Shown piece after piece: positions 1-64,000 of a stretch of 64,000 nt of DNA. The notes below the pieces were generated by a model, which saw only the letters and a list, made by a program, of their open reading frames with translations, was not told where the DNA came from and ran no database searches. Made by a program: the position numbers and the translations under genes. The DNA is taken from assembly GCF_019052805.1 (NCBI RefSeq), contig NZ_JAHQRJ010000003.1, positions 434,001-498,000 on the forward strand, written 5' to 3'. This stretch comes from Noviherbaspirillum sp. L7-7A. Its GTDB lineage: Bacteria > Pseudomonadota > Gammaproteobacteria > Burkholderiales > Burkholderiaceae_D. The number at the start of each line of letters is the position of its first letter. Position 1 is the stretch's first letter.

Positions 1-701
<701 letters not shown>

Positions 702-703
702 GA

Positions 704-1075
704 TTACACTCTCCAGAGAATCTGCGCCGCATAGCCGGCGCAACCGATCAACCACACGATGGTGGCACTTTGCAGCAAGAGGCGGGCGACGACGGGCTTG
801 ACATAGTCCATCCAGATGTCGCGCATACCGACCCAGACGTGATAGAACATCACGAGCAGGGTGACGAAGGTGGCGATCTTGAACCACTGGCGGGCGAACA
901 TGCCGGCCCAGCCTTCATAGCTGAAATTGCTGCCTGTGAGGAAGGTCGCCAGGATGATGACGGTATAGAGGGCCATGACGATGGCGGTGATGCGCTGGGC
1001 CAGCCAGTCGCGAAAGCCATAGTGGGCGCCGACGACGAGGCGCTTGGAGCCGATGTTGTTGTGCTTGAGGGCCAT
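704..1075 (-). CDS. sdhD: Succinate dehydrogenase membrane anchor subunit SdhD
   Basis: Hydrophobic 123-residue anchor protein of complex II. Three membrane segments are visible (about residues 28-47, 61-82 and 97-118). The motif [15 protein letters not shown] carries the conserved His that ligates heme b and the Asp-Tyr pair near the quinone site. The length is normal for the family. The gene lies 4 bases downstream of sdhC and its stop sits 2 bases before the sdhA GTG, a compact operon. With SdhC it anchors SdhAB and passes electrons to ubiquinone. Confidence 0.95.
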
Positions 1076-1079
1076 GGTG

Positions 1080-1490
1080 TCAGAACACTCCGAACAGTTT
1101 CAGGGCGACCAGGAGGGTCAAAAACAGGCTGATGGCCAGCACGCTGGCGGCCGAGTGGCGCGAGCCTTCCTTGCTCAGGCCCATGTGCATGTCCATGAAC
1201 AGGTGGCGGATGCCGGCGGCGAAGTGGTGCAGGTAGGCCCAGGACAGGGCCAGGATGATCAGCTTGATATACCACTGCGAGGCAAAGCCGCGCAGGTAGT
1301 CGAACGAGATTTCAGAGGTGATGCTGCGTTCGAGCAGGTAGAGCACGAAGGGCAACAGCAGGAACATCAGCGCGCCGCTGATGCGATGCAGGATGGATAC
1401 CACGCCGGCCAATGGCAGGCGGTAGTGCATCAGCTGCGTGACGTGGATATTGCTGTACTGCGGCCGGCTTTTGCTTGCAGTGTTTGACAT
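1080..1490 (-). CDS. sdhC: Succinate dehydrogenase cytochrome b556 subunit SdhC
   Basis: First gene of the sdh operon, coding for the larger membrane anchor that binds heme b and ubiquinone. From the chosen start it is 136 residues with three hydrophobic helices. The family signature LHRISGALMF follows the N-terminal amphipathic part, and the HHFAAGIRHLFMD motif supplies the heme-ligand His. An in-frame ATG four codons upstream (1502) exists, but the ATG at 1490 has GAGG at a better distance. The gene is divergent from a LysR gene; the 147-base spacer must hold both promoters. Confidence 0.94.
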   Translation of the reverse strand: MSNTASKSRPQYSNIHVTQLMHYRLPLAGVVSILHRISGALMFLLLPFVLYLLERSITSEISFDYLRGFASQWYIKLIILALSWAYLHHFAAGIRHLFMDMHMGLSKEGSRHSAASVLAISLFLTLLVALKLFGVF

Positions 1491-1637
1491 GGAAGGCCTC
1501 ATAAGCCCTGCGCGCCTGGCATGGTTGCCGGAGACAGGACGATTGGTGATTCATTCGGGAACCGTATTGTCGTACAACCGCGTTATACTGTCCAATATCT
1601 GGATGGTCTGCCTGATATATCTTTTAGAGATACCACA

Positions 1638-2558
1638 ATGGAATTAAGGCATTTACGCTATTTCCTGGCGGTAGCCCAGGAGGGCAACGTGACGCGGGCG
1701 GCGGAAAAGCTGGGCATCGGCCAGCCGCCGCTGAGCCAGCAGATTCTCGCGCTCGAACGGGAACTGGGCGTGCCGCTGTTCCGCCGCACCGGGCACGGCG
1801 TGACGCTGACCGAAGCCGGCACGGCGCTGCTAGCCGACACGAAGCGGCTGCTCGACGATGCGCAGCATGCGATGCAGAATGCCCAGCGCGCCGGGCGCGG
1901 CGAGACCGGCCACCTGAGTCTGGGCTTTACCGCCTCGTCCGCCTTCAATCCAACCGTGCCGGCCCTGATACGCGACTTCCGCAATGCCTATCCCGGCGTC
2001 GGCCTGACCCTGATCGAAGGCAATACCACGCAGTTGCTGGTGCACCTCGAGGAGGGACGGCTCGACCTCGCCTTCCTGCGCCCTGGCACGCATTCCTTTA
2101 CCGGCATTGCGCTGTACCAGATCGTCAACGAGCCGATGAAGGTGGTGCTGCCCGCGACCCATCCGCTGGCCAGGCACCGCAAGCTAGTGCTGTCGCAGCT
2201 GGCCGAGGAATCCTTCGTGCTGATGCCGCGCGAAGCCAGCCCCACGCTGCACAGCGAGATCCTGTCGGCCTGCCACGAGGCGGGATTTGAACCCAGGCTG
2301 GGCCAGCCGGCGCCGCAGCTCTCCTCGGTGGTGAGCCTGGTGTCGGCGGAATTCGGCATTTCCATTGTGCCGGCGTCGGTCAGCCAGATCCGGGCCGAAG
2401 GCGTGGTCTACATCGATATCGCCGGCGCCAGCGTCAGAACCCGGCTGGCACTGGCCTCGCGGGAGAATGATGGCTCGGCGAAGACCGCGAATTTTCTGAA
2501 TGTGGTCAAACAGGCCCGTGAGGGCAAGCGAGAGAAAGCGAGCGGCGATGGCGGCTAA
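1638..2558 (+). CDS. LysR-family transcriptional regulator
   Basis: Standard LysR regulator of 306 residues: an N-terminal winged helix-turn-helix (about residues 1-60, MELRHLRYFLAVAQ... then a GIGQPPLSQQI recognition helix) and a periplasmic-binding-protein-like effector domain (about 90-295). The reading frame is open upstream to 1521, but the ATG at 1638 gives the typical LysR N-terminus. It is divergent from sdhCDA and convergent with a Bug receptor gene. The HTH and linker resemble the CatR/BenM branch, which often senses aromatic or dicarboxylic compounds; the actual ligand cannot be read from the sequence. Whether it acts on sdh, on the Bug gene or on itself is open. Confidence 0.9.
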   Translation: MELRHLRYFLAVAQEGNVTRAAEKLGIGQPPLSQQILALERELGVPLFRRTGHGVTLTEAGTALLADTKRLLDDAQHAMQNAQRAGRGETGHLSLGFTASSAFNPTVPALIRDFRNAYPGVGLTLIEGNTTQLLVHLEEGRLDLAFLRPGTHSFTGIALYQIVNEPMKVVLPATHPLARHRKLVLSQLAEESFVLMPREASPTLHSEILSACHEAGFEPRLGQPAPQLSSVVSLVSAEFGISIVPASVSQIRAEGVVYIDIAGASVRTRLALASRENDGSAKTANFLNVVKQAREGKREKASGDGG

Positions 2559-2600
2559 GGGCGGTTGTGGACGAGCCTGCCGCGCCGCCCGGATCAGGAA

Positions 2601-3572
2601 TCACTCGATCTTCGCCCCCGAATCCCGCGACAACTTGGCCCAGAAAGGCGTGTCCTTTTTCAGGAAGGCAGCGAAGTCGGCAGGCGATGCCGACAGCGCC
2701 ACATCGGTTCCCTCGCGCGCCAGTGCCGCCTTGACCTCGGGCCGCTGCACCGCCACCGCGGTGGCGTCATACAGCTTTTTGATCACGTCCGGCGGCGTGC
2801 CGGCCGGCACGAAGAAGCCGTACCAGAAGTCCAGCTGATACGCCGGCAGGCCGGCCTCCTTCATGCCGGGCAAGTCAGGCACCAGCGGCGAGCGCTCCAG
2901 CGTGCTGACCGCCAGGCCGCGCAGGCGGTTGGCCTTGATGAAGGGCAGCACCGACGGCGGTGTCGCGAAGGTGACTTGCGTGTCGCCGGCGATCACGGAC
3001 TGTATCGCCGGAGCGCCGCCCTTGAACGGGATGTGGGTGATCTCGGTGCCGGCAAGCTGGTTGAACAGTACGCCGCCCAGATGCGGCGCCGAACCGCTCC
3101 CGGCGGAAGCAAAATTGAGCGTGCCCGGCGCCTTCTTCGCCGCGGCAATCAGCTCGGCGATCGAGGTGATGCCCAGCGATGGATTGGTTGCAATCACCAG
3201 CGGAGAGTTGGTGATCTTCGTTACCGGCACCAGCGACTGCACCGCTGGCAGGCGTTTCGGGTCGAGCGCCGGATTCACGGAGATGCTGCTGGGGCTGGCG
3301 ATGAGCAAGGTATAGCCGTCGGGCGCAGCCTTGGAGACGAAGTCGGCGGCGATACTGGAACCAGCCCCCGGCTTGTTTTCGATGACCACCGGCTGGCCGA
3401 GCGCGCGCGACAGCGCCTCGCCGACGTTGCGGCCAACATAGTCGGCGGCGCCGCCAGGCGTGAAGCCGACCACCAGGCGCAGCGGCCGGTCAGGATAAGA
3501 CTGCGCAACGGCGTTCGTGCACAGGCTGGCAAGCGCCAGCATTGAAACTGCAGCCACTGTTCCGGTTCTCAT
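2601..3572 (-). CDS. Bug-family (TctC-type) periplasmic solute receptor
   Basis: Exported tripartite tricarboxylate transporter receptor of 323 residues. A signal peptide is visible (residues 1-23, cleavage after NAVA). The mature start QSYPDRPLRLVVGFTPGG is the Bug signature, followed by the typical GQPVVIENKPGAG and HIPFKGGAPA motifs that shape the carboxylate pocket. No tctA or tctB gene lies nearby, so it is an orphan receptor. It starts 14 bases after the MDR oxidoreductase stop, making it the likely last gene of the CaiB-hydratase-MDR operon. The start has a strong GAGGAGACAAC leader. The ligand is unknown, probably the acid fed to the CoA-transferase upstream. Confidence 0.92.
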   Translation of the reverse strand: MRTGTVAAVSMLALASLCTNAVAQSYPDRPLRLVVGFTPGGAADYVGRNVGEALSRALGQPVVIENKPGAGSSIAADFVSKAAPDGYTLLIASPSSISVNPALDPKRLPAVQSLVPVTKITNSPLVIATNPSLGITSIAELIAAAKKAPGTLNFASAGSGSAPHLGGVLFNQLAGTEITHIPFKGGAPAIQSVIAGDTQVTFATPPSVLPFIKANRLRGLAVSTLERSPLVPDLPGMKEAGLPAYQLDFWYGFFVPAGTPPDVIKKLYDATAVAVQRPEVKAALAREGTDVALSASPADFAAFLKKDTPFWAKLSRDSGAKIE

Positions 3573-3586
3573 GTTGTCTCCTCGCT

Positions 3587-4600
3587 TCAGTTGGACCGCT
3601 CGCCGGACTGCTCGTTAAGCTGCTCCACGGCGATCACTATTTTCCCCAGATGGGCATTCGATTCCATTGCGGCCCGTGCTTCAGCGAGCCGGTCGAAGGG
3701 ATAGACCTCCCCAATCAGCGGACGCACCCGGCCATCGGCCAGCATCGGCAGCACGTCCTGACGGAACCGTTGCGCGGCGGCGGCCCGCCCGGCGCTGCCA
3801 AGCTGCTTGTTGGATACGCCGAACAGCACCAGCCGGCGCGCATGCAGCGCCTGCAGGTCGATGTCGGCATGCAGCACGCCGTCGACATAGCCAACGGTGG
3901 CAAGCCTGCCTTCGAAGGCCATGCAGCGCAGGCATTCGGCAAACACCGAGCCGCCTACGCTGTTGATCACCAGGTTCACGCCAGCGCCGCCGGTCGCCTG
4001 CATGACCGCATCATGGAAGTCCGGGCCACGGGTGCACAGGCCGATATCCAGGCCGTGCGCAGCCAGCGCGTCGAGCTTGGCCTGCGAGCCGGAGGTGCCG
4101 ATCACGCGGGCGCCCAGCGCATGGGCAAGCTGCAGCGCAGCCGTGCCGACGCCCGAGGTCACGCCGGCAATCAGCAGCCATTTACCGGCGGCGAGCCGGC
4201 CCTGCGTCATCAGCATGTCATGCGCAACCATGTAGGTAATGGGCGTGCCGGCCGCCTCCGCCCATGACAGGCCGCCAGGCACCGGCATCGCTTCGGCCTC
4301 GTTGATGAGCGCATACTGCGACAGCGCGCCGTTAAAGCGGCCCATCACTCGCTGGCCGGGCGCGAAGCGGCTTGCCCCCGGCCCTGCCCGCGCCACCACG
4401 CCGGCGCCGTCCAGGCCGATCGCCTTGGCGCTGCCGGCCTTGGTCAGGCCATGGCCGATGATAAATTCGCCGCGGTTGAGGCTGGCGGCATGCACCTTCA
4501 GCAGCAGCTGGCCCGGCCCCGGCTCGGGCACGGGAACGCTGCGCATTTCGATGCGCGGCTCGGCCGGCGCGGTATCCATCCACCAGGATTGCATGTCCAT
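3587..4600 (-). CDS. MDR-family zinc-independent NADPH:quinone oxidoreductase-like enzyme
   Basis: A 337-residue medium-chain dehydrogenase/reductase. The N-terminal GroES-like domain (about 1-125) contains SLNRGEFIIGHG and GLDGAGVV motifs but no catalytic zinc Cys set. The Rossmann half has GVTSGVGTAALQLAHALGA (about 148-166), the NADPH-binding loop. The frame is open to 4708, but the ATG at 4600 has a GGAGGAGA ribosome site 9 bases upstream and starts at the family's usual N-terminus. It lies between an enoyl-CoA hydratase and a Bug gene in a four-gene operon. It probably reduces an enone or quinone-like intermediate of that pathway; the substrate cannot be assigned. Confidence 0.88.
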   Translation of the reverse strand: MDMQSWWMDTAPAEPRIEMRSVPVPEPGPGQLLLKVHAASLNRGEFIIGHGLTKAGSAKAIGLDGAGVVARAGPGASRFAPGQRVMGRFNGALSQYALINEAEAMPVPGGLSWAEAAGTPITYMVAHDMLMTQGRLAAGKWLLIAGVTSGVGTAALQLAHALGARVIGTSGSQAKLDALAAHGLDIGLCTRGPDFHDAVMQATGGAGVNLVINSVGGSVFAECLRCMAFEGRLATVGYVDGVLHADIDLQALHARRLVLFGVSNKQLGSAGRAAAAQRFRQDVLPMLADGRVRPLIGEVYPFDRLAEARAAMESNAHLGKIVIAVEQLNEQSGERSN

Positions 4601-4649
4601 CAGCTTGTCTCCTCCACCCGGCGCTGTGCGCCTGTCTTGTAATTGCTTG

Positions 4650-5468
4650 CTACTTGCCCTTGAATACCGGCTTGCGCTTTTCCATGAAGGCGCGGCGGCC
4701 TTCGGCATAGTCTTCGCTCTCGAAGCAGTTGCGTATCAATGTCTGGCACAGTTCGCGGTCGAGGTCGGGCGAGGGCTTCAGGATCTCGGCGATGATGCGC
4801 TTGCCGGCATGGACCGTCAGCGGCGCATTGGCCGCTATCGCGTCGGTGTACTCGGCCAGCAACGCCTCCAGCGCCGCGGGCGGCGCGATGCGGCTGACCA
4901 GACCCAGCGATTTCGCCTCCTGCGCATTGATCCTGCGGGCGGTAAAGAACAGGTCCTTGGCGGCGCCGACGCCGATCAGGTCCACCAGGTTCTTCAGCGC
5001 GGAATAGCGGTAGCCCAGCCCGAGGCGGGCCGCCGGGATGGCGAACACCGCGTCGTCGGCGGCGATGCGGATGTCGCAGCTGATGGCCACATTGACGCCA
5101 CCGCCGATGCAGTAGCCGCGTATCGCCGCCAGCGTCGGTTTGGCGCAGTGGTAGATGCTCATCAGCGCCTCTTCCGCCATCGCCTCGTAGAACGTCACGG
5201 CTTCGCGCGCGGCGCGCATGTCCTCGAACTGCGAGATGTCGGCGCCGGACACGAAGGCCTTCTCGCCGGCGCCGGAGAACGCCACCAGGCGGATCGCATC
5301 GTCCTTTTCGGCCTGCGTCAGTAGGGGCGGAATGGCTTGCCACATGTCGACCGACAGCGCGTTGTGGCGGGCCGGGTTGTTGAACCGGATGTGCAGCGTG
5401 GCGGCGTCCACCCAGGCTTCAACGCGATCGGTCGGGGACTGGTAGCTGGTATTTGAGTCAACTGGCAT
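4650..5468 (-). CDS. Enoyl-CoA hydratase/isomerase family protein
   Basis: Crotonase-fold enzyme of 272 residues. The oxyanion-hole segments are visible as GAGEKAFVSGADISQF (about 65-80) and GYCIGGGVNVAISCDIRIA (about 115-133), followed by the LGLGYRYSALKNLVDLIG region and the C-terminal FMEKRKPVFKGK tail typical of the family. A TTG start at 5468+15 is possible, but the ATG at 5468 has AGGA 8 bases upstream. It probably hydrates or isomerises the CoA thioester made by the adjacent CaiB-family transferase. Members of this family are functionally diverse, so hydratase is a family name rather than a proven reaction. Confidence 0.88.
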   Translation of the reverse strand: MPVDSNTSYQSPTDRVEAWVDAATLHIRFNNPARHNALSVDMWQAIPPLLTQAEKDDAIRLVAFSGAGEKAFVSGADISQFEDMRAAREAVTFYEAMAEEALMSIYHCAKPTLAAIRGYCIGGGVNVAISCDIRIAADDAVFAIPAARLGLGYRYSALKNLVDLIGVGAAKDLFFTARRINAQEAKSLGLVSRIAPPAALEALLAEYTDAIAANAPLTVHAGKRIIAEILKPSPDLDRELCQTLIRNCFESEDYAEGRRAFMEKRKPVFKGK

Positions 5469-5540
5469 AGGGCTTTCCTGCAAGGCGTGTCGTGCAAATC
5501 GGAGGGTTGAACATGCAACGGGCCGGACCGGCCCGCCGCT

Positions 5541-6731
5541 TCAGAATACGCTGGCAGCGCGCAGCCGCTGGATCTCGGCGGCATCCAGGCCCAGTTCGGC
5601 CAACACCTCCTCGGTGTGCTCGCCGCGACGCGGCGCGGCCCGGGCGATGGTGCTGGGCGTGCGTTCGAGCTGGACCGGCTGGCCCACCAGGCGCTGATGC
5701 CCGAGATGCCTGGACTCGACTTCCTTGACCATGCCCAGGTGCTGCACCTGCGGCTCCTCGAATACGGCGCGCACGTCGTTGATCAGTCCGCAGGCCACGC
5801 CCCCGGCATTGAACTGCTCGATCCAGTAGGCGCAGTCCTGGTCGGCCAGGCGGCGGTTGATCTCGGCATTGAGGCTGTCGCGGTTGACCGAGCGGCCGGC
5901 CTTGTCGTGATAGCGCGGGTCCCCGATCCATTCCGGCGCGCCGAGGATTTCGCAAAAGCGCTCCCAGATCTTGGAACCGAACACCGCGATGTTGAGGTAG
6001 CCGTCGCGCGCCTTGTAGACGCCGGTGGGGATGCTGGTCGGATGGTAGTTGCCTGCCTGGCTCGGCACTTCGCCGTCGATCAGCCAGCGCGAGGTCTGGA
6101 AGTCCATCATGTAGACCATGGATTCCAGCAGCGAGGTGTGCAGCCATTGCCCCTTGCCGGACGCGCCGCGCTCTAGCAGCGCCACCAGGATGCCCTGCGC
6201 GGCGAAGATGCCGGCGCACAGATCGGCGATCGGGATGCCGACTCGCACCGGACCGTCGCCCGGCAAGCCGGTCACGGACATCAGGCCGCCCATGCCCTGC
6301 GCGATCTGGTCGAATCCGGGCCGCGAGGCATACGGCCCGGTCTGGCCGAAACCGGAAATGCTGGCATACACCAGGCCAGGATTGTCGCCGACCAGGGTGT
6401 CGTAGTCGATGCCGAGGCGGAACTTCACGTCCGGCCGGAAATTCTCCACCACCACGTCGGCGCCGGCAATCAAACGCTTCAGCAGCGCTATGCCTTCCGG
6501 CTGCTTCAGGTTCAGTGTCACCGAGCGCTTGTTGCGGTGGGTGTACTGGTAGTCCGAGCCTTCCTGGCCGCCCAGCGTATCGTCGCCGCGCATGTGTTCC
6601 GGCATCTGCACCTGGATCACGTCGGCGCCCCAGTCGGCCAGCTGGCGGCAGGCGGTGGGGCCAGCGCGCACCTGAGTCAGGTCAATCACACGGAACCGGG
6701 AAAGCGCGCTGGATGCGGGCATATGAGGCAT
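5541..6731 (-). CDS. CaiB/BaiF-family (class III) CoA-transferase
   Basis: Class III CoA-transferase of 396 residues that moves CoA between carboxylic acids. The N-terminal motif FRVIDLTQVRAGPTACRQLA, the ADVVVENFRPDVKFRLGI segment, the SGFGQTGPY loop and the VGIPIADLCAGIFA segment with the catalytic Asp are all present. The ATG at 6731 has GGAGA at proper spacing; the frame extends to 6776 without a better start. It is the first gene of the operon CaiB, hydratase, MDR, Bug, and divergent from a GntR/FCD regulator 210 bases away. It is paralogous to frc at 45790 but clearly a different substrate class. It probably activates the carboxylate delivered by the Bug receptor. Confidence 0.92.
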   Translation of the reverse strand: MPHMPASSALSRFRVIDLTQVRAGPTACRQLADWGADVIQVQMPEHMRGDDTLGGQEGSDYQYTHRNKRSVTLNLKQPEGIALLKRLIAGADVVVENFRPDVKFRLGIDYDTLVGDNPGLVYASISGFGQTGPYASRPGFDQIAQGMGGLMSVTGLPGDGPVRVGIPIADLCAGIFAAQGILVALLERGASGKGQWLHTSLLESMVYMMDFQTSRWLIDGEVPSQAGNYHPTSIPTGVYKARDGYLNIAVFGSKIWERFCEILGAPEWIGDPRYHDKAGRSVNRDSLNAEINRRLADQDCAYWIEQFNAGGVACGLINDVRAVFEEPQVQHLGMVKEVESRHLGHQRLVGQPVQLERTPSTIARAAPRRGEHTEEVLAELGLDAAEIQRLRAASVF

Positions 6732-6790
6732 GGCGATGTCTCCAATAATTTTTTTGATCAGCGCGGTCAGTATCACCGCCTGTTCCGCTA

Positions 6791-6820
6791 AGTGTCAACA
6801 CTTTGCGCTTTATCGTTGAC
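6791..6820. promoter_or_regulatory. Candidate operator between the CaiB operon and its GntR regulator
   Basis: The divergent spacer has a 12-base palindrome AGTGT-CA-ACACT at 6791-6802, and its inner GTCAAC (6794-6799) is repeated inverted as GTTGAC at 6815-6820. It lies 60-90 bases upstream of the CaiB start and 120-150 upstream of the GntR start. Position and symmetry suit a GntR/FCD operator, but no consensus is proven. Confidence 0.35.
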
Positions 6821-6941
6821 TATTTTTCCGTTTTTGGAAGCGCTTTCGCGGGTCGGTACTTACCTCGGTGATATACTTTCCCCTTTGCGGCCGCCTCCAT
6901 CGAAGCGGCCATTGGCGACCAGCCCTCACCAGTTACCGGGA

Positions 6942-7619
6942 ATGACCAGGCACATGACAACGCCGCAAACCAGGCCCGAACAGGGACTCTCGCTGTCGAT
7001 CGCGGAGCAACTGAAGCATCTAATTTTCACCGGCGAGATCGCGCCCGGTGAGCGCATCAACGAAGCGGCGCTGGCCTTGCGCATGGGCACCAGCCGCGGC
7101 CCGATACGCGAGGCGATCCGCATCCTGACCGGCCTGGGCATCGTCACGGCGGTAGTCAACAAGGGCGTGTTCGTGCGCACAATCTCGGTGCGCGAGATGC
7201 TGGACATCTATGAGCTGCGGGCACTGGTATTCGGCTTCGCTGCCCAGCGCGCCGCCGAAAACATCACCGACGCCGAGCGCGCCGAGTTCGAGCGCCTGCT
7301 GGCGGGGATGGACCAGGCAGCGGAAGCCGATGACGGCGCGCTGTACTACGACATCAACCTGGAGTTTCATGCGCTGATTCTGCGCCTGTCGGGCAATGCC
7401 CGGGCGCAGCAGGCCTACTTCGATTATGTGAACGAGCTGCATCTTTTCCGGCGCCGCTATTTCAATGCGCCCGGCAACATGCGCAAGTCCAATGCAGAGC
7501 ATCGGCTGATCTATGAGGCCATTACCAGCGGCTCGGCCGCCCGTGCCAAGACCATGGCCGAACGCCATGTCTGGTCCGGCCGCCAGCGGCTGCTGGCAAC
7601 GCTGGACCGGCAGGTCTGA
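6942..7619 (+). CDS. GntR-family transcriptional regulator, FadR/FCD subgroup
   Basis: Regulator of about 225 residues: a winged HTH (about residues 15-75, with GERINEAALALRMGTSRGPIREA pattern, the classic GntR recognition helix) and an all-helical FCD effector domain (about 85-215, with the DINLEFHALILRLSGN and NAEHRLIYEAI segments carrying metal-binding Asp/His residues). The frame is open from 6792, but the region before 6942 is spacer-like; ATG codons at 6942 and 6954 are both possible. It is divergent from the CaiB operon and very probably its repressor, responding to a carboxylate or its CoA ester. Confidence 0.88.
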   Translation: MTRHMTTPQTRPEQGLSLSIAEQLKHLIFTGEIAPGERINEAALALRMGTSRGPIREAIRILTGLGIVTAVVNKGVFVRTISVREMLDIYELRALVFGFAAQRAAENITDAERAEFERLLAGMDQAAEADDGALYYDINLEFHALILRLSGNARAQQAYFDYVNELHLFRRRYFNAPGNMRKSNAEHRLIYEAITSGSAARAKTMAERHVWSGRQRLLATLDRQV

Positions 7620-7859
7620 CGGCCGGGTGCCAGCTCGTTTCGCAGGTCGCGCCGTTGCTGGCTGCATGCCTGGCCGCACTAGGACAGCAGCCTGGCCGAA
7701 CCATCGCTGACGGAAATCATCGAACTCTACTGAATCCGCCCGGATAGATGACGCCGGCCGGTGCCATGCCCAGGAAGCCCTTGGCAGCGGCGCGATGTGG
7801 CGTATGCTGAATCAACGCCCGCCGCCCTGCCGGCCCGACCATCCACATCGACAGATCTC

Positions 7860-10496
7860 ATGGAAAGCAACGAATACGGCAATGCCGCTGCCGGCCAGAC
7901 AATGCGGGAAAGCGGTTCCTTCAGGTCCAGGCTGGAACAGGCCGGCGGCAGAGTGCTTGCCGGCGGCGCCCGCCTGGGCGAGTTCGAGATCGTCGGGCTG
8001 ATAGACGAGAGCGAGGTTGGCATCACCTATCTTGCCTACGACCATGCCATGCGGCGTGATATCACCGTCTGGGAATACATGCCTGCCCGACTGGCCTCGC
8101 GCGGCCGCTCCGGCCATGTCGAACCCAGACGGGAGGCGGACCAGCAAGGATACGCCGCTGGCCTGGCTGCGTTCCTCAGCGAGGCAAGAGTACTGTGCCG
8201 TTTCGATTCGCCATTCCTAGTGAGGATATTGCGCTTTTGGGAAGCCAACGGCACCGGCTACATGGCCATGCCGTTCTACCAGGGCATGCTGTTGCAGGAA
8301 GCCGTGGAAAGCGGCCGCATCCAGCCCAACGAGGACTGGATCAAGTCGCTACTGGCCCAATTGTTCGAGCCGCTGGACATGATGCATGCGGCGCATTGCT
8401 ACCATCCTGGCATTGCGCCGGGCAACATCCTGCTGTTGGCCAACGGCCGGCCGCTGCTGCTCGATTTCGGGGCGGCGCAGCGGGTGCTGGGCGCCGGCGG
8501 ACATGGCCCCGCAACCGACCTGCGCAGCGGCTTTGCGGCGATCGAGGAATACGAGGATATTCCTAACCTGAAACAGGGGCCGTGGACCGACGTCTATGCG
8601 CTCGCCGCGGTAGCCTACTTCTTGGTGGCCGGCAAGCTGCCGCCGCCGGCGCCGTCACGGGTGGCCAGCGATGCAATGCCAGCGGCGCAGCAGGCTGGCG
8701 CGGCCCGTTACAGCGCCGCCTTTCTGGCCGCGCTGGACCAGGCGCTGGCGGTCAGGCCCGAGCAACGTTTCCAGTCCATCGATGCGTTCCGTCGCGCGCT
8801 GGGCATCAAGCTTGGCGCCCGGCAGGGTGTGCCGCCCGAGCGGCCCGCGCCGGAGCGGCAAGGGCCCGAGCGACAGGAGCCGTCCGGCTTGCAGGGCGGC
8901 GATACGTCGACGATGCGGCAGCCGGACGCCTATGCCGGCGCCGGCACCGGCACCCATAGGCCGCATGGCAGGAGAAAGCGCTACCCGGCGAAGTCACGGC
9001 GAACCAAGTGGATCGCCGTGATCGCAGCGCTGCTAGTGCTAATTGGCGCCGGACTCTGGATCATGCAGGGGCCGGACCAGGCCGTCGTGCGCAGCGAGGC
9101 GCCGATGTCGGCGCCGGCCGCCACGGCCAGCGCGGGCAAGCCCGAAGAAGCGCCTGCCGCTGCCGATCCATCCTTGCAGACAGCGGCACCTGCGTCATCG
9201 CCATCACCCGTACCGGCACCGGCTGCCTCCAGCGCTGCCGCCGCGCCCACGGGCGCAAGCCGCGAGGAAGCGCAATGGCTGCTGGCGTTTAGCCTGAACA
9301 ATGCGGCCGCCTATGAAGCCTATCTGCGTGACTATCCGAATGGCCGCTTTGCGCCGATTGCCCGCGCAGCGCTCGAGCGTATCCGCGCTGTGGCAGAGGA
9401 AGCGCCGCCAGCGCCCTCGCCCGCCGTGACTGCGGTATCGGAGGAGGAAACCCTGTGGAAGGCGGTGCGCAACATCGACATGCCGCTGGTCTATGAATCC
9501 TTCCTGGGCAGATACCCGAACGGCCGCCATGCAGCCGACGCGCGTGTCCGGCTGGCACGCCTGAGGCCCGCGCCGACGGAACCGCGTGTGCCGCCGGGCC
9601 AGGTCGCGCAGGAGGCCGCCGGCAGGCCCTCTCCCTACATTGGCAACAGCAGCGGCGGCAGTGACAGCCGCACGCCCGGCCTAGCGCCTGGTGCGGGCAC
9701 CGAGCCACCGGCAACGTCGCTGGCCCGGCCGGCCACTGAAGCCAATGTGCCGGCGCCGCAGTCGCCAGCTTCGGCACAGCCGTCCCAGTCGCCCTCCGAC
9801 AGGGTGGCGCCGGCAGCACCGCCGGCCTCCGCGGCGCCGCGCAACGAGCCTGCCAATGCGGCCGCGCAGGAAGCCGAGAGCGAGCGCGAAGCAGCGCCCG
9901 AGCCGCCGCTGCCCAGGACCCGCACGCTGAGATTGCCGAACCAGATCATGACCGGCGATTTCACTCCTGATCCGGTGACGGGCCTGGTATCGGGCAGGGG
10001 ACGCATTATCTGGGACAACGGCGACCAGTTCGACGGCACTATGGTGCGCGGCCAGAAGGAAGGCCGCGGGGAATTTCGCTGGGCCAACGGGCAGCGCTAC
10101 AGCGGCGACTGGTCGCGCGACCAGCCCAATGGCAGGGGCACGATCCAGTATCCCAACGGCGACCGCTATACCGGCGACATGCGTGCCGGCCTGCCCAATG
10201 GCAGCGGCACCCTGACCTTCGCCAACGGCAACCGTTACCGCGGCGAAGTCAGGGATGGCCTGCCGAATGGCACCGGCGTGAACCGCTTTGCCAATGGCGA
10301 CCTCTACAGCGGCGCATGGAGCCGCGGCAAGGCGCAGGGCCAGGGGCGCTATACCTGGGCCAACGGCGACTACTGGGAAGGCGAATTCAGCAACGATGCC
10401 AAGACCGACGACGGCAGGCTGGTGTCGGCCGGCACCGGCGCGGCGGCTACCCGGCCGCAGGCCAGCGGCAATGCGCCGTCGCGACCGGCGCAGTGA
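7860..10496 (+). CDS. Membrane-anchored protein kinase-like protein (pseudokinase) with MORN repeats
   Basis: Protein of 878 residues. Residues about 41-317 have the fold of bacterial Ser/Thr kinases (GITYLAYDH, FLSEARVLCRFDSPFLVRILRFWEANG, GPWTDVYAL), but the catalytic set is broken: the glycine loop reads DESEVG, the VAIK lysine position reads ITVW, the HRDIKPGN loop reads HPGIAPGN, and no APE motif is seen; only DFG remains. A basic stretch precedes one membrane helix (about 384-402). Beyond it come a Pro/Ala-rich linker, two copies of a YLRDYPNGR-type helical repeat (about 500-605) and six MORN repeats (about 707-855), presumably periplasmic. An upstream GTG at 7761 is possible. It stands alone and no substrate or partner is visible. 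Probable role: scaffold or signal sensor, not a kinase. Confidence 0.85.
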   Translation: MESNEYGNAAAGQTMRESGSFRSRLEQAGGRVLAGGARLGEFEIVGLIDESEVGITYLAYDHAMRRDITVWEYMPARLASRGRSGHVEPRREADQQGYAAGLAAFLSEARVLCRFDSPFLVRILRFWEANGTGYMAMPFYQGMLLQEAVESGRIQPNEDWIKSLLAQLFEPLDMMHAAHCYHPGIAPGNILLLANGRPLLLDFGAAQRVLGAGGHGPATDLRSGFAAIEEYEDIPNLKQGPWTDVYALAAVAYFLVAGKLPPPAPSRVASDAMPAAQQAGAARYSAAFLAALDQALAVRPEQRFQSIDAFRRALGIKLGARQGVPPERPAPERQGPERQEPSGLQGGDTSTMRQPDAYAGAGTGTHRPHGRRKRYPAKSRRTKWIAVIAALLVLIGAGLWIMQGPDQAVVRSEAPMSAPAATASAGKPEEAPAAADPSLQTAAPASSPSPVPAPAASSAAAAPTGASREEAQWLLAFSLNNAAAYEAYLRDYPNGRFAPIARAALERIRAVAEEAPPAPSPAVTAVSEEETLWKAVRNIDMPLVYESFLGRYPNGRHAADARVRLARLRPAPTEPRVPPGQVAQEAAGRPSPYIGNSSGGSDSRTPGLAPGAGTEPPATSLARPATEANVPAPQSPASAQPSQSPSDRVAPAAPPASAAPRNEPANAAAQEAESEREAAPEPPLPRTRTLRLPNQIMTGDFTPDPVTGLVSGRGRIIWDNGDQFDGTMVRGQKEGRGEFRWANGQRYSGDWSRDQPNGRGTIQYPNGDRYTGDMRAGLPNGSGTLTFANGNRYRGEVRDGLPNGTGVNRFANGDLYSGAWSRGKAQGQGRYTWANGDYWEGEFSNDAKTDDGRLVSAGTGAAATRPQASGNAPSRPAQ
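9982..10425 (+). repeat. Six tandem MORN repeats within the pseudokinase gene
   Basis: Six units of about 69 bases encode the pattern GxGxxxxxNGdxYxGxxxxGxxxN. Units 2-5 keep YSGDW, YTGDM, YRGEV and YSGAW cores at constant 23-residue spacing. The flanks (first and last unit) are more diverged. MORN repeats form extended beta-hairpin rods. Confidence 0.85.
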
Positions 10497-10717
10497 TGCT
10501 GCTTGCCGGCAGGGCCGCGACCTGCCGCGTGCAAGGTTCTCAGCCCCTGGCGTTGCGCTCCGGGGCTGCTGCCCTGCCCCTGGCCATGCCGGGCGGATAG
10601 TCGATGATGCGGGCCGGGCCGGATGGCGCCGGCTCGGGCTGCCAGGGCCGGTCGCCGTTGCGCGCGCCGCATAAGGAAGTCATGGGCTTGCGACTTGCAT
10701 GCAGCTCCAGTCGGCCG

Positions 10718-12742
10718 TCAGCGAGCTGCCGGCGTGACAATATTGAAGGAAGGCGAAAAGCTGTCCAGCATCCCGAACAGCGACGCCAGTGCCTGCTGGT
10801 CACCCGTCACCTGCATTTGGCCTGAACGGATTGCGTCGCCTGGCTTGACCTGCCCGGCAAATACCGCGTTGAGCACCGGCTTGCGCAGCGTGATGGTGGC
10901 AGTCGGCGCCGGATGCGCGGCATCGGCGCGATAGGTCAGCGCGCTATTGTTGAGCGCCATCGCATAGCGCTGCTCCAGGTCGGGAAACACCCAGTTGATG
11001 CGCATGGCCTTGCCGGCTGCCTTGTCGGCATTGAGCCGCACCGCCAGGAAGTCGAAGAACATCGGCACCGTCAGCGCCTTCACCAGGTCTGCCGATGCCG
11101 CTCCCGGCGTCGGCGGCACAGTCACGCCTTTGCGCAGTTCCTGCGCGCCGCTCAGGTAGGCATTGCGCCAGGTGCTGTTCTCGCTCTGGTAGCCCAGCTG
11201 CTCCAGCGCGGCGGCCTGCAGTTGGCGCGCGGCCTGGTTCTCCGGTTCGGCAAACACCAGTTGGTTGCCGATCTGCGCGACCCAGCGGTAATCCCCCTGG
11301 CTGTAGGCCGCACGTGCCCTGGCCAGCACCGCATCGGTGCCGCCCATCCAGGCAATCGTGCGGCGCGCGGTTTCCACCGGGGGCAGCGGGTTGAGGTTGG
11401 CCGGATTGCCGTCGTAGAAGCCAAGGTAGCGCTGGTACACCGCTCGCACGTTATGGCTTATGGAGCCGTAGTAGTCGCGCGCATACCACTGGCTGGCCAG
11501 CGGTTCGGGCAGCGTGTGCAGTCGCTCGGTGATTTCCATCGGCGTATAGCCCTGGTTCATCAGCCGCAGCGTCTGGTCGTTGAGATAGGCATACATGTCG
11601 CGCTGGTCGGCCAGCAGCCGGTTGATGTGCTCCTTGCCCCAGGTCGGCCAGTGGTGCTGGCCCAGCAGCACGTCCGACTGCGGGCCATAACGCGCCAGGG
11701 TCTCGTCCAGGTAGTAGGACCACTGCTTTGCATCGCGCACCTTGGCGCCACGCAGCGTCAGCAGATTGTGCTGCGTGCGCACCGCATTCTCGGCGATGCA
11801 CAGGGTGCGCATCTGCGGGAAGTACAAATTCATTTCCGACGGCGCTTCGGTGCCCGGCGTCAATTGGAACTCGATGTCCACGCCGTCGATGCGGCGCGTC
11901 TCCACCGGCTTTTCGATTAGCAGGCTAGGCGCGATCAGCGTGACCGTGCCGCGTGACAGCCCCTTGCCCAGGCCGGCATCAACCTGTCCGGTCGGGCTTT
12001 TCGGCAGTAGCGCGCCGTACATGTACTGGGCGCGCCGGCTCATCGCCGTGCCGGCCAGCACATTCTCGCTGATGGCCTCTTCCATGAAGCCCGACGGCGC
12101 AATCACCTGCACCCTGCCGGCCTTCACATCGTCCTCGCTGATCACGCCCCTGACGCCGCCAAAATGGTCAATATGGCTGTGGGTATAGACCACCGCGCTG
12201 ACCGGTCTGGCGGGACGGTGCCGGAAATACAGGTTCAGTGCGGCACGTGCGGTTTCGGCCGACAGCAGCGGGTCAATGACGATGATGCCGTTGTCGCCTT
12301 CGACAATGGTCATGTTGGCCAGGTCCAGTCCGCGGATCTGGTAGACCCGATCGGTCACCTTGAACAGGCCCGACACATTGTTCAGGCGCGCCTGTCGCCA
12401 CAGGCTGGGATTGACGGTGGCCGGCGCCTCGTCGCCGCTTTCGAAGGCATAGGCCTGCGCATCCCAGGCCACGCGGCCATCGGCGGTGCGGATCTGCGGC
12501 TGGTCCAGCCCGGCGATATGGCCGCGCTGCGCGTCCTCAAAGTCCTGGCGGTCGGCGAAGGGCAAACGCCTGAGCCAGTCCTGCTGGGACTGTACAGTGG
12601 CCGGCTCGGCCGCCAGTGGGCCGATATTGCCGGCATTGCCAGCCTCCGGCCTGGGGCCGGCGCAGGCGCAGAGCGACAACGCCATGGCTAGTGCGGCAAG
12701 GCAGGGGGCGCGGCGCGCCGCAGGGATCTTGTTCATGGTCAT
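10718..12742 (-). CDS. Secreted/lipoprotein linear primary alkylsulfatase (SdsA1/BDS1 type, metallo-beta-lactamase fold)
   Basis: Protein of about 674 residues that should hydrolyse primary alkyl sulfates such as SDS to alcohol and sulfate. The N-terminus has a signal peptide with lipobox LSLCAC, so it is exported and probably lipid-anchored. The binuclear zinc motif THSHIDHFGG is at about residues 186-195, followed by FPQMRTLCIAENAVRTQHNL and LLGQHHWPTWG segments characteristic of alkylsulfatases. The C-terminal part (about 535-674) is the SCP2-like dimer/lipid domain. The frame is open to 12913, overlapping the upstream gene; ATG codons at 12742 or 12736 fit the signal peptide. It lies 19 bases downstream of the PhoD-like gene, so the two are probably co-transcribed. 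Confidence 0.92.
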   Translation of the reverse strand: MTMNKIPAARRAPCLAALAMALSLCACAGPRPEAGNAGNIGPLAAEPATVQSQQDWLRRLPFADRQDFEDAQRGHIAGLDQPQIRTADGRVAWDAQAYAFESGDEAPATVNPSLWRQARLNNVSGLFKVTDRVYQIRGLDLANMTIVEGDNGIIVIDPLLSAETARAALNLYFRHRPARPVSAVVYTHSHIDHFGGVRGVISEDDVKAGRVQVIAPSGFMEEAISENVLAGTAMSRRAQYMYGALLPKSPTGQVDAGLGKGLSRGTVTLIAPSLLIEKPVETRRIDGVDIEFQLTPGTEAPSEMNLYFPQMRTLCIAENAVRTQHNLLTLRGAKVRDAKQWSYYLDETLARYGPQSDVLLGQHHWPTWGKEHINRLLADQRDMYAYLNDQTLRLMNQGYTPMEITERLHTLPEPLASQWYARDYYGSISHNVRAVYQRYLGFYDGNPANLNPLPPVETARRTIAWMGGTDAVLARARAAYSQGDYRWVAQIGNQLVFAEPENQAARQLQAAALEQLGYQSENSTWRNAYLSGAQELRKGVTVPPTPGAASADLVKALTVPMFFDFLAVRLNADKAAGKAMRINWVFPDLEQRYAMALNNSALTYRADAAHPAPTATITLRKPVLNAVFAGQVKPGDAIRSGQMQVTGDQQALASLFGMLDSFSPSFNIVTPAAR

Positions 12743-12761
12743 CGGTAGAAAGGCGGCTTGC

Positions 12762-14438
12762 TCAGCCGCGTGGAATCTCCAGCACATCATAGGGTTCCAG
12801 CCGGCTAATGGCATCGAAGGGATCGGGCTCGCGCCAGGCAAAAAGCTGGCACACCATGCGCTCGGGCGTGATATCGACGATGGAAAACCCATTCTTTTCC
12901 ATCGGCTTGCCATTGCGCTCCAGCGTCAGCGCATCCGGCGCGCCGGGCCCGAGGCCGCGCGGACCGCTGGGCCAGCCGGCCATGCCGGTGCCGAGCGGAC
13001 CATTGAGGATGATATGCATCGGATTGGCGCGCAGGTCGATGTCGCCGCTTCGGGTCATGCGGTCCCAGCCAGTCGCATGCAGATCGCCCGACATCATCAC
13101 CGCGGGCCGCCGCTGCTGGGCCATCGCCGCGACGATGCGCTGGTGCTGGCCGAACCAGCCCGACTGCCACATGTATTTCTGGCGCGCAGTGGACAGACGC
13201 ATATTGGTGCCGCGGACGCTGCCAAAGCGCTGCGACAGCACGGCCGGCGGCGCCGCCATGATCTCGTCCGACACCACCACATCGGGATACCATTCGCGCC
13301 ACTTGCCGGCCGACCAGCCGAAGGGCGTGGACGGCATGTGGATCATGTGCCGCGCATCCGAGACACGGGTGCGGTCCAGCAGCCATCTCTCGGCTTCGGG
13401 CGGCACCAGCCCGGCATGCCTGTCCTTCAAGGACAGATAGCGACCGCAGTCATACATCAGCATTTCCAGAAGCTTGCCGTAGCGCAGGGTGCCGAAGCAC
13501 TCCGACACGCCGGCGGCGCGGTCAGCCGCATTGGTGCCCGGCAGGATCTGCGAGCGGCTGCGGTCGGGCAGGAATTCGGGGAAGTACATGTCCTGCACCG
13601 TGCGCGCCAGCGTCAGGTCGAAATTGTCGGGCGGGAAGGTAATGAAATTTTCCTCGGCCTCGTCGTTCTCGAAATAATCATGGTCGTCCATCAGGAAGAA
13701 CACCGGCGTCGAGCGCAGCCGGGTGCCGTACAGATGGGCAATCTGCGGGTCCACCATCTTCTTCAATAGCGGCTCGTTGGCCGTGCCCAGCACGGCCTGG
13801 CTGGTGTCGAACATGCCGACCTGGTTGTAGTAGTCGGTGGCGGCCTTGCGAATGGTGGGGCTGGCGCTTTCCAGCCAGGTGCGCTGGTCCTGGTAGACAT
13901 GGTCGCCGTTGGCGATCACGGCATCGGGCCGGTAGGACAGGCCGCGCTCCAGCAGCGCATGGCGGATGGCCAGCGAGCGGAAGGCTTCCATGCCGCCCGG
14001 GCCCTTCGCATCCGGATTGCCGCCGGCGCAGGTGTAGACCAGGAGCCGCACTCGTTCCGGCATGGCGTCCGGCAGCGGGAAGGTCTTCAGCGGCCAGGTG
14101 GCGCACAGGGCCCGGCCGTTGACGCCCAGGATCTGCAGCGTGTACACCGTGTCGCTCTTCAAGCCGGCGGCGTCGAAGCGCCAGAACGTGCCTGCGGTGT
14201 CTGTACGCTGCCCCACGACGTTCCTGCCGTTGACCGACAGCCGTGGCGCTTCCGTCAGCGGGGTGCGGAATGATGCCTTGATCAGGAAGCGCTCATGGCT
14301 GGCGGCGGGCAGCAAGTGGGCAAGCTCGCCGGCATGCCAGTCGTCGCTGGCCAGCAGGTCGGCTGCGGGCAGTGCGATGCCGGCGGCAAGCAGGGCGCCG
14401 GTCTGCAGGAACTGGCGGCGGGAAAGGCGGTTCGGCAT
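12762..14438 (-). CDS. PhoD-like metallophosphatase, Tat-exported
   Basis: Protein of 558 residues with a Tat signal (SRRQFLQTGALLAAG near residues 6-20). The metallophosphatase core is visible: an NGDHVYQDQRTW block, FLMDDHDYFEND and MMSGDLHATG supply the metal-binding Asp, Asn and His residues of PhoD-type phosphodiesterase/alkaline phosphatases. An N-terminal beta domain (about 50-145) precedes it. The ATG at 14438 has GGAGAC just upstream and starts the Tat signal; the frame extends to 14495. It is first in a likely two-gene operon with the alkylsulfatase, and divergent from a LysR gene. It probably acts in the periplasm on organic phosphoesters; the substrate is unknown. Confidence 0.9.
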   Translation of the reverse strand: MPNRLSRRQFLQTGALLAAGIALPAADLLASDDWHAGELAHLLPAASHERFLIKASFRTPLTEAPRLSVNGRNVVGQRTDTAGTFWRFDAAGLKSDTVYTLQILGVNGRALCATWPLKTFPLPDAMPERVRLLVYTCAGGNPDAKGPGGMEAFRSLAIRHALLERGLSYRPDAVIANGDHVYQDQRTWLESASPTIRKAATDYYNQVGMFDTSQAVLGTANEPLLKKMVDPQIAHLYGTRLRSTPVFFLMDDHDYFENDEAEENFITFPPDNFDLTLARTVQDMYFPEFLPDRSRSQILPGTNAADRAAGVSECFGTLRYGKLLEMLMYDCGRYLSLKDRHAGLVPPEAERWLLDRTRVSDARHMIHMPSTPFGWSAGKWREWYPDVVVSDEIMAAPPAVLSQRFGSVRGTNMRLSTARQKYMWQSGWFGQHQRIVAAMAQQRRPAVMMSGDLHATGWDRMTRSGDIDLRANPMHIILNGPLGTGMAGWPSGPRGLGPGAPDALTLERNGKPMEKNGFSIVDITPERMVCQLFAWREPDPFDAISRLEPYDVLEIPRG

Positions 14439-14622
14439 GGTGTCTCCATCGTGTGATCGTGTGCATGGACCCGACGGCATCTGCGCGCCTTTCATGGCGG
14501 GTCCTCATGGCAGTGCAGCGCGGATGGCTTGCGCCGGTCCGCCTGCAGCCGACAACTATCGGCCCGCCAACCTATAAAGTAAAATAACCGCCACGTTTGA
14601 CTCCATAACTTCCCGGAATGCC

Positions 14623-15546
14623 ATGCTCGGTGATGATTTTCAGTATTTCCTGGCGCTGGCAGCAACCGGCACCATCACCGGCACGGCCGAGCACCTGGGC
14701 ATTTCCCAACCCGCGCTGAGCAAGGCCATGCAGCGGCTGGAGCGCAAGGTCGGCGCCAGGCTGGTGACCCGCAGCGCGCGCGGCATCGAGCTGACCGAGG
14801 CTGGAAAGGCATTTCATGCCCGCCTGCAGGCAGCCAGCCGCGACATGGAAGATGCCGTGCAGGAAGCGCGCAACCTCGGCGGCAACGATGCCGGCCTGCT
14901 GCGCATGGGCGTCACGCCCGCCACCACCGACTTCACGCTACAGGCGCTACTGCCGGCGCTTACCGTGGAACGGCCGGCGGCCAGCATCGCCTTCACCACC
15001 GCCTTCAGCAACGCCATGATGGAAAAGGTGAGCCGGCGCGATGTCGAACTGGCGGTCTGCCCGGTGCCGGAACGCCTGGATGCCGCGCTGGAATGCGAGA
15101 CGCTGTATGAAGATCCGTGCAGCCTGATGATGCAGAGCAGCCATCCCCTTGCGCGCAAGGAGACGATCAGCCTGGACGACATCACCCGCTATCCCTGGGC
15201 CGCGACCGGTCAGCATGAATTTACCCGGCTGCAGGTGCGCAGCGCCTTCGCAAGGCGCGGCCTGTCGCTGCCGCGCATCGTGGTGGAAGCGGACACGCTC
15301 AATGCGCTGATACTCGTGGTGGCGCGCACCGGGCTGATCAGCATGATCAACACCCGCAATGTGCAGGCCGGCGGCCTGCCCGGTAACGTCGTGGTGCGGC
15401 CGCTTGCCTTGTCGGGCATGGACCGGCGCATCGGCATCCTGCGCCGCGCCGGCTACCTGTCGCCGATCGCGCAGCGCGCAGTGGAGTTGCTGCGCGCCGA
15501 AACGGCGCCAAAAGAAATTGCCGCGCCATCGGATGACGCGGCATGA
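14623..15546 (+). CDS. LysR-family transcriptional regulator
   Basis: Regulator of 307 residues with an N-terminal winged HTH (FQYFLALAATGTITGTAEHL and GISQPALSKAMQRLE, residues about 5-43) and a LysR effector domain (about 92-295). It is divergent from the PhoD/alkylsulfatase pair (185-base spacer) and convergent with a Bug receptor gene whose stop is 28 bases away. By position it could control either neighbour. The effector cannot be inferred. Confidence 0.9.
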   Translation: MLGDDFQYFLALAATGTITGTAEHLGISQPALSKAMQRLERKVGARLVTRSARGIELTEAGKAFHARLQAASRDMEDAVQEARNLGGNDAGLLRMGVTPATTDFTLQALLPALTVERPAASIAFTTAFSNAMMEKVSRRDVELAVCPVPERLDAALECETLYEDPCSLMMQSSHPLARKETISLDDITRYPWAATGQHEFTRLQVRSAFARRGLSLPRIVVEADTLNALILVVARTGLISMINTRNVQAGGLPGNVVVRPLALSGMDRRIGILRRAGYLSPIAQRAVELLRAETAPKEIAAPSDDAA

Positions 15547-15574
15547 AGGCTTAAAGGTTTCAAGGCCTGCAGAT

Positions 15575-16546
15575 TTAATCGAGCGTGATCTTCTGCTCGC
15601 GGATCAGCTTGTGCCAGCGTACTGTCTCGCTCTTGAGCAAGTCGGCATATTGCTGCGGGCTGTTTGCTACCGGCTCGACGCCGAAGTCGATCAGGCGCTG
15701 CTTCACCGCTGGCTGATTCACCGCGCTCACTAGCTGTCGGTTCAGCGTGCCCAGCACATCGGCCGGCAGGCCGGCGGGCGCGACCACCCCGACCAGTGCG
15801 GCGGCCTCGATATTCTTGTAGCCCAGTTCGGCGAAGGTCGGCACGTCGGGCAGCTGCGGCAGGCGGGTGGCATTGGCCACCGCCAGCGGCCGGATCTTGC
15901 CAGCCTTGATGAAGCCGCCGCCGGCAGCCAGGTCGACCATCATCGCGGGAATCTGGTTGCCAGCGAGGTCAGACAGCGCGGGTGCAGCGCCGCGGTAGGC
16001 CACATGCTGCATGTCCACGCCCGCGGCCACCTTCAGCAGCTCCATCGCCAAGTGATGCGGGCTGCCGGCGCCGGCGGAGCCATAGCTGATGCTGCCGGGA
16101 CGGGCCTTGGCCCTGGCGATGAAGTCCTTCGCGTCCTTGGCTTCCGAACCCGGCCCCACCACCAGGATCATCGGGAAGCGGCCAATCAGGGTGACCGGCG
16201 TCAGGTCTTTTTCAGGGTTGTAGCTGAGCTTGGAATACAGGGCCGAGTTGAACACCATGGTGCCGTTGTCGGCATTCAGGATAGTGTAGCCGTCGGCCGG
16301 CGCGCGCGCCGTCTCCGATGCGGCGATCGCGGTATTGGCGCCGGCCTTGTTCTCGATGATGACCGGCTGCTTGACCTGTTCGGACAGGGCCTGGCCAACG
16401 GTGCGCGCCAGGAAGTCGGAACCGCCGCCCGGCGGATACGGCACCAGCCAGCGGATCGGCTTGGACGGATAGGACTGCGCATGCGCGGCAACGCCGGACA
16501 TCAGGACGGGCAATGCAATGAGGCAGCTTGCCAACAGTTTTTTCAA
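15575..16546 (-). CDS. Bug-family (TctC-type) periplasmic solute receptor
   Basis: Orphan receptor of 323 residues with a signal peptide (MKKLLASCLIALPVLMSG, cleavage after AHA). The mature protein begins QSYPSKPIRWLVPYPPGGGS and has KQPVIIENKAGANTAIA and HVAYRGAAPALSDL, all Bug signatures. The start is TTG at 16546 with AGGAG six bases upstream; no ATG fits. It is divergent from the IclR gene, and the operator-like site at 16606-16636 lies between them, so it is probably in the IclR regulon together with the P450. Confidence 0.92.
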   Translation of the reverse strand: MKKLLASCLIALPVLMSGVAAHAQSYPSKPIRWLVPYPPGGGSDFLARTVGQALSEQVKQPVIIENKAGANTAIAASETARAPADGYTILNADNGTMVFNSALYSKLSYNPEKDLTPVTLIGRFPMILVVGPGSEAKDAKDFIARAKARPGSISYGSAGAGSPHHLAMELLKVAAGVDMQHVAYRGAAPALSDLAGNQIPAMMVDLAAGGGFIKAGKIRPLAVANATRLPQLPDVPTFAELGYKNIEAAALVGVVAPAGLPADVLGTLNRQLVSAVNQPAVKQRLIDFGVEPVANSPQQYADLLKSETVRWHKLIREQKITLD

Positions 16547-16605
16547 GGTGTTCTCCTGTCTGGGATGGTTGACTGACTTGACTAACTTGAAGACGTTTTT
16601 AATTT

Positions 16606-16636
16606 TTGCGTAATGCTACTACGCCTTGCGTAAAAT
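16606..16636 (+). promoter_or_regulatory. IclR-locus operator, copy A (three half-sites)
   Basis: The site holds a half-site TTGCGTAAT (16606-16614), a 7-base gap, then the palindrome TACGC-CTT-GCGTA (16620-16632). It matches copy B at 17542-17572 in inverted orientation at 26 of 31 positions, with identical half-site spacing. It lies between the divergent Bug (start 16546) and IclR (start 16700) genes, where it could control both. IclR proteins are known to bind multiple repeated half-sites; assignment to this IclR is inference from position. Confidence 0.75.
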
Positions 16637-16699
16637 AGCGAAGCCGGCGCCGCGTGGCGCCTTTCCGGCCTCCCCTACCCTTTCCGAAAGACCAGCCAA

Positions 16700-17524
16700 G
16701 TGACCAAGAAGCTGCCGCAGCAATCCGAAGAGCGCCGCCGCCGGGTGCAATCCGCCGAAGTGGGCATGGGCATACTGAAGGCCCTGTGCCGCCTGGGCGG
16801 CGCAGCCAGCCTGACAGCCGTGGCTGCCGAAGTGCAGGAAAGCACGGCCAAGGTGCACCGCTACATGGCCAGCCTGATCCAGGAAGGCATGGTGGCGCAG
16901 AACCCGGCCACCCAGCATTACTACCTCGGGCAGCAGGCCATTGCAATCGGCCTGGCCGCATTGCGCCAGTGCGACCCGATCCGCCTCGGCGAACCGGCGC
17001 TGGTGCGGCTGCGCGAGCAGTTGCAGGTAACTTGCTTTCTGGCCGTGATGGGCAACCAGGGCCCGACCATACTGCGCTTCGAGGAACCCGGCCTGCCCAT
17101 CACCATCAATGTGCGCGCCGGCTCGGTGATGCCACTGCTCTGGTCAGCCACCGGTCAGGTCTTCCTGAGCTATCTCGACGATGCCGCCGTCAGCAGCCAG
17201 GCAGAACATGAACTGGCCGCCGCCGGCAAGGCCCAGCGCGCGCTGTTGACCGGCAGGAATCCAATCGACGCCTTGCGCCGCCGGGTAAGGCGCCAGGGCT
17301 GCGCCACCATTTGCGGCACCCTGCTGCCCGGCATCAGCGCCGTGGCCGCGCCCGTGTTTGACTACAACGGGCATCTGTGCGCGGTGCTGACCGCACTGGG
17401 TGCCTCGGGTGGCTTTGACATCACGCCCGAAGGCGGCATCGTCGCCGAGGTGATGCGCGAGGCGGCCAGCATCAGCGCCGTGATGGGCTACACCGGCGCC
17501 GGGGCGGCCGCCGCAAACGCCTGA
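16700..17524 (+). CDS. IclR-family transcriptional regulator
   Basis: Regulator of 274 residues with a winged HTH (about 17-80, ASLTAVAAEVQESTAKVHRY pattern) and the IclR effector domain (about 95-265). The GSVMPLLWSATGQVFLSYL segment matches the usual GsxlPLhatAsGkafLA core. The GTG at 16700 is the only start close to the domain. It is divergent from a Bug gene and followed in the same direction, after 153 bases, by the CYP116B-type P450 gene. Near-identical operators sit on both sides of it, so it probably controls itself, the Bug gene and the P450, with a carboxylic or aromatic effector. Confidence 0.92.
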   Translation: MTKKLPQQSEERRRRVQSAEVGMGILKALCRLGGAASLTAVAAEVQESTAKVHRYMASLIQEGMVAQNPATQHYYLGQQAIAIGLAALRQCDPIRLGEPALVRLREQLQVTCFLAVMGNQGPTILRFEEPGLPITINVRAGSVMPLLWSATGQVFLSYLDDAAVSSQAEHELAAAGKAQRALLTGRNPIDALRRRVRRQGCATICGTLLPGISAVAAPVFDYNGHLCAVLTALGASGGFDITPEGGIVAEVMREAASISAVMGYTGAGAAAANA

Positions 17525-17541
17525 CTGCAACGCTCGGCGCG

Positions 17542-17572
17542 ATATTACGCAAAGCGTAGTATGATTACGCAG
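17542..17572 (-). promoter_or_regulatory. IclR-locus operator, copy B (upstream of the P450 gene)
   Basis: It contains the palindrome TACGC-AAA-GCGTA (17546-17558), a 7-base gap and a further half-site ATTACGCA (17564-17571). It is the inverted counterpart of copy A (26 of 31 bases identical). It ends about 105 bases upstream of the P450 start, a position suited to activation or repression of that gene. Confidence 0.75.
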
Positions 17573-17677
17573 AACGGTCCGGCAGGATGGCAGCATCCGA
17601 GACGCCGCCGGACCGGCAGCCCCAGCGCCGGCGTCCAGCCAGGCCGGGTTTAAGCCATGCATCATGCGGAGCGACTC

Positions 17678-20026
17678 ATGCACACCCCTTCCTCTCCCGC
17701 CGGCGCGGCCGGCTGCCCGATCGACCACCAGGCGCTATCACCTCCCCGCTCGCCGACCGGCTGCCCGGTCAGCCAGCAGGCAGCGCAGTTCGACCCCTTC
17801 GACGATGCCTATCAGCAGGACCCGCCTGAGTACCTGCGCTGGGCGCGCCAGCAGGAGCCGGTGTTCTACAGCCCGAAGCTAGGCTATTGGGTGGTCAGCC
17901 GCTATGACGACATCAAGGCGGTGTTTCGCGACAACATCACCTTCAGCCCTTCCATTGCGCTGGAAAAGATCACGCCCACCGGCGACGAAGCTAATGCGGT
18001 GCTGGCGTCCTACAACTATGCAATGAACCGCACCCTGGTCAACGAGGACGAGCCGGCCCACATGGCGCGGCGCCGGGTGCTGATGGAGCCGTTCACGCCG
18101 GAAGCGCTGAAGCACCATGAGCCGCTGGTGCGGCGCCTGGCGCGGGAATACGTGGACCGCTTCATAGATGACGGCCGCGCCGACCTGGTCGACCAGATGC
18201 TGTGGGAAGTGCCGCTGACCATTGCGCTGCATTTTCTCGGCGTGCCGGAGGAAGACATGGACCTGCTGCGCAAGTACTCGATTGCCCATACGGTCAACAC
18301 CTGGGGCCGGCCCAGGCCGGAGGAACAGGTGGCAGTGGCCCATGCGGTGGGCAACTTCTGGCAGCTGGCCGGCCAGATCCTGGAAAAGATGCGGCGCGAC
18401 CCGTCCGGTCCCGGCTGGATGAAATACGGCATCCGCATGCAGGCCGACTACCCTGACGTGGTCACCGATTCGTATCTGCATTCGATGATGATGGCCGGCA
18501 TCGTGGCCGCCCATGAGACCACCGCGAATGCCACCGCGAATGCGGTCAAGCTGCTGCTGCAGCATCCCGGCGCATGGCACGAGCTGTGCCAGGACCCGAG
18601 CCTAATTCCCAACGCGGTGGAGGAATGCCTGCGCCACAACGGGTCGGTGGCCGCATGGCGCCGGCTTGCCACGAAGGCAGCGCGCATTGGCGAAGTCGAT
18701 ATCCCAGCAGGCGCGAAGCTGCTGATCGTGATGTCGTCGGCCAACCATGACGAACGCCACTTCACCGACGCCGACATGGTCGACATCCGCCGCGACAATG
18801 CAAGCGACCACCTGACCTTCGGCTATGGCGCCCACCAGTGCATGGGCAAGAACCTGGCGCGCATGGAGCTGCAGATCTTCCTGGAGGAACTCACCAAGCG
18901 CCTGCCGCACATGCGCCTGGCCGAGCAGCGGTTTTCCTATGTGCCTAACACCTCGTTTCGCGGGCCGGAGCATTTGTGGGTGGAATGGGACCCGCAGGCC
19001 AATCCGGAGCGGCAGGATCCGGCGCTGCTGCAGGCGACTTCGCCGGTGCGCATCGGCGAGACGTCGCACCATGTGCTGGGTCGCACCGTCCGCGTGGAAA
19101 GCGTAACCATGGTGGCGCAGGACATCGCCAGGCTGCGCCTGGCAGCGCTCGACGGCCGGGCCATGCCGCGCTGGACGCCGGGCTCGCATATCGACATTGA
19201 GTGCGGCGCGCCGGAATTGTCGCGCCAGTATTCGCTGTGCGGCGATCCGGCCGATGGCAACGCCCTGGAAATCGCGGTGCTGCGCGACCCGGAAAGCCGT
19301 GGCGGCTCGCGCTGGGTGCATGCGAATGTGCGGCCGGGCGACCTGCTCACGATCCGCGGCCCGCGTAACCATTTCCGCTTCGATGAAAGCGCCGGCAAGG
19401 TGATTTTCATCGCCGGTGGCATTGGCATTACGCCGATCCTGGTCATGGCCCGTCGCGCCAGGGAGCTGGGCATGGACTATGTGCTGCATTACGCCGGCAG
19501 GTCACGCGCCACCATGGCCTTCGTCAATGAACTGGCCGCGCTGCACGGCAAGCGCCTGCATCTGTACTGCAAGGACGAGGGCGCCCGGCTCGACTTGCCG
19601 GCGCTGCTGGACGTGCCGCAGCCAAACACCCAGGTCTATGCCTGCGGCCCGGTGCGCATGCTCGAAGCGCTGCAACAAGCTTGCGCCCGCTGGCCCGAGG
19701 ATGCACTGCGCATCGAGCATTTCCACGCCAGCACGAGCGCGCTCGACCCGGCTAAGGAGCATGCGTTCGAGGTGGAACTGAAGGATTCCGGTCTGACCCT
19801 GACCGTGGCGCCCGAACAGACCCTACTGACGGCGCTGCGCGCGGCCAACATCGACGTGCAGAGCGACTGCTGCGAAGGGCTTTGCGGTTCCTGCGAGGTA
19901 CGGGTGCTGTCGGGGGCGGTAGACCACCGGGATGTGGTGTTGACCCGCGCCGAGCGCGAGGCGAACAACAAGATGATGGCTTGCTGCAGTCGCGCAGTGG
20001 GCGGGAGGATTGTGCTGGAGCTGTAG
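17678..20026 (+). CDS. Self-sufficient cytochrome P450, CYP116B type (P450-FMN reductase-2Fe2S fusion)
   Basis: Protein of 782 residues that should hydroxylate or O-dealkylate a substrate with NAD(P)H and O2 without partner proteins. Heme domain about 30-430: I-helix AGIVAAHETT (273-282), ExxR motif EECLR (316-320) and heme loop FGYGAHQCMGKN with Cys388. The reductase about 450-685 is of the phthalate dioxygenase reductase type: RQYSLCGDP for FMN and FIAGGIGITPIL for NAD(P)H. The C-terminal plant-type ferredoxin has Cys731, Cys736, Cys739 and Cys769. The length matches the CYP116B family (~780). ATG at 17678 has GGAG upstream; an ATG at 17657 is an alternative. It follows the IclR gene and an IclR-type operator. 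The physiological substrate is unknown; methoxy- or alkoxy-aromatics are plausible from family knowledge. Confidence 0.95.
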   Translation: MHTPSSPAGAAGCPIDHQALSPPRSPTGCPVSQQAAQFDPFDDAYQQDPPEYLRWARQQEPVFYSPKLGYWVVSRYDDIKAVFRDNITFSPSIALEKITPTGDEANAVLASYNYAMNRTLVNEDEPAHMARRRVLMEPFTPEALKHHEPLVRRLAREYVDRFIDDGRADLVDQMLWEVPLTIALHFLGVPEEDMDLLRKYSIAHTVNTWGRPRPEEQVAVAHAVGNFWQLAGQILEKMRRDPSGPGWMKYGIRMQADYPDVVTDSYLHSMMMAGIVAAHETTANATANAVKLLLQHPGAWHELCQDPSLIPNAVEECLRHNGSVAAWRRLATKAARIGEVDIPAGAKLLIVMSSANHDERHFTDADMVDIRRDNASDHLTFGYGAHQCMGKNLARMELQIFLEELTKRLPHMRLAEQRFSYVPNTSFRGPEHLWVEWDPQANPERQDPALLQATSPVRIGETSHHVLGRTVRVESVTMVAQDIARLRLAALDGRAMPRWTPGSHIDIECGAPELSRQYSLCGDPADGNALEIAVLRDPESRGGSRWVHANVRPGDLLTIRGPRNHFRFDESAGKVIFIAGGIGITPILVMARRARELGMDYVLHYAGRSRATMAFVNELAALHGKRLHLYCKDEGARLDLPALLDVPQPNTQVYACGPVRMLEALQQACARWPEDALRIEHFHASTSALDPAKEHAFEVELKDSGLTLTVAPEQTLLTALRAANIDVQSDCCEGLCGSCEVRVLSGAVDHRDVVLTRAEREANNKMMACCSRAVGGRIVLEL

Positions 20027-20060
20027 CAAAGCGACTGCCTGCCAGGCGGCCGCTAACAAA

Positions 20061-20097
20061 CGTACCCCGGATGAAACATAGCTTCACTCGGGGTACG
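20061..20097 (+). terminator. Long hairpin after the P450 gene
   Basis: Two 15-base arms (beginning CGTACCCCG at 20061 and ending CGGGGTACG at 20097) pair with two mismatches around a 7-base loop. The hairpin starts 35 bases after the P450 stop, between convergent genes. It has no clear T tract, so it is either a weak or Rho-assisted terminator, an mRNA 3' end stabiliser, or a dispersed palindrome. Confidence 0.5.
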
Positions 20098-20200
20098 CTA
20101 GCCACTAGCAGCAGGAATGCTCACAAAATCAAACCTATTTACAGTAAAGATTCCCGTTTAGCCATCATTGGTGTTTGCCAGGGCACAAGTTTTGTCGCAA

Positions 20201-21160
20201 TCAATCCAGCGTGATATTCGCCTTCTTGATCACATCTCCCCAGTAATCCAGCTCCTTCTTCACTAGGCTGCCCAGCGCTTGCGGCGGCATGTACCGCACC
20301 TCCACGCCCTGGGTGGCAGCGCGGGCCTTCGTCTCGGGCTGCTCCAGCGCCAGCTTGACGTCCTGGGTCAGCTTGTCGACCGCGGGCTGCGGCGTGCCAG
20401 CCGGCGCGAACAGTGCTACCCAGGCTTCCAGCTCGAAGCCCGGCACGCCCGCTTCCGCGGTGGTGGGCACATTCGGCAGGCCAGGATGGCGCGACTTGCC
20501 GGCCACGGCCAGGGCCTTGAGCTTGCCCGACTGGATATGTTGGATCACTGAAGGCGGCGTGGTGATGAACATCTGCACCTGGCCGGCGAGCACGTCCTGG
20601 ATCGCCTGGCCCGAACCCTTGTACGGCACGTGCGTAATCACGGTGCCGGTCTGCTGCTTGAAGAGTTCGGTGCCCAGGTGTGACAGCGAGCCGTTGCCCT
20701 GCGACGCATAATTGACCTTGCCCGGGTTCTTCTTCAGGTAATCCACCAATTCCTTCAGACTGTTGACCGGCAGCGAGGGATGCACGGTGATCACGTTGGT
20801 TGCCACCGTGATCAGGCCTACCGGTGTGAAGTCCTTCGGCGCCCAGGGCAGGTCTTTCATCAGCCAGGGATTGCCGGTGTGGTAGGCGGAATAGGAAGCT
20901 AGCAAAGTGTAGCCGTCCGGCTTGGCGCGCCCCACGGCCTGGTAGGCGATGTTGCCGCTGCCGCCCGGACGGTTGTCTATCACCACGGATTGCTTGATGA
21001 CTTTCGCCAGCGGATCGCCGACCAGGCGCGCGGAGGTGTCAACCAGCCCGCCGGGCGGGTTGGGCACCACGATGGTAATGCTCCGGGCCGGGAAGTCCTG
21101 GGCATAAGCGGCTGCGGCGGTGGCAGCCAACAGGGTAGCGCCGGCAAGTTTGCGTAACAT
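20201..21160 (-). CDS. Bug-family (TctC-type) periplasmic solute receptor
   Basis: Orphan receptor of 319 residues with signal peptide (MLRKLAGATLLAATAAAAYA). Mature start QDFPARSITIVVPNPPGGLV and the motifs KQSVVIDNRPGGSGN and HVPYKGSGQAIQDV are Bug signatures. ATG at 21160 has GAGGAGACAA upstream; the frame reaches 21175. It converges on the P450 gene. Upstream lies the wreckage of a CaiB-type CoA-transferase, so it may be the surviving member of a decayed CoA-transferase/Bug cassette like the intact one at 2601-6731. Confidence 0.92.
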   Translation of the reverse strand: MLRKLAGATLLAATAAAAYAQDFPARSITIVVPNPPGGLVDTSARLVGDPLAKVIKQSVVIDNRPGGSGNIAYQAVGRAKPDGYTLLASYSAYHTGNPWLMKDLPWAPKDFTPVGLITVATNVITVHPSLPVNSLKELVDYLKKNPGKVNYASQGNGSLSHLGTELFKQQTGTVITHVPYKGSGQAIQDVLAGQVQMFITTPPSVIQHIQSGKLKALAVAGKSRHPGLPNVPTTAEAGVPGFELEAWVALFAPAGTPQPAVDKLTQDVKLALEQPETKARAATQGVEVRYMPPQALGSLVKKELDYWGDVIKKANITLD

Positions 21161-21402
21161 GGTTTGTCTCCTCATTCTTCGGTCACAGGGAAAGTCATGG
21201 CATTGCTGCCCTGGTTTGCCGGGCGCACGGCAGCGTCAGGCTGGATCTATCTGGCAGGCCGGATCATATAATTCTTTTGGCACATTCGCTCATGCCGGAC
21301 CTGCGTCATTGGCGAAAGTCGGCTTAGTGAGCTATGCCTTTGGACGGCAGTGTGGCGGGCGGCACACTCCATGTCATTCTTTCAGCATCGGGCGTGGACA
21401 TG

Positions 21403-21480
21403 GACAAACAGATTGCTGACGGTCTCAGGGTACTCGAGCTGGGCCAATGGAGTGTTGGCCCCTGCGCGACCAAGACCCGG
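21403..21480 (+). pseudogene. CaiB/BaiF CoA-transferase N-terminal fragment
   Basis: An ATG-initiated stretch (21403) reads MDKQIADGLRVLELGQWSVGP, closely matching the opening of CaiB-family proteins (GxRVLELGQ...aGP). Homology ends abruptly near 21475, where the DNA switches to CaiB sequence running on the other strand. It is a broken fragment adjoining an inversion or recombination point. Confidence 0.6.
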
Positions 21481-21706
21481 ACAGGGCGCCGTCGGCCGGC
21501 TTGCGGATGGCGTCGAATGCCGGGTATTGCGGCAGTAGGCTTTCGCTGAGGTTGACGCCCGACTCATACAGCGCCACGTCGATCATCTGCCGCTGCCGCC
21601 GCGACAGCATGCGTCATTTGCGCAGCGGACCGCCGTCGCCCGGTGCTTTCCCCTTGATGAGCTCGGCGCCAACATGGCCAGGGTCTTCTGCTGGGCTCGC
21701 GCGACA
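21470..21706 (-). pseudogene. CaiB/BaiF CoA-transferase remnant, frameshifted and internally deleted
   Basis: On the minus strand, reading down from about 21700, one frame gives AQQKTLAML, then a shifted frame gives VGAELIKGKAPGDGGPLRK and a stop. A few bases later another frame gives RQMIDVALYESGVNLSESLL and QYPAFDAIRKPADGAL. These are the N-terminal ADlGAevIKvE...GDPLR block and the mid-protein vDvaLyEsv...eslLpeyda block of CaiB proteins, normally separated by over 100 residues. So the gene has a frameshift, a large internal deletion and a truncated end. Confidence 0.65.
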
Positions 21707-21948
21707 TAGAATTCCTATCGCTGCTGTTGCGGTTGCTCGCCAAAAAGCAGAAAAAGGGAGCGGCCAGCGTGCTGAACGAAGGAAAGTGAACCCCGGTAGC
21801 TCTGGCAATCTCCTGTCGCAAAGGGTTTGCTGAAGTCGTTCGTTCCCTGCCCGTGTCTAGCCAGCGCAAAGAACGGCATTGGGAAACTGTCATCGGACTG
21901 ATGGTCGATGATTTCAGGCGTGGCAGAAGAGGCAGGTTGCCCTGCCGT

Positions 21949-23358
21949 TCACCCCAGTCTCGCCACTTCCTCCAGTGGCTTGCGTTCCGCGTGCACCGCA
22001 TGCCGCTGCGCCAGCAGGCCGGCCAGGATGGCCAGCGCCGCGCCCAGCCCATAGCCAGCCGCCACCGAAGCGCGGTCGCCGCTGTCGATTAGCCAGCCAA
22101 ACAGCACTGGCGCGATGAAGCCGCCGGTGCCGGTGCCGATCGCATAAAAGATCGATATGGCCAGCGCCCGCATCTCCAACGGGAAGACCTCGCTGGCGGT
22201 GAGATAGGCGGAACTGGCGGCGGCGGAAGCGATGAAGAACACGGCGCTCCAGCAAATTGCCAGGCCAGTCGCGCTCAGCCAGTCAGAAAGAAAGGCCCAG
22301 CCTATCAGCGCCAGCCCTATGCCGCTCGCGAGGTAGGTCAGCGAGATCATGCGGCGCCGGCCCAGGCTGTCGAACAGCGGGCCAAGCAAGAACGGACCGA
22401 GCACGTTGCCCAGTGCGAAGGGAAAGATGTAGAGCGCCACCCGGTTGTCCGGCACTTGGAAGAAGCGGGTCAGTACCAGCGCATAGGTAAAGAAGATGGC
22501 GTTGTAGACAAAGGCCTGCGCCACCATCATCGACAGCACCACCAAGCTGCGCATGCGGTAGTCTATCAGCAACAGCGAAAAGACTTCGCGCAACGGCGGC
22601 GTGCCACGACCGCTGGCATGCAGGCCGGGCGCGGCTGGCAGCAGCACGCCGTGCTGGCGTTCCACCTGCGCTTCAATATCGTCGATAATGCGCTGCGCTT
22701 CCTCCGCCCGGCCATGCATTAAGAGCCAGCGCGGGCTTTCCGGAACATGGCGCCGGACCAACACAATGGCCAGCGCCAGCACTGCGCCAAGCACGAAGCA
22801 GGCGCGCCAGCCCAACGCCGGCCCGAGTACGCGCGCGTCAAGCAACACCAGACTCAGTGCGGCACCCATTGCGGCGCCGATCCAGAAGCTGCCGTTGATG
22901 AACAGCGCCACCCGGCCGCGCACCCGCGCCGGGATCAGTTCGTCGATCGCGGAATTGATGGCGGCATACTCGCCGCCTATGCCCAGGCCGGTGACGAAGC
23001 GGCAGACAGAAAGGAATAGGAAACTGGTGGAAAACGCGGTGGCCAGCGTGGCCAGCATGTAGACCGCGAGCGTGATCATGAACAGCTTCTTGCGGCCCAG
23101 CCTGTCGGTCAGCCGGCCGAAGACCAGTGCGCCTAGCACGGCGCCGGCGATATAGATGGAGCCGGTCCAGCCGACCTGCGCCGCGCTGAGCGCCAGCGTG
23201 TCAGGCCGTTCCAGCACGCTGCCGATCGAGCCGATCAGGGTGACTTCGAGACCATCGAGCACCCAGGCAATGCCCAGCGCCATCACCACGCGCCAGTGCC
23301 AGCCGGACCAGGGTAGCCGGTCCAGCCGGCCCGGAATATCGCTGGCGACGGATGACAT
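21949..23358 (-). CDS. MFS transporter of the sugar/aromatic-acid porter type
   Basis: Twelve-helix major facilitator of 469 residues. Motifs include DGLEVTLIGSIG in helix 1, the loop GRLTDRLGRKKLF after helix 2, RFVTGLGIGGEYAAINSAI in helix 4, the RGR loop and PESPRWLLMHGR after helix 6, all typical of the metabolite:proton symporter (NiaP-like) branch. The start ATG at 23358 matches the family N-terminus (IPGRLDRLPWSGWHWRV). A terminator-like hairpin lies only about 14 bases upstream of the start. The substrate is probably an organic or aromatic acid, unassigned. Confidence 0.88.
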   Translation of the reverse strand: MSSVASDIPGRLDRLPWSGWHWRVVMALGIAWVLDGLEVTLIGSIGSVLERPDTLALSAAQVGWTGSIYIAGAVLGALVFGRLTDRLGRKKLFMITLAVYMLATLATAFSTSFLFLSVCRFVTGLGIGGEYAAINSAIDELIPARVRGRVALFINGSFWIGAAMGAALSLVLLDARVLGPALGWRACFVLGAVLALAIVLVRRHVPESPRWLLMHGRAEEAQRIIDDIEAQVERQHGVLLPAAPGLHASGRGTPPLREVFSLLLIDYRMRSLVVLSMMVAQAFVYNAIFFTYALVLTRFFQVPDNRVALYIFPFALGNVLGPFLLGPLFDSLGRRRMISLTYLASGIGLALIGWAFLSDWLSATGLAICWSAVFFIASAAASSAYLTASEVFPLEMRALAISIFYAIGTGTGGFIAPVLFGWLIDSGDRASVAAGYGLGAALAILAGLLAQRHAVHAERKPLEEVARLG

Positions 23359-23370
23359 CGTGATGCGGTA

Positions 23371-23395
23371 AAGAAAAAGGCCGCCCGCGGCGGCC
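23371..23395 (-). terminator. Rho-independent terminator after the BON lipoprotein gene
   Basis: On the minus strand GGCCGCC-GCG-GGCGGCC is followed by TTTTTCTT. It starts 10 bases after the BON gene stop and ends 13 bases before the MFS start codon, so the MFS gene must rely on readthrough or on a promoter inside the BON gene or hairpin region. Confidence 0.75.
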
Positions 23396-23404
23396 CATTG
23401 GCAA

Positions 23405-23734
23405 TTAGCCGGTGATGATCATCTGGTTGTCGATCGACTTTACGCCCGGCACTGCCTTGACCAGCGCCTCGGCCTTGCGGCGCAGCGCCAGCGACTTGAT
23501 GTCTCCCTTGAGCTTGACCACGCCGTCGGTGGTGCTGACGTCGATCTTGAAGGCGTTCAGTTCCGGGTCTGCCTGCAAGGCGCCCTTGGCGCGCGCAGTG
23601 ATGGCGCTGTCGTCCATCGCCTGGCCGGCGCCCTGTTGCGAAGCCTTGCTGGTGTCAGCTGTGCCCTTCATTCCGGCGCATCCAGTGGCGATCAGGGCGG
23701 CGGCGATAACGGCGATGAGGCGGGGGGTCTGCAT
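23405..23734 (-). CDS. BON-domain lipoprotein
   Basis: Small exported lipoprotein of 109 residues. Signal peptide with lipobox LIATGC (Cys near residue 20), then one BON domain (about 45-108; pattern ITARAKGALQADPELNAFKIDV, VVKLKGDIKSL and a VPGVKSIDNQMII end). BON domains occur in envelope stress proteins such as OsmY and DolP and bind membranes or phospholipids. ATG at 23734 has AAGGAG six bases upstream; the frame is open to 23842. It is divergent from the cardiolipin synthase gene, which fits a membrane-related role. Confidence 0.85.
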   Translation of the reverse strand: MQTPRLIAVIAAALIATGCAGMKGTADTSKASQQGAGQAMDDSAITARAKGALQADPELNAFKIDVSTTDGVVKLKGDIKSLALRRKAEALVKAVPGVKSIDNQMIITG

Positions 23735-24067
23735 GTGTTGCTCCTTATTGATATGTATAGGCAGGAAGATGTTGCCGCGCGCTGCGATGCGGCGTCCGGC
23801 ACGTCCCGGCCAGAGTCTACTGCCTAAGCCGCGCCTCTTCAACCTTCAGAGCCCTGCATATGCGGTATTTCATGCGCGGCGCCCGGATCACGGGCTTTTA
23901 TGCGGCGGTGAAAGGCAGCGCCCCGAATCTGCTCATCTGCGGCTTTGTTGATTAAATGCACGGCTTTATTTATGGTTTTCATGCACATTGGATGCCAACC
24001 CGTGCAGGCCGCATGCAGCCTGTCGCTGCGCCCTCATCGCCAACCATCTCAACGAAAGCACTGCCCT
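23735..24067. other. Intergenic spacer between the BON gene and clsB
   Basis: Divergent promoter region of 333 bases. An open frame in line with clsB runs back to 23945, but its product there does not resemble ClsB. No palindrome or RNA structure stood out. Confidence 0.5.
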
Positions 24068-25300
24068 GTGAAAGAAAACTGGATACGCGGAAACCGATTC
24101 ACGCTGCTGGAAAACGGCGAGGCATTCTTTCCGCGTGTCTTTGAGGTGATTGCGAAGGCGCAACGCGAAGTGCTGATCGAAACCTTCATCCTGTTTGAGG
24201 ACAAGGTCGGGCGCGAGCTGCATGCAACGCTGCTGGCTGCGGCCCGGCGCGGGGTCCGGGTCGAGCTCACCATCGATGACTGGGGCTCGCCGGATCTGTC
24301 GGATGGCTTCATCAGTGCGCTGATCGAGGCTGGCGTGATCTTCCATGTCTTCCAGCCTGCACCCAAGCTGTTTCGCCGCTTCCACGTGTTTCGCCGCATG
24401 CACCGCAAGCTGGTGGTGGTGGATGGCGTCCGTGCCTTTGTCGGCGGCATCAATTACTCGGCCGACCACCTGGCCGATTTCGGCCCCGAGGCCAAGCAGG
24501 ACTATGCGGTGGAAGTCGAAGGCCCGATCGTGGCCCATATCCACAGCTTTGCGCTGGCGGCGGTGGCGGGCGAAACGCCGAAGCGCCGCTGGTTTCATCG
24601 CCGTCCGAAATGGCCGCCGCTTGCTTCCCTGGCGCCGGCTGGCGATGCCCGCGCACTGTTTGTTTGGCGTGACAACCAGGAGCACAAGAATGACATCGAG
24701 CGCCAGTACCGCCTGGCGTTCCGGCTTGCGCGGGAACGCATCATCGTGGCCAACGCCTATTTCTTCCCCGGCTATCGCTTCCTGCGCGAATTGCGCAAGG
24801 CGGCGCGGCGCGGCGTGAAGGTCACGCTGATCCTGCAGGGCAATCCGGACATGGCCATCGTCAAGACCGCCGCTTCCATGCTGTATCACCACCTGCTCGG
24901 TTCGGGCGTGGAAATCTACGAGTACTGCAAGCGCCCGCTGCATGGCAAGGTGGCGCTGGTGGACGACACCTGGGCCACGGTCGGCTCCAGCAACCTCGAC
25001 CCACTCAGCCTGTCACTAAACCTGGAGGCCAATGTAATGATTCACGACCGCGCCTTCAATGCGCAGCTCAGCGCGAGCCTGGAAAAGCTGATGCAGCACA
25101 GCTGCACCCGCATTGACATCAACGACTTGACAGATTCGGAGGCATGGCGGCCGATACGCACCTTCTTCCTGTTTCACCTGCTGCGGCGCTATCCTTCCTG
25201 GGCCGGCTTCCTGCCCGCCCACACGCCGCGCCTGGCATCGTTGCGCGCACCGGCCAGCCCTGACCATGCCGGCGATTTGAATCAGTCGGCGATGCAATGA
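24068..25300 (+). CDS. clsB: Cardiolipin synthase ClsB (phospholipase D family)
   Basis: Enzyme of 410 residues that forms cardiolipin by transphosphatidylation at the inner membrane. Two HKD motifs are visible: HRKLVVVDG (about 113-121) and HGKVALVDD (about 292-300), each followed by the usual GG/GS-N segment. The whole sequence follows Escherichia coli ClsB (ENWIRGNRFTLLENGE start, GSPDLSD, EAKQDYAVEVEGPIV). A GTG at 24068 fits the ClsB N-terminus; the frame opens earlier at 23945. Its stop overlaps the next gene by 4 bases, as in the ybhP-clsB-ybhN arrangement, here without ybhP. Confidence 0.92.
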   Translation: MKENWIRGNRFTLLENGEAFFPRVFEVIAKAQREVLIETFILFEDKVGRELHATLLAAARRGVRVELTIDDWGSPDLSDGFISALIEAGVIFHVFQPAPKLFRRFHVFRRMHRKLVVVDGVRAFVGGINYSADHLADFGPEAKQDYAVEVEGPIVAHIHSFALAAVAGETPKRRWFHRRPKWPPLASLAPAGDARALFVWRDNQEHKNDIERQYRLAFRLARERIIVANAYFFPGYRFLRELRKAARRGVKVTLILQGNPDMAIVKTAASMLYHHLLGSGVEIYEYCKRPLHGKVALVDDTWATVGSSNLDPLSLSLNLEANVMIHDRAFNAQLSASLEKLMQHSCTRIDINDLTDSEAWRPIRTFFLFHLLRRYPSWAGFLPAHTPRLASLRAPASPDHAGDLNQSAMQ

Positions 25301-26268
25301 ACGCAGGCAGCGACGCGGCCAGCCTTGCGCAACGGCAGCAGGCGCGGCCCTGGTGGCACTGGGCGAAGCGCCTGCTCAAGTTCTGCTTCCTTGCCCTGAT
25401 TGCGTATCTGCTGATCAAGCAGGCTAGATCGGTCGAATGGGACAAAGTGATGGCCGCGATCTACCAGCGCAGTGCACTGGCGCTGCTGGCAGCGGCTGGC
25501 CTGGCGGCTGCCAGCCACCTGCTCTACGCCTGCTTTGATTTGCTGGGAAAGCACCTCACGGGGCACAAGCTGCCAGCCAGAACCGTTATGGGCATTACCT
25601 TTGTTTGTTATGCATTCAACCTGAACCTGGGCAGCCTGATCGGCGGCGTGGCCATGCGCTACCGGCTGTATTCGCGCTTTGGCCTCGACAGCACGGTCAT
25701 TACCCGCATCGCCGCCACCAGCATGCTGACCAACTGGAGCGGTTACCTGCTGCTGGCCGGGCTGGCGTTCTGGTGGCGTCCCCTGCCGTTGCCAGCCGAA
25801 TGGAAGCTCGATAGCAGCGGGCTGCGACTGCTGGGCATGGCCATGGTCGCCATGGCCTTGGCCTATGTACTGCTCTGCGCATTGGCGACACAGCGCGACT
25901 GGACCCTGCGTGGCCACGGCATTACGCTGCCGCCGTGGAAGCTGGCGGTGGTGCAGCTGCTGATGTCGTGCACCAATTGGCTGATGATCTCCGGACTGGT
26001 CTACCTGCTGCTGCAGCAAAAAATCGACTATCCGACAGTGGTAGCCGTGCTGCTCACCGCTGCCATCGCCGGCGTAGTCACCCATGTGCCGGCAGGCCTT
26101 GGCGTATTGGAAGCGGTGTTTATCGCGCTGCTGTCGCAGCAGCTGGGCCGCAATGAACTGTTGGCCGCGCTGATCTTGTATCGCTTTTTGTATTACCTGG
26201 CGCCGCTGGTGCTGGCCTGCGTGGTGTATTTCGTGACCGAGGCAAGGACGCAGCGGCGCAGCCCTTAA
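25297..26268 (+). CDS. YbhN-like integral membrane protein (LPG synthase transmembrane/UPF0104 family)
   Basis: Protein of 323 residues with about eight hydrophobic segments; begins ATG at 25297 overlapping the clsB stop (ATGA). Family-like features are the NLNLGSLIGGVAMRYRLYSRFGL and GVVTHVPAGLGVLEAVFI motifs, which match the transmembrane part of lysylphosphatidylglycerol synthase (MprF) and YbhN. It has no C-terminal aminoacyltransferase domain. Translational coupling to ClsB suggests a part in phospholipid synthesis or transport across the inner membrane; the exact function is unknown. Confidence 0.85.
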   Translation: MNAGSDAASLAQRQQARPWWHWAKRLLKFCFLALIAYLLIKQARSVEWDKVMAAIYQRSALALLAAAGLAAASHLLYACFDLLGKHLTGHKLPARTVMGITFVCYAFNLNLGSLIGGVAMRYRLYSRFGLDSTVITRIAATSMLTNWSGYLLLAGLAFWWRPLPLPAEWKLDSSGLRLLGMAMVAMALAYVLLCALATQRDWTLRGHGITLPPWKLAVVQLLMSCTNWLMISGLVYLLLQQKIDYPTVVAVLLTAAIAGVVTHVPAGLGVLEAVFIALLSQQLGRNELLAALILYRFLYYLAPLVLACVVYFVTEARTQRRSP

Positions 26269-26355
26269 CTATGACTTGATACGACACCAGGGCCGTCCTG
26301 ACCGGCGCCAACCTGCATGCACGGCAGGTCAGCGTCGCGCCAGCGTGGCCACGGA

Positions 26356-27162
26356 TCAGTAAATCGCCGGCACGCCATCCGCCGCCGGCGCCGGTGCGGT
26401 ACCGCCGAACTCGGCACGCAGTTCGCGCGCGGCCACTGCCAGCAGCCGCGCTTCCAGGCCGACCGCAACGAAGGTGCAGCCAAGGTCGAGATAGCGCCTT
26501 GCCAGCGCATTGTCCGACACCAGGGTGCCGGCTGCCTTGCCGGTGGCGATGATGCGGCGCATTGCATCCTCGATAGCGGCCTGCACTTCCGGATGGCCCG
26601 GATTGCCGCGATGGCCAAGCGAGGCCGACAGGTCGGCCGGGCCGATGAAGACGCCATCGATGCCGTCGACCGCGCAAATCGCTTCGATGTTGTCGAGCGC
26701 GGTGCGGGTCTCGGCCTGCACCAGCAGGCAGACCTCGTCATTGGCACGCGCCAGGTAGTCGGTGCGCTGTCCCCAGCCTGAGGCGCGGGCGGCGGCAGCG
26801 CCAACGCCGCGTATGCCCTGCGGCGGATAGCGCACCGCCGACACCATGTGCGCAGCCTGCTCGGGCGTATCCACCATCGGAATGAGCAGGGTCTGGGCGC
26901 CGATGTCGAGCAGCTGCTTGATCAGTGCCACGTCGCCGGTGACAGGCCTTACGATCGGGTGTGATGGATAAGGCGCCACCGCCTGCAGCTGCTGCAGGAT
27001 GGCGCGCACGTCGTTGGGCGCATGCTCGCTGTCGAGCAGCAGCCAGTCGAAGCCGGCGGTGGCGCACAGTTCGGCGGTGTAGGAATTGGCCAGCGACAGC
27101 CAGAGGCCGATCTGCGGGTTTTTGGTGGCCAGCGCGGCCTTGAAGCGGTTGTCGTAGCTCAT
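26356..27162 (-). CDS. HpaI/GarL-type class II aldolase (2-keto-3-deoxy acid aldolase)
   Basis: Aldolase of 268 residues that cleaves 2-oxo-4-hydroxy acids to pyruvate and an aldehyde. [11 protein letters not shown] (base His about 47), [14 protein letters not shown] with the metal-binding Glu (about 152) and [13 protein letters not shown] with the metal-binding Asp (about 178) are present. ATG 27162 has GGAGAC upstream. It is the last gene of the cassette Bug, UxaA-like dehydratase, aldehyde dehydrogenase, aldolase. Candidates for its substrate are 5-keto-4-deoxy-glucarate, 2-keto-3-deoxy-rhamnonate or 4-hydroxy-2-oxoheptanedioate; the sequence alone does not decide. Confidence 0.9.
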
Positions 27163-27189
27163 GATGTCTCCACAGTTTTTTGATGTTGT

Positions 27190-28686
27190 TCAGCCAGGCA
27201 GGCGGCGCGCCAGGCTGCCGTGGCGGATGTATTTGATGTTCATGTACTCGTCCAGGCCATAGCGCGATCCCTCGCGGCCATAGCCCGAATCCTTGATGCC
27301 GCCAAACGGCGCAATCTCAGTCGACAGCGCGCCGTCATTGACCGCGACCATGCCGGCCTCGATTGCCTCGGCCACTTCCCAGATGCGGTCGATGTCGCGG
27401 GAATAGAAATAGGCGGCCAGGCCGAAGGGTGTGGCATTGGCCATTTCCACCACCTCGGCTTCGGTGGCGAAGGACGTCACCGGCACCACCGGTCCGAAAG
27501 TTTCCTCGCAGGACATGCGCATTGCGGCGGTGACGTCAGCGACAACGGTAGGCGTGAAGAAGTGCCCGTTGGGCGCGTCCGGGCAGGCATGGCGCTGGCC
27601 GCCTACCACCAGCCGCGCGCCCTGCTCCAGCGCATCCTTCAAATGCTGCTCGACCTTCTCTACCGCGCGGGCATTAATTAGCGGGCCGATCTCGGCCCGG
27701 CCGCCGGCGGCCGGGCCGATGGTCAGGCTGCCGACCTTCTCAGCCAGCTTGCCGATGAAGCGCTCGTACACGGCCTGCTGCACATAGACCCGGTTGGGGC
27801 AGATGCAGGTCTGGCCGGCATTGCGGAACTTCGCCACCATCAGGCCGGCCACCGCGGCATCGATATCGGCATCGTCGAACACGATGAAAGGCGCATTGCC
27901 ACCCAGTTCAAGCGACAGCCGCTTGAGGGTGCCGGCACTCTCGCGCGCCAGGTGCTTGCCGACCGCGGTGGAGCCGGTGAAGGAAATCTTGCGCACCCGC
28001 GCATCGGCCAGCCAGACGTCGGCCAGCGGACCGGCGCGCTCGCGCGAGGTGGTCAGCACATTGATGAGGCCGGCCGGCGCGCCGGCCTGCTGTAAAAGCT
28101 TCGCCATGGCCAGCGCGGTGAGCGGCGTATCTTCGGCCGGCTTGCAGACCACGGCGCAACCGGCCGCGATGGCCGGTGCGATCTTGCGGGCCAGCATGGC
28201 CATCGGGAAGTTCCATGGCGTGATCGCCGCCACCACGCCGACCGGCTGCCTGATCACCAGCAGCCTGTGGTTCTGACTCTGCTGCGGAATGATGTCACCG
28301 TCGGCGCGCTTGGCTTCCTCGGCGAACCATTCGATGTAGGACGCGCCGTAAGCCACCTCGGTGCGGCTTTCCGCCAGCGGCTTGCCCTGCTCCAGCGACA
28401 TCAGCCGCGCCAGGTCTTCCTGGTTTGCCATCACCAGTCCGTGCCAGCGCTTAAGCAGCGCGGCGCGCTCCTTGGCAACCCCATGGCGGAACACGGCAAA
28501 GGCTTTCTGCGCCGCATCCACCGCGGCCTGCGCGTCCTGCGGCGTGCAGTCGGGTACTTCGGCGATCAGCTCGCCGCTGGCGGGATTAGTGACGGCGAGG
28601 CGGCGGCCGTCGGCGGCATGGCGCCACTCGCCGTTGATCAGGCTCTGGCTGCACAGCAGCGCGGGGTTGTCGATGTTCAGGGTCAT
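27190..28686 (-). CDS. NAD(P)-dependent aldehyde dehydrogenase, GabD-like
   Basis: Aldehyde dehydrogenase of 498 residues. The cofactor site TPWNFPMAMLARKIAPAIA (about 157-175), SFTGSTAVGK (235-244), general base Glu260 in LELGGNAPF and nucleophile Cys294 in GQTCICPNR are all present, and CEETFGPV follows at about 400. The family resembles succinate-semialdehyde dehydrogenase. It lies 27 bases before the aldolase gene in the same direction, so it most likely oxidises the aldehyde the aldolase releases (for example succinate semialdehyde, tartronate semialdehyde or lactaldehyde). Confidence 0.92.
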   Translation of the reverse strand: MTLNIDNPALLCSQSLINGEWRHAADGRRLAVTNPASGELIAEVPDCTPQDAQAAVDAAQKAFAVFRHGVAKERAALLKRWHGLVMANQEDLARLMSLEQGKPLAESRTEVAYGASYIEWFAEEAKRADGDIIPQQSQNHRLLVIRQPVGVVAAITPWNFPMAMLARKIAPAIAAGCAVVCKPAEDTPLTALAMAKLLQQAGAPAGLINVLTTSRERAGPLADVWLADARVRKISFTGSTAVGKHLARESAGTLKRLSLELGGNAPFIVFDDADIDAAVAGLMVAKFRNAGQTCICPNRVYVQQAVYERFIGKLAEKVGSLTIGPAAGGRAEIGPLINARAVEKVEQHLKDALEQGARLVVGGQRHACPDAPNGHFFTPTVVADVTAAMRMSCEETFGPVVPVTSFATEAEVVEMANATPFGLAAYFYSRDIDRIWEVAEAIEAGMVAVNDGALSTEIAPFGGIKDSGYGREGSRYGLDEYMNIKYIRHGSLARRLPG

Positions 28687-28765
28687 GGCGTGTCATCACA
28701 GGAAAGAAGTTAAACGGCGTCGATGCTAAAGGATAGACGCCGGCGGGGCAATGCCGGGATAACGG

Positions 28766-30316
28766 TCAGCTGACCACGCCCAGGTGCCAGGGGATGAACT
28801 CATGGTCGCCCAGGCCCAGCAGTTCGCTCTTAGTCGGGGCGCCGGAAGCGGCGCGCAGGATCTCGTCGAAGATAATTTGGCCCATCTGCTGCATGGTGGC
28901 TTCGCCGTCGATCACCAGGCCGCAGTTGATGTCCATGTCTTCCTTCAGGCGCTCGTACATCGCGGTATTGCTGGCCAGCTTGATGGTCGGCGCCGGCTTG
29001 GAGCCGAACATCGAGCCGCGGCCGGTGGTGAAGCAGATCAAATTGGCGCCGCTAGCGATCTGGCCGGTGGCGGCCACCGGATCATAGCCGGGCGAGTCCA
29101 TGAAGACGAAGCCGGCGCGGTCGATCGGCTCGGCGTATTCATACACGCCCTGCAGCGGCGTGGTGCCGCCCTTCATCGCCGAACCAAGCGACTTCTCGAA
29201 GATGTTGGCCAGGCCGCCCTGCTGGTTGCCGTGGCCTACCACGCCATTGAACTGCGCATTCTGGCCGCGGGTGTATTCCTTCCACCATTCCAGCCGGTCG
29301 AGCAGCTTCTGGCCCACTTCCGGCGATACCGCGCGCCGCGTCAGCATGTTTTCCACGCCGTGGATTTCCGGCGTCTCGGACAGGATCGCGGTGCCGCCAT
29401 GGCGCACAAGGATGTCCATCGCCGCGCCCAGCGCCGGATTGGCGCTGATGCCGGAAAAGCCATCCGAGCCGCCGCATTCGAGGCCGACCTTGATATGGCT
29501 GGCCGGCACCTTCTGCCGCTGCACCGCGTTGGCGGCCGGCAGCATCTCCCTGACCATCGCGATGCCAGCCTCAATGGTCTGGCGGGTGCCGCCGACTTCC
29601 TGCATGACCATGGTGCGCAGCAGGCCGTCTTCCTTCAGGCCCTGCGAACTCACCAGATCAGCCACCTGGTTGCGCTCGCAGCCCAGGCCCACGATCAGCG
29701 CACCGGCCAGGTTGGGATGGCGCACATAGCCGGCGATGGTCCGGCGCAGCACGTCGAAATGGTAGCTGGGCGAGGACATGCCGCAGCCGCTGGTCTGCGC
29801 GAAGGCCACCACGCCGTCCACGTTGGGATAGGCGGCCAGGCGCTCCGGCGTGAACCATTCGGCGATTTTCTTGATCGCGGTGGCCGAGCAATTCACCGAC
29901 GAGAAGATGCCGATGAAGTTGCGGGTGCCGACCTGGCCGTCGGGCCGCACGATGCCCATGAAGCTGGCGCGCTGCTCTTGCGGCACATAGTCGACCGGCC
30001 GCACATCGAGGCCAAAGCCGGGGTCGCGCTCGTATTCGCGCAGCTCGATGTTATGCGAGTGCACATGCTCGCCGGCCTCGATGTCGCGCGAAGCAAAGCC
30101 GATGATGGTGTCGTACTTGCGGATCGCGTTTCCCTTGGCGATCGCATGGGCAGCCACCTTGTGACCCGCTGGCACCTGGGCCCGCAGCCGCACGGTGGCG
30201 CCGTCGATGTCGATTGGCTGGCCCAGCGAGAGTTGGGCCTTGGCGATCAGCACGTTGTCGGTATCGTGCAGCCTTATTAGGCTGCGGGTGTAGTGGTTAT
30301 CGGTGACGGTATTCAT
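28766..30316 (-). CDS. UxaA/GarD-family sugar-acid dehydratase
   Basis: Dehydratase of about 516 residues. An N-terminal SAF domain (about 8-95, ending in an AGEHVHSHNIEL motif) is joined to the large UxaA domain (about 115-510), with GIVRPDGQVGTRNFIGIFSS, QTSGCGMSS, VGLECGGSDGFSG and SPGYDPVAATGQIASG motifs of altronate/galactarate dehydratases. ATG 30316 has AAGAG close upstream; ATG 30328 is an alternative. It is the first enzyme after the Bug gene in an operon that ends in an aldolase. It should remove water from a sugar acid to give a 2-keto-3-deoxy acid; altronate, galactarate or a related acid are options. Confidence 0.92.
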   Translation of the reverse strand: MNTVTDNHYTRSLIRLHDTDNVLIAKAQLSLGQPIDIDGATVRLRAQVPAGHKVAAHAIAKGNAIRKYDTIIGFASRDIEAGEHVHSHNIELREYERDPGFGLDVRPVDYVPQEQRASFMGIVRPDGQVGTRNFIGIFSSVNCSATAIKKIAEWFTPERLAAYPNVDGVVAFAQTSGCGMSSPSYHFDVLRRTIAGYVRHPNLAGALIVGLGCERNQVADLVSSQGLKEDGLLRTMVMQEVGGTRQTIEAGIAMVREMLPAANAVQRQKVPASHIKVGLECGGSDGFSGISANPALGAAMDILVRHGGTAILSETPEIHGVENMLTRRAVSPEVGQKLLDRLEWWKEYTRGQNAQFNGVVGHGNQQGGLANIFEKSLGSAMKGGTTPLQGVYEYAEPIDRAGFVFMDSPGYDPVAATGQIASGANLICFTTGRGSMFGSKPAPTIKLASNTAMYERLKEDMDINCGLVIDGEATMQQMGQIIFDEILRAASGAPTKSELLGLGDHEFIPWHLGVVS

Positions 30317-30365
30317 CTGGCTCTTCATGGGATGCGGGATAACGGGGCCGATCGCGCGGCGATCG

Positions 30366-31370
30366 TCAACCGTTCTTGATCTGTTCCTTCAGGTTGAGCT
30401 TCTCGATCAGGCGCTTTTCATGCACATACTGCGACAGCACGTACTTGCGGTAGTCGTCGGCGTCCTGGTACATCACGGGCGCGTCGATGCGGTCGCAGGC
30501 CTGCTTGAATTCCGGGCTCAGGATCGCCTTCTTCAGCGCCACCCGCAGCTTCTCGGCCACCTGCGGCTCCAGCCCGGCCGGCGCGCCGATGCCATTCGGC
30601 GCATCCACCACCAGGTTGTAGCCGGCTTCCTTCAGGGTCGGCGCTTTGGCAAAGCGCGGCGGGCGCTGCTCGCCCCAGGTCGCCAGCAGGCGCAGCTTTC
30701 CCTGCTCGACATACGGCGCCCAAGAGCTGGAATCGGCCAGCGCATCGACCTGGCCGCCCATTAAGTCGGTCAGGGCCGGCGCGCCGCCCTTGTACGGGAT
30801 ATGGTTCATCTTCGCGCCGGCGGCCAGCAGGAATTCTTCCATGCCGACATGGGTAGCGCCGGCTACGCCGGCACTGGCGAAGGTCAGCTTGCCGGGATTA
30901 GCCTTGGCGGCAGCCACCAGGTCAGCCAGCGTCTTGTAAGGCGAGTCGGCGCGCACCACGATGCCGAAGGTCTGGCCGGAAGCGCGAGCAAGATAAGTGA
31001 AGTCCTTCAGCGGATCGAAGGTCACCGTGCCGAGCTGCGCAAAGCGGGTCACCGAGATCGGGATCTGGCCGATGGTGTAGCCGTCCGGCTTGGCCACCGC
31101 CAACGCGCGGGCGCCGATCATGCCGGAGGCGCCCGCGCGGTTTTCAAACACCACTGGCTGGCCCAGGTGATCCGACAGCACCTTGGCCAGTGCGCGCATG
31201 GTGACATCGGCGGTGCCGCCCGCCGGCCACGGGCACAGGAAGGTGATCGGCCGGTTCGGGTAGTCCGACTGCGCTAGCGCCGAGCCCAGCGGCAGCGCCG
31301 CGCCGGCCAGGCCGGAAGCCACGCCCAGCAGCAATTGACGGCGTTTGATGTTCATGCGGGAAATATCCAT
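30366..31370 (-). CDS. Bug-family (TctC-type) periplasmic solute receptor
   Basis: Orphan receptor of 334 residues. The N-terminus has a Tat-like signal (NIKRRQLLLGVASG) with cleavage after ALA. The mature part starts QSDYPNRPITFLCPWPAGG and has GQPVVFENRAGASG and HIPYKGGAPALTDLMGG. ATG 31370 has the GAGGAGACAAC leader. It leads the sugar-acid operon and is divergent from the LacI-type regulator, with the perfect operator at 31448-31463 between. The ligand is presumably the sugar acid used by the dehydratase. Confidence 0.92.
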   Translation of the reverse strand: MDISRMNIKRRQLLLGVASGLAGAALPLGSALAQSDYPNRPITFLCPWPAGGTADVTMRALAKVLSDHLGQPVVFENRAGASGMIGARALAVAKPDGYTIGQIPISVTRFAQLGTVTFDPLKDFTYLARASGQTFGIVVRADSPYKTLADLVAAAKANPGKLTFASAGVAGATHVGMEEFLLAAGAKMNHIPYKGGAPALTDLMGGQVDALADSSSWAPYVEQGKLRLLATWGEQRPPRFAKAPTLKEAGYNLVVDAPNGIGAPAGLEPQVAEKLRVALKKAILSPEFKQACDRIDAPVMYQDADDYRKYVLSQYVHEKRLIEKLNLKEQIKNG

Positions 31371-31447
31371 CGTTGTCTCCTCTTGCGCCCGGGGCGCTGG
31401 CTATGGTCTGGTCGGCAATCTGGGTGCCGGCCTCGTGTCGGCTCGGT

Positions 31448-31463
31448 ATGTTACCGGTAACAT
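31448..31463. promoter_or_regulatory. Perfect GntR/LacI-type operator palindrome
   Basis: ATGTTACCGGTAACAT is a perfect 16-base palindrome 78 bases upstream of the Bug start and 71 bases upstream of the LacI-type regulator start. It closely matches the known operator of the E. coli gluconate repressor GntR (ATGTTA-N4-TAACAT pattern), a LacI-family protein. The adjacent regulator is of that subgroup, so it is the likely binding protein. Confidence 0.85.
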
Positions 31464-31533
31464 CGAAGCCGCATCGTAATCCATATTCTTTTGAATTGCT
31501 ACAATCGGAGCCAAAATAATTCTGGAATTTCCT

Positions 31534-32592
31534 TTGACTAACAATCCGACTGGCAAAGCGCCGGCAGCCGAATCCATGCCGGCAAAGCGGGCGCGTCGCG
31601 GCTCGGGCGGCATAACCCTGCGCGAGCTGGCGCAGATGGTGGGCGTGACCAAGGTCACGATTTCCCGCGCGCTCAACACGCCCGAGCGGGTGTCGCCCGA
31701 AACGCTGCAGAAGATCCAAGAAGCGGTCCGCCAGACCGGTTACGTGCCCAACCTCGTGGCCGGCTCACTGGCGTCGAACCGCAGCCGGCTAGTGATGGCG
31801 CTGGTGCCGTCGCTGGCCGGCTCGGTATTCCAGGAAACCACCGAGGCCATGACCACCGCGCTGGCCGAGGCCGGCTACCAGCTCCTGATCGGTCAAAGCG
31901 GCTATGACAAGGCGCGTGAGGATGCGCTGATCGATGCCGTCATCGGTCGTCGTCCGGCCGGCATTGTGCTGACCGGCGTGATGCATTCGCCGGTATCGCG
32001 CGAGCGGCTGCGCGGCGCCGGCGTGCCGGTGGTCGAGACCTGGGACCTGACCGACACGCCGATCGACATGCTAGTCGGCTTTTCGCATGATGCGGTGGGC
32101 CAGGAGGCGGCGCGCTACCTGCATGGCCGCGGTGCCCGCCATGCAGCGGTGATCACGCCCGGCGACGCCCGCGCGCTGGTGCGCAGCGCCGCCTTCGGCA
32201 AGGCAATGCAGGCGCTGTGCGGCCGGCCGGTGCCGGTCTATGCCATGCCCTCGCCTACCCACCTTGGCAATGGCCGCGAGGCGCTGGCGCTGTTGCTGCA
32301 GGAGCATCCGGAGACGGACGCGGTGTTCTGCGGCGCCGACAGCTTGGCGCTAGGCGCACTGATCGAGGCGCGCGCCAAGAGCCTGGCGGTGCCTGGCCAG
32401 CTAAAGGTGCTGGGCTATGGCGACCAGAACTTCGCCCGCCACACCGACCCGTCGCTGTCGACCATGCGCATCGACGGCACCCAAATCGGCAAGCTGGCGG
32501 CGCGCATGCTGGTGGACCGCATCGAGGGGCGCGCGGTGGTGCATGAGAGCGTGGATGTGGGTTTCGAGCTGGTGGAGCGGGACAGCGCCTGA
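31534..32592 (+). CDS. LacI-family transcriptional regulator, gluconate-repressor (GntR) type
   Basis: Repressor of 352 residues: LacI HTH (about 26-75; ITLRELAQMVGVTKVTISRALN with the hinge LVAGSLASNRSR) and a periplasmic-binding-like effector domain (about 85-345). The sequence follows the GntR/IdnR branch (ATVSRALN variants, VFCGADSLALGAL). TTG 31534 is the likely start; an ATG at 31576 would still keep the HTH. It is divergent from the Bug-dehydratase-ALDH-aldolase operon, with the ATGTTACCGGTAACAT operator between, so it most likely represses that operon until a sugar acid is present. Confidence 0.92.
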   Translation: MTNNPTGKAPAAESMPAKRARRGSGGITLRELAQMVGVTKVTISRALNTPERVSPETLQKIQEAVRQTGYVPNLVAGSLASNRSRLVMALVPSLAGSVFQETTEAMTTALAEAGYQLLIGQSGYDKAREDALIDAVIGRRPAGIVLTGVMHSPVSRERLRGAGVPVVETWDLTDTPIDMLVGFSHDAVGQEAARYLHGRGARHAAVITPGDARALVRSAAFGKAMQALCGRPVPVYAMPSPTHLGNGREALALLLQEHPETDAVFCGADSLALGALIEARAKSLAVPGQLKVLGYGDQNFARHTDPSLSTMRIDGTQIGKLAARMLVDRIEGRAVVHESVDVGFELVERDSA

Positions 32593-32676
32593 ACTTGCGC
32601 AGGAAGGCCTAGCGGGTGCATCACCTCGCTGCATGCCTCCTGTGTGCCGCATGCATGAACCCGGTTGCCGGCACGG

Positions 32677-32931
32677 TCATTCCAGATCCTTGCCATGGCG
32701 TTTTCGCCACAGCACTTCGCCGACGAACAGCAGCAAGACAATGCCAACGCCGACCGCGCCGAACCACATCGCCAGGCTGTCGTGGCCGGTGACAATGGCC
32801 AGCGCCTGCGCCGACATCGCGGTGCCGATCGCAAACGCGCCTATCCTCTGCGGGCCCTGCATTGCTTTTAGAAACGAGATGACGGCCAGGAAAATGGACG
32901 AAATCAGCCAGAGCATGTTTTCAGGCGCCAT
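32677..32931 (-). CDS. Small membrane protein of unknown function
   Basis: Protein of 84 residues with three hydrophobic segments (about 5-22, 30-48 and 52-72) and a basic C-terminus (LWRKRHGKD). ATG 32931 is preferred; the frame runs upstream to 33060 without coding character. It sits between the convergent LacI gene and the YdiJ-like gene. No family recognised. Confidence 0.55.
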   Translation of the reverse strand: MAPENMLWLISSIFLAVISFLKAMQGPQRIGAFAIGTAMSAQALAIVTGHDSLAMWFGAVGVGIVLLLFVGEVLWRKRHGKDLE

Positions 32932-33064
32932 GGATCTTTTGCTGTTGGTGATGTTCCGCTGAACATACCATGCCCGCCCGTCAATGGCTTGTCTTCCATG
33001 CCCTGGATAGATGGCGCATCGCCGTGCCGCAGGTGCCTGCGGCACGGCGGCCGCAACCATGTAA

Positions 33065-36000
33065 TCAGAGGCGTGGTGCGTTCAGGGCCGAGGCCAGCAC
33101 CCGTGCCACGTGGATCGCCTGCCTGTCGGTGCCGTCTTCGATCTGGTGCCGGCAGCTGGTGCCATCGGCCACCAGCAGCGTATTGGCACCGGCCTTGCGC
33201 ACCGCCGGGAACAGCGACAGCTCACCCATGGCCTGTGAGGCGTCGTAGTGTTCGGCCTCGTAGCCGAAGCTGCCGGCCATGCCGCAGCAGGAGGACTCGA
33301 TCATGGACACCTGCAGTTGCGGTATCCAGCCCAGCACGGTCTGCACCGGCCGCACTGCGTCGAATGCTTTCTGGTGGCAATGGCCATGCACCAGCGCGCT
33401 GGCGGTGGCCAGGGGCTTCAGGTCCAGCGCAAGCCGGCCCGCCGCTTTCTCGCGCACCAGGAATTCCTCGAACAGGAAGGATGAGGCCGCCAGCCTTTCC
33501 GCTTCCTCGCCATAGCCATAACTCAAGAACTCATCGCGCAGCGAGAGCAGGCAGGATGGTTCCAGCCCTACCACGGCAACACCACGCTCGACGTAAGGCA
33601 GCAGCGCATCGAGGCTGCGGCGCGCTTCGGCCTTAGCCTCGTCGACCATGCCGGCCGCCAGGTAGGTGCGGCCGCAGCACAGCGGCCGTTCGCCGGCGTG
33701 GCTGTTGAAGTGGACCGTGTAGCCGGCCGCTTCCAGCACGTCGCGCGCGGCGGCGGCGTTTTCCGGCTCCATGTAGTTGTTGAAGGTGTCAACGAACAGC
33801 AGCACTTCCCTGCCGCCGGCTTGTGCCGGGTGCGGGGCCGCGCCAGACAGGAATGACTTTTTAAAGCGCGGGAAGGCCCGCTGCGGGGCTAGGCCCAGCC
33901 TGCCCTTAACCCAGCCCGACAGCACCGGAACGCCATCGGCGGCGGCGAGCAGGCGGCCGAAGCGACTGGCCAGCGGCGCATAGCGCGGCATGGTTGCCAC
34001 CAGCCTGTCGCGCAGCGACGTGCCGTGCTTTGCCGTCCAGGCGGCGCGTGCCTCGATCTTGACCTTGGCCATGTCGACCCCGGTCGGGCAGTCGCGCTTG
34101 CAGCCCTTGCAGGAGACGCATAGGTCCAGCACTTCCTTGACTTCCGGACTGGCCAGGCCTTCAGTGCCCAGCTGGCCGGAGATGGCCAGCCGCAGGGTGT
34201 TAGCGCGGCCGCGGGTGACGTGCTTTTCATCCCGCGTCACGCGATAGCTCGGGCACATGGTGCCGGCGTCGAACTTGCGGCAATGGCCGTTGTTGTTGCA
34301 CATCTCCACCAGCTTGGCCAGGCCACCGGTGCGGTCGCCCCCGGTGCCGGGCGCGCTTTCCTCGCCGGTCAGCGGGTCGCGCCTGACATTCCATGCCGAC
34401 CAGTCTAGCCGGGTTTCCAGCGCCTGTTCCTGGTAACCCGGCGTGAAGCGGAAGTTGGCGGCATCGTCCATCTTCGGCGGACGCACGATCTTGTCCGGAT
34501 TAAAGCGGTTGTCAGGGTCGAACAGGTCCTTGATCTCGGAAAAGGCCTGGTTGATGCGCGGACCGTACTGCCATGCCACCCATTCGCCACGGCACAGGCC
34601 GTCGCCATGCTCGCCGGAATAGGCGCCCTTGTACCTGCGTACCAGTTCGGAGGCCTTTTCGGCGATCTCGCGCATGTCCTTGGCGCCATGGCGCCTCATG
34701 TCCAGGATGGGCCGCACATGTAGGGTGCCGACGCTGGCGTGGGCATACCAGGTGCCCTCGGTGCCATAGCTGTGGAACACCTCAGTGAGCTGGCTGGTGT
34801 ATTCAGCCAAGTGCTCCAGCGGCACCGCGCAGTCCTCGATGAAGGACACCGGCTTGCCGTCGCCTTTCATGCTCATCATGATGTTCAGGCCGGCCTTGCG
34901 CACTTCCCACAGCGCCTTCTGCTGATTCGCGTCTGGCATCTGCACCACCGAGCCCGGCAATGCCAGGTCGCCCATCAGCTCGTCGAGCTGCGCTAGCTTG
35001 ATGCCCAGCGCGGCCAGATCGTCGCCAGCGAACTCCACCAGCAAGATGGCTTGCGGCTGGCCCACCAGCGCGCGCCTTATTACCGGCTCGAAGGCGGGAT
35101 TGGTCAGCGACAGGTCGATCATGGTGCGGTCCACCAGTTCGACCGCGGTCGGGCCCAGCTTGACGATGTGCTGGGTCATGTCCATGGCCTGGTAGAAGGT
35201 CGGGAAGTTGACCACGCCCAGCACCTTGTGGGTGGGCAGTGGCGCTAGCTTCAGCGTGATCTGCCGGCTGTAGGCCAGCGTGCCTTCCGAGCCCACCAGG
35301 ATATGGGCCAGGTTGGCGCTGCCGTCGTCGGTGTAGGCGCGCGGATTCTGGCAGTCGAACAGGTCGATGTTGTAGCCGGCCACGCGGCGCAGCACCTTGG
35401 GCACGCGCTCGATGATTTCATTGCGCTCGCGCACGGCAATCTGCTCGATGCCGGCCATGATGCCGCCGATGCGGCCATCGCGTGCCATGCCCTCCTGCGG
35501 ACCGAACCAGCCCTGAGTGCCATCGGCCAGCACGGCATCCACCGCCAGCACGTTGTGCACCATGTTGCCGTATTCGATCGAACGCGAGCCGCAGGAATTA
35601 TTGCCGGTCATGCCGCCGATGGTGCATTGCGCGGCGGTCGACACGTCGACCGGGAACCACAGGCCATGCGGCTTGAGCCATGCATTCAGATGGTCCAGCA
35701 CCATGCCCGGCTCTACCGTCACGGTGCGCGCCGCGCGATCGAACGCCACTACTTGGTTGAGCCATTTGCTGTTGTCAATCACCAGCGCCTCGCCCACGGT
35801 CTGGCCGCACTGGCTGGTGCCGGCGCCGCGTGCTAGCACCGCCGCCCCGTGGTGACGCGCCACATCTAGGCAGCGCAGCAGGTCCTGCTGGTCGCGCGGC
35901 ACCGCCACGCCCAGCGGCATGATCTGGTAGATCGAGGCATCGGTGGCATAGCGGCCGCGGTCGGCGCGGCCGAACAGCACGTCGCCGCGCAGTTCCTGGC

Positions 36001-36073
36001 GCAGCTGCCGTTCCAGCGGGCTGGCCGCTGCGCCGGCGCCGGGCGGCATGAAGTGGAGTGGCTTGGTATGCAT
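33065..36073 (-). CDS. YdiJ-like FAD/Fe-S D-2-hydroxyacid dehydrogenase
   Basis: Large flavoprotein of 1002 residues. The FAD-binding PCMH domain (about 40-270; RGAGTSQCGQTVGEALVID, GGMTGNNSCGSRSIEYGN) and FAD-linked oxidase C-terminal domain (about 290-545; ends GEHGDGLCRGEW) are fused to a ferredoxin-like module with CVSCKGCKRDCPTG (about 657-670) and paired CCG domains (RPLCCGRTYLAAG; SSCCGMAGSFGY). This is the architecture of E. coli YdiJ (D-2-hydroxyglutarate dehydrogenase, 1018 residues). It should pass electrons from a D-2-hydroxyacid to the quinone pool. It lies 58 bases downstream of a glyoxylate-type aminotransferase, which suggests shared 2-oxoacid metabolism. The exact substrate is not decided. 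Confidence 0.9.
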   Translation of the reverse strand: MHTKPLHFMPPGAGAAASPLERQLRQELRGDVLFGRADRGRYATDASIYQIMPLGVAVPRDQQDLLRCLDVARHHGAAVLARGAGTSQCGQTVGEALVIDNSKWLNQVVAFDRAARTVTVEPGMVLDHLNAWLKPHGLWFPVDVSTAAQCTIGGMTGNNSCGSRSIEYGNMVHNVLAVDAVLADGTQGWFGPQEGMARDGRIGGIMAGIEQIAVRERNEIIERVPKVLRRVAGYNIDLFDCQNPRAYTDDGSANLAHILVGSEGTLAYSRQITLKLAPLPTHKVLGVVNFPTFYQAMDMTQHIVKLGPTAVELVDRTMIDLSLTNPAFEPVIRRALVGQPQAILLVEFAGDDLAALGIKLAQLDELMGDLALPGSVVQMPDANQQKALWEVRKAGLNIMMSMKGDGKPVSFIEDCAVPLEHLAEYTSQLTEVFHSYGTEGTWYAHASVGTLHVRPILDMRRHGAKDMREIAEKASELVRRYKGAYSGEHGDGLCRGEWVAWQYGPRINQAFSEIKDLFDPDNRFNPDKIVRPPKMDDAANFRFTPGYQEQALETRLDWSAWNVRRDPLTGEESAPGTGGDRTGGLAKLVEMCNNNGHCRKFDAGTMCPSYRVTRDEKHVTRGRANTLRLAISGQLGTEGLASPEVKEVLDLCVSCKGCKRDCPTGVDMAKVKIEARAAWTAKHGTSLRDRLVATMPRYAPLASRFGRLLAAADGVPVLSGWVKGRLGLAPQRAFPRFKKSFLSGAAPHPAQAGGREVLLFVDTFNNYMEPENAAAARDVLEAAGYTVHFNSHAGERPLCCGRTYLAAGMVDEAKAEARRSLDALLPYVERGVAVVGLEPSCLLSLRDEFLSYGYGEEAERLAASSFLFEEFLVREKAAGRLALDLKPLATASALVHGHCHQKAFDAVRPVQTVLGWIPQLQVSMIESSCCGMAGSFGYEAEHYDASQAMGELSLFPAVRKAGANTLLVADGTSCRHQIEDGTDRQAIHVARVLASALNAPRL

Positions 36074-36131
36074 GTCTGCGTGTCCTGGTGTGTGCGTCGG
36101 GCCGTATGCCAGCCCTGTTTCAGGCTGTGGG

Positions 36132-37349
36132 TCAGGCCGCCTGTTTGCGTGCCTGCGCCTTGCCGGCCATCAGCTGCTCCATTGCGGCATTCACACCGCT
36201 GCCGGCCAGCGGCACGCCGGCGAGCTTGAGGCCCATCTCGCAGCCGGACAGCGTTGCCATCAGCGACAGGTCATTGGCTTCGCCCAGATGGCCGATGCGA
36301 AACATGCGGCCCTTTAGCTTGCCCAGGCCGGTGCCCAGCGACATGTCGAAGTTGTCGTAGATGATGCGGCGCACCTGGTCGGCATCGACGCCTTCCGGCA
36401 TCACCACGCCGGTCAGGATGGGCGAATAGACATTTGGGTCGGCGCACTGGACTTCCAGGCCCCATGCGTGCACTGCGGCCCGGGCGGCGGCGGCCAGGCG
36501 CTGGTGGCGGGCAAACACATTGTCCAGGCCTTCGCCGAGGATCATCTCCAGCGCTTCATGCAGGCCGTACAGCAGGTTGGTGTTCGGGGTATAGGGCCAG
36601 TAGCCGGTCTTATTCATCTCGATGATGTCGGTCCAGTCCCAGAAGGCCCGCGGCAGTTTCGCGTTCCTGCTGGCGGCGATCGCTTTCTTCGACACCGCAT
36701 TGAAGCTGATGCCGGGCGGCAGCATCAGGCCCTTCTGCGAGCCTGACACCGTGACGTCCACGCCCCATTCATCGTGACGGTAATCCGCCGCGGCCAGGCC
36801 GGAAATTGTATCGACCAGCAGCAGCGCCGGATGGCCGGCCGCATCGATGGCGCGGCGCACCGCGGCGATGTCGGAAGTGACGCCGGTCGAGGTTTCATTG
36901 TGCACGACGCACACCGCCTTGATCTGATACCCCGGGTCGGCCTTCAGGCGCGCCTCGATCTGATCGGCCTGCACGCCGCGACGCCAGCCCTCGATGCCCG
37001 GCAAGCCGAGAAACTCGGGCTTCAGGCCCAGCGCCTCCGCCATCTTCTTCCACAGCGTGGCGAAGTGGCCGGTCTCGTACATCAGCACATGGTCGCCAGG
37101 GCTTAGCACATTCGTCAGCGCGGCCTCCCATGCGCCAGTGCCGGAAGCCGGATAAATGATGACCGGCTGCTCTGTCTTGAAGATCTTCTTGATGCCTTCC
37201 AGCACCTTCAGACCCAGCGCGCCAAACTCTGGACCGCGATGGTCGATGGTGGGATAGCTCATCGCACGCAAGATGCGGTCGGGAACCGGACTCGGACCGG
37301 GAATCTGCAGGAAATGGCGGCCGGCGGGATGAAAGTCGAGGGTTAGCAT
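36132..37349 (-). CDS. Serine/alanine-glyoxylate aminotransferase family protein (SgaA-like)
   Basis: PLP enzyme of 405 residues. The PLP Lys is Lys206 in VSGSQKGLMLPPG, with LLVDTISGLAA upstream (Asp180) and IYPASGTGAWEAAL in the phosphate-binding region (about 65-78). The sequence fits bacterial serine-glyoxylate transaminases, which make glycine and hydroxypyruvate in the serine cycle or glyoxylate assimilation. It is divergent from a GntR regulator and followed by the YdiJ-like gene. The operator-like palindrome 37375-37390 lies 26 bases upstream of its start. Alternative amino donors (alanine, other L-amino acids) are possible. Confidence 0.9.
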   Translation of the reverse strand: MLTLDFHPAGRHFLQIPGPSPVPDRILRAMSYPTIDHRGPEFGALGLKVLEGIKKIFKTEQPVIIYPASGTGAWEAALTNVLSPGDHVLMYETGHFATLWKKMAEALGLKPEFLGLPGIEGWRRGVQADQIEARLKADPGYQIKAVCVVHNETSTGVTSDIAAVRRAIDAAGHPALLLVDTISGLAAADYRHDEWGVDVTVSGSQKGLMLPPGISFNAVSKKAIAASRNAKLPRAFWDWTDIIEMNKTGYWPYTPNTNLLYGLHEALEMILGEGLDNVFARHQRLAAAARAAVHAWGLEVQCADPNVYSPILTGVVMPEGVDADQVRRIIYDNFDMSLGTGLGKLKGRMFRIGHLGEANDLSLMATLSGCEMGLKLAGVPLAGSGVNAAMEQLMAGKAQARKQAA

Positions 37350-37374
37350 GGGAGTCCTTTGTCTCTTCTTTTGA

Positions 37375-37390
37375 ATTTTGAATACAAAAT
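37375..37390. promoter_or_regulatory. Putative GntR/FCD operator, copy 1
   Basis: ATTTTG-AATA-CAAAAT is a perfect inverted repeat with a 4-base centre located 26-41 bases upstream of the aminotransferase start. The same 16-mer with one change recurs at 62781-62796 upstream of the second tctC gene. AT-rich palindromes with TTGTAT/CAAA cores are typical of FadR/FCD-type GntR operators. Confidence 0.65.
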
Positions 37391-37570
37391 ACTTTAACAG
37401 CGAGATGACCTGACGTAAACTGGTTTCTGCGATACGGCCTAACTACAAACATGATGAAGTGCACCGATTACCGCTGATTCATTAGTTTCCAATAAGCAGG
37501 CCAAGTCCGCCGGGATCCGCAGTTGACTTGCGGGTACTTCGGTTAAAATACCGCCACTCGGAGGTTTAGT

Positions 37571-38317
37571 ATGCAAAATACAGATAACAATGCACTGGAA
37601 ACGGGACGCGTGCTGGTCACCAAGGTGGAGCGTCAGCGGCTGCATGACACGGTGGTCAGCCACCTGCGCAACCTGATTATCGAGGGCGCGCTGGCCCCCG
37701 GCATGAAGCTCAACGAACGCGAACTTTGCGAAACCCTGGGCATCTCCCGCACGCCGCTGCGCGAAGCGATGAAGGTGCTGGCGGCCGAAGGGCTGATCGA
37801 CACCTTTCCGAACCGCGGCGCCTTCGTTTCCCGCATGTCGCAGAACGAGATATGGGAAACCTTCGAGGTCATGAGCGGCCTGGAAGCGATGTCCGGCGAA
37901 CTGGCCGCCGCGCGCATCACGCCGGTCGAGATTGCCGAGATCAAGGCGCTGCACTATGCAATGCTGGCCTGCCGCGCACAGAACGACCTGCCCGGCTATT
38001 ACAGCCGCAACCAGACCATCCATAACAAGATTAATGAAGCCGCGCGCAATTCGGTGCTGCGCCAGATGTATCTGACGATGAACCGTCGGCTGCTGGCCTT
38101 GCGCTTCAAGTCTAACTTCCAGCCGGGCAAATGGGACAATGCGATCCAGGAACATGAGGAGATGATCAAGGCGCTGGAAGCGCGCGACGGCGCCAGGCTA
38201 GGCCATCTGCTGCGTCAGCATCTGATGGAGAAGCGGGATGCGGTGATCAAGGGCCTGGCCATGCCGGAAGCAGCGCTCGTCGAGCGGGAAGCAAGGGCAT
38301 CGCCCGAGGCGGCTTGA
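37571..38317 (+). CDS. GntR-family transcriptional regulator, FadR/FCD subgroup
   Basis: Regulator of 248 residues: winged HTH (about 18-85; LAPGMKLNERELCETLGISR then TPLREAMKVL) and the FCD effector domain (about 95-225) with metal-binding residues in NQTIHNKINEAARNSVL and QEHEEMIKAL. It starts at 37571 with GGAGG upstream. It is divergent from the aminotransferase/YdiJ-like genes. Two near-identical palindromes (37375 and 62781) suggest a regulon that includes the second tctCBA transporter. Confidence 0.9.
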   Translation: MQNTDNNALETGRVLVTKVERQRLHDTVVSHLRNLIIEGALAPGMKLNERELCETLGISRTPLREAMKVLAAEGLIDTFPNRGAFVSRMSQNEIWETFEVMSGLEAMSGELAAARITPVEIAEIKALHYAMLACRAQNDLPGYYSRNQTIHNKINEAARNSVLRQMYLTMNRRLLALRFKSNFQPGKWDNAIQEHEEMIKALEARDGARLGHLLRQHLMEKRDAVIKGLAMPEAALVEREARASPEAA

Positions 38318-38924
38318 CACCGGACCTTTGAACAGAATTCGGAAAGGCTGACGGCTTCGGGGCAATGGTTTTCCGGGGGTAGCTTTCCGATAGGTTAGAT
38401 AAGGATGGCCGGCAAGGTATTACGCTTTCCGGATAGTGGGTGTAGGGCGGGACGTGAAAGGTTCACCTTTCTTGCGTTGCGAGATGGTGGAGTGCGTCTT
38501 CGGGGATTCCATGTTACCAAAGCACCGGTGGCAGTTTCCATTGGATTACGCAAAGAGACGTTGCGGTTGCCATTGCATTACACGTAGCGACCGTTGTCGT
38601 TGCCGTTGTTTTTGAAGTGGCCGTTGCCGTCAGTTGCCGGTGAGCGCGCCCCGCTGCGCGGGGTACCGCTGACACGGGAACCCCACGCAGCGGGACGCCA
38701 TCACCGGGTCCTTTTTTTTGATGACTTTTTTGGCGAAGGAAAGAAAGTAACCCGGCCGCCGGGGCGGACTCCCGGCTTGTCTCCACAGCAGTGCAACCGC
38801 ATTGCATCACCCGGCAGCGCAGCACCGTCTAACCCGAGACCCAAACCGCCAGCACGATGAACAACAAACAAGAATGCCCGACCGAATCGCTTCAGCCGGG
38901 CATCCTATCCAACCAGCTACCTCC
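38318..38924. other. Gene-free spacer with a hairpin-rich dispersed-type element
   Basis: No plausible gene. About 38540-38640 is a low-complexity run of GTTGCC-type repeats. 38649-38663 is the hairpin CCCCGC-TGC-GCGGGG, followed by CGGGAACCCCACGCAGCGGG and poly-T/poly-A-rich arms to about 38790. The layout resembles intergenic elements repeated in genomes of this group. That resemblance is recalled, not measured here. Confidence 0.5.
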
Positions 38925-39758
38925 CTAATACTTCGCCGAAGTAAACCGCCGGGAAGTCGACATCACCCGCAACTGGTTATCCACCCCAGTTACCCCCTGC
39001 ACCGCCGCCACGACCCGCTCTGCCTCGCTGCGCTCGGCATCGCTGATCACGATGCCATGCAGGCTGACCAACCCGCCGCGCGACTCGATCGTCACCTTGG
39101 TGTCGCGGGTGGCCTCGTTGTCCTTGAAGGCGGCGCGGATGCGCGCCGTCAGGGTCATGTCGGCCAACATCGCGCGCGATGCCTCGGTTTCCTGGAATTC
39201 CGGGCGCCGCGTCAGCTGCGTGATCAGTTCCACGCAGCTGGCCACTGACACCCGGTCGGTGTTAAGCACGAGATCGTACAGCAGCGGATCGCCCCAGGTA
39301 ACGCCAAATTGCTGGTGCATGCGCGCGGCATGAGCCTCGTCGCTGCGGCGGATCTCATCCTCGGCAAAGCCGCGGTCGTCGGTGCCAAGGTTTTCCATCA
39401 GCCAGTCCACGCGATTCCCGAACGAGCGCGTGATGCGCACGCCCACCACATGCGGCACCGGCCGCAGCATGCAGGTGGCGCCCCAACCGCGCAGCACGAT
39501 ATTGCCCCTGTTGGCCAGCTCGAACACCTCCTCGGCCGAATACACGGCGATCTTCTGCCGATCGGTGGTGAGGCGTTCGACAATGCCGGCCTTGCCTTCG
39601 CGAAGGCGGCGGATCACGCTCTTGGGCATGTTCATCTTTTCCGAAAGGCGCTCCACCACTTCATGCCGCATGGTATCGAGCTTCAGGGAGTCGGCCAGCT
39701 GCATGCCGACATCCTTGGCAAGCGATCCCATTTCCTGCGTGATTGCGATGACAGGCAT
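38925..39758 (-). CDS. Cytidylate-kinase-like domain fused to a BON domain
   Basis: Protein of 277 residues. The N-terminal 185 residues follow the cytidylate kinase 2 family (IAITQEMGSLAKDVGMQLADSL at the nucleotide-loop position, LRGWGATCMLRPVPHVVGVRI, then WGDPLLYDLVLNTDRVSV), although the P-loop glycines are partly replaced. The C-terminal BON domain spans about 195-268 (ARIRAAFKDNEATRDTKVTI, GVTGVDNQLRVM). It begins 13 bases after the tctA stop in the same direction, so it is the last gene of the tctCBA operon. The function is unknown; it may sense nucleotides or bind membrane. No signal peptide is seen, so the BON part is cytoplasmic. Confidence 0.82.
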   Translation of the reverse strand: MPVIAITQEMGSLAKDVGMQLADSLKLDTMRHEVVERLSEKMNMPKSVIRRLREGKAGIVERLTTDRQKIAVYSAEEVFELANRGNIVLRGWGATCMLRPVPHVVGVRITRSFGNRVDWLMENLGTDDRGFAEDEIRRSDEAHAARMHQQFGVTWGDPLLYDLVLNTDRVSVASCVELITQLTRRPEFQETEASRAMLADMTLTARIRAAFKDNEATRDTKVTIESRGGLVSLHGIVISDAERSEAERVVAAVQGVTGVDNQLRVMSTSRRFTSAKY

Positions 39759-39771
39759 GACATCCTCCTGA

Positions 39772-41301
39772 TCAGTCGACCGGCTGCTGCGCAGCCAGCG
39801 TGTTGACGGGCACTGGACGAATCTTCCTGATGACCAGGGAGATCAGCGGCCAGAACAGCAGGATCATCGCCAGCAGCGTGATGCCGCCCACCAGGAAGTT
39901 GGACCACATGATGGACAGCTCGCCCTGCGACACCAGCATCGCCTGCCTGAACGCATCCTCGGCCTTGTCGCCCAGCACCAGCGCAAGCACCAGCGGCGCC
40001 AGCGGATAGTCGAGCTTCTTGAACACATAGCCAATGATCCCGAACAGCAGCATGAACCAGATGTCGAGCATGGCGTTATGCACCGTGTAGGCGCCGATGG
40101 CGCAGATCACGATGATCACGGGTGCAATGATCGAGAACGGGATGCGCAGGATGGACGCAAACAGCGGCACGGTAGTCAGCACCACGATCAGGCCAACCAG
40201 GTTACCAAGGTACATGCTGGCGATCAGGCCCCAGACGAAGTCCTTCTGCTCGACGAACAGCAGCGGACCAGGCTGCAGGCCCCAGATCAGCAGGCCGCCC
40301 AGCAGCACGGCAGCGGTAGGCGAGCCGGGGATGCCCAGCGCCAGCATCGGCAGCAGCGCGCTGGTGCCGGCTGCATGCGCCGCGGTTTCCGGTGCCACCA
40401 CGCCTTCGAGCTCGCCGGTGCCGAACTTGGCGCCGTTCTTGGATGTCTTCTTGGCAATGCCGTAGCTCATGAACGATGCCGGCGTGGCACCGCCCGGGGT
40501 GATGCCCATCCAGATGCCGATCAGCGAGCTGCGGATGTAGGTCATGAAGAACTTGGGCAGCTGCTTCCAGGTTTCAAGCACCACCTTGGGGCTGATCTTG
40601 GCCGACTTGCCGGAAAAGGCCAAGCCTTCTTCCATCGACAGCAGGATCTCACCGATGCCAAACAGGCCGATCACGGCGATCAGGAAGTCGAAGCCGCGCA
40701 TCAGTTCGGACCAGCCAAAGGTCAGGCGCAACTGCCCGGTCACGGTATCCATGCCAACCGACGCCAGCGCAAAGCCAAGCGCCATCGATGCGAGGATCTT
40801 GAACGGCGACCCCTTGCCCATGCCAACGAAGCTGCAGAAGGTCAGCAGGTAGACAGCGAAGAATTCCGGCGGGCCGAATTTCAACGCGAACTTGGCCACC
40901 AGTGGCGCCATGAACGTGATCATCACCACGGCCACGAAGGCGCCCACGAAGGATGAGGTGAAGGCGGCCGCCAGTGCTTCGCCGGCCCGCCCCTTCTGCG
41001 CCATCGGGTAGCCGTCGAAGGTGGTTGCCACCGACCAGGGCTCGCCCGGAATATTGAACAGCACCGAGGTGATTGCCCCGCCGAACAGTGCGCCCCAATA
41101 GATACAGGACAGCATGATAATGGCAGAGGTAGGGGACATGCTGAAGGTCAAGGGCAGCAGGATCGCCACGCCATTGGCGCCTCCCAGCCCGGGCAACACG
41201 CCGATCAGCACACCCAGAATGATCCCGACAAACATCAGGACCGTATTCATCGGTGTCAGAACGACTGCGAAGCCATGGAACAGCGCGCTGATTTCTTCCA
41301 T
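39772..41301 (-). CDS. tctA: Tripartite tricarboxylate transporter large membrane subunit TctA
   Basis: Protein of 509 residues with about 11-12 hydrophobic segments. Highly conserved TctA motifs are present: GVLPGLGGANGVAILLPLTF (about 39-58), FNIPGEPWSVATTFDGYPMA and GAGTSALLPMLALGIPGSPTAA-type segments, and the C-terminal GDKAEDAFRQAM. ATG 41301 has GGAG upstream. It is third in tctC-tctB-tctA and followed 13 bases later by the kinase/BON gene. TctA forms the sodium-coupled transport channel. Its paralogue at 59559 is similar over most of its length. Confidence 0.95.
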   Translation of the reverse strand: MEEISALFHGFAVVLTPMNTVLMFVGIILGVLIGVLPGLGGANGVAILLPLTFSMSPTSAIIMLSCIYWGALFGGAITSVLFNIPGEPWSVATTFDGYPMAQKGRAGEALAAAFTSSFVGAFVAVVMITFMAPLVAKFALKFGPPEFFAVYLLTFCSFVGMGKGSPFKILASMALGFALASVGMDTVTGQLRLTFGWSELMRGFDFLIAVIGLFGIGEILLSMEEGLAFSGKSAKISPKVVLETWKQLPKFFMTYIRSSLIGIWMGITPGGATPASFMSYGIAKKTSKNGAKFGTGELEGVVAPETAAHAAGTSALLPMLALGIPGSPTAAVLLGGLLIWGLQPGPLLFVEQKDFVWGLIASMYLGNLVGLIVVLTTVPLFASILRIPFSIIAPVIIVICAIGAYTVHNAMLDIWFMLLFGIIGYVFKKLDYPLAPLVLALVLGDKAEDAFRQAMLVSQGELSIMWSNFLVGGITLLAMILLFWPLISLVIRKIRPVPVNTLAAQQPVD

Positions 41302-41366
41302 AACAAAACTCCTTTAATTCCGTTTTCACAGGCGCGCCCAGCAGGCCGCGCCGTGCCTGTTGGGGA

Positions 41367-41888
41367 TCAGTAGCCGAGGAAACTCAGCGGATCGTACATC
41401 CCCTTGAACAGGGGTACCTTGAACCACACCTCGAACAGGCAGAAGAACAGGATCGCCACGGCCAGCGCCACGATCACGCTGCGCACCCAGGAGTACTTGC
41501 CCAGGATGACCATGAACAGCGCGATATAGATGGCGGACGCGACATAGATGCCGATCACCTGGATTGCCAGCACATAGACCGCAGCCGGTACCAGTACCGA
41601 CATCACGCGCTTGAACTGCTCGCCATCGACGAAGATCTCGGTATTGCGGTTCTTGCCCAGCAGGGCCTGGTACAGCACGCCCAGGCCGGAGATGGCGGTG
41701 ATCAGCCCGATATAGAAAGGGAAATAGCCAGCGCCTGGACCATCCGAAGTCCAGCCCGAGCCCAGCTTGCGGCTGCCGAAAATAACGACCAGGCCGGCGA
41801 TCAGCACCAGCCCGGCGACGACTGCTTCAACGACATAAGTGGGAACGCCAGTGCGAGCGCCCTCGTCGGCTTCCTTGATTTGCTCCAT
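41367..41888 (-). CDS. tctB: Tripartite tricarboxylate transporter small membrane subunit TctB
   Basis: Protein of 173 residues with four hydrophobic segments (about 19-38, 47-66, 96-118 and 128-155). The SDGPGAGYFPFYIGLI segment is the TctB signature. It lies between tctC and tctA in the usual C-B-A order. It is needed for transporter assembly and function; its exact role in the complex is poorly defined. Confidence 0.92.
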   Translation of the reverse strand: MEQIKEADEGARTGVPTYVVEAVVAGLVLIAGLVVIFGSRKLGSGWTSDGPGAGYFPFYIGLITAISGLGVLYQALLGKNRNTEIFVDGEQFKRVMSVLVPAAVYVLAIQVIGIYVASAIYIALFMVILGKYSWVRSVIVALAVAILFFCLFEVWFKVPLFKGMYDPLSFLGY

Positions 41889-41979
41889 TTGTATGCCCCG
41901 ATAGAGTGATTGGACGGCGAAACCGGATGGGACCGGATGCGGGAAGGCGTTACCGCCATTGCCGCATCCCCAAGTCCCG

Positions 41980-43005
41980 TTACTGCACCAGGAAGCCTGC
42001 TTCCTTCATCAGGTCGCGATGCATGGTTTCGGTCTTTTCCAGCCACTGGGTGAACTCGGTGCCGGTCATCACCGTCTGGTTAAAGGCGCCCTTCTCCATG
42101 TAGTCCTTCCAGTCAGGCGTCTCACGGACCTTCTTCAGCAGGTCGAGATAGAACTCGGTTTGCTCCTTGGTCACGCCTGGCGGCATAAAGATGCCGCGCA
42201 ACATGGTGTAGCTGGTGGGAATGCCGCCCTCCTTGCAGGTCGGGATATCCGCCCAGGACTGGGTCTCGGTCACCTTGGCCTTGTAGTCCATGCGCTTCTC
42301 GTCGAACACGCAGAGCGGGCGCAGCTTGCCGGCGCGCCATTGCGCCACGGCCTCGATCGGGTTGTTGACAGTGGAATCGACGTGGCCGCCCACCAGCTGC
42401 ACAGCCACTTCGCCGCCGCCCTTGAACGGTACGTAGATGAACTTGGTGCCCACGGCCTTGCCCAGGCCGACGGTCAGAATCTGGTCTTCCTGCTTGGAGC
42501 CGGTGCCGCCCATCTTGGTCTTGTTGGGTCCGGCTGCCTTTACGCCTGCAGCAAAATCCTGCGCCGTCTTGTAGGGTGAATCGGCGTTGACCCACAGCAC
42601 GAACTGGTCAAGCGCCATCATGGATACCGGCGTCATGTCGCGCCAGCTGAAGGGAACGCCGGTTGCCATCGGCGTGGTAAACAGGTTGGACAGCGTGATG
42701 ACAATCTTGTGCGGGTCGCCCTTGGCGCCCTTGATTTCGAGGAAGCCTTCGGCCCCGGCGCCGCCAGACTTGTTAACCACGATCATCGGTTGCTTCATCA
42801 GCTTGTTCTTGACGATCACGCCCTGGATTAGGCGCGCCATCTGGTCGGCGCCGCCGCCGGTGCCGGCCGGCACCACGAATTCCACCGGTTTGGTGGGCTC
42901 CCATGCCAGTGCGGGCGCGCTCGCGAAGGCGGCAGCCACTGCCAGCGCGCACCCGGCAAATTTCAGTGAACCGCTGATGACCCTTGAATGCAATGTCTTA
43001 CCCAT
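41980..43005 (-). CDS. tctC: TctC-type periplasmic receptor of a complete TTT system
   Basis: Receptor of 341 residues. ATG 43005 has GGAGAC upstream; the frame is open to 43068. The signal peptide (about 1-34, cleavage after ALA) leads to WEPTKPVEFVVPAGTGGGAD, MIVVNKSGGAGAEG and YVPFKGGGEVAVQL, the Bug/TctC core. It heads the operon tctC-tctB-tctA-kinase/BON. It faces oxc-frc across a 920-base spacer with a TTGAC-N4-GTCAA palindrome near each side. An oxalate or related dicarboxylate ligand is a hypothesis from that context only. The receptor at 61662 is its close paralogue. Confidence 0.92.
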   Translation of the reverse strand: MGKTLHSRVISGSLKFAGCALAVAAAFASAPALAWEPTKPVEFVVPAGTGGGADQMARLIQGVIVKNKLMKQPMIVVNKSGGAGAEGFLEIKGAKGDPHKIVITLSNLFTTPMATGVPFSWRDMTPVSMMALDQFVLWVNADSPYKTAQDFAAGVKAAGPNKTKMGGTGSKQEDQILTVGLGKAVGTKFIYVPFKGGGEVAVQLVGGHVDSTVNNPIEAVAQWRAGKLRPLCVFDEKRMDYKAKVTETQSWADIPTCKEGGIPTSYTMLRGIFMPPGVTKEQTEFYLDLLKKVRETPDWKDYMEKGAFNQTVMTGTEFTQWLEKTETMHRDLMKEAGFLVQ

Positions 43006-43150
43006 TTCAGTCTCCGTCGTAGTTGTATTGTTGGACCAGCATGCTGCTGGCATTGCCGTTTGCCGCATTGGAATCTAACCGGCCTTGTTCGGATATTTTT
43101 CCGATTCATGGATGGGTACAAAAATACTGGACAACTTTGGAAAAAATTAA

Positions 43151-43166
43151 ATTGACCGATGTCAAT
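43151..43166. promoter_or_regulatory. Crp/Fnr-type palindrome on the tctC side
   Basis: ATTGAC-CGAT-GTCAAT, a perfect inverted repeat with 4-base centre, lies about 150 bases upstream of the tctC start. TTGA-N6-TCAA spacing is the known pattern of FNR/FixK/DNR boxes. The flanking TTTGGAAAA (43136-43144) and TTTTCCAAA (43166-43174) form an outer inverted repeat. Confidence 0.55.
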
Positions 43167-43774
43167 TTTCCAAATTTTCCCGGTGCAGATGGGATTACCA
43201 AAGCAGGGCCGGTATCGGCTTTCCGGGATAGGTCTCTGATACAGAAACCGCGTTTACTGTTTGGCTGCTGGGGCAGCAAAAACAACTCGTCAGGTAAAGG
43301 GGGTGTGCGGACCGAGCCGCCGCATCGCCAGCGGATATGACGGCAGGGACATGAGGGACCGAGCTATTCTGGTTTCTACTGTGTAACCGGGCTGATTCAT
43401 GAACTTGGTCTCCTCGTTCAATGCGCGGCGGCCATGACAGCATGCTACTGTCTGCAAACCGCCCTTCCCGCTTGGCCGGCTTCCACAGCATCGAGTAGCA
43501 AGGATGCGATCCGTATTGTGGACTGCCGGTGATGTGCCTGATGGCTACTGGTAACCTGGCACTGATTCTCAAAGAACGCTCGCGCTTTCTCCTTGATCGC
43601 GGTTAAGTTTCCAAAATTCCGCAAATTTAACTGGGCGCCTGGCTTTCCCCACTTGCGCAACCGGTTGGCGGTAATTTATTTTCGCCCTTTGCTAACAGGC
43701 TTTTTTCTATGTCCCTGTACCTGCTTGCGGATTCTTCCTTGCCGGACCGCAGGCAAAAACTCATGTTGTCAAAC

Positions 43775-43788
43775 TTGACCCTGGTCAA
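43775..43788. promoter_or_regulatory. Crp/Fnr-type palindrome on the oxc side
   Basis: TTGAC-CCTG-GTCAA is a perfect 14-base palindrome-type site whose centre is about 144 bases upstream of the oxc start. It has the same arms and spacing as the site at 43151-43166, which lies a similar distance from tctC. Confidence 0.55.
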
Positions 43789-43925
43789 TGAGAAAAAAGC
43801 CCGGCCGTCGCTATGATGGCCGCAACCTGACCCCGGGGCATCCTGCGGCGCGGGTCGGCAGACAAGCTGCCTGGCCATATCCCTTTATGGCGAGCGACAC
43901 GCATAAAACATACAGAGGAGAACGC

Positions 43926-45731
43926 ATGTCTTCAGTACTGAAAAAGACCGAGACCGACGAGACCACCCTGCTGAAAGAGCAGAGCCAGGAGGCAGGCCAG
44001 GCGCAGGGCGCGGACGTTGCCGAGCAGACCGACGGCTTCCACGTGCTTCTCGATGCATTGAAAGCCAATGACGTCGAGACCATTTACGGCCTGGTCGGCA
44101 TCCCCATCACTGACCTGGCCCGCCTGGCGCAGGCCGAGGGCTTTCGCTTCATCGGCTTCCGCCATGAAGCCAATGCCGTCAATGCCGCCGCCATCGCCGG
44201 CTACCTGACCAAAAAGCCCGGCATCGCCATGACCGTTTCCGCACCCGGCTTCCTCAACGGCCTGGTCGCGCTGGCCAATGCCACCGTGAACTGCTTCCCC
44301 ATGATCATGATCTCCGGCTCCTCCGAGCGCGAGATCGTTGACCTGGCCCAGGGCGACTATGAAGAGCTCGACCAGCTCAATGCCGCCAAGCCTTATGTGA
44401 AGGCCTCCTACCGCATCAACCATATCGAGGACATCGGCATCGGCGTGGCGCGCGCCATCCGCGCTGCCGTCTCCGGCCGTCCCGGCGGCGTCTATCTCGA
44501 CGTGCCGGCCAAGCTGCTCGGCCAAGCCATGGATGCCGCCGCCGCCCAGCGCTCCATCGTCAAGGTGGTCGACCCGGCACCGGCCCAGCTGCCCGCACCC
44601 GACGCCATCGCCCGCGCGCTGGACGTGCTGAAGAAGGCCAAGCGCCCGGTCATCATGCTCGGCAAGGGCGCCGCCTATGCCCAGGCCGATGCCGACATCC
44701 GCGCCTTTGTCGAGCGCACCGGCATCCCGTATCTGGCCATGTCCATGGCCAAGGGCCTGCTGCCCGACAACCATCCGCAGGCTGCCATCGCCGCCCGCTC
44801 TTACGCCCTGAAGGAAGCCGACTGCGTCATGCTCATCGGCGCGCGCCTGAACTGGCTGCTCTCGCATGGCAAGGGCCCGACCTGGGGCGGCAAGGACCAC
44901 AAGGACTGGGCACAGAAGAGCTTCGTGCAGATCGATATCTCGGCACAGGAGATGGACTCCAACGTGCCCATCGATGCACCCCTGGCCGGCGACATCGGCT
45001 CCACCGTCTCGGCACTGCTGGCCGCGATCGACCAGACCGGCTTCGACAAGCCCGATGCTGCCTGGACCGGCGCCATTGCCGAAAAGCGCGATGCCAACGT
45101 CGCCAAGATGGCCAAGACCCTGTCGGCCAAGTCCGCGCCGATGAACTTCATGACCGCGCTGTCGGCCATGCGCGATGTGCTCAAGGACAAGCCCGATGTC
45201 TACCTCGTCAATGAAGGCGCCAACACGCTGGATCTTGCGCGCAGCGTGATCGACATGATGGAGCCGCGCAAGCGCCTGGACTCCGGCACCTGGGGCGTCA
45301 TGGGCATCGGCATGGGCTATGCCATCGGCGCGGCGGTGACCAGCGGCAAGCCGGTGGTGGCGCTCGAAGGCGACTCGGCGTTTGGCTTCTCGGGCATGGA
45401 AGTCGAGACCATCTGCCGCTACAACCTGCCGGTGACGGTGGTGATCTTCAACAACAACGGCGTCTACAAGGGTTGCGATGTCAACCCCACCGGCGGCGCC
45501 GACCCGGCCCCCACCGTGTTCGTCAAGGGCGCGCGCTACGACATGCTGATGCAGGCCTTTGGCGGCGAGGGTTCGACCGTGAACACGCCCGAGGAACTGT
45601 CGGCGGCGCTGGCGCAGGGCATCAGTTCGGGCAAGCCCACGCTGATCAATGTGGTCATCGACGAGAACGCCGGCACCGAGAGCGGACGCATCACCCATCT
45701 GAACCCGCAGAGCGCAGCCAAGAAGAAGTAA
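43926..45731 (+). CDS. oxc: Oxalyl-CoA decarboxylase
   Basis: Thiamine-diphosphate enzyme of 601 residues that converts oxalyl-CoA to formyl-CoA and CO2 (EC 4.1.1.8) in the cytoplasm. The activating Glu is in [17 protein letters not shown] (about 78-94), and the ThDP/Mg motif runs [13 protein letters not shown] to IFNNN (about 481-511). The [19 protein letters not shown] start of the fold is typical of Oxc; an unusual Gln/Glu-rich N-terminal extension of about 35 residues precedes it. ATG 43926 follows AGAGGAGA. It is 58 bases upstream of frc in the same direction. Codon use is strongly biased to C-ending codons, which suggests high expression. Confidence 0.96.
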
Positions 45732-45789
45732 GCACGCAACGCATCCGAGCACACCAGAGAACAACCGAGACACTCAAGGAGATAGACAC

Positions 45790-47058
45790 ATGGACAAACC
45801 GCTGCAAGGACTCAAGATCATCGACTTCACCCACGTCCAGGCCGGCCCGGCCTGCACCCAGATGCTGGCCTGGTTTGGCGCGGACGTGATCAAGGTCGAG
45901 CGCCCCGGCGCCGGCGACGTTACCCGCAGCCAGCTGCGCGACATTCCCGATGCCGACGCGCTGTACTTCACGATGCTCAACTCCAACAAGCGCTCGCTGA
46001 CGCTGGACACGAAGAAGCAAGAAGGCAAGGACGTGCTGGAGAAGCTGATCAAGGAGTCCGACGTGATGGTGGAGAACTTCGGTCCCGGCGCGCTGGACCG
46101 CATGGGCTTTACCTGGGAGCGCATCCAGGAACTGAACCCGAAGATGATCCTGGCTTCGGTCAAGGGCTTCTCCGAAGGCCATCACTATGAAGACCTGAAG
46201 GTCTACGAGAACGTGGCGCAGTGCGCCGGCGGCGCAGCCTCGACCACCGGCTGGTGGAAGGGCGAGAATTCCGAGCCGACGATTTCGTCGGCGGCGCTGG
46301 GCGACTCCAACACCGGCATGCACCTGGCCATCGGCATCCTGACGGCCTACATCGGCCGCCAGAAGACGGGCCGTGGCCAGAAAGTGGCGGTATCGATGCA
46401 GGACGCGGTGCTGAACCTGTGCCGGGTCAAGATGCGCGACCAGCAGCGGCTGGAGCGGGTGGGCTACCTGGAAGAGTATCCACAGTATCCGCACGAGATG
46501 GAAGCCTTTGCCGACAAGGTCACGCCGCGCGGCGGCAATGCCGGCGGCGGCGGCCAGCCGGGCTGGATCCTGAAGTGCAAGGGCTGGGAGACCGACCCGA
46601 ACGCGTACATCTACTTCACGGTGCAGGGCCATGCCTGGGAGCCGATCTGCGACGCGCTGGGCAAGCCGGAATGGAAGACCGACCCGGCCTATACGACGCC
46701 GAAGGCTCGCCAGCCGCACATCAACGAGATCTTTGCCACGATCGAGGACTTCATCAAGGACAAGACCAAGTTCGAGGCGGTGAACGTGTTCCGCAAGTTC
46801 GACATTCCGTGCGCGCCGGTGCTGTCGATGAAGGAACTGCTGGTGGACGAGTCGCTGCGCAAGTCGGGCTCGATCGTGGAAGTGGAGCATCCGGTGCGCG
46901 GCTCGTACTTCACCATTGGCAGCCCGATCAAGTTCTCGGACCTGAAGCCGGAAGTGACGGCGTCACCGCTGCTGGGCCAGCACACCGACGAAGTGCTGGA
47001 AGAGCTGGGCTACAGCGCGCAGCAGATCGCTGCGATGCATGAGGCCAAGGCGGTGTAA
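45790..47058 (+). CDS. frc: Formyl-CoA:oxalate CoA-transferase
   Basis: Class III CoA-transferase of 422 residues that moves CoA from formyl-CoA to oxalate (EC 2.8.3.16), recycling the product of Oxc. Features are [19 protein letters not shown] at the N-terminus, [20 protein letters not shown], catalytic Asp about 172 in [14 protein letters not shown] and the mobile glycine loop [12 protein letters not shown] (about 249-260) characteristic of Frc. ATG 45790 follows AGGAGATAGAC. It forms an operon with oxc and is followed by a strong terminator. The pair detoxifies oxalate and can generate proton-motive force if coupled to formate export. Confidence 0.96.
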
Positions 47059-47086
47059 GCAGCACCCTGCCCTATCTCCAGAATCG

Positions 47087-47121
47087 CGTCCGGCTTCCGA
47101 CCAGGGGCCGGACGTTTTTTT
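47087..47121 (+). terminator. Rho-independent terminator of oxc-frc
   Basis: Perfect 8-base stem CGTCCGGC/GCCGGACG (47087-47094 and 47107-47114) with a 12-base loop, followed by seven T. It starts 29 bases after the frc stop. Confidence 0.9.
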
Positions 47122-47736
47122 ATGCCGGACCATGCCTGGACTGCATGGCCTCCTCTCCTGCTCGATGCCGGCCAGTTGCAGGGAAAATGCCTTCTTCACC
47201 GTCTGCCCTGCAAGCCGCCCTTCCCGCCGCCGTCATAAAAGACCAACGCTGGGCCTTGTCGCGGCGCATGCCGCATCCTTCCCTGAACGGTGAGATACGC
47301 GGCGATACCGGGGCGCCGCTGCCCGAACCGGCAATACGCCTGCCATGCGGCGCACCTGACCGCCCTGTCGACCGTATCCGCCAATGCAGTCCTGCACGCC
47401 CTTTCAATCGTCCCCGTCCACACGTGCGTACCAGTCATCCGGCCATTTCTTCCCTTGCCAGGGCGCTTGGCGATTCGCCCAGCGCCCTGGCGATCCTGGC
47501 CAATGACTGGTCGACCAGTTCGCTGGGCCCGATCGATGCGTGGCCCAGCCATCTGCGGCTGGCCGCATCGCTGATGACCGCTCGCCTACGGCAATGGCGC
47601 AAAGTTACATCGTGTAGTAGCCCAGTCGATTATGTCCCGCGGCGGATCACCTCATCCGGCAGGACTTGATTGACGACCAAGGGTGATCGAACAGATGCTG
47701 GAACGCGGCCATCCGCTTCCATCTCTCTGGTCGATC
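47122..47736. other. Gene-free, decayed stretch
   Basis: No intact gene. The only recognisable coding trace is the PAS-type signalling protein remnant at 47440-47590. The remainder resembles neither a gene nor a repeat. Confidence 0.5.
47440..47590 (+). pseudogene. Remnant of the N-terminus of a PAS-type sensor kinase or diguanylate cyclase
   Basis: The frame here reads LAILANDWSTSSLGPIDAWP then SHLRLAASLMTA. This matches the conserved DWsaTpLGPxxxWPqsLRxAvxLml motif that precedes the first PAS domain in many bacterial sensor kinases. Homology stops after it, and no PAS or kinase domain follows. It is therefore a truncated relic. Confidence 0.6.
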
Positions 47737-48048
47737 TCACCTTGCGCCGAGCTGCTCTTCTTTCCTTCTCATAGCGGGGATCATGTCCCGGTGCGCGTCC
47801 GACTGGTAAGCAGCCTCGGGATAATCGTGCCTGCTGCCCGAGACGCCCAGTATTTCCAGACGAAGCAGGTGCAGATCCTTCAGGACTTCCTGCATAGTGG
47901 TAAGCAGGATGGACTGGTTTGTGGTTTCGTATTTCTGCGAGGCCATCGCCGCCATCCGTTCCTTCAAGCTGCTTATCCTTTGGTTCAGCTCATCAATTTG
48001 GCGGTCCAGCGTGATCAGGTCGGTTTGCTCGCCTAATTTCTCAGTCAT
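47737..48048 (-). CDS. Small coiled-coil protein of unknown function
   Basis: Protein of 103 residues. Residues about 10-35 have a heptad pattern (ITLDRQIDELNQRISSLKER) and about 45-65 a second helix. The C-terminus is charged. ATG 48048 has AAGAGAGAC upstream, a credible ribosome site. It stands alone in a decayed region. No family was recognised; a cytoplasmic dimer is likely from the heptads. Confidence 0.55.
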   Translation of the reverse strand: MTEKLGEQTDLITLDRQIDELNQRISSLKERMAAMASQKYETTNQSILLTTMQEVLKDLHLLRLEILGVSGSRHDYPEAAYQSDAHRDMIPAMRRKEEQLGAR

Positions 48049-48295
48049 GTCTCTCTTCCCCGGATGTCGTAATTAATTACCCAAATATTGCCGTATAACC
48101 ACTAAAGCGGCGCACTCCCGCTATTGATGTTCCTCAAGAAAGCGGCGCGCGCCACGAGAAAGAAGGATGCAGGTCGAGGCAGCCGACTGCACTTGCGGCG
48201 GTGGCTGCCTTAGTGCCGCACTGGAAGGAGGATAGGCAAGGATGCGTGGACTTCGGCTTTCGTCGGGCCTGACGACACGAATAGGGCGTGTCCCT

Positions 48296-48629
48296 ATCCG
48301 TGCTCAGTGACTTCACCGATGGCCACCGCCTTGATTTCCGTACCTTGCTCGGCATCGTAGAAGCGCACCAGCTTGCCGTGGCCTCGCTACTGCGGGCCCT
48401 AGGCGCCGATCATGAAAAGCACCGGCAAAAAGGCCTGCCCGGCAGCGGTCAACAGGCATTCCTCAAACGGCGGATGTGCCGAGGACCGCCATTTTTCCAG
48501 CACTCCCTCCTCCGTCAGCATGGACAGACGCCGGGTCGGGATGGTCGGTGCAATGCCCAGGCTCTTGCTGAACTGGTCTAAGCGCGTGAGGCCCGTATGG
48601 GCATCGCGCAGGATCAGGCGGCGCCAGGC
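48296..48629 (-). pseudogene. HxlR-family regulator pseudogene
   Basis: The minus-strand frame reads AWRRLILRDAHTGLTRLDQF, then SKSLGIAPTIPTRRLSMLTE, EGVLEKW, AHPPFEECLLTAAGQAFLPV. This is the winged-helix core of HxlR regulators (WtlLILRda..GltRFdeF.ksLgIA...L..RL..L...GlL). In-frame stops occur at 48399-48401 and 48387-48389, after which the frame continues with VRFYDAEQGTEIKAVAI, a typical HxlR tail. The N-terminal 25 or so residues are missing. It lies directly downstream of the PHB-depolymerase-like gene on the same strand. Confidence 0.7.
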
Positions 48630-48647
48630 CGCACCCGACAGGGAAGT

Positions 48648-49793
48648 TCATGGCCGGCCGGTTACCCGCTGCACCATCGAATAAAGCACTGACATCTGCA
48701 AGCCGCTCTTGAGCGCATAGTTCGGATCGACCTGGTTGGAATATCCCCACCAGTCGAAGCATGCATTCGGATTGGTCGGATCCGGTGCAGAGGAGGCGAC
48801 GGTGTCCGGATACACCACTACCAGCCTGTTCGTATCCGCCCATTCATTAATGCCGGCCTGGGTGACCCAGCGGTTTCCGATGCGCGCCGCCTCCTGCTTG
48901 CAGCCATGCAGCGCGAGCACCAGCCCGCACGGCTTTCCCTGCTCGCACGCCCTCGGCACGAACACGCTGCCGGTAGGGCTCATCGACACCCTGGGCGACG
49001 CGCCAAATTCGGTTTGATCAAATGTATACAGCGTTCCCGACAGCTTGCCGTTGTTACGGGCATTCAGCGTCCCGATAAACATCGTCAGCCAGGTTTTCAC
49101 GGAGTCATAGGCCATGCCATTGATCTGGCAATTGACCATGAAAGGGCTTCCAAGCGTGCCGCAGGCGAGTTCGCCGTCAGGCGATTCCCAGCCGTGCGCG
49201 GCCGGGAATTGATTGTCGAATTGGACCCTGGCGCCGTATCGCGTGTATTGCGCGTCGAGGTCGGCCATTTCAAGCGGATTGACGACTGTGTCCTGCGTGC
49301 CGGACCAGAGATAGACAGGCTGTCCCATCAAGTTGGAAGACGGGTCGATTGTCCCGAGGGACGACTGCAGGTCAAGGTAGGCGACAGACGCCGCGAGCGT
49401 GCTGTTGTAAGCCGCCTCATTCGTCGGTAGCGTCTGCCCGCCGCAATTGGCCAGGGCTGTTGCGGCACCGCCGGTGCCGGCGCACCAGTACACGCCGCCA
49501 GCATAGATCGCCGCCCCCTTGAAGGTCGCCGAGTGGGCCACATGCATCTGCACCGCGGCGAAGCCGCCGGATGAAATACCCGCGACAAAAACCTTCGCCG
49601 GATCGATCTGATAGCGCTGGAGTTTGGCGATAGAGGACTTGGCCGAGGTGGCGGCCAACCTCACTGGCTGCGCAGATATCGCCGAGGCACTTGTCACCGT
49701 GCCGGAAGCATTGTCCCCGCCCCCGCACCCGGCAAGACCCATCGCCAGCAACGCTGGCAACAACCACCGTGAGGTCAATCTGATCGCTGTCAT
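48648..49793 (-). CDS. PHB-depolymerase-family lipoprotein esterase (circularly permuted fold)
   Basis: Protein of 381 residues with a lipoprotein signal (lipobox LAGC, Cys23). The nucleophile is Ser74 in AGISSGGFAAVQM, near the N-terminus. The segment LVLALHGCKQEAARIGNRW, which in standard depolymerases precedes the nucleophile, is at the C-terminal side (about 295-313), so strand order is permuted as in the Penicillium funiculosum PHB depolymerase. QFPAAHGWESPDGELACG carries the probable catalytic His. ATG 49793 has GAGGAA upstream; the frame extends to 50051. It should hydrolyse polyhydroxyalkanoate or a similar polyester outside the inner membrane. Confidence 0.85.
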   Translation of the reverse strand: MTAIRLTSRWLLPALLAMGLAGCGGGDNASGTVTSASAISAQPVRLAATSAKSSIAKLQRYQIDPAKVFVAGISSGGFAAVQMHVAHSATFKGAAIYAGGVYWCAGTGGAATALANCGGQTLPTNEAAYNSTLAASVAYLDLQSSLGTIDPSSNLMGQPVYLWSGTQDTVVNPLEMADLDAQYTRYGARVQFDNQFPAAHGWESPDGELACGTLGSPFMVNCQINGMAYDSVKTWLTMFIGTLNARNNGKLSGTLYTFDQTEFGASPRVSMSPTGSVFVPRACEQGKPCGLVLALHGCKQEAARIGNRWVTQAGINEWADTNRLVVVYPDTVASSAPDPTNPNACFDWWGYSNQVDPNYALKSGLQMSVLYSMVQRVTGRP

Positions 49794-50073
49794 TTTCGTT
49801 TCCTCGATAAATCGGGACGAAACGATCCTAGCACCACCTTCCCGCGCCCTAATTGTCCGGGCGCATGGGTCTTTTGCATGGCGTGCGACAAAAAAGCGGC
49901 CACTTGTGCGCACCGCCACAAGCTTATTGGCGAAGAAGGAAACCCTTGAAACGTGACTGCCGCGCAGGGTGATGCTCGACACCGCATGCCACGCCGTGCG
50001 CGCTGGACAGCCAGGTGCTCGGCACGCAGCGCGGGCCAGGCAGGGGCGCATTGCCCACCGCCGCAGGCAAACG

Positions 50074-50202
50074 TCACTTCAGCTTCTCATCCTCGCTCTT
50101 GGCTTCGGCCATGGCTTCAGGCTCAAGCTTCTCCGCCATGCCGTTCATGCGAATGAAGTAGCCCCAGGCCGCAAGCAGCATGCCGACTGCCATCAGCAGC
50201 AC
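50074..50202 (-). CDS. Possible small single-pass membrane protein
   Basis: Possible 42-residue protein: one hydrophobic helix (LLMAVGMLLAAWGYFI) followed by a charged Glu/Lys tail. GTG 50202 or ATG 50193 may start it. It lies 26 bases after the membrane gene at 50229-50576 in the same direction and has the shape of small respiratory or regulatory membrane peptides. Weak ribosome site; could be chance. Confidence 0.35.
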   Translation of the reverse strand: MLLMAVGMLLAAWGYFIRMNGMAEKLEPEAMAEAKSEDEKLK

Positions 50203-50228
50203 CGCCGCATGACAAGCTGTGTGGGATC

Positions 50229-50576
50229 CTAGTGCAGGGCCTTGAAGGTCGCGACCAGGCTTTCGATGGCAAGCGCAACGATGACTACAACGAAGAAGTG
50301 CGACAGAAAGCGCCTCACCCGAGTTGGCGCGCTGATGTCGGCATCGCGTATCACCTCTTCTTCCAGGATCGTTTCCGCAATCTGTAGCGCCACCACGGCC
50401 GCGGCGACCAGGCCTACCGCTTCGATGATGCCCAGCGCCACAGCGCTGTCGAAACCGGCTGCCACGGTATTCCAGCCCATGCGGGCGCCAATAGCGATCA
50501 GGAGCAGGGCCGCGCATGCGAACAGCAGCGCCATCGCGCAGTGCACGAATCGGAAGAGGTTCTGGATGAGCTTCAT
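50229..50576 (-). CDS. Integral membrane protein of unknown function
   Basis: Protein of 115 residues with three hydrophobic segments (about 9-30, 42-66 and 91-108); the loop between the last two is acidic (ETILEEEVIRDAD) then basic (TRVRRFLSHFF). No strong ribosome site, but codon use and length look genuine. Possible operon with the small frame at 50074. No family recognised with confidence. Confidence 0.6.
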   Translation of the reverse strand: MKLIQNLFRFVHCAMALLFACAALLLIAIGARMGWNTVAAGFDSAVALGIIEAVGLVAAAVVALQIAETILEEEVIRDADISAPTRVRRFLSHFFVVVIVALAIESLVATFKALH

Positions 50577-51125
50577 GGGCTAACGATGGCATAGGGGATG
50601 CGATACCACTTTGCCGCAACCGGCCTTCAAGGAGGGAATATGACCATTCGGTCGTCTTGCCTTACTGACCCGCCGCGTAACGCCTTTCGCCTGCAAGCGC
50701 TGCTGCGCTGTCTTGGTTTGCTCGCCGCATCGACTAGCCTGTATGGCGGCGCCGCAAGCCTGTGTTAAAGCGATTGTCTGAAACCTGGCCGCCGCCATAA
50801 CCTTGCACAAGCGGCTGGCCTGATGGCTGGTGCAGTTGATTATCAATAGGCCGCAGGAGTGCTACCTGCTATGCAGCATGCCTTCGCTTGCCTAGTTGAC
50901 TGATTGGAGCGCAGCCAGAGTCGAATTGCTCGGCGCACATCGTAGGGCTATTTATGCACAATGGCGGCTGCATAGCCCGGATAAGCGGGTCCAGGTACAT
51001 CGCCATGGTGCTGCTCGTGTGAATGGAGGCGCTCCGGCCAGCCACGGCAAACGAAAAAAACGGCGGGCGCTAACGCGTACCGCCGCAAGGGGCATCGTCG
51101 GGATGCCCTGCCTGTTCCAGTATCT
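50577..51125. other. Gene-free spacer
   Basis: No gene, tRNA or strong palindrome was seen in this 549-base stretch. It separates the decayed region from the 3' end of the RND efflux operon. No clear T-tract terminator was found for that operon. Confidence 0.5.
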
Positions 51126-52781
51126 TCAGCGTGCTGCCAGGTTCGCGCTGGCGATGCCGGCGGCCGGCTGCGCCTCCCAGCCGCCGCCCAATGCCCGGAT
51201 CAGGGCCACCGTGGTCACCGCGCGGTCGCTGCGCAACTGCACGGCGCTGCGTTCCACGGCCGCCAGGTTGCGCTGGGCGTCGAGCAAGTCCAGATAGCTC
51301 GAACGGCCGGCGTCGTACAGCTTCTGGGCCAGACCGGCCGAACGGCGCGCCGAGGCCAGCGCCTGGTCGATTTCATCGCCCTGCTGCGCCAGGATGCGCA
51401 GTCCGGCCAGGTTGTCCTCGACCTCGGCAAAGGCCGTCAGCACCGCCTGGCGGTAACTGCCGACCGCCTCTTCCAGCGCGGCCTCGCTGCGCGCGATGTT
51501 GTTGCGGTTGCGGCCACCGTCGATCAGCGGCATCGACAGCGTCGCACCCAGCAGCCAGGAGCGGCTGCTCCATTTGAATACGTCGGCAATGGTGCCAGCC
51601 ACGCCGCCGGCATCGGCGCCTATAGTCAACGCCGGAAACATGGCCGAGCGCGCCACGCCGATGCGCGCATTGGCCGCTTCCATCGTGCGCTGGGCAATGG
51701 CGATATCGGGCCGGCGCTCCAGCAGCGCGGACGGCAGGCCAGCCGGGACCAGCGGCAGGGCCGCGGTGTCGAGCGGATCGTCCGGCTGGCTCACGCTCGA
51801 TGCCGGCAGCCCGAGCAGCACTGCCAGTGCATGCTCGGCATTGGCGCGCTGGCGCTGCAGGCCGATCGCATCGGCGCGCACCGTTGCAAGCTCGGTGCGG
51901 GCGCGTGCCAGGTCGAACTCGCCGATATCGCCCTGCTCGAACCGGCGGCTGTTGATGCGCACATTTTCCTCGCGCAGCCCCACGGTACGCGCCAGGGTGG
52001 CCAGTTCGGCGTCGAGCCCGCGCAACCGGAAATAGGTCTGCGCCACGTCGGCCTGCAGGGACAGCAGCACCGAGCGGTAGGTTGCCTCCGCCGCGCTGGC
52101 ATCGCTGCGCGCCGCCGCCACATTGCTGGACACGCGGCCGAACAAGTCGACCTCATAGCTGGCGCTCAGGCTGGCCCGGTAGCTGGTGACAGGCGCCACC
52201 GCCGTGCCTTCGGGCTGGCGGGCTTCAGGCGGCGACAGGCGGGCGCGCTGAGCGCCCACGCCAGCGCCGACCTGAGGAATGCGGGCGCTTTCCGTGATGC
52301 CTGCAATGGCGCGCGCCTGCCTCACCCGCGCCGCTGCCACCGACAGGTTCTGGTTCATCGCCGTTGCCTGCGCGATCAGGCTGTCGAGCCGGGCATCGTT
52401 GAATGCCCGCCACCATTCCCCACGCGGCTGGCTCTCGGCCGGCTGCGCCGTCTTCCAGGTGGTGCCATCGGCAGCGCTGCGCACCTGCTCCGGCGCGGCA
52501 GCCAGCGCCTGCGGCTCCCTGAAAGCATCTGGCATGGCCACGCCGGGTTGGTCGAATGCGGGAGCGGCGCAGGCACTGAGCAGCAATGCGCCCAGCATGC
52601 CTGCCAGCCTTGGCGCCAGGGGCAGCAGCGGCCTGGCCTGTCCCGTGGCGGCAAGCGGTACTTTCGGTCTGACGGCGAGTGCCAGGTCCAGCGCCTCATC
52701 GACGTGGCGCCCGGACGGCAGCGCCGTAGTCCTGTTCATGGTCGCGCTCGTGGCCGCAACCTTGGTATCCATGTTGTTCAT
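51126..52781 (-). CDS. RND efflux outer membrane channel (OprM/NodT family lipoprotein)
   Basis: Protein of 551 residues. A long N-terminal extension leads to a lipobox LLSAC (about 67-71). Two repeated halves of the outer-membrane factor family follow (WWRAFNDARLDSLIAQA, YEVDLFGRVSSNVAAARSD, then LLERRPDIAIAQRTMEAANARIG and LDLLDAQRNLAAVERSAVQL). It overlaps the RND pump gene by 4 bases. It forms the trimeric TolC-like exit duct. The start could be further downstream, for example at one of the ATGs nearer the lipoprotein signal. Confidence 0.92.
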   Translation of the reverse strand: MNNMDTKVAATSATMNRTTALPSGRHVDEALDLALAVRPKVPLAATGQARPLLPLAPRLAGMLGALLLSACAAPAFDQPGVAMPDAFREPQALAAAPEQVRSAADGTTWKTAQPAESQPRGEWWRAFNDARLDSLIAQATAMNQNLSVAAARVRQARAIAGITESARIPQVGAGVGAQRARLSPPEARQPEGTAVAPVTSYRASLSASYEVDLFGRVSSNVAAARSDASAAEATYRSVLLSLQADVAQTYFRLRGLDAELATLARTVGLREENVRINSRRFEQGDIGEFDLARARTELATVRADAIGLQRQRANAEHALAVLLGLPASSVSQPDDPLDTAALPLVPAGLPSALLERRPDIAIAQRTMEAANARIGVARSAMFPALTIGADAGGVAGTIADVFKWSSRSWLLGATLSMPLIDGGRNRNNIARSEAALEEAVGSYRQAVLTAFAEVEDNLAGLRILAQQGDEIDQALASARRSAGLAQKLYDAGRSSYLDLLDAQRNLAAVERSAVQLRSDRAVTTVALIRALGGGWEAQPAAGIASANLAAR

Positions 52782-55700
52782 TTGACGGTTCCTTCCAGTT
52801 CGGCGTGGTGGGGCGCTACCGGCCCGGCCCCGGCAACGGGCCTGGCCATGCGCAATGCGACGGTGCGTAGCAGGACGTAGAACACCGGCGTCAAAAACAG
52901 GCCGAAGAAGGTCACGCCCAGCATGCCGGCAAACACCGCCACGCCCATTGCATGGCGCATCTCGGCGCCGGCTCCGCTGGAAAACACCAGTGGCAGCACA
53001 CCCATGATGAAAGCGATCGATGTCATCAGGATCGGCCGCAGGCGCAGGCGGCAGGCTTCCAGCGCCGCCTCGACCACACTGCGGCCATGGTCCTCAAGCT
53101 CGCGGGCGAACTCCACGATCAGGATCGCATTCTTCGACGCCAGCCCCACCAGCACGAACAGTGCGATCTGGGTGAAGATGTTGTTGTCGCCGCCGGTCAG
53201 CTTGACCCCGATCAGCGCGCAGAGTATCGACATCGGCACGATCAGGATCACCGCCAGCGGCAGTGTCCAGCTCTCGTACTGCGCGGCCAGCACCAGGAAC
53301 ACCAGCAGCACGCACAGCGGGAAGACGATCACCATGGTATTGCCGGCCAGGATGTCCTGGTAGGTAAGGTCAGTCCATTCATAGGCGATGCCCTTGGGCA
53401 GCGTCTCCTTCAAGATCTTCTCCATCTCAGCCTGCGCCTGTCCCGAGGACACGCCGGGGGCCGGGCCGCCATTCAGGTCAGCCGACACATAGTTGTTGTA
53501 GCGCTGCACGCGGTCCGGGCCATAGGTGTCCCTCACCTGCATCAGCGAGGACAGCGGCAGCATCTCGCCCTTGTTGTTGCGCACCTTCAGCTGCGTCATC
53601 TGCGCCGGTTGGGAGCGGAACTGGGCATCGGCCTGCACCCGCACCTGATAGGTCCGGCCGAACTGGTTGAAGTCGTTCACATACAGCGAGCCCAGGTTGA
53701 TCTGCAGGGTCTGGTAGATCACCTGCAGCGGCACGCCCAGCTGCTTGGCTTTCACACGGTCCACATCGGCGAACAGTTGCGGCACATTGATCTGGTAGCC
53801 GGAAAACACGCCGGCCAGCTTGGGGTTCTGCCAGGCCTTCATCTGCACTGCCTGCACCGCCTTGTACAGCGCGTCGTAGCCGACGTTGCCGCGGTCCTCG
53901 ATCATCAGCTTGAAGCCGCCGGTGGTGCCAAGGCCATTCACCGGGGGCGGCGGCAGCACCATCACGAAGGCATCCTGCACCACGCCCATGCGCTTGTTGA
54001 CCTCGGCGGCGATGGCTTCGGCCATCAGCGACTTGTCACGGCGCTGTTCGAAAGGCTTCAGGCCAATGAACACGATGCCGGCATTGGGCGCATTGGTAAA
54101 GCCGTTGATCGACAGGCCCGGGAAGGAGATCGAATTCTCCACGCCCGGTATGTCCTTGGCAATATCGGACATCTTGCGGATCACGGCATCGCTGCGGTCC
54201 AGCGAAGCCGCATCCGGCAGCTGGGCAAAGCCGATCAGGTATTGCTTATCCTGCTGCGGCACGAAGCCTGGCGGCACCGCCTTGAACATGAACAGGCCAG
54301 CCACGCCCAGCAGTGCATACACCACCAGCGAGGCACCCTTGTGGCGCAGCACGCCCTTCACCCCGCCCTCATAGCGGTGCGCCGAACGACCGAAGAAACG
54401 GTTGAAGCCGGCAAAGAAGCGACCGAACAGCCGGTCCATGCCGCGCGTCAGCGCATCCTTCGGTGCGGCATGGCTGCGCAGCAGCACGGCCGACAACGCC
54501 GGCGCCAGGGTCAGCGACACAAAGGCCGAGATCACGGTCGAGATGGCAATGGTCAGCGCGAACTGGCGGTAGAACTGGCCGGTCAGGCCGGAGACGAAGG
54601 CGATCGGCACGAACACGGCGCACAGCACCAGGGCAATGGCAATAATCGGGCCCGAGACTTCCTTCATCGCCTGGATGGTGGCGTCGCGCGGCGACAGACC
54701 GCTGTCGATATTGCGTTCGACGTTCTCCACCACCACGATGGCATCATCGACCACGATGCCGATCGCCAGCACCAGGCCAAACAGCGACAGCGTGTTGATC
54801 GAGAATCCAAAGCCCAGCATCACGGCAAAGGTGCCGACGATGGAGACCGGCACCGCCAGCAGCGGGATCACGGAGGCGCGCCAGGTCTGCAGGAACACGA
54901 TCACCACCAGCGCAACCAGCAGCACCGCTTCCAGCAGGGTGTGGATCACGGAGTTGATCGACTCGCGCACGAACTGGGTGGGGTCGTACACGATGCTGTA
55001 TTCGACGCCCTCCGGGAAGTCTTTGGCCAGCCGTTCCATCGTTGCCCGCACGTCGGTCGAGAGCTGCAGCGCGTTGGCGTTGGGCGCCTCGAAGATCGGG
55101 ATGGCCACCGCCGAGCGGTTGTTCAGCAGCGAGCGCAGCGCATAGGAGTTGGAGCCCATTTCCAGGCGCGCCACATCCTTCAGTAACGTGGTGGCGCCGT
55201 CCGCATTGGTCTTGACGACGATGCCGCCGAACTGCTCCACGGTCTGTAACCGGCCCTGGGTATTGACGGTTAGCTGGAACTCGGCGCCCTTGCTCGGGCC
55301 CTGGCCGATCACGCCGGCCGCAACCTGCACGTTCTGCTCGCGGATGGCATCGACCACGTCACCGGCGGTGAGGTTGCGCGCCGCCACCTTCTGCGGGTCC
55401 AGCCAGATGCGCATGGCGTAGTCGCCCGAGCCGAACAGCTGCACCTCGCCCATGCCATGAAGGCGCGCCAGCTGGTCCTTCACATTGAGCACCGCATAGT
55501 TGCGCAGATAGAGGTCGTCATAGCGGCCATCGGGCGAGTTCAGGTGCACCACCATGGTCAGGTTGGGCGAACTCTTCACGGTGGTCACGCCGATCTGGCG
55601 CACTTCTTCCGGCAGGCGCGGCAGCGCGCGCTGGACGCGGTTCTGCACCGCGGTCTCGGCCTGCTCGACATTGGTGCCGATGGCGAAGGTCACGGTCAGC

Positions 55701-55972
55701 TGCAGCGAACCGTCGGAAGTGTTCTGCGAGGACATGTAGAGCATGTTCTCCACCCCGTTGATCTGCTCCTCGAGCGGCGCGGCGACCGTCTCGGCAATAA
55801 CCTTCGGATTGGCGCCGGGGTATTGGGCGCGCACCACCACCGAGGGCGGCACCACGTCCGGGTATTCGGAAATCGGCAGCTTGAAGATGGCGATCAGGCC
55901 CCCAACGAACACGATGACCGAAAGCACCGCCGCGAAGATCGGCTTGTCGACAAAAAAGCGTGAGAAGTTCAT
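52778..55972 (-). CDS. RND multidrug efflux pump, HAE1 family (AcrB/MexB type)
   Basis: Inner membrane proton/drug antiporter of 1064 residues with 12 helices and two large periplasmic loops. Diagnostic features: the N-terminus MNFSRFFVDKPIFAAVLSV, the helix-4 proton relay Asp-Asp in GIVVDDAIVVVENVERN, VFVPIAFVSGLTGQFYRQFA and the C-terminal ILMTSIAFIMGVLPLVFSSG. The gene sits between the fusion protein and outer membrane channel genes with 3-base and overlapping junctions. Substrates cannot be inferred from sequence by eye. Confidence 0.96.
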   Translation of the reverse strand: MNFSRFFVDKPIFAAVLSVIVFVGGLIAIFKLPISEYPDVVPPSVVVRAQYPGANPKVIAETVAAPLEEQINGVENMLYMSSQNTSDGSLQLTVTFAIGTNVEQAETAVQNRVQRALPRLPEEVRQIGVTTVKSSPNLTMVVHLNSPDGRYDDLYLRNYAVLNVKDQLARLHGMGEVQLFGSGDYAMRIWLDPQKVAARNLTAGDVVDAIREQNVQVAAGVIGQGPSKGAEFQLTVNTQGRLQTVEQFGGIVVKTNADGATTLLKDVARLEMGSNSYALRSLLNNRSAVAIPIFEAPNANALQLSTDVRATMERLAKDFPEGVEYSIVYDPTQFVRESINSVIHTLLEAVLLVALVVIVFLQTWRASVIPLLAVPVSIVGTFAVMLGFGFSINTLSLFGLVLAIGIVVDDAIVVVENVERNIDSGLSPRDATIQAMKEVSGPIIAIALVLCAVFVPIAFVSGLTGQFYRQFALTIAISTVISAFVSLTLAPALSAVLLRSHAAPKDALTRGMDRLFGRFFAGFNRFFGRSAHRYEGGVKGVLRHKGASLVVYALLGVAGLFMFKAVPPGFVPQQDKQYLIGFAQLPDAASLDRSDAVIRKMSDIAKDIPGVENSISFPGLSINGFTNAPNAGIVFIGLKPFEQRRDKSLMAEAIAAEVNKRMGVVQDAFVMVLPPPPVNGLGTTGGFKLMIEDRGNVGYDALYKAVQAVQMKAWQNPKLAGVFSGYQINVPQLFADVDRVKAKQLGVPLQVIYQTLQINLGSLYVNDFNQFGRTYQVRVQADAQFRSQPAQMTQLKVRNNKGEMLPLSSLMQVRDTYGPDRVQRYNNYVSADLNGGPAPGVSSGQAQAEMEKILKETLPKGIAYEWTDLTYQDILAGNTMVIVFPLCVLLVFLVLAAQYESWTLPLAVILIVPMSILCALIGVKLTGGDNNIFTQIALFVLVGLASKNAILIVEFARELEDHGRSVVEAALEACRLRLRPILMTSIAFIMGVLPLVFSSGAGAEMRHAMGVAVFAGMLGVTFFGLFLTPVFYVLLRTVALRMARPVAGAGPVAPHHAELEGTVK

Positions 55973-55975
55973 GGT

Positions 55976-57184
55976 TTACTCCTTGGTATTGGCGGCCTTG
56001 CCGGTGTCGCCGGCCATGGCAACGTCTTTCCGTTGCCCGGCATCCATCGGCACGATCTGCGGCGCCAGCGGCGCGCCCGGACGCACCCGCTGCAGGCCAT
56101 TGACGACGATCCTGTCGCCGGCACTCAGGCCTTCCTTCACTACCCGCAGGCCATCGATGGCGGGCCCGAGCTTCACGGGCCTGTACTCGGCCTTGTTGTC
56201 CTTGTCGACCACGAAGACGAACTTGCGATTCTGGTCGGTGCCCACGGCGCGCTCGTCGATCAGGATGGCATTCGAGGTCGCGCTGCCGCCGCCCAGCTGC
56301 ACGCGCGCGAACAGGCCCGGCACCAATGCGCGGTCGCGGTTCTCGAAGGTGGCACGCATGCGCACCGATCCGGTTTGCGTATCGAGCTGGTTGTCGACGA
56401 ACTCCAGCCTGCCCTCATGCGGAAAGCCCTCCTCATTGGCCAAGCCGATCTTTACGGCGACCGGCTGGCCCTTGTGGCTTTGTGGGCCGACGCGCAGGTA
56501 GGTCGCTTCGTCGCCGCTGAAGCTGGCGTAGATGCGGTCCAGCGACACCACCGAGGTCAGCACGGCGGATGCATCGACTAGGTTGCCCAGGGTGATTTCC
56601 GCTTTCGACACCCGGCCATCGATCGGCGAGGCAATCCGGGTGTAGGCCAGGTTCAGCTTCGCTGCCTCGTACTGGGCCTGCGCGGCATGCGCATTGGCGT
56701 CGAGTTCCTTCTGGCCGGAAGCACGCTCGTCGTATTCGCGCTGGGCGATGGCCCTGTCGCTCAGCAGGCGCTCGGCGCGGGCCAGTTCCAGGCGGGCCAG
56801 GTCGGCCTTGGCACGGGCGGACCGCGCAGCCGCTTCGGCACGGTCAGCTTCAGCCTGGTAAGGACGCGAGTCGATTACGAACAGCACGTCGCCCTTTTTC
56901 ACCTCGCTGCCCGGCTTAAAGTTCACCGCGGTGATGAAGCCCGACACCCGCGGACGGATCTCGACCCGCTCGGTGGCCTCCAGCCGGCCGGAAAACTCCT
57001 GCGTCTCGGCGATCTGCCGTTCCAGCACGGCGCTGGCCGACACCGGCGCGGCGGCTGCCTCCTGCGTTTCGGCGGCCTTGCCGGTGGCGTCCGAGCAGCT
57101 GATAAGCGTCGACGCCAGTGCGGCTGCGGCCAGCGCCAGTACGACAGGCCTTGCTCTTCGCTTTAGGGTGAAAGAAATGTCCAT
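55976..57184 (-). CDS. RND efflux periplasmic membrane fusion protein (AcrA/MexA family)
   Basis: Protein of 402 residues. ATG 57184 with GGAGA upstream gives a signal peptide with lipobox ending LISCSD. The family order is clear: a lipoyl half (VEIRPRVSGFITAVNFKPG), a coiled-coil hairpin (about 100-165), the second lipoyl half (YTRIASPIDGRVSKAEITLG) and the beta-barrel/membrane-proximal domains (VGTDQNRKFVFVVDKDNKA, DRIVVNGLQRVRPG). It connects the pump to the outer membrane channel. It is the first gene of the pump trio and lies 158 bases downstream of the hydrolase-like gene. Confidence 0.95.
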   Translation of the reverse strand: MDISFTLKRRARPVVLALAAAALASTLISCSDATGKAAETQEAAAAPVSASAVLERQIAETQEFSGRLEATERVEIRPRVSGFITAVNFKPGSEVKKGDVLFVIDSRPYQAEADRAEAAARSARAKADLARLELARAERLLSDRAIAQREYDERASGQKELDANAHAAQAQYEAAKLNLAYTRIASPIDGRVSKAEITLGNLVDASAVLTSVVSLDRIYASFSGDEATYLRVGPQSHKGQPVAVKIGLANEEGFPHEGRLEFVDNQLDTQTGSVRMRATFENRDRALVPGLFARVQLGGGSATSNAILIDERAVGTDQNRKFVFVVDKDNKAEYRPVKLGPAIDGLRVVKEGLSAGDRIVVNGLQRVRPGAPLAPQIVPMDAGQRKDVAMAGDTGKAANTKE

Positions 57185-57342
57185 GCAGATTCTCCGTGTT
57201 CTGACAAATTGATTCGGCTCGTTGCTGACGCAGTGCCGTTCAGGCGCAGGCAATGCATCGCGGTGTATTCGGGTAAAGCGGGTCCGCCGTGCCAATGGGC
57301 ACGTCCTTCCAAGTCATTCCTGCTTACTGGCGTATGGCCGCC

Positions 57343-58224
57343 TCAGCGGCCCGACGATGCCGGTGGGCCTTCCAGGCCAGCGATGAAATTGGCAATCTCG
57401 TACAGCACGTGGCCGGTACAGGCGCATTCATTGCGGGCGTTGGGCTCCTCCAACTGGGCTGGCGGCAGGCGCCGCACCGTGGTCCGCACGCCGGCGGCGA
57501 TCAGTTTCGCGCCATAGGCCTCGGCCTCGTCACGCAGCGGATCGTCATCGGTCGACAGGATCAGCGCCGGCGGCAAGTTCTTCAATCGGCTCGACTGCAG
57601 CGGCGAGGCATACGGATGGCTGCGGTCAGCCGCATGCGGCAGGTAGCCGCGGTAGGCAGCGACGCATTCATCGACGACCTTGGCCTTGTCGGGGCAGCTA
57701 GGCATTTCACGCATCGAGCAGGTCGACAGGCCAGGGTCGAGCATCGGCATGATCAGGATCTGGCCAGCCAGCCGTGGCGCGCCGCGGTCGCGCGACATCA
57801 TCGCGGCCACGGCGGCGATATTGCCGCCGGCCTCGATGCCGGCTACCAGCATGCGCTTGCCGGTCCAGCCGAGCTTGGACTTGTTTTTGCCCGCCCAGGC
57901 CAGCACCGCATGGGCATCCTCGACCGCCGCCGGGAAGGGCTTGTTCGGCGCCAGGGTATAGGTGGAAGACAGCACTACCGGATAGCCGCTGGCAACGGCC
58001 AGCCGGCGGAGGAAGCCGTCGGCCTCGTCCAGGTCCCCGTCGACGAAGCCGCCGCCGTGAAAGAACACGATCAGCAGGTCGCGCCTGCCATCGACCACCG
58101 CGCGGTACAGACGGCCCGCGAGGGAACCTTCGAAACCGGCCACTTCCAGCTCACGCGACTCGAGTTCATGCTCGCCGTCGCCAGCCAGTGCGGCCTGCCT
58201 GTCATTGACGTCAACCGGGTTCAT
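57343..58224 (-). CDS. Alpha/beta-hydrolase (HSL/GDXG family) lacking the catalytic serine
   Basis: Protein of 293 residues with the hormone-sensitive-lipase-like fold: oxyanion HGGGF at 56-60, TYTLAPNKPFPAAVEDAHAVLAW (about 89-111) and LILSTDDDPLRDEAEAYG near the C-terminus. The nucleophile elbow, normally GDSAGGN, reads GIEAGGN, with Glu131 replacing Ser; the C-terminal His motif is also not evident. It is therefore unlikely to be an esterase by the usual mechanism. ATG 58224 has AGGGG upstream; the frame opens at 58326. It precedes the RND trio in the same direction and faces a LysR gene. It might bind a ligand linked to efflux. Confidence 0.8.
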   Translation of the reverse strand: MNPVDVNDRQAALAGDGEHELESRELEVAGFEGSLAGRLYRAVVDGRRDLLIVFFHGGGFVDGDLDEADGFLRRLAVASGYPVVLSSTYTLAPNKPFPAAVEDAHAVLAWAGKNKSKLGWTGKRMLVAGIEAGGNIAAVAAMMSRDRGAPRLAGQILIMPMLDPGLSTCSMREMPSCPDKAKVVDECVAAYRGYLPHAADRSHPYASPLQSSRLKNLPPALILSTDDDPLRDEAEAYGAKLIAAGVRTTVRRLPPAQLEEPNARNECACTGHVLYEIANFIAGLEGPPASSGR

Positions 58225-58385
58225 CGCCGCCCCTCGCCAGCGACGCGCACCCGTGCCGCGCCCGGCGCGAGCGCATGGCTTGCAAGAATTCTGTCGCGAT
58301 ATGTCATGGCCAACTCCTGTTCCCATCCGGCTATCGAATCAACCCGCCGTGCCGACAATATAGACTTCGACTAGAATTTAATAAA

Positions 58386-58399
58386 TCGCGTAATTGCGA
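58386..58399. promoter_or_regulatory. Candidate LysR-type site
   Basis: TCGC-GTAATT-GCGA is an imperfect palindrome 34 bases upstream of the LysR start in the divergent spacer to the hydrolase/RND genes. Its T-N12-A form is close to a LysR box. Weak evidence. Confidence 0.3.
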
Positions 58400-58432
58400 A
58401 TCCATTATTCAGCAACATGAACAATCAAGATC

Positions 58433-59431
58433 ATGAACAACAAATTTCAGGCCATGGAGGTGTTCGTACAGGTGGTCGACACTGGCAGCTTCACGCGGGC
58501 GGCGGACATACTGCAGCTGCCCAAGGCCACTGTTTCCACGCTGGTACAGGCGTTGGAAGCCTCGCTCTCAGCCAAGCTGCTGCACCGCACTACCCGCCTT
58601 GTCACCGTCACCACCGATGGCGCTGCCTACTACGAGCGTTGCGTGCGCATCCTGTCCGACGTGCGCGATGCCGATGAATCGCTGTCGCGCTCGCGCGTGT
58701 CGCCGAGCGGGCGGCTGCGGGTGGACATGGCAACCGGCCTGGCGAGCGAAGTGCTGATTCCGGCCCTTCCGGCCTTCTTCGAGCGCTACCCCGACATCAT
58801 GATGGAACTGGGCAGCACCGACCGCCCGGTCGACCTGGTCGAGGAAGGCGTGGACTGCGCCATACGCGGCGGCGAGCTTGGCGACGTCAACCTGATTGCG
58901 CGCCGCGTCGGCGTGATCAATTTCCTGACCGCCGCCTCGCCGGCCTACCTCGAACGTTATGGCGTGCCGCAGCATCCGCGCGACCTCGAACGCCATCGCT
59001 GCGTGAACTACTTTTCGGCCAAGACGGGCAAAACCTTCGATTGGGATTTCCGGCGCGGCGAGGAACGCATCGACATTGCCATGCGCGGCGTGATTGCGCT
59101 GAATGACTCGCATACCTATGTGCAGGCTGGGCTGGCAGGCCTGGGCGTGATCCAGATGACCGACTACCTGCTGTTGCAGCATGTCGCCGCGGGACGCATG
59201 GTACAGCTGCTGCCTGACTGGACCAGCGAGCCGCTGCCGGTGCATATCGTCTATCCGCAGAATCGCCACCTGTCGGCCAAGGTGCGGGTCTTCGTGGAGT
59301 GGGTGTCGGACCTGTTCGCAAACCATCCACAGATGCGCATCCGCGCTGCGGACCAGCCCGCGCCGCCCGTGCCGGGCGCGGTGATGAACGCTGCGGCGGC
59401 TGCAGTATCGTCAGCCGGGGCCCTGCTGTAG
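58433..59431 (+). CDS. LysR-family transcriptional regulator
   Basis: Regulator of 332 residues: HTH (about 5-62; FVQVVDTGSFTRAADILQL and PKATVSTLVQALE) and effector domain (about 92-298). The CRG-type subfamily features (RVDMATGLASEVLIPALPAF, DCAIRGGEL, NDSHTYVQAGLAGLGV) fit the AaeR/DmlR/PtxR-like branch. It has an Ala/Pro-rich C-terminal tail of about 30 residues. It is divergent from the hydrolase-RND operon, the usual place for its regulator. Confidence 0.92.
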   Translation: MNNKFQAMEVFVQVVDTGSFTRAADILQLPKATVSTLVQALEASLSAKLLHRTTRLVTVTTDGAAYYERCVRILSDVRDADESLSRSRVSPSGRLRVDMATGLASEVLIPALPAFFERYPDIMMELGSTDRPVDLVEEGVDCAIRGGELGDVNLIARRVGVINFLTAASPAYLERYGVPQHPRDLERHRCVNYFSAKTGKTFDWDFRRGEERIDIAMRGVIALNDSHTYVQAGLAGLGVIQMTDYLLLQHVAAGRMVQLLPDWTSEPLPVHIVYPQNRHLSAKVRVFVEWVSDLFANHPQMRIRAADQPAPPVPGAVMNAAAAAVSSAGALL

Positions 59432-59512
59432 CATCGATTAAATCCAGCAACGATGATGGCATGGTGGGCTGGCTCAGAGCCGCAACGCCGGCATCGCTTT
59501 CCGGGGCTGATC

Positions 59513-59545
59513 AAAAAAACGGCGCCCGCAGGCGCCGTTTTTTTA
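59513..59545. terminator. Bidirectional terminator between LysR and tctA
   Basis: A7-CGGCGCC-CGCA-GGCGCCG-T7: a perfect 7-base stem with A and T tracts on both sides. It serves the LysR gene on the plus strand and the second tctCBA operon on the minus strand. Confidence 0.92.
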
Positions 59546-59558
59546 TCCGTCGGATGCC

Positions 59559-61058
59559 TCAGGCAGCGCGCAGCCGGTAGCGTTCCCGCAGGCCGCCTAT
59601 CACTGACCAGGCCAGTCCTGCTACGGCCAGGGTCATGATGGTGCCTACCAGGCCGTTGTTCCAGAAGATGCCCAGTCCGCCCTTAGAAGCCAGCATGCTC
59701 TGGCGGAACGCATCCTCGGCGCGGTCGCCCAGCACCAAGGCCAGCACCAGCGGCGCCAGCGGATAGTCAAGCTTCTTGAAAACATAGCCGATGATGCCGA
59801 AGATCAGCATCAGCCAGATGTCGAACTGGGCGTTGTGCACCGTGAAGGCGCCGATGGCGCAGATCACCAGGATCGCCGGCGCGATGATGGAGAACGGGAT
59901 GCGCAGGATGGCGGCAAACAGCGGTACCGAGGCCAGCACGATGATCAGCCCGGCCAAGTTGCCGAGGTACATGCTGGCAATCAGTCCCCAGACGAAGTCC
60001 TTCTGCTCTACGAACAGCAGCGGCCCAGGCTGCAGGCCCCAGATCATCAGCCCGCCCAGCAGCACCGCCGCGGTGGCCGAGCCGGGAATGCCCAGCGCCA
60101 GCATCGGCAGCAGCGCGCTGGTGCCGGCCGCATGAGCCGCGGTCTCGGGCGCGAGCACGCCTTCGACGTTGCCCTTGCCGAAGCTGTCCGGATTGCGCGA
60201 GAACTTCTTGGCCACGCCGTAGCCCATGAAGGAGGCGGCGGTAGCGCCGCCGGGCGTGATGCCCAGCCAGCAGCCGATGGCCGAGGAACGCATCAGCGTC
60301 ATGAAGAAGCGCGGCATGCCGGCCCAGGTCTTCAGCACCACCTTCAGGTCGATCGCTGCATGCTTGCCCTTGAAGGCCAGGCCCTCTTCCATCGTCATCA
60401 AGATCTCGCTGATGCCGAACAGGCCAATCACGGCCACCAGGAAATCGAAGCCGCGCAGCAGCACCGGCAGGCCGAAGGTCATGCGCAGCTGGCCGGAAAT
60501 CGTGTCCATGCCGACCGCGGCCAGCACGAAGCCGATGCACATCGAAATCACGATCTTGGCCTTGGGCTCCTTGCCCATGCCGACGAAGCTGCAGAAGGTC
60601 AGGAAGTACACCGCAAAGAATTCGGGCGGGCCGAAGCGCAGCGCAAACTTTGCTACCAGCGGCGCCAAGAAGGTGATCATCAGCACGCCCACCAGCGCGC
60701 CGATGAAGGAGCCGGTGAAGGCGCTGGTCAGCGCCTCGCCGGCCTGCCCGCGCTGGGCCATCGGATAGCCGTCGAAGGTGGTTGCCACCGACCAGGCTTC
60801 ACCAGGAATATTGAACAGCACCGAGGTGATCGCGCCGCCGAACAGCGCGCCCCAGTAGATGCAGGAAAGCAGGATGATGGCCGAGGTCGGGTTCATCGTG
60901 AAGGTCAGCGGCAGCAGGATCGCCACGCCGTTGGGGCCGCCCAGTCCGGGCAGCACGCCGACCACGATGCCGAGCAGGATGCCGATGGCCATCAGGCCGA
61001 TGTTCTGCCACGACAGCACCGTGGCAAAGCCATTCATCAGCAGGGATAAGTCTTCCAT
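59559..61058 (-). CDS. tctA: Tripartite tricarboxylate transporter large membrane subunit TctA (second system)
   Basis: Protein of 499 residues with about 11-12 helices. The signature motifs GVLPGLGGPNGVAILLPLTF, FNIPGEAWSVATTFDGYPMA, AGTSALLPMLALGIPGSATA and GDRAEDAFRQSM are present. It is closely similar along its length to TctA at 39772, pointing to a duplication. It is the last gene of the operon tctC-tctB-tctA and is followed by the bidirectional terminator. No kinase/BON gene accompanies this copy. Confidence 0.95.
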   Translation of the reverse strand: MEDLSLLMNGFATVLSWQNIGLMAIGILLGIVVGVLPGLGGPNGVAILLPLTFTMNPTSAIILLSCIYWGALFGGAITSVLFNIPGEAWSVATTFDGYPMAQRGQAGEALTSAFTGSFIGALVGVLMITFLAPLVAKFALRFGPPEFFAVYFLTFCSFVGMGKEPKAKIVISMCIGFVLAAVGMDTISGQLRMTFGLPVLLRGFDFLVAVIGLFGISEILMTMEEGLAFKGKHAAIDLKVVLKTWAGMPRFFMTLMRSSAIGCWLGITPGGATAASFMGYGVAKKFSRNPDSFGKGNVEGVLAPETAAHAAGTSALLPMLALGIPGSATAAVLLGGLMIWGLQPGPLLFVEQKDFVWGLIASMYLGNLAGLIIVLASVPLFAAILRIPFSIIAPAILVICAIGAFTVHNAQFDIWLMLIFGIIGYVFKKLDYPLAPLVLALVLGDRAEDAFRQSMLASKGGLGIFWNNGLVGTIMTLAVAGLAWSVIGGLRERYRLRAA

Positions 61059-61069
61059 CGCAACTCCTG

Positions 61070-61588
61070 TCAGTAGCCAAACGGCGCTTCCAGCGCACCC
61101 TTGGGCAGGGGCACCTGGAACATAATTTCAAAGATCCAAAACAGCGTGCCGCTAATGCCCAGGCCCACCAGCACCGACTTGAGCCAGCCGAACTTGCCAA
61201 TGAAGCGCATGAAGGCGGCGATGAAGATGGCCGAGGCCACATAGATGCCGGTCATCTGCAGCACGGTCACATAGGCAATCAGCGGCAGCAGCACGGTGGC
61301 CACCAGGCGCAGCTGCGCCTTTTCGACGAAGGGTTCGCTATCCTTTTTCTTCCATGCCTGGAAGATCACGAACAGGCTGCCAAGGAAGATGATGATGCCC
61401 ATGCGCATCGGGAAATAGCCGGCTTCGGGGCCGTCGCTGGCCCAGCCAGCGCCGAGCTGGTAGTTGCTGACGATGACGACCGCCGCCATCACGGCGATCA
61501 GGATGCCGACGGTGATCTCGGCCGTTCGGCGGGTAATGGCGGTATCGTTCCCTTCCGCCGGGGCGTGGGTGTCGTGTGGTGCGCTCAT
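61070..61588 (-). CDS. tctB: Tripartite tricarboxylate transporter small membrane subunit TctB (second system)
   Basis: Protein of 172 residues with four hydrophobic helices (about 23-41, 56-73, 95-118 and 129-155). The SDGPEAGYFPMRMGIIIFLG segment is the TctB signature. ATG 61588 begins MSAPHDTH; the frame is open to 61618. It starts 73 bases after tctC and ends 11 bases before tctA. Confidence 0.9.
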   Translation of the reverse strand: MSAPHDTHAPAEGNDTAITRRTAEITVGILIAVMAAVVIVSNYQLGAGWASDGPEAGYFPMRMGIIIFLGSLFVIFQAWKKKDSEPFVEKAQLRLVATVLLPLIAYVTVLQMTGIYVASAIFIAAFMRFIGKFGWLKSVLVGLGISGTLFWIFEIMFQVPLPKGALEAPFGY

Positions 61589-61661
61589 GATGTAGGGAAT
61601 AGCAATCCGTGGTAACAAAAACGCAGGGCCGCATGCGCAGCGCGCATGCCGCCAGAGAGAC

Positions 61662-62690
61662 TTACTTGGCCATGAAGCCGGCGTAGCTCATGATCTCCTT
61701 GTGCGCCTTCTCGTCCTTTTCCAGGAAGTCCTTCAGCGCCGGACCCACCGCCACGGTGGGCTTCAATGCATTCTTCTCGACATAGGCCTTCCATTCCGGC
61801 GTAGCCACCACTTTCTGGAACAGGTCTTCGTAGAACTTCACAGCCTCGGCCGGCACCTTGCCCGGCAGCAGGAAGACCCGCACCATCTCGTATTCCACGT
61901 CCAGGCCCTGCTCCTTGCAGGTCGGTATGTCAGACCAGCTCTGGGTCTCGGTGACCTTTTCCTTGTAGCTGCTGCGCGTCTGCGACAGCAGGCACAGCGC
62001 GCGATGCTGCCCGGCGCGCCACTGGCCGACCGATTCCGACGGATTGTTGATGTTGGAATCGATGTGCTTGCCCGAGAGCTGGGTTGCCGCCTCGCCGCCG
62101 CCCTTGTACGGAATGTAGGTGAACTTTACGCCGGCCTTCTTCTCGATCATCGCGGTGATCATGTGGTCTTCGCGCTTGGAACTGGTGCCGCCCATCTTGA
62201 AGGTTTCCGGGCTCTTCTTCACCGCGGCCAGGTAGTCGCCGACCGTCTTGTAGGGTGAATCGCTATTGACCCAGAGGACGAACTGGTCCTGCGCCACCAT
62301 CGCGATCGGCGTCAGGTCGCGCCAGTTGAACGGCAGGCCGGTCGCCAGCGGCACCGTGTACAGGCCTGACGAGGAAGCCACGATCTTGTGGGCGTCGCCG
62401 GTCGAGGCCTTCATGTCCAGCAGGCCTTCCGCGCCGCTGGCGCCAGCCTTGTTCTGGACCACGATGGCCTGCTTCATCAGCTTGTGCTTAGTGATGATGC
62501 CCTGGATCGAGCGCGCCATCTGGTCGGTGGCGCCGCCGGCGCTGAAGGGCACGACGATTTCCACCGGCTTGGTGGGCTCCCATGCTTGCGCCGCACCGGC
62601 GCCGCCCAGGCACAGCGCGGCCAGCGACAGCGCAAGGGCCGACCTGACGGGGCGTGATGAAATGGAACGATAATTGGAACGATCAGGCAC
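61662..62690 (-). CDS. tctC: TctC-type periplasmic receptor (second complete TTT system)
   Basis: Receptor of 342 residues. The GTG at 62690 follows a GAGGAGACAAC leader. The signal peptide spans about 1-35 (cleavage after AQA). Then WEPTKPVEIVVPFSAGGATD, AIVVQNKAGASGAEGLLDM and YIPYKGGGEAATQL follow. It is a close paralogue of the receptor at 41980, with shared WEPTKPVE and TETQSW-SDIPTCKE motifs. The palindrome at 62781-62796 lies 91 bases upstream and matches the one at the GntR/aminotransferase locus. Confidence 0.92.
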   Translation of the reverse strand: MPDRSNYRSISSRPVRSALALSLAALCLGGAGAAQAWEPTKPVEIVVPFSAGGATDQMARSIQGIITKHKLMKQAIVVQNKAGASGAEGLLDMKASTGDAHKIVASSSGLYTVPLATGLPFNWRDLTPIAMVAQDQFVLWVNSDSPYKTVGDYLAAVKKSPETFKMGGTSSKREDHMITAMIEKKAGVKFTYIPYKGGGEAATQLSGKHIDSNINNPSESVGQWRAGQHRALCLLSQTRSSYKEKVTETQSWSDIPTCKEQGLDVEYEMVRVFLLPGKVPAEAVKFYEDLFQKVVATPEWKAYVEKNALKPTVAVGPALKDFLEKDEKAHKEIMSYAGFMAK

Positions 62691-62780
62691 TGTTGTCTCC
62701 TCATCGGCTTTGCGCCGTATGTTTATTGATATCGAATTTCAGGCATCAGGCACTGCTGAAATCAGCCGTGGCAAAATTAC

Positions 62781-62796
62781 ATTTTGAATACAATAT
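62781..62796. promoter_or_regulatory. Putative GntR/FCD operator, copy 2
   Basis: ATTTTGAATACAATAT is identical at 15 of 16 positions to the palindrome at 37375-37390. It lies 91-106 bases upstream of the tctC start. No regulator gene adjoins this operon on that side, so control by the GntR protein at 37571 is plausible. Confidence 0.6.
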
Positions 62797-62859
62797 ACGA
62801 AATGCCAGCTCAGTCAAGCAATTTCTGATTGCCAAAGTGCATTCAAATTAGTCCTGGCA

Positions 62860-64000
62860 TCAGACCGCCGGCACTCTCGGCCGCTGGCTGCGCCGCCAGC
62901 CAAAATGCTGTGACAGCAGCAGCACGCCGCCCGCGCCCATCAGAATGATGGCCGCAGTGCCGCTGCGCTCGACCAGCGCGCCGGCCACTGCCACCCCGAC
63001 CGATTGCCCGAGGTAGAAACAGGAAGCAAACGACGCCACCGCCGCGCCGCGGCGCTCGGGCGCCATCTGGGTGGCGTTGATCTGCAAGGTGTTATGCAGC
63101 ATGTAGAAGCCCAGGCCGGACGCCAGGCAACCCGGCAGCGCCCACCACAGGTTGGGCGCGATGCCGATCAGCAGCAGCGAGCCCGCCAGCAGGAGGCCGC
63201 CCCAGCGCGCGAGGCCAGACTCGCCCAGCGCCGCCACCACGCGGCTGGCGCTGCCGGCGAACACCAGGCCACCCATGCCGAACAACATCACCACAGTGCC
63301 GGCCGAGGACAGCGACATGCCCAGCACCCGGTGCAGGTGGGAAGCGATGAAGGCAAAGGCGCCGTACAGAAAAGCGCCTTCGAGAAACACGGTCAGCAGC
63401 ACGACCCGCGCCCAGGGCTTGCGCAGCACCTCGGTGAATTCGGCCATGGTCCGGCGCAGCATCGGTCCGTCGGCGCTGCGGGTCTGCCGCGCCGATGCCG
63501 GCAGTCGCCGGTTGGTCGACAGAAGCAACGCGCCGATGACCACGAACAGCAGCGCAATGCCGATAAAGGGCACGCGCCAGCTCAGGTGGTCCGCCGCGAA
63601 GCCGCCGACCAGCACGCCCGACGACAGGCCGAGGATCTGGCCGGTAAGGAAGCGCGCCAGCACCGGCTGCCGCTGCTCGTAGGGCACGACGTCGCCGATC
63701 CAGGCCATCGACAGCGGAATGATCGCGCCGGCGGTGGCGCCGGCCAGGAGACGCGCCGCCAGCAGGGTCTGGTAACCCGGCGCCAGCGCGCAGGCGGCGG
63801 CCGTTGCCGCGCAGGCCATGCAGGCCCAGGCCACCACCAGGTATTTGCCATGGCGGTCTCCTAAGGGACCAAAGAACAGCTGCGACACGCCATAGGCGAT
63901 CGAGAAGGTGGTCACCACATAGGACGCGCCGCCCAGCGACACGCCGAGCTCCGCCGCCAGGCGCGGCAATTGCGCATCCGTCACCCGCAGCGACAGCGCG
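62860..64000 (-). CDS. MFS transporter (partial, N-terminus beyond the right edge)
   Basis: At least 380 residues of a 12-helix major facilitator. The frame stays open to the end of the window with ALSLRVTDAQLPRLAAELGV, which matches the region after helix 1 of drug/arabinose-exporter type MFS proteins; so the true start lies outside. Motif A, FFGPLGDRHGKYLVV, and the ARLLAGATAGAIIPLSMAWI helix are present. Likely an exporter of the MFS-1 (AraJ/Bcr-like) type. It ends about 60 bases before the operator of the second tctC gene and reads in the same direction as it. Confidence 0.88.
   Translation of the reverse strand, partial: ALSLRVTDAQLPRLAAELGVSLGGASYVVTTFSIAYGVSQLFFGPLGDRHGKYLVVAWACMACAATAAACALAPGYQTLLAARLLAGATAGAIIPLSMAWIGDVVPYEQRQPVLARFLTGQILGLSSGVLVGGFAADHLSWRVPFIGIALLFVVIGALLLSTNRRLPASARQTRSADGPMLRRTMAEFTEVLRKPWARVVLLTVFLEGAFLYGAFAFIASHLHRVLGMSLSSAGTVVMLFGMGGLVFAGSASRVVAALGESGLARWGGLLLAGSLLLIGIAPNLWWALPGCLASGLGFYMLHNTLQINATQMAPERRGAAVASFASCFYLGQSVGVAVAGALVERSGTAAIILMGAGGVLLLSQHFGWRRSQRPRVPAV

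Follow-up and report, generated by a model that had tools for sequence, protein, structure and literature searches.

The tctCBA genes at positions 39772 to 43005 of the window (the whole stretch of 64,000 nucleotides from the soil bacterium Noviherbaspirillum sp. L7-7A that was analysed) very probably encode a member of the tripartite tricarboxylate transporter (TTT) family that takes up oxalate and is co-regulated with oxc-frc in an oxalate regulon. The evidence for this explanation consists of gene identities, conserved linkage, the conservation and spacing of predicted control sites, and co-occurrence across genomes. The initial annotation had read the region as a candidate oxalate uptake and breakdown unit; the comparative evidence supports that reading, with oxalate as the substrate suggested by context. 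Since the pairing recurs in many bacteria, usually with matching control sites, binding-protein-dependent oxalate uptake is probable, and tctCBA together with oxalate genes probably represents a little-recognised bacterial way of taking up oxalate.

From these comparisons we infer oxalate as the ligand, the direction and coupling of transport, the binding of the boxes by the regulator and the signal of the regulator. Periplasmic oxalate would be captured by TctC and passed to TctAB, with inward transport driven by an ion gradient. Frc would then transfer CoA from formyl-CoA onto oxalate, Oxc would decarboxylate the oxalyl-CoA, and a formate dehydrogenase, whose gene lies in another part of the genome, would oxidise the resulting formate. 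A dedicated CRP/FNR-type activator acting on TTGAC-N4-GTCAA may turn on transporter and enzymes jointly, occupying a class II position at oxc.

Table 1. Features of the predicted oxalate unit, in window positions.
Feature	Position	Strand	Evidence
Cytidylate-kinase-like and BON domain gene	38925..39758	-	PF13189 102.6 bits, PF04972 45.3 bits
tctA, TTT large membrane subunit	39772..41301	-	PF01970 503.5 bits
tctB, TTT small membrane subunit	41367..41888	-	PF07331 77.6 bits
tctC, predicted periplasmic oxalate-binding protein	41980..43005	-	PF03401 108.9 bits
TTGACCGATGTCAA, predicted CRP/FNR-type box of tctCBA	43152..43165		exact TTGAC-N4-GTCAA
TTGACCCTGGTCAA, predicted CRP/FNR-type box of oxc-frc	43775..43788		exact TTGAC-N4-GTCAA
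TATGAT, predicted -10 element of oxc promoter	43812..43817	+	23 bases past box, class II spacing
oxc, oxalyl-CoA decarboxylase	43926..45731	+	TIGR03254 967.3 bits, cut-off 739.4
frc, formyl-CoA:oxalate CoA-transferase	45790..47058	+	TIGR03253 717.4 bits, cut-off 504.2

The complete tctCBA set opposite oxc-frc described by the initial annotation was confirmed by Pfam and TIGR scores above cut-offs (Table 1). The large, small and periplasmic (TctC/Bug) subunits of a TTT system are all present, each exceeding its Pfam gathering threshold (the PF01970 match of tctA spans positions 22-439), and each matches its own Tct model only in Pfam, with no match to the OFA family of MFS proteins. TctC begins with MGKTLHSR and, judged by eye, has a signal-peptide-like start with ALA ahead of WEPTK. 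Its closest solved structure is 4x9t (E 4e-31), one of 11 distinct solved sequences matching at E <= 0.001; for TctA no solved-structure relative was found by sequence at E 0.001. Oxc and Frc both score above curated cut-offs, which places them in CoA-dependent oxalate degradation, and their closest structures are 7ayg (Oxc/YfdU, E 1e-251) and 1pt5 (YfdW, E 7e-200). We kept the oxc start at 43926 because AGAGGAG lies just 5' of it, which makes the longer open reading frame from 43788 unneeded. Both enzymes are ordinary members of the Oxc-Frc pathway with nothing unusual seen; the new part of the cluster is the transporter and the regulator, not the enzymes.

In order to assess conservation of the neighbourhood, a check set beforehand, we used the 80 best TctC matches (72-96% identity), chosen regardless of their neighbours. 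The linkage held: oxc lies within 7 kb in 66 of the 80 loci, frc is found at 60% or more in 60 of these 66, and TctA and TctB were both matched in 77/80. Among the 14 loci without oxc, 12 lie on contigs that stop less than 3.4 kb beyond tctC; of the remaining two, L009 carries an oxalate-CoA-ligase-like and an apbA-like gene and L048 carries frc. The divergent layout is present in the window but exceptional (2/66 loci), relatives being normally tandem. The linkage extends to distant TctC orthologs (63-67%) from genomes sharing only the phylum, with oxc and frc within 9 kb in six of eight; in the other two, L140 and L144, no oxalate-activating gene was recognised nearby. The next paralog clade (50-57%), sampled at six loci, gave no match to oxc, ligase or apbA. 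No TctCBA was seen in four plasmid-record oxc stretches (Caballeronia, Cupriavidus, Azospirillum and Paracoccus; about 9 kb on each side). A FastTree of 101 TctC sequences, which leaves out the distant-ortholog loci, places the 94 close sequences together, weakly supported at the base (0.48); support was 0.91 on adding one more sequence and 0.99 on adding the window paralog. Certain TctC residues are kept in the close clade only.

Co-occurrence was surveyed in 200 genomes of the window's order, with cut-offs of our own choosing. Oxc was detected in 36 genomes, TctC in 38 and both in 26 (Fisher p 1e-15, uncorrected for shared ancestry), the two lying within 6 kb of each other in 21 of the 26. 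Of the 12 genomes with TctC and without Oxc, nine have tctCBA beside an oxalate-CoA-ligase homologue (5) or frc (4). In the other three (L122, L123 and L124) no oxalate-activating gene was recognised beside tctC; the contig of L124 is short and carries apbA-like and FAH-like genes. The protein of L118 matches the Arabidopsis oxalate-CoA ligase at E 2e-129, the next kind following at 1e-60. Against H214, S289 and H319, which we take to be residues of the Arabidopsis AAE3 ligase, both histidines are found in 6/6 ligase-like proteins and the serine motif, by pattern, in 4/6. One gene of L114, L115 and L120 was at first taken for an Oxc (25-27%); this interpretation was dropped.

The matching palindromes reported about 150 bases upstream of each operon are both exact and lie 146 (tctC) and 137 (oxc) bases from the start codons. 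They are the only two such sites in the window, even at one mismatch; as 19 of 100 shuffles gave two or more one-mismatch hits, this count alone is little proof. The 5.2-Mb genome holds just 10 exact sites, compared with 3 when the reversed pattern is used as control, so two boxes within the 920-base spacer are unlikely to be chance. Both positions are conserved in other loci: an exact box lies within 450 bases of tctC in 50/77 related loci, the TTGAY-N4-RTCAA form occurs near tctC in 16 further ones, and an exact box lies upstream of oxc in 51/65. The 79 loci hold 125 sites, and eight control palindromes with the same letter composition, set against the exact form, gave 0-2 each; chance was ruled out on this ground, and the paired palindromes stand as a real shared regulatory element at tctC and oxc. 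A TANNNT hexamer follows 22 or 23 bases 3' of 48 of the 55 boxes upstream of oxc. This spacing was not seen at tctC promoters, and a promoter scan of the spacer returned one site, no excess over shuffles.

The palindrome is predicted to be bound by a CRP/FNR-type regulator, whose gene lies at C3:123094-123702, about 350 kb from the window's cluster; in relatives it lies within the clusters themselves. The proposed tie between regulator and box is made by co-location, co-occurrence and the site before the regulator's own gene. The regulator was detected in 34 of the 36 Oxc genomes of the survey, and all 40 of the 200 genomes that have it also have Oxc, TctC or an OxlT-like gene at our cut-offs. 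An ortholog (P0005) distantly matches CRP structures at E 1e-5 and 3dn7 at E 2e-9, and each residue of ETLSR, presumably the FNR form of the helix, is conserved in 95% or more of the 75 orthologs compared. The CRP-like sequence and FNR-type recognition helix place the protein in the CRP/FNR family, with which it also shares its predicted TTGAY-N4-RTCAA sites and class II-like spacing; it differs in forming its own lineage tied to oxalate genes. The four [4Fe-4S] cysteines of FNR proper are absent, and no NCBIfam match was found at E 1e-5. The neighbouring GntR gene (37571-38317) was ruled out as the box regulator, the CRP/FNR-type gene tracking the boxes instead; in other genomes, GntR and class V aminotransferase genes accompany the 50-57% paralog clade (5/6 and 6/6 fetched loci, respectively).

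It is unlikely, though worth weighing, that the boxes are of the generic FNR/ANR kind and respond to oxygen rather than oxalate, in which case the transporter reading may still hold. TTGAY-N4-RTCAA is the FNR-type consensus, and five of the ten genome sites lie away from recognised oxalate genes: four on contig C1, near universal-stress-like and acyl-CoA-synthetase-like genes (names by eye), and one on C3. The other five of the six C3 sites lie inside or adjoining oxalate clusters, however, the regulator gene is preceded by its own box 44 bases ahead of its start, and a distinct regulator lineage follows the oxalate genes. The host's regulator has one cysteine and hence no FNR-type iron-sulphur site.

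The host genome also encodes, outside the window, an OxlT homologue (TIGR04259 574.6 bits, cut-off 335), so TctCBA need not be the sole oxalate route; no box was found on the contig carrying it. OxlT (PDB 8hpj), whose residues we take to include R272 and K355, is an oxalate:formate antiporter that resembles TctCBA in its predicted role of oxalate uptake for Oxc-Frc and substitutes for or joins it in related clusters; it differs in being a one-subunit MFS protein without a binding protein. At an OxlT-like threshold of E 1e-110, such a gene occurs in 8/10 Oxc genomes without TctC against 2/26 with TctC (p 6e-5, uncorrected for ancestry). The two systems occur together in 10/80 related loci and in 6/6 distant oxc loci, so they are not strict alternatives, and strict exclusion was ruled out. 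Both this joint occurrence and the host's homologue would also fit a division of labour in which OxlT-like antiporters import oxalate and TctCBA another acid entering or leaving the pathway (for example glyoxylate, glycolate, malonate, tartronate or mesoxalate), with apbA-like genes close to tctCBA hinting at glyoxylate. We consider this quite improbable, because an OxlT-like gene is missing, at that threshold, from 24 of the 26 genomes of the order that combine Oxc with TctC, and because oxalate is the compound shared by Frc-Oxc, oxalate-CoA ligases and OxlT in known pathways. Moreover, glyoxylate, glycolate and formate each have a single acid group, which sets them apart from most TTT ligands described in the accessible part of a TTT review (PMC5812351). 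Even less credible is inheritance of the neighbourhood, with a transporter of an abundant family fixed by oxc-frc and no substrate in common. The host genome does have 52 TctC-family matches and our counts are uncorrected for ancestry, but it has merely 7 TctA matches (E 1e-20) in its 5.2 Mb. The pairing also persists while order, strand and spacing differ among lineages and while the partner switches from Oxc-Frc to an oxalate-CoA-ligase homologue, and tctC and oxc carry the same box.

Oxalate uptake by TctCBA would extend what is described for the family. The system resembles the citrate transporter TctCBA of Salmonella and other TTT systems in its three subunits, the order C-B-A and the Pfam families TctA, TctB and TctC, and differs in its predicted ligand, oxalate. 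Known ligands include citrate, aspartate, glutamate, nicotinic acid, sulfolactate and terephthalate, and all except nicotinic acid have two carboxylic groups, or other groups such as sulfate or amide; the word "oxalate" is absent from the accessible part of that review (PMC5812351). Oxalate is mentioned as a possible Bug ligand, without gene evidence, in the accessible part of another paper (PMC2864759). Among the matches listed for "oxalate" with "tripartite tricarboxylate transporter", no TTT-oxalate assignment was found in the portions available. Active oxalate transport in Pseudomonas oxalaticus was reportedly described in 1977. For uptake of oxalate through a binding protein, tctCBA offers a candidate at the gene level. 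More broadly, we lean slightly towards a wider reading: in at least two groups of bacteria with no more than the phylum in common, aerobic oxalate users would have a distinct TTT subfamily as a main high-affinity importer of oxalate. It would work alongside Frc-Oxc or bacterial oxalate-CoA ligases and, in the order to which the window belongs, would be under a dedicated CRP/FNR-type regulator sensing oxalate or an oxalate-derived CoA ester. If the assignment is true, the smallest dicarboxylate joins the TTT substrates and surveys gain a second uptake marker besides oxlT; the promoter and regulator pair, likely oxalate-responsive, could be used in studies of oxalate turnover in soil and for sensors.

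As a separate observation, the cytidylate-kinase-like/BON gene lies 3' of tctA here and in many relatives; among 79 loci, 35 or more have a relative at a level of at least 50%.

Uptake of oxalate by TctCBA, as predicted from sequence, is the best-supported reading of this analysis and very probably the correct one. The kind of transporter is known; what is new is the predicted substrate, the regulon, and a linkage that persists when the partner enzyme is a different one. The word 'oxalate' is absent from a review of tripartite tricarboxylate transporters (TTT; PMC5812351), and no assignment of any TTT system to oxalate was found in the literature searched, mainly outside subscription journals. 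In the window (434001-498000 of contig C3, within a 5.2-Mb genome), the complete tctCBA opposite oxc-frc across a single spacer, as proposed in the initial annotation, was confirmed, with Pfam and NCBIfam together assigning all five genes. The palindromes claimed about 150 bases before each operon are also there: the 920-base spacer holds two exact copies of TTGAC-N4-GTCAA (hereafter the box, a predicted CRP/FNR-type site), 146 and 137 bases from the start codons. The count of one-mismatch boxes in the window is not unusual alone (19 of 100 shuffles reach two); the whole genome has 10 exact boxes compared to 3 for the reversed control pattern. Among the matches listed, the closest TctC relative (96% identity) is from Noviherbaspirillum soli. 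A gene with cytidylate-kinase-like and BON domains lies downstream of tctA here and in many oxalate clusters.

Coordinates of the features discussed. L numbers denote loci fetched around TctC relatives or oxc; C3 is the contig of the window.
Feature	Sequence	Positions	Strand	Remark
tctA	window	39772-41301	minus	Pfam/NCBIfam assignment
tctB	window	41367-41888	minus	Pfam/NCBIfam assignment
tctC	window	41980-43005	minus	Pfam/NCBIfam assignment
oxc	window	43926-45731	plus	Pfam/NCBIfam assignment
frc	window	45790-47058	plus	Pfam/NCBIfam assignment
oxc -10-like hexamer	window	43812-43817		
Cytidylate-kinase-like + BON gene	window	38925-39758		
Aminotransferase gene	window	36132-37349		counterpart in paralog-clade loci
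GntR gene	window	37571-38317		counterpart in paralog-clade loci
Second tctCBA	window	59559-62690		
oxc-frc copy	window	43913-47124		
oxc-frc copy	L093	9052-12263		C3:109051-112262
PAS-domain-like gene	L093	12287-12724		by eye
HPP-type gene	L093	12785-13987		by eye; C3:112784-113986
Regulator gene	C3	123094-123702		
AAE3-like ligase gene	L118	6264-7787		beside tctCBA
AAE3-like ligase gene	L121	12425-13951		beside tctCBA
AAE3-like ligase gene	L117	5325-6899		beside tctCBA
AAE3-like ligase gene	L125	1454-2965		beside tctCBA
AAE3-like ligase gene	L009	5175-6710		beside tctCBA
Thiamine-diphosphate enzyme gene	L114	3500-5218		

Conservation of the neighbourhood had been set as a test beforehand, and it held. 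In the best 80 of at least 575 TctC relatives, picked without regard to their neighbours, 66 loci have oxc no more than 7 kb from tctC; frc (at least 60%) is present in 60 of these 66, and the CRP/FNR-type regulator gene, found in 65 of all 80, stands between tctC and oxc in 62 of them. Twelve of the 14 loci without Oxc stop less than 3.4 kb beyond tctC; L009 has oxalate-CoA-ligase-like and apbA-like genes, and L048 has frc. Tandem is the usual operon order in this sample, the divergent order of the window recurring only in L052 and in L001, which is of the same genus and has its Oxc cut off by the contig end. In 200 genomes of the order, with cut-offs of E 1e-180 for Oxc, 1e-130 for TctC and 1e-110 for OxlT-like proteins, we called Oxc in 36, TctC in 38 and both in 26 (Fisher p 1e-15, genomes being treated as independent though they are not). 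The two genes are at most 6 kb apart in 21 of the 26, 41 kb apart in one and on separate contigs in four.

The strongest evidence for oxalate as the substrate comes from the 12 of these 200 genomes that have TctC and lack Oxc. An acyl-CoA ligase gene adjoins tctC in five (L117, L118, L119, L121 and L125). The four best solved sequences for the L118 ligase are all oxalate-CoA ligases, Arabidopsis AAE3 being top at E 2e-129 compared to E 1e-60 for the next kind, malonyl-CoA synthetase, and the other four ligases are 62-93% identical to it. An apbA-like gene accompanies the AAE3-like ligase in L009, L118, L121 and L125, and the pair may form an oxalate-to-glyoxylate route free of Oxc. In a further four (L114, L115, L116 and L120) frc adjoins tctC, and in all but L116 a thiamine-diphosphate enzyme gene stands where oxc would otherwise be, with the box on one side and frc on the other. 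For the one tested, that of L114, 2-hydroxyacyl-CoA lyases are the closest relatives of known structure, and the top NCBIfam model, acetolactate synthase, scores below its cut-off. In the early-ending L124 the only genes seen are apbA-like, FAH-like and TauE-like; near tctC in L122 and L123 no oxalate-activating gene was recognised, and formate dehydrogenase or aminotransferase is present. Oxalate is the compound common to the alternative partner enzymes.

Across the phylum, TctC was found at E 1e-115 in 17 of 398 genomes. Eight orthologs (63-67% identity) are from genomes related at phylum level only, and in six of them both oxc and frc lie no further than 9 kb from tctC. Within the 20 kb searched at these six oxc loci the regulator had no match, and a TTGAY-N4-RTCAA site was absent from five. 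The distant loci L140 and L144 have tctCBA and a distant GntR match, with no oxalate gene recognised. Two further loci within the order carry a ligase-like gene (L146) and oxc (L147). All six loci fetched from the paralog clade that comes next (50-57%) carry a class V aminotransferase gene, and five of them a GntR gene; oxc, ligase and apbA had no match in the six, and two have weak CoA-transferase matches (29-31%). This is a separate transporter-enzyme pairing. A second complete tctCBA in the window groups with this clade (TctC 54% to the first), and no aminotransferase gene was found near it in the stretch examined; the aminotransferase and GntR genes of the window (36132-38317) lie beside the first set, 21 kb from the second.

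The alternative to be weighed is OxlT, the oxalate:formate antiporter. Our OxlT-like query (P0006) has OxlT (8hpj) as best solved relative, at E 2e-77. Of the 10 Oxc genomes that lack TctC, 8 have an OxlT-like protein, compared to 2 of the 26 that have TctC (p 6e-5), which suggests that TctCBA and OxlT-like proteins can substitute for each other, not strictly. Only genome G180 among the 36 with Oxc lacks both; in G052, with neither OxlT-like nor called TctC, a fragment of TctC sits at the end of a contig (L103). The two transporters share one locus in 10 of the best 80 of at least 575 TctC relatives and in all six distant oxc loci. One of the two exceptions with all three is the genome of the window, whose OxlT homologue on contig C2 is above the TIGR04259 cut-off and retains, as read off alignments, R272 and K355, the two oxalate-binding residues of OxlT; that contig has no exact box. 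TctCBA was absent from about 9 kb on each side in four oxc stretches of plasmid records, one of which, from Caballeronia, has an OxlT-like gene.

Boxes were surveyed in 79 loci (1.36 Mb; L001 omitted as near-identical), giving 125 exact boxes compared to 0-2 for each of eight same-letter control palindromes. In 50 of 77 loci an exact box is found no more than 450 bases upstream of the aligned tctC start, and the degenerate TTGAY-N4-RTCAA at similar distance in 16 of the other 27 brings the total to 66. For oxc the figure is 51 of 65, nine of the 51 extending 12-16 bases beyond the extrapolated start. Nine of eleven other gene families have no upstream box, the remainder being LysR (6/23) and OxlT-like (3/10). 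A TANNNT hexamer follows 22 or 23 bases after 48 of 55 oxc boxes, compared to 0 or 1 at other offsets from 0 to 44, and reads TATGAT in 9 of 12 rows listed. If transcription starts about 7 bases past the hexamer, the centre of the oxc box would fall at about -41.5, where CRP and FNR sit as class II activators. This fixed spacing was not seen at tctC.

The CRP/FNR-type regulator (E 1e-55) is present in 40 of the 200 genomes of the order, every one of which has Oxc, TctC or an OxlT-like protein; of the 36 Oxc genomes, 34 have the regulator. Conservation of each residue in its ETLSR helix, the FNR form of recognition helix, reaches at least 95% across 75 orthologs. In the genome of the window its gene does not adjoin tctCBA; it lies about 350 kb away, with its own box 44 bases before it, in a second oxalate cluster containing oxc, two frc genes, and apbA-like, PAS and formate dehydrogenase genes, the last also matching a gene annotated fdhF in Azospirillum. 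The two oxc-frc copies of the genome, one in the window and the other in L093, are 99.8% identical over 3212 bases, and the match stops 13 bases before the oxc start. Their promoters differ, yet both keep the box and TATGAT 23 bases on, a pattern suggestive of a recent copying event or of gene conversion, with the regulation retained. Of the 10 exact boxes of the genome, five are away from recognised oxalate genes, and it is therefore possible that further regulators use this site as well. In L093, as in many oxalate clusters, frc is followed by a small gene for a PAS-domain-like protein. L093 also has an HPP-type membrane protein gene with CBS-domain-like matches, and here too a box is followed 23 bases later by a -10-like hexamer. 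Similar genes (37-43%) occur in L049, L054, L061 and L074, and the L093 gene is possibly a further transport gene of the regulon.
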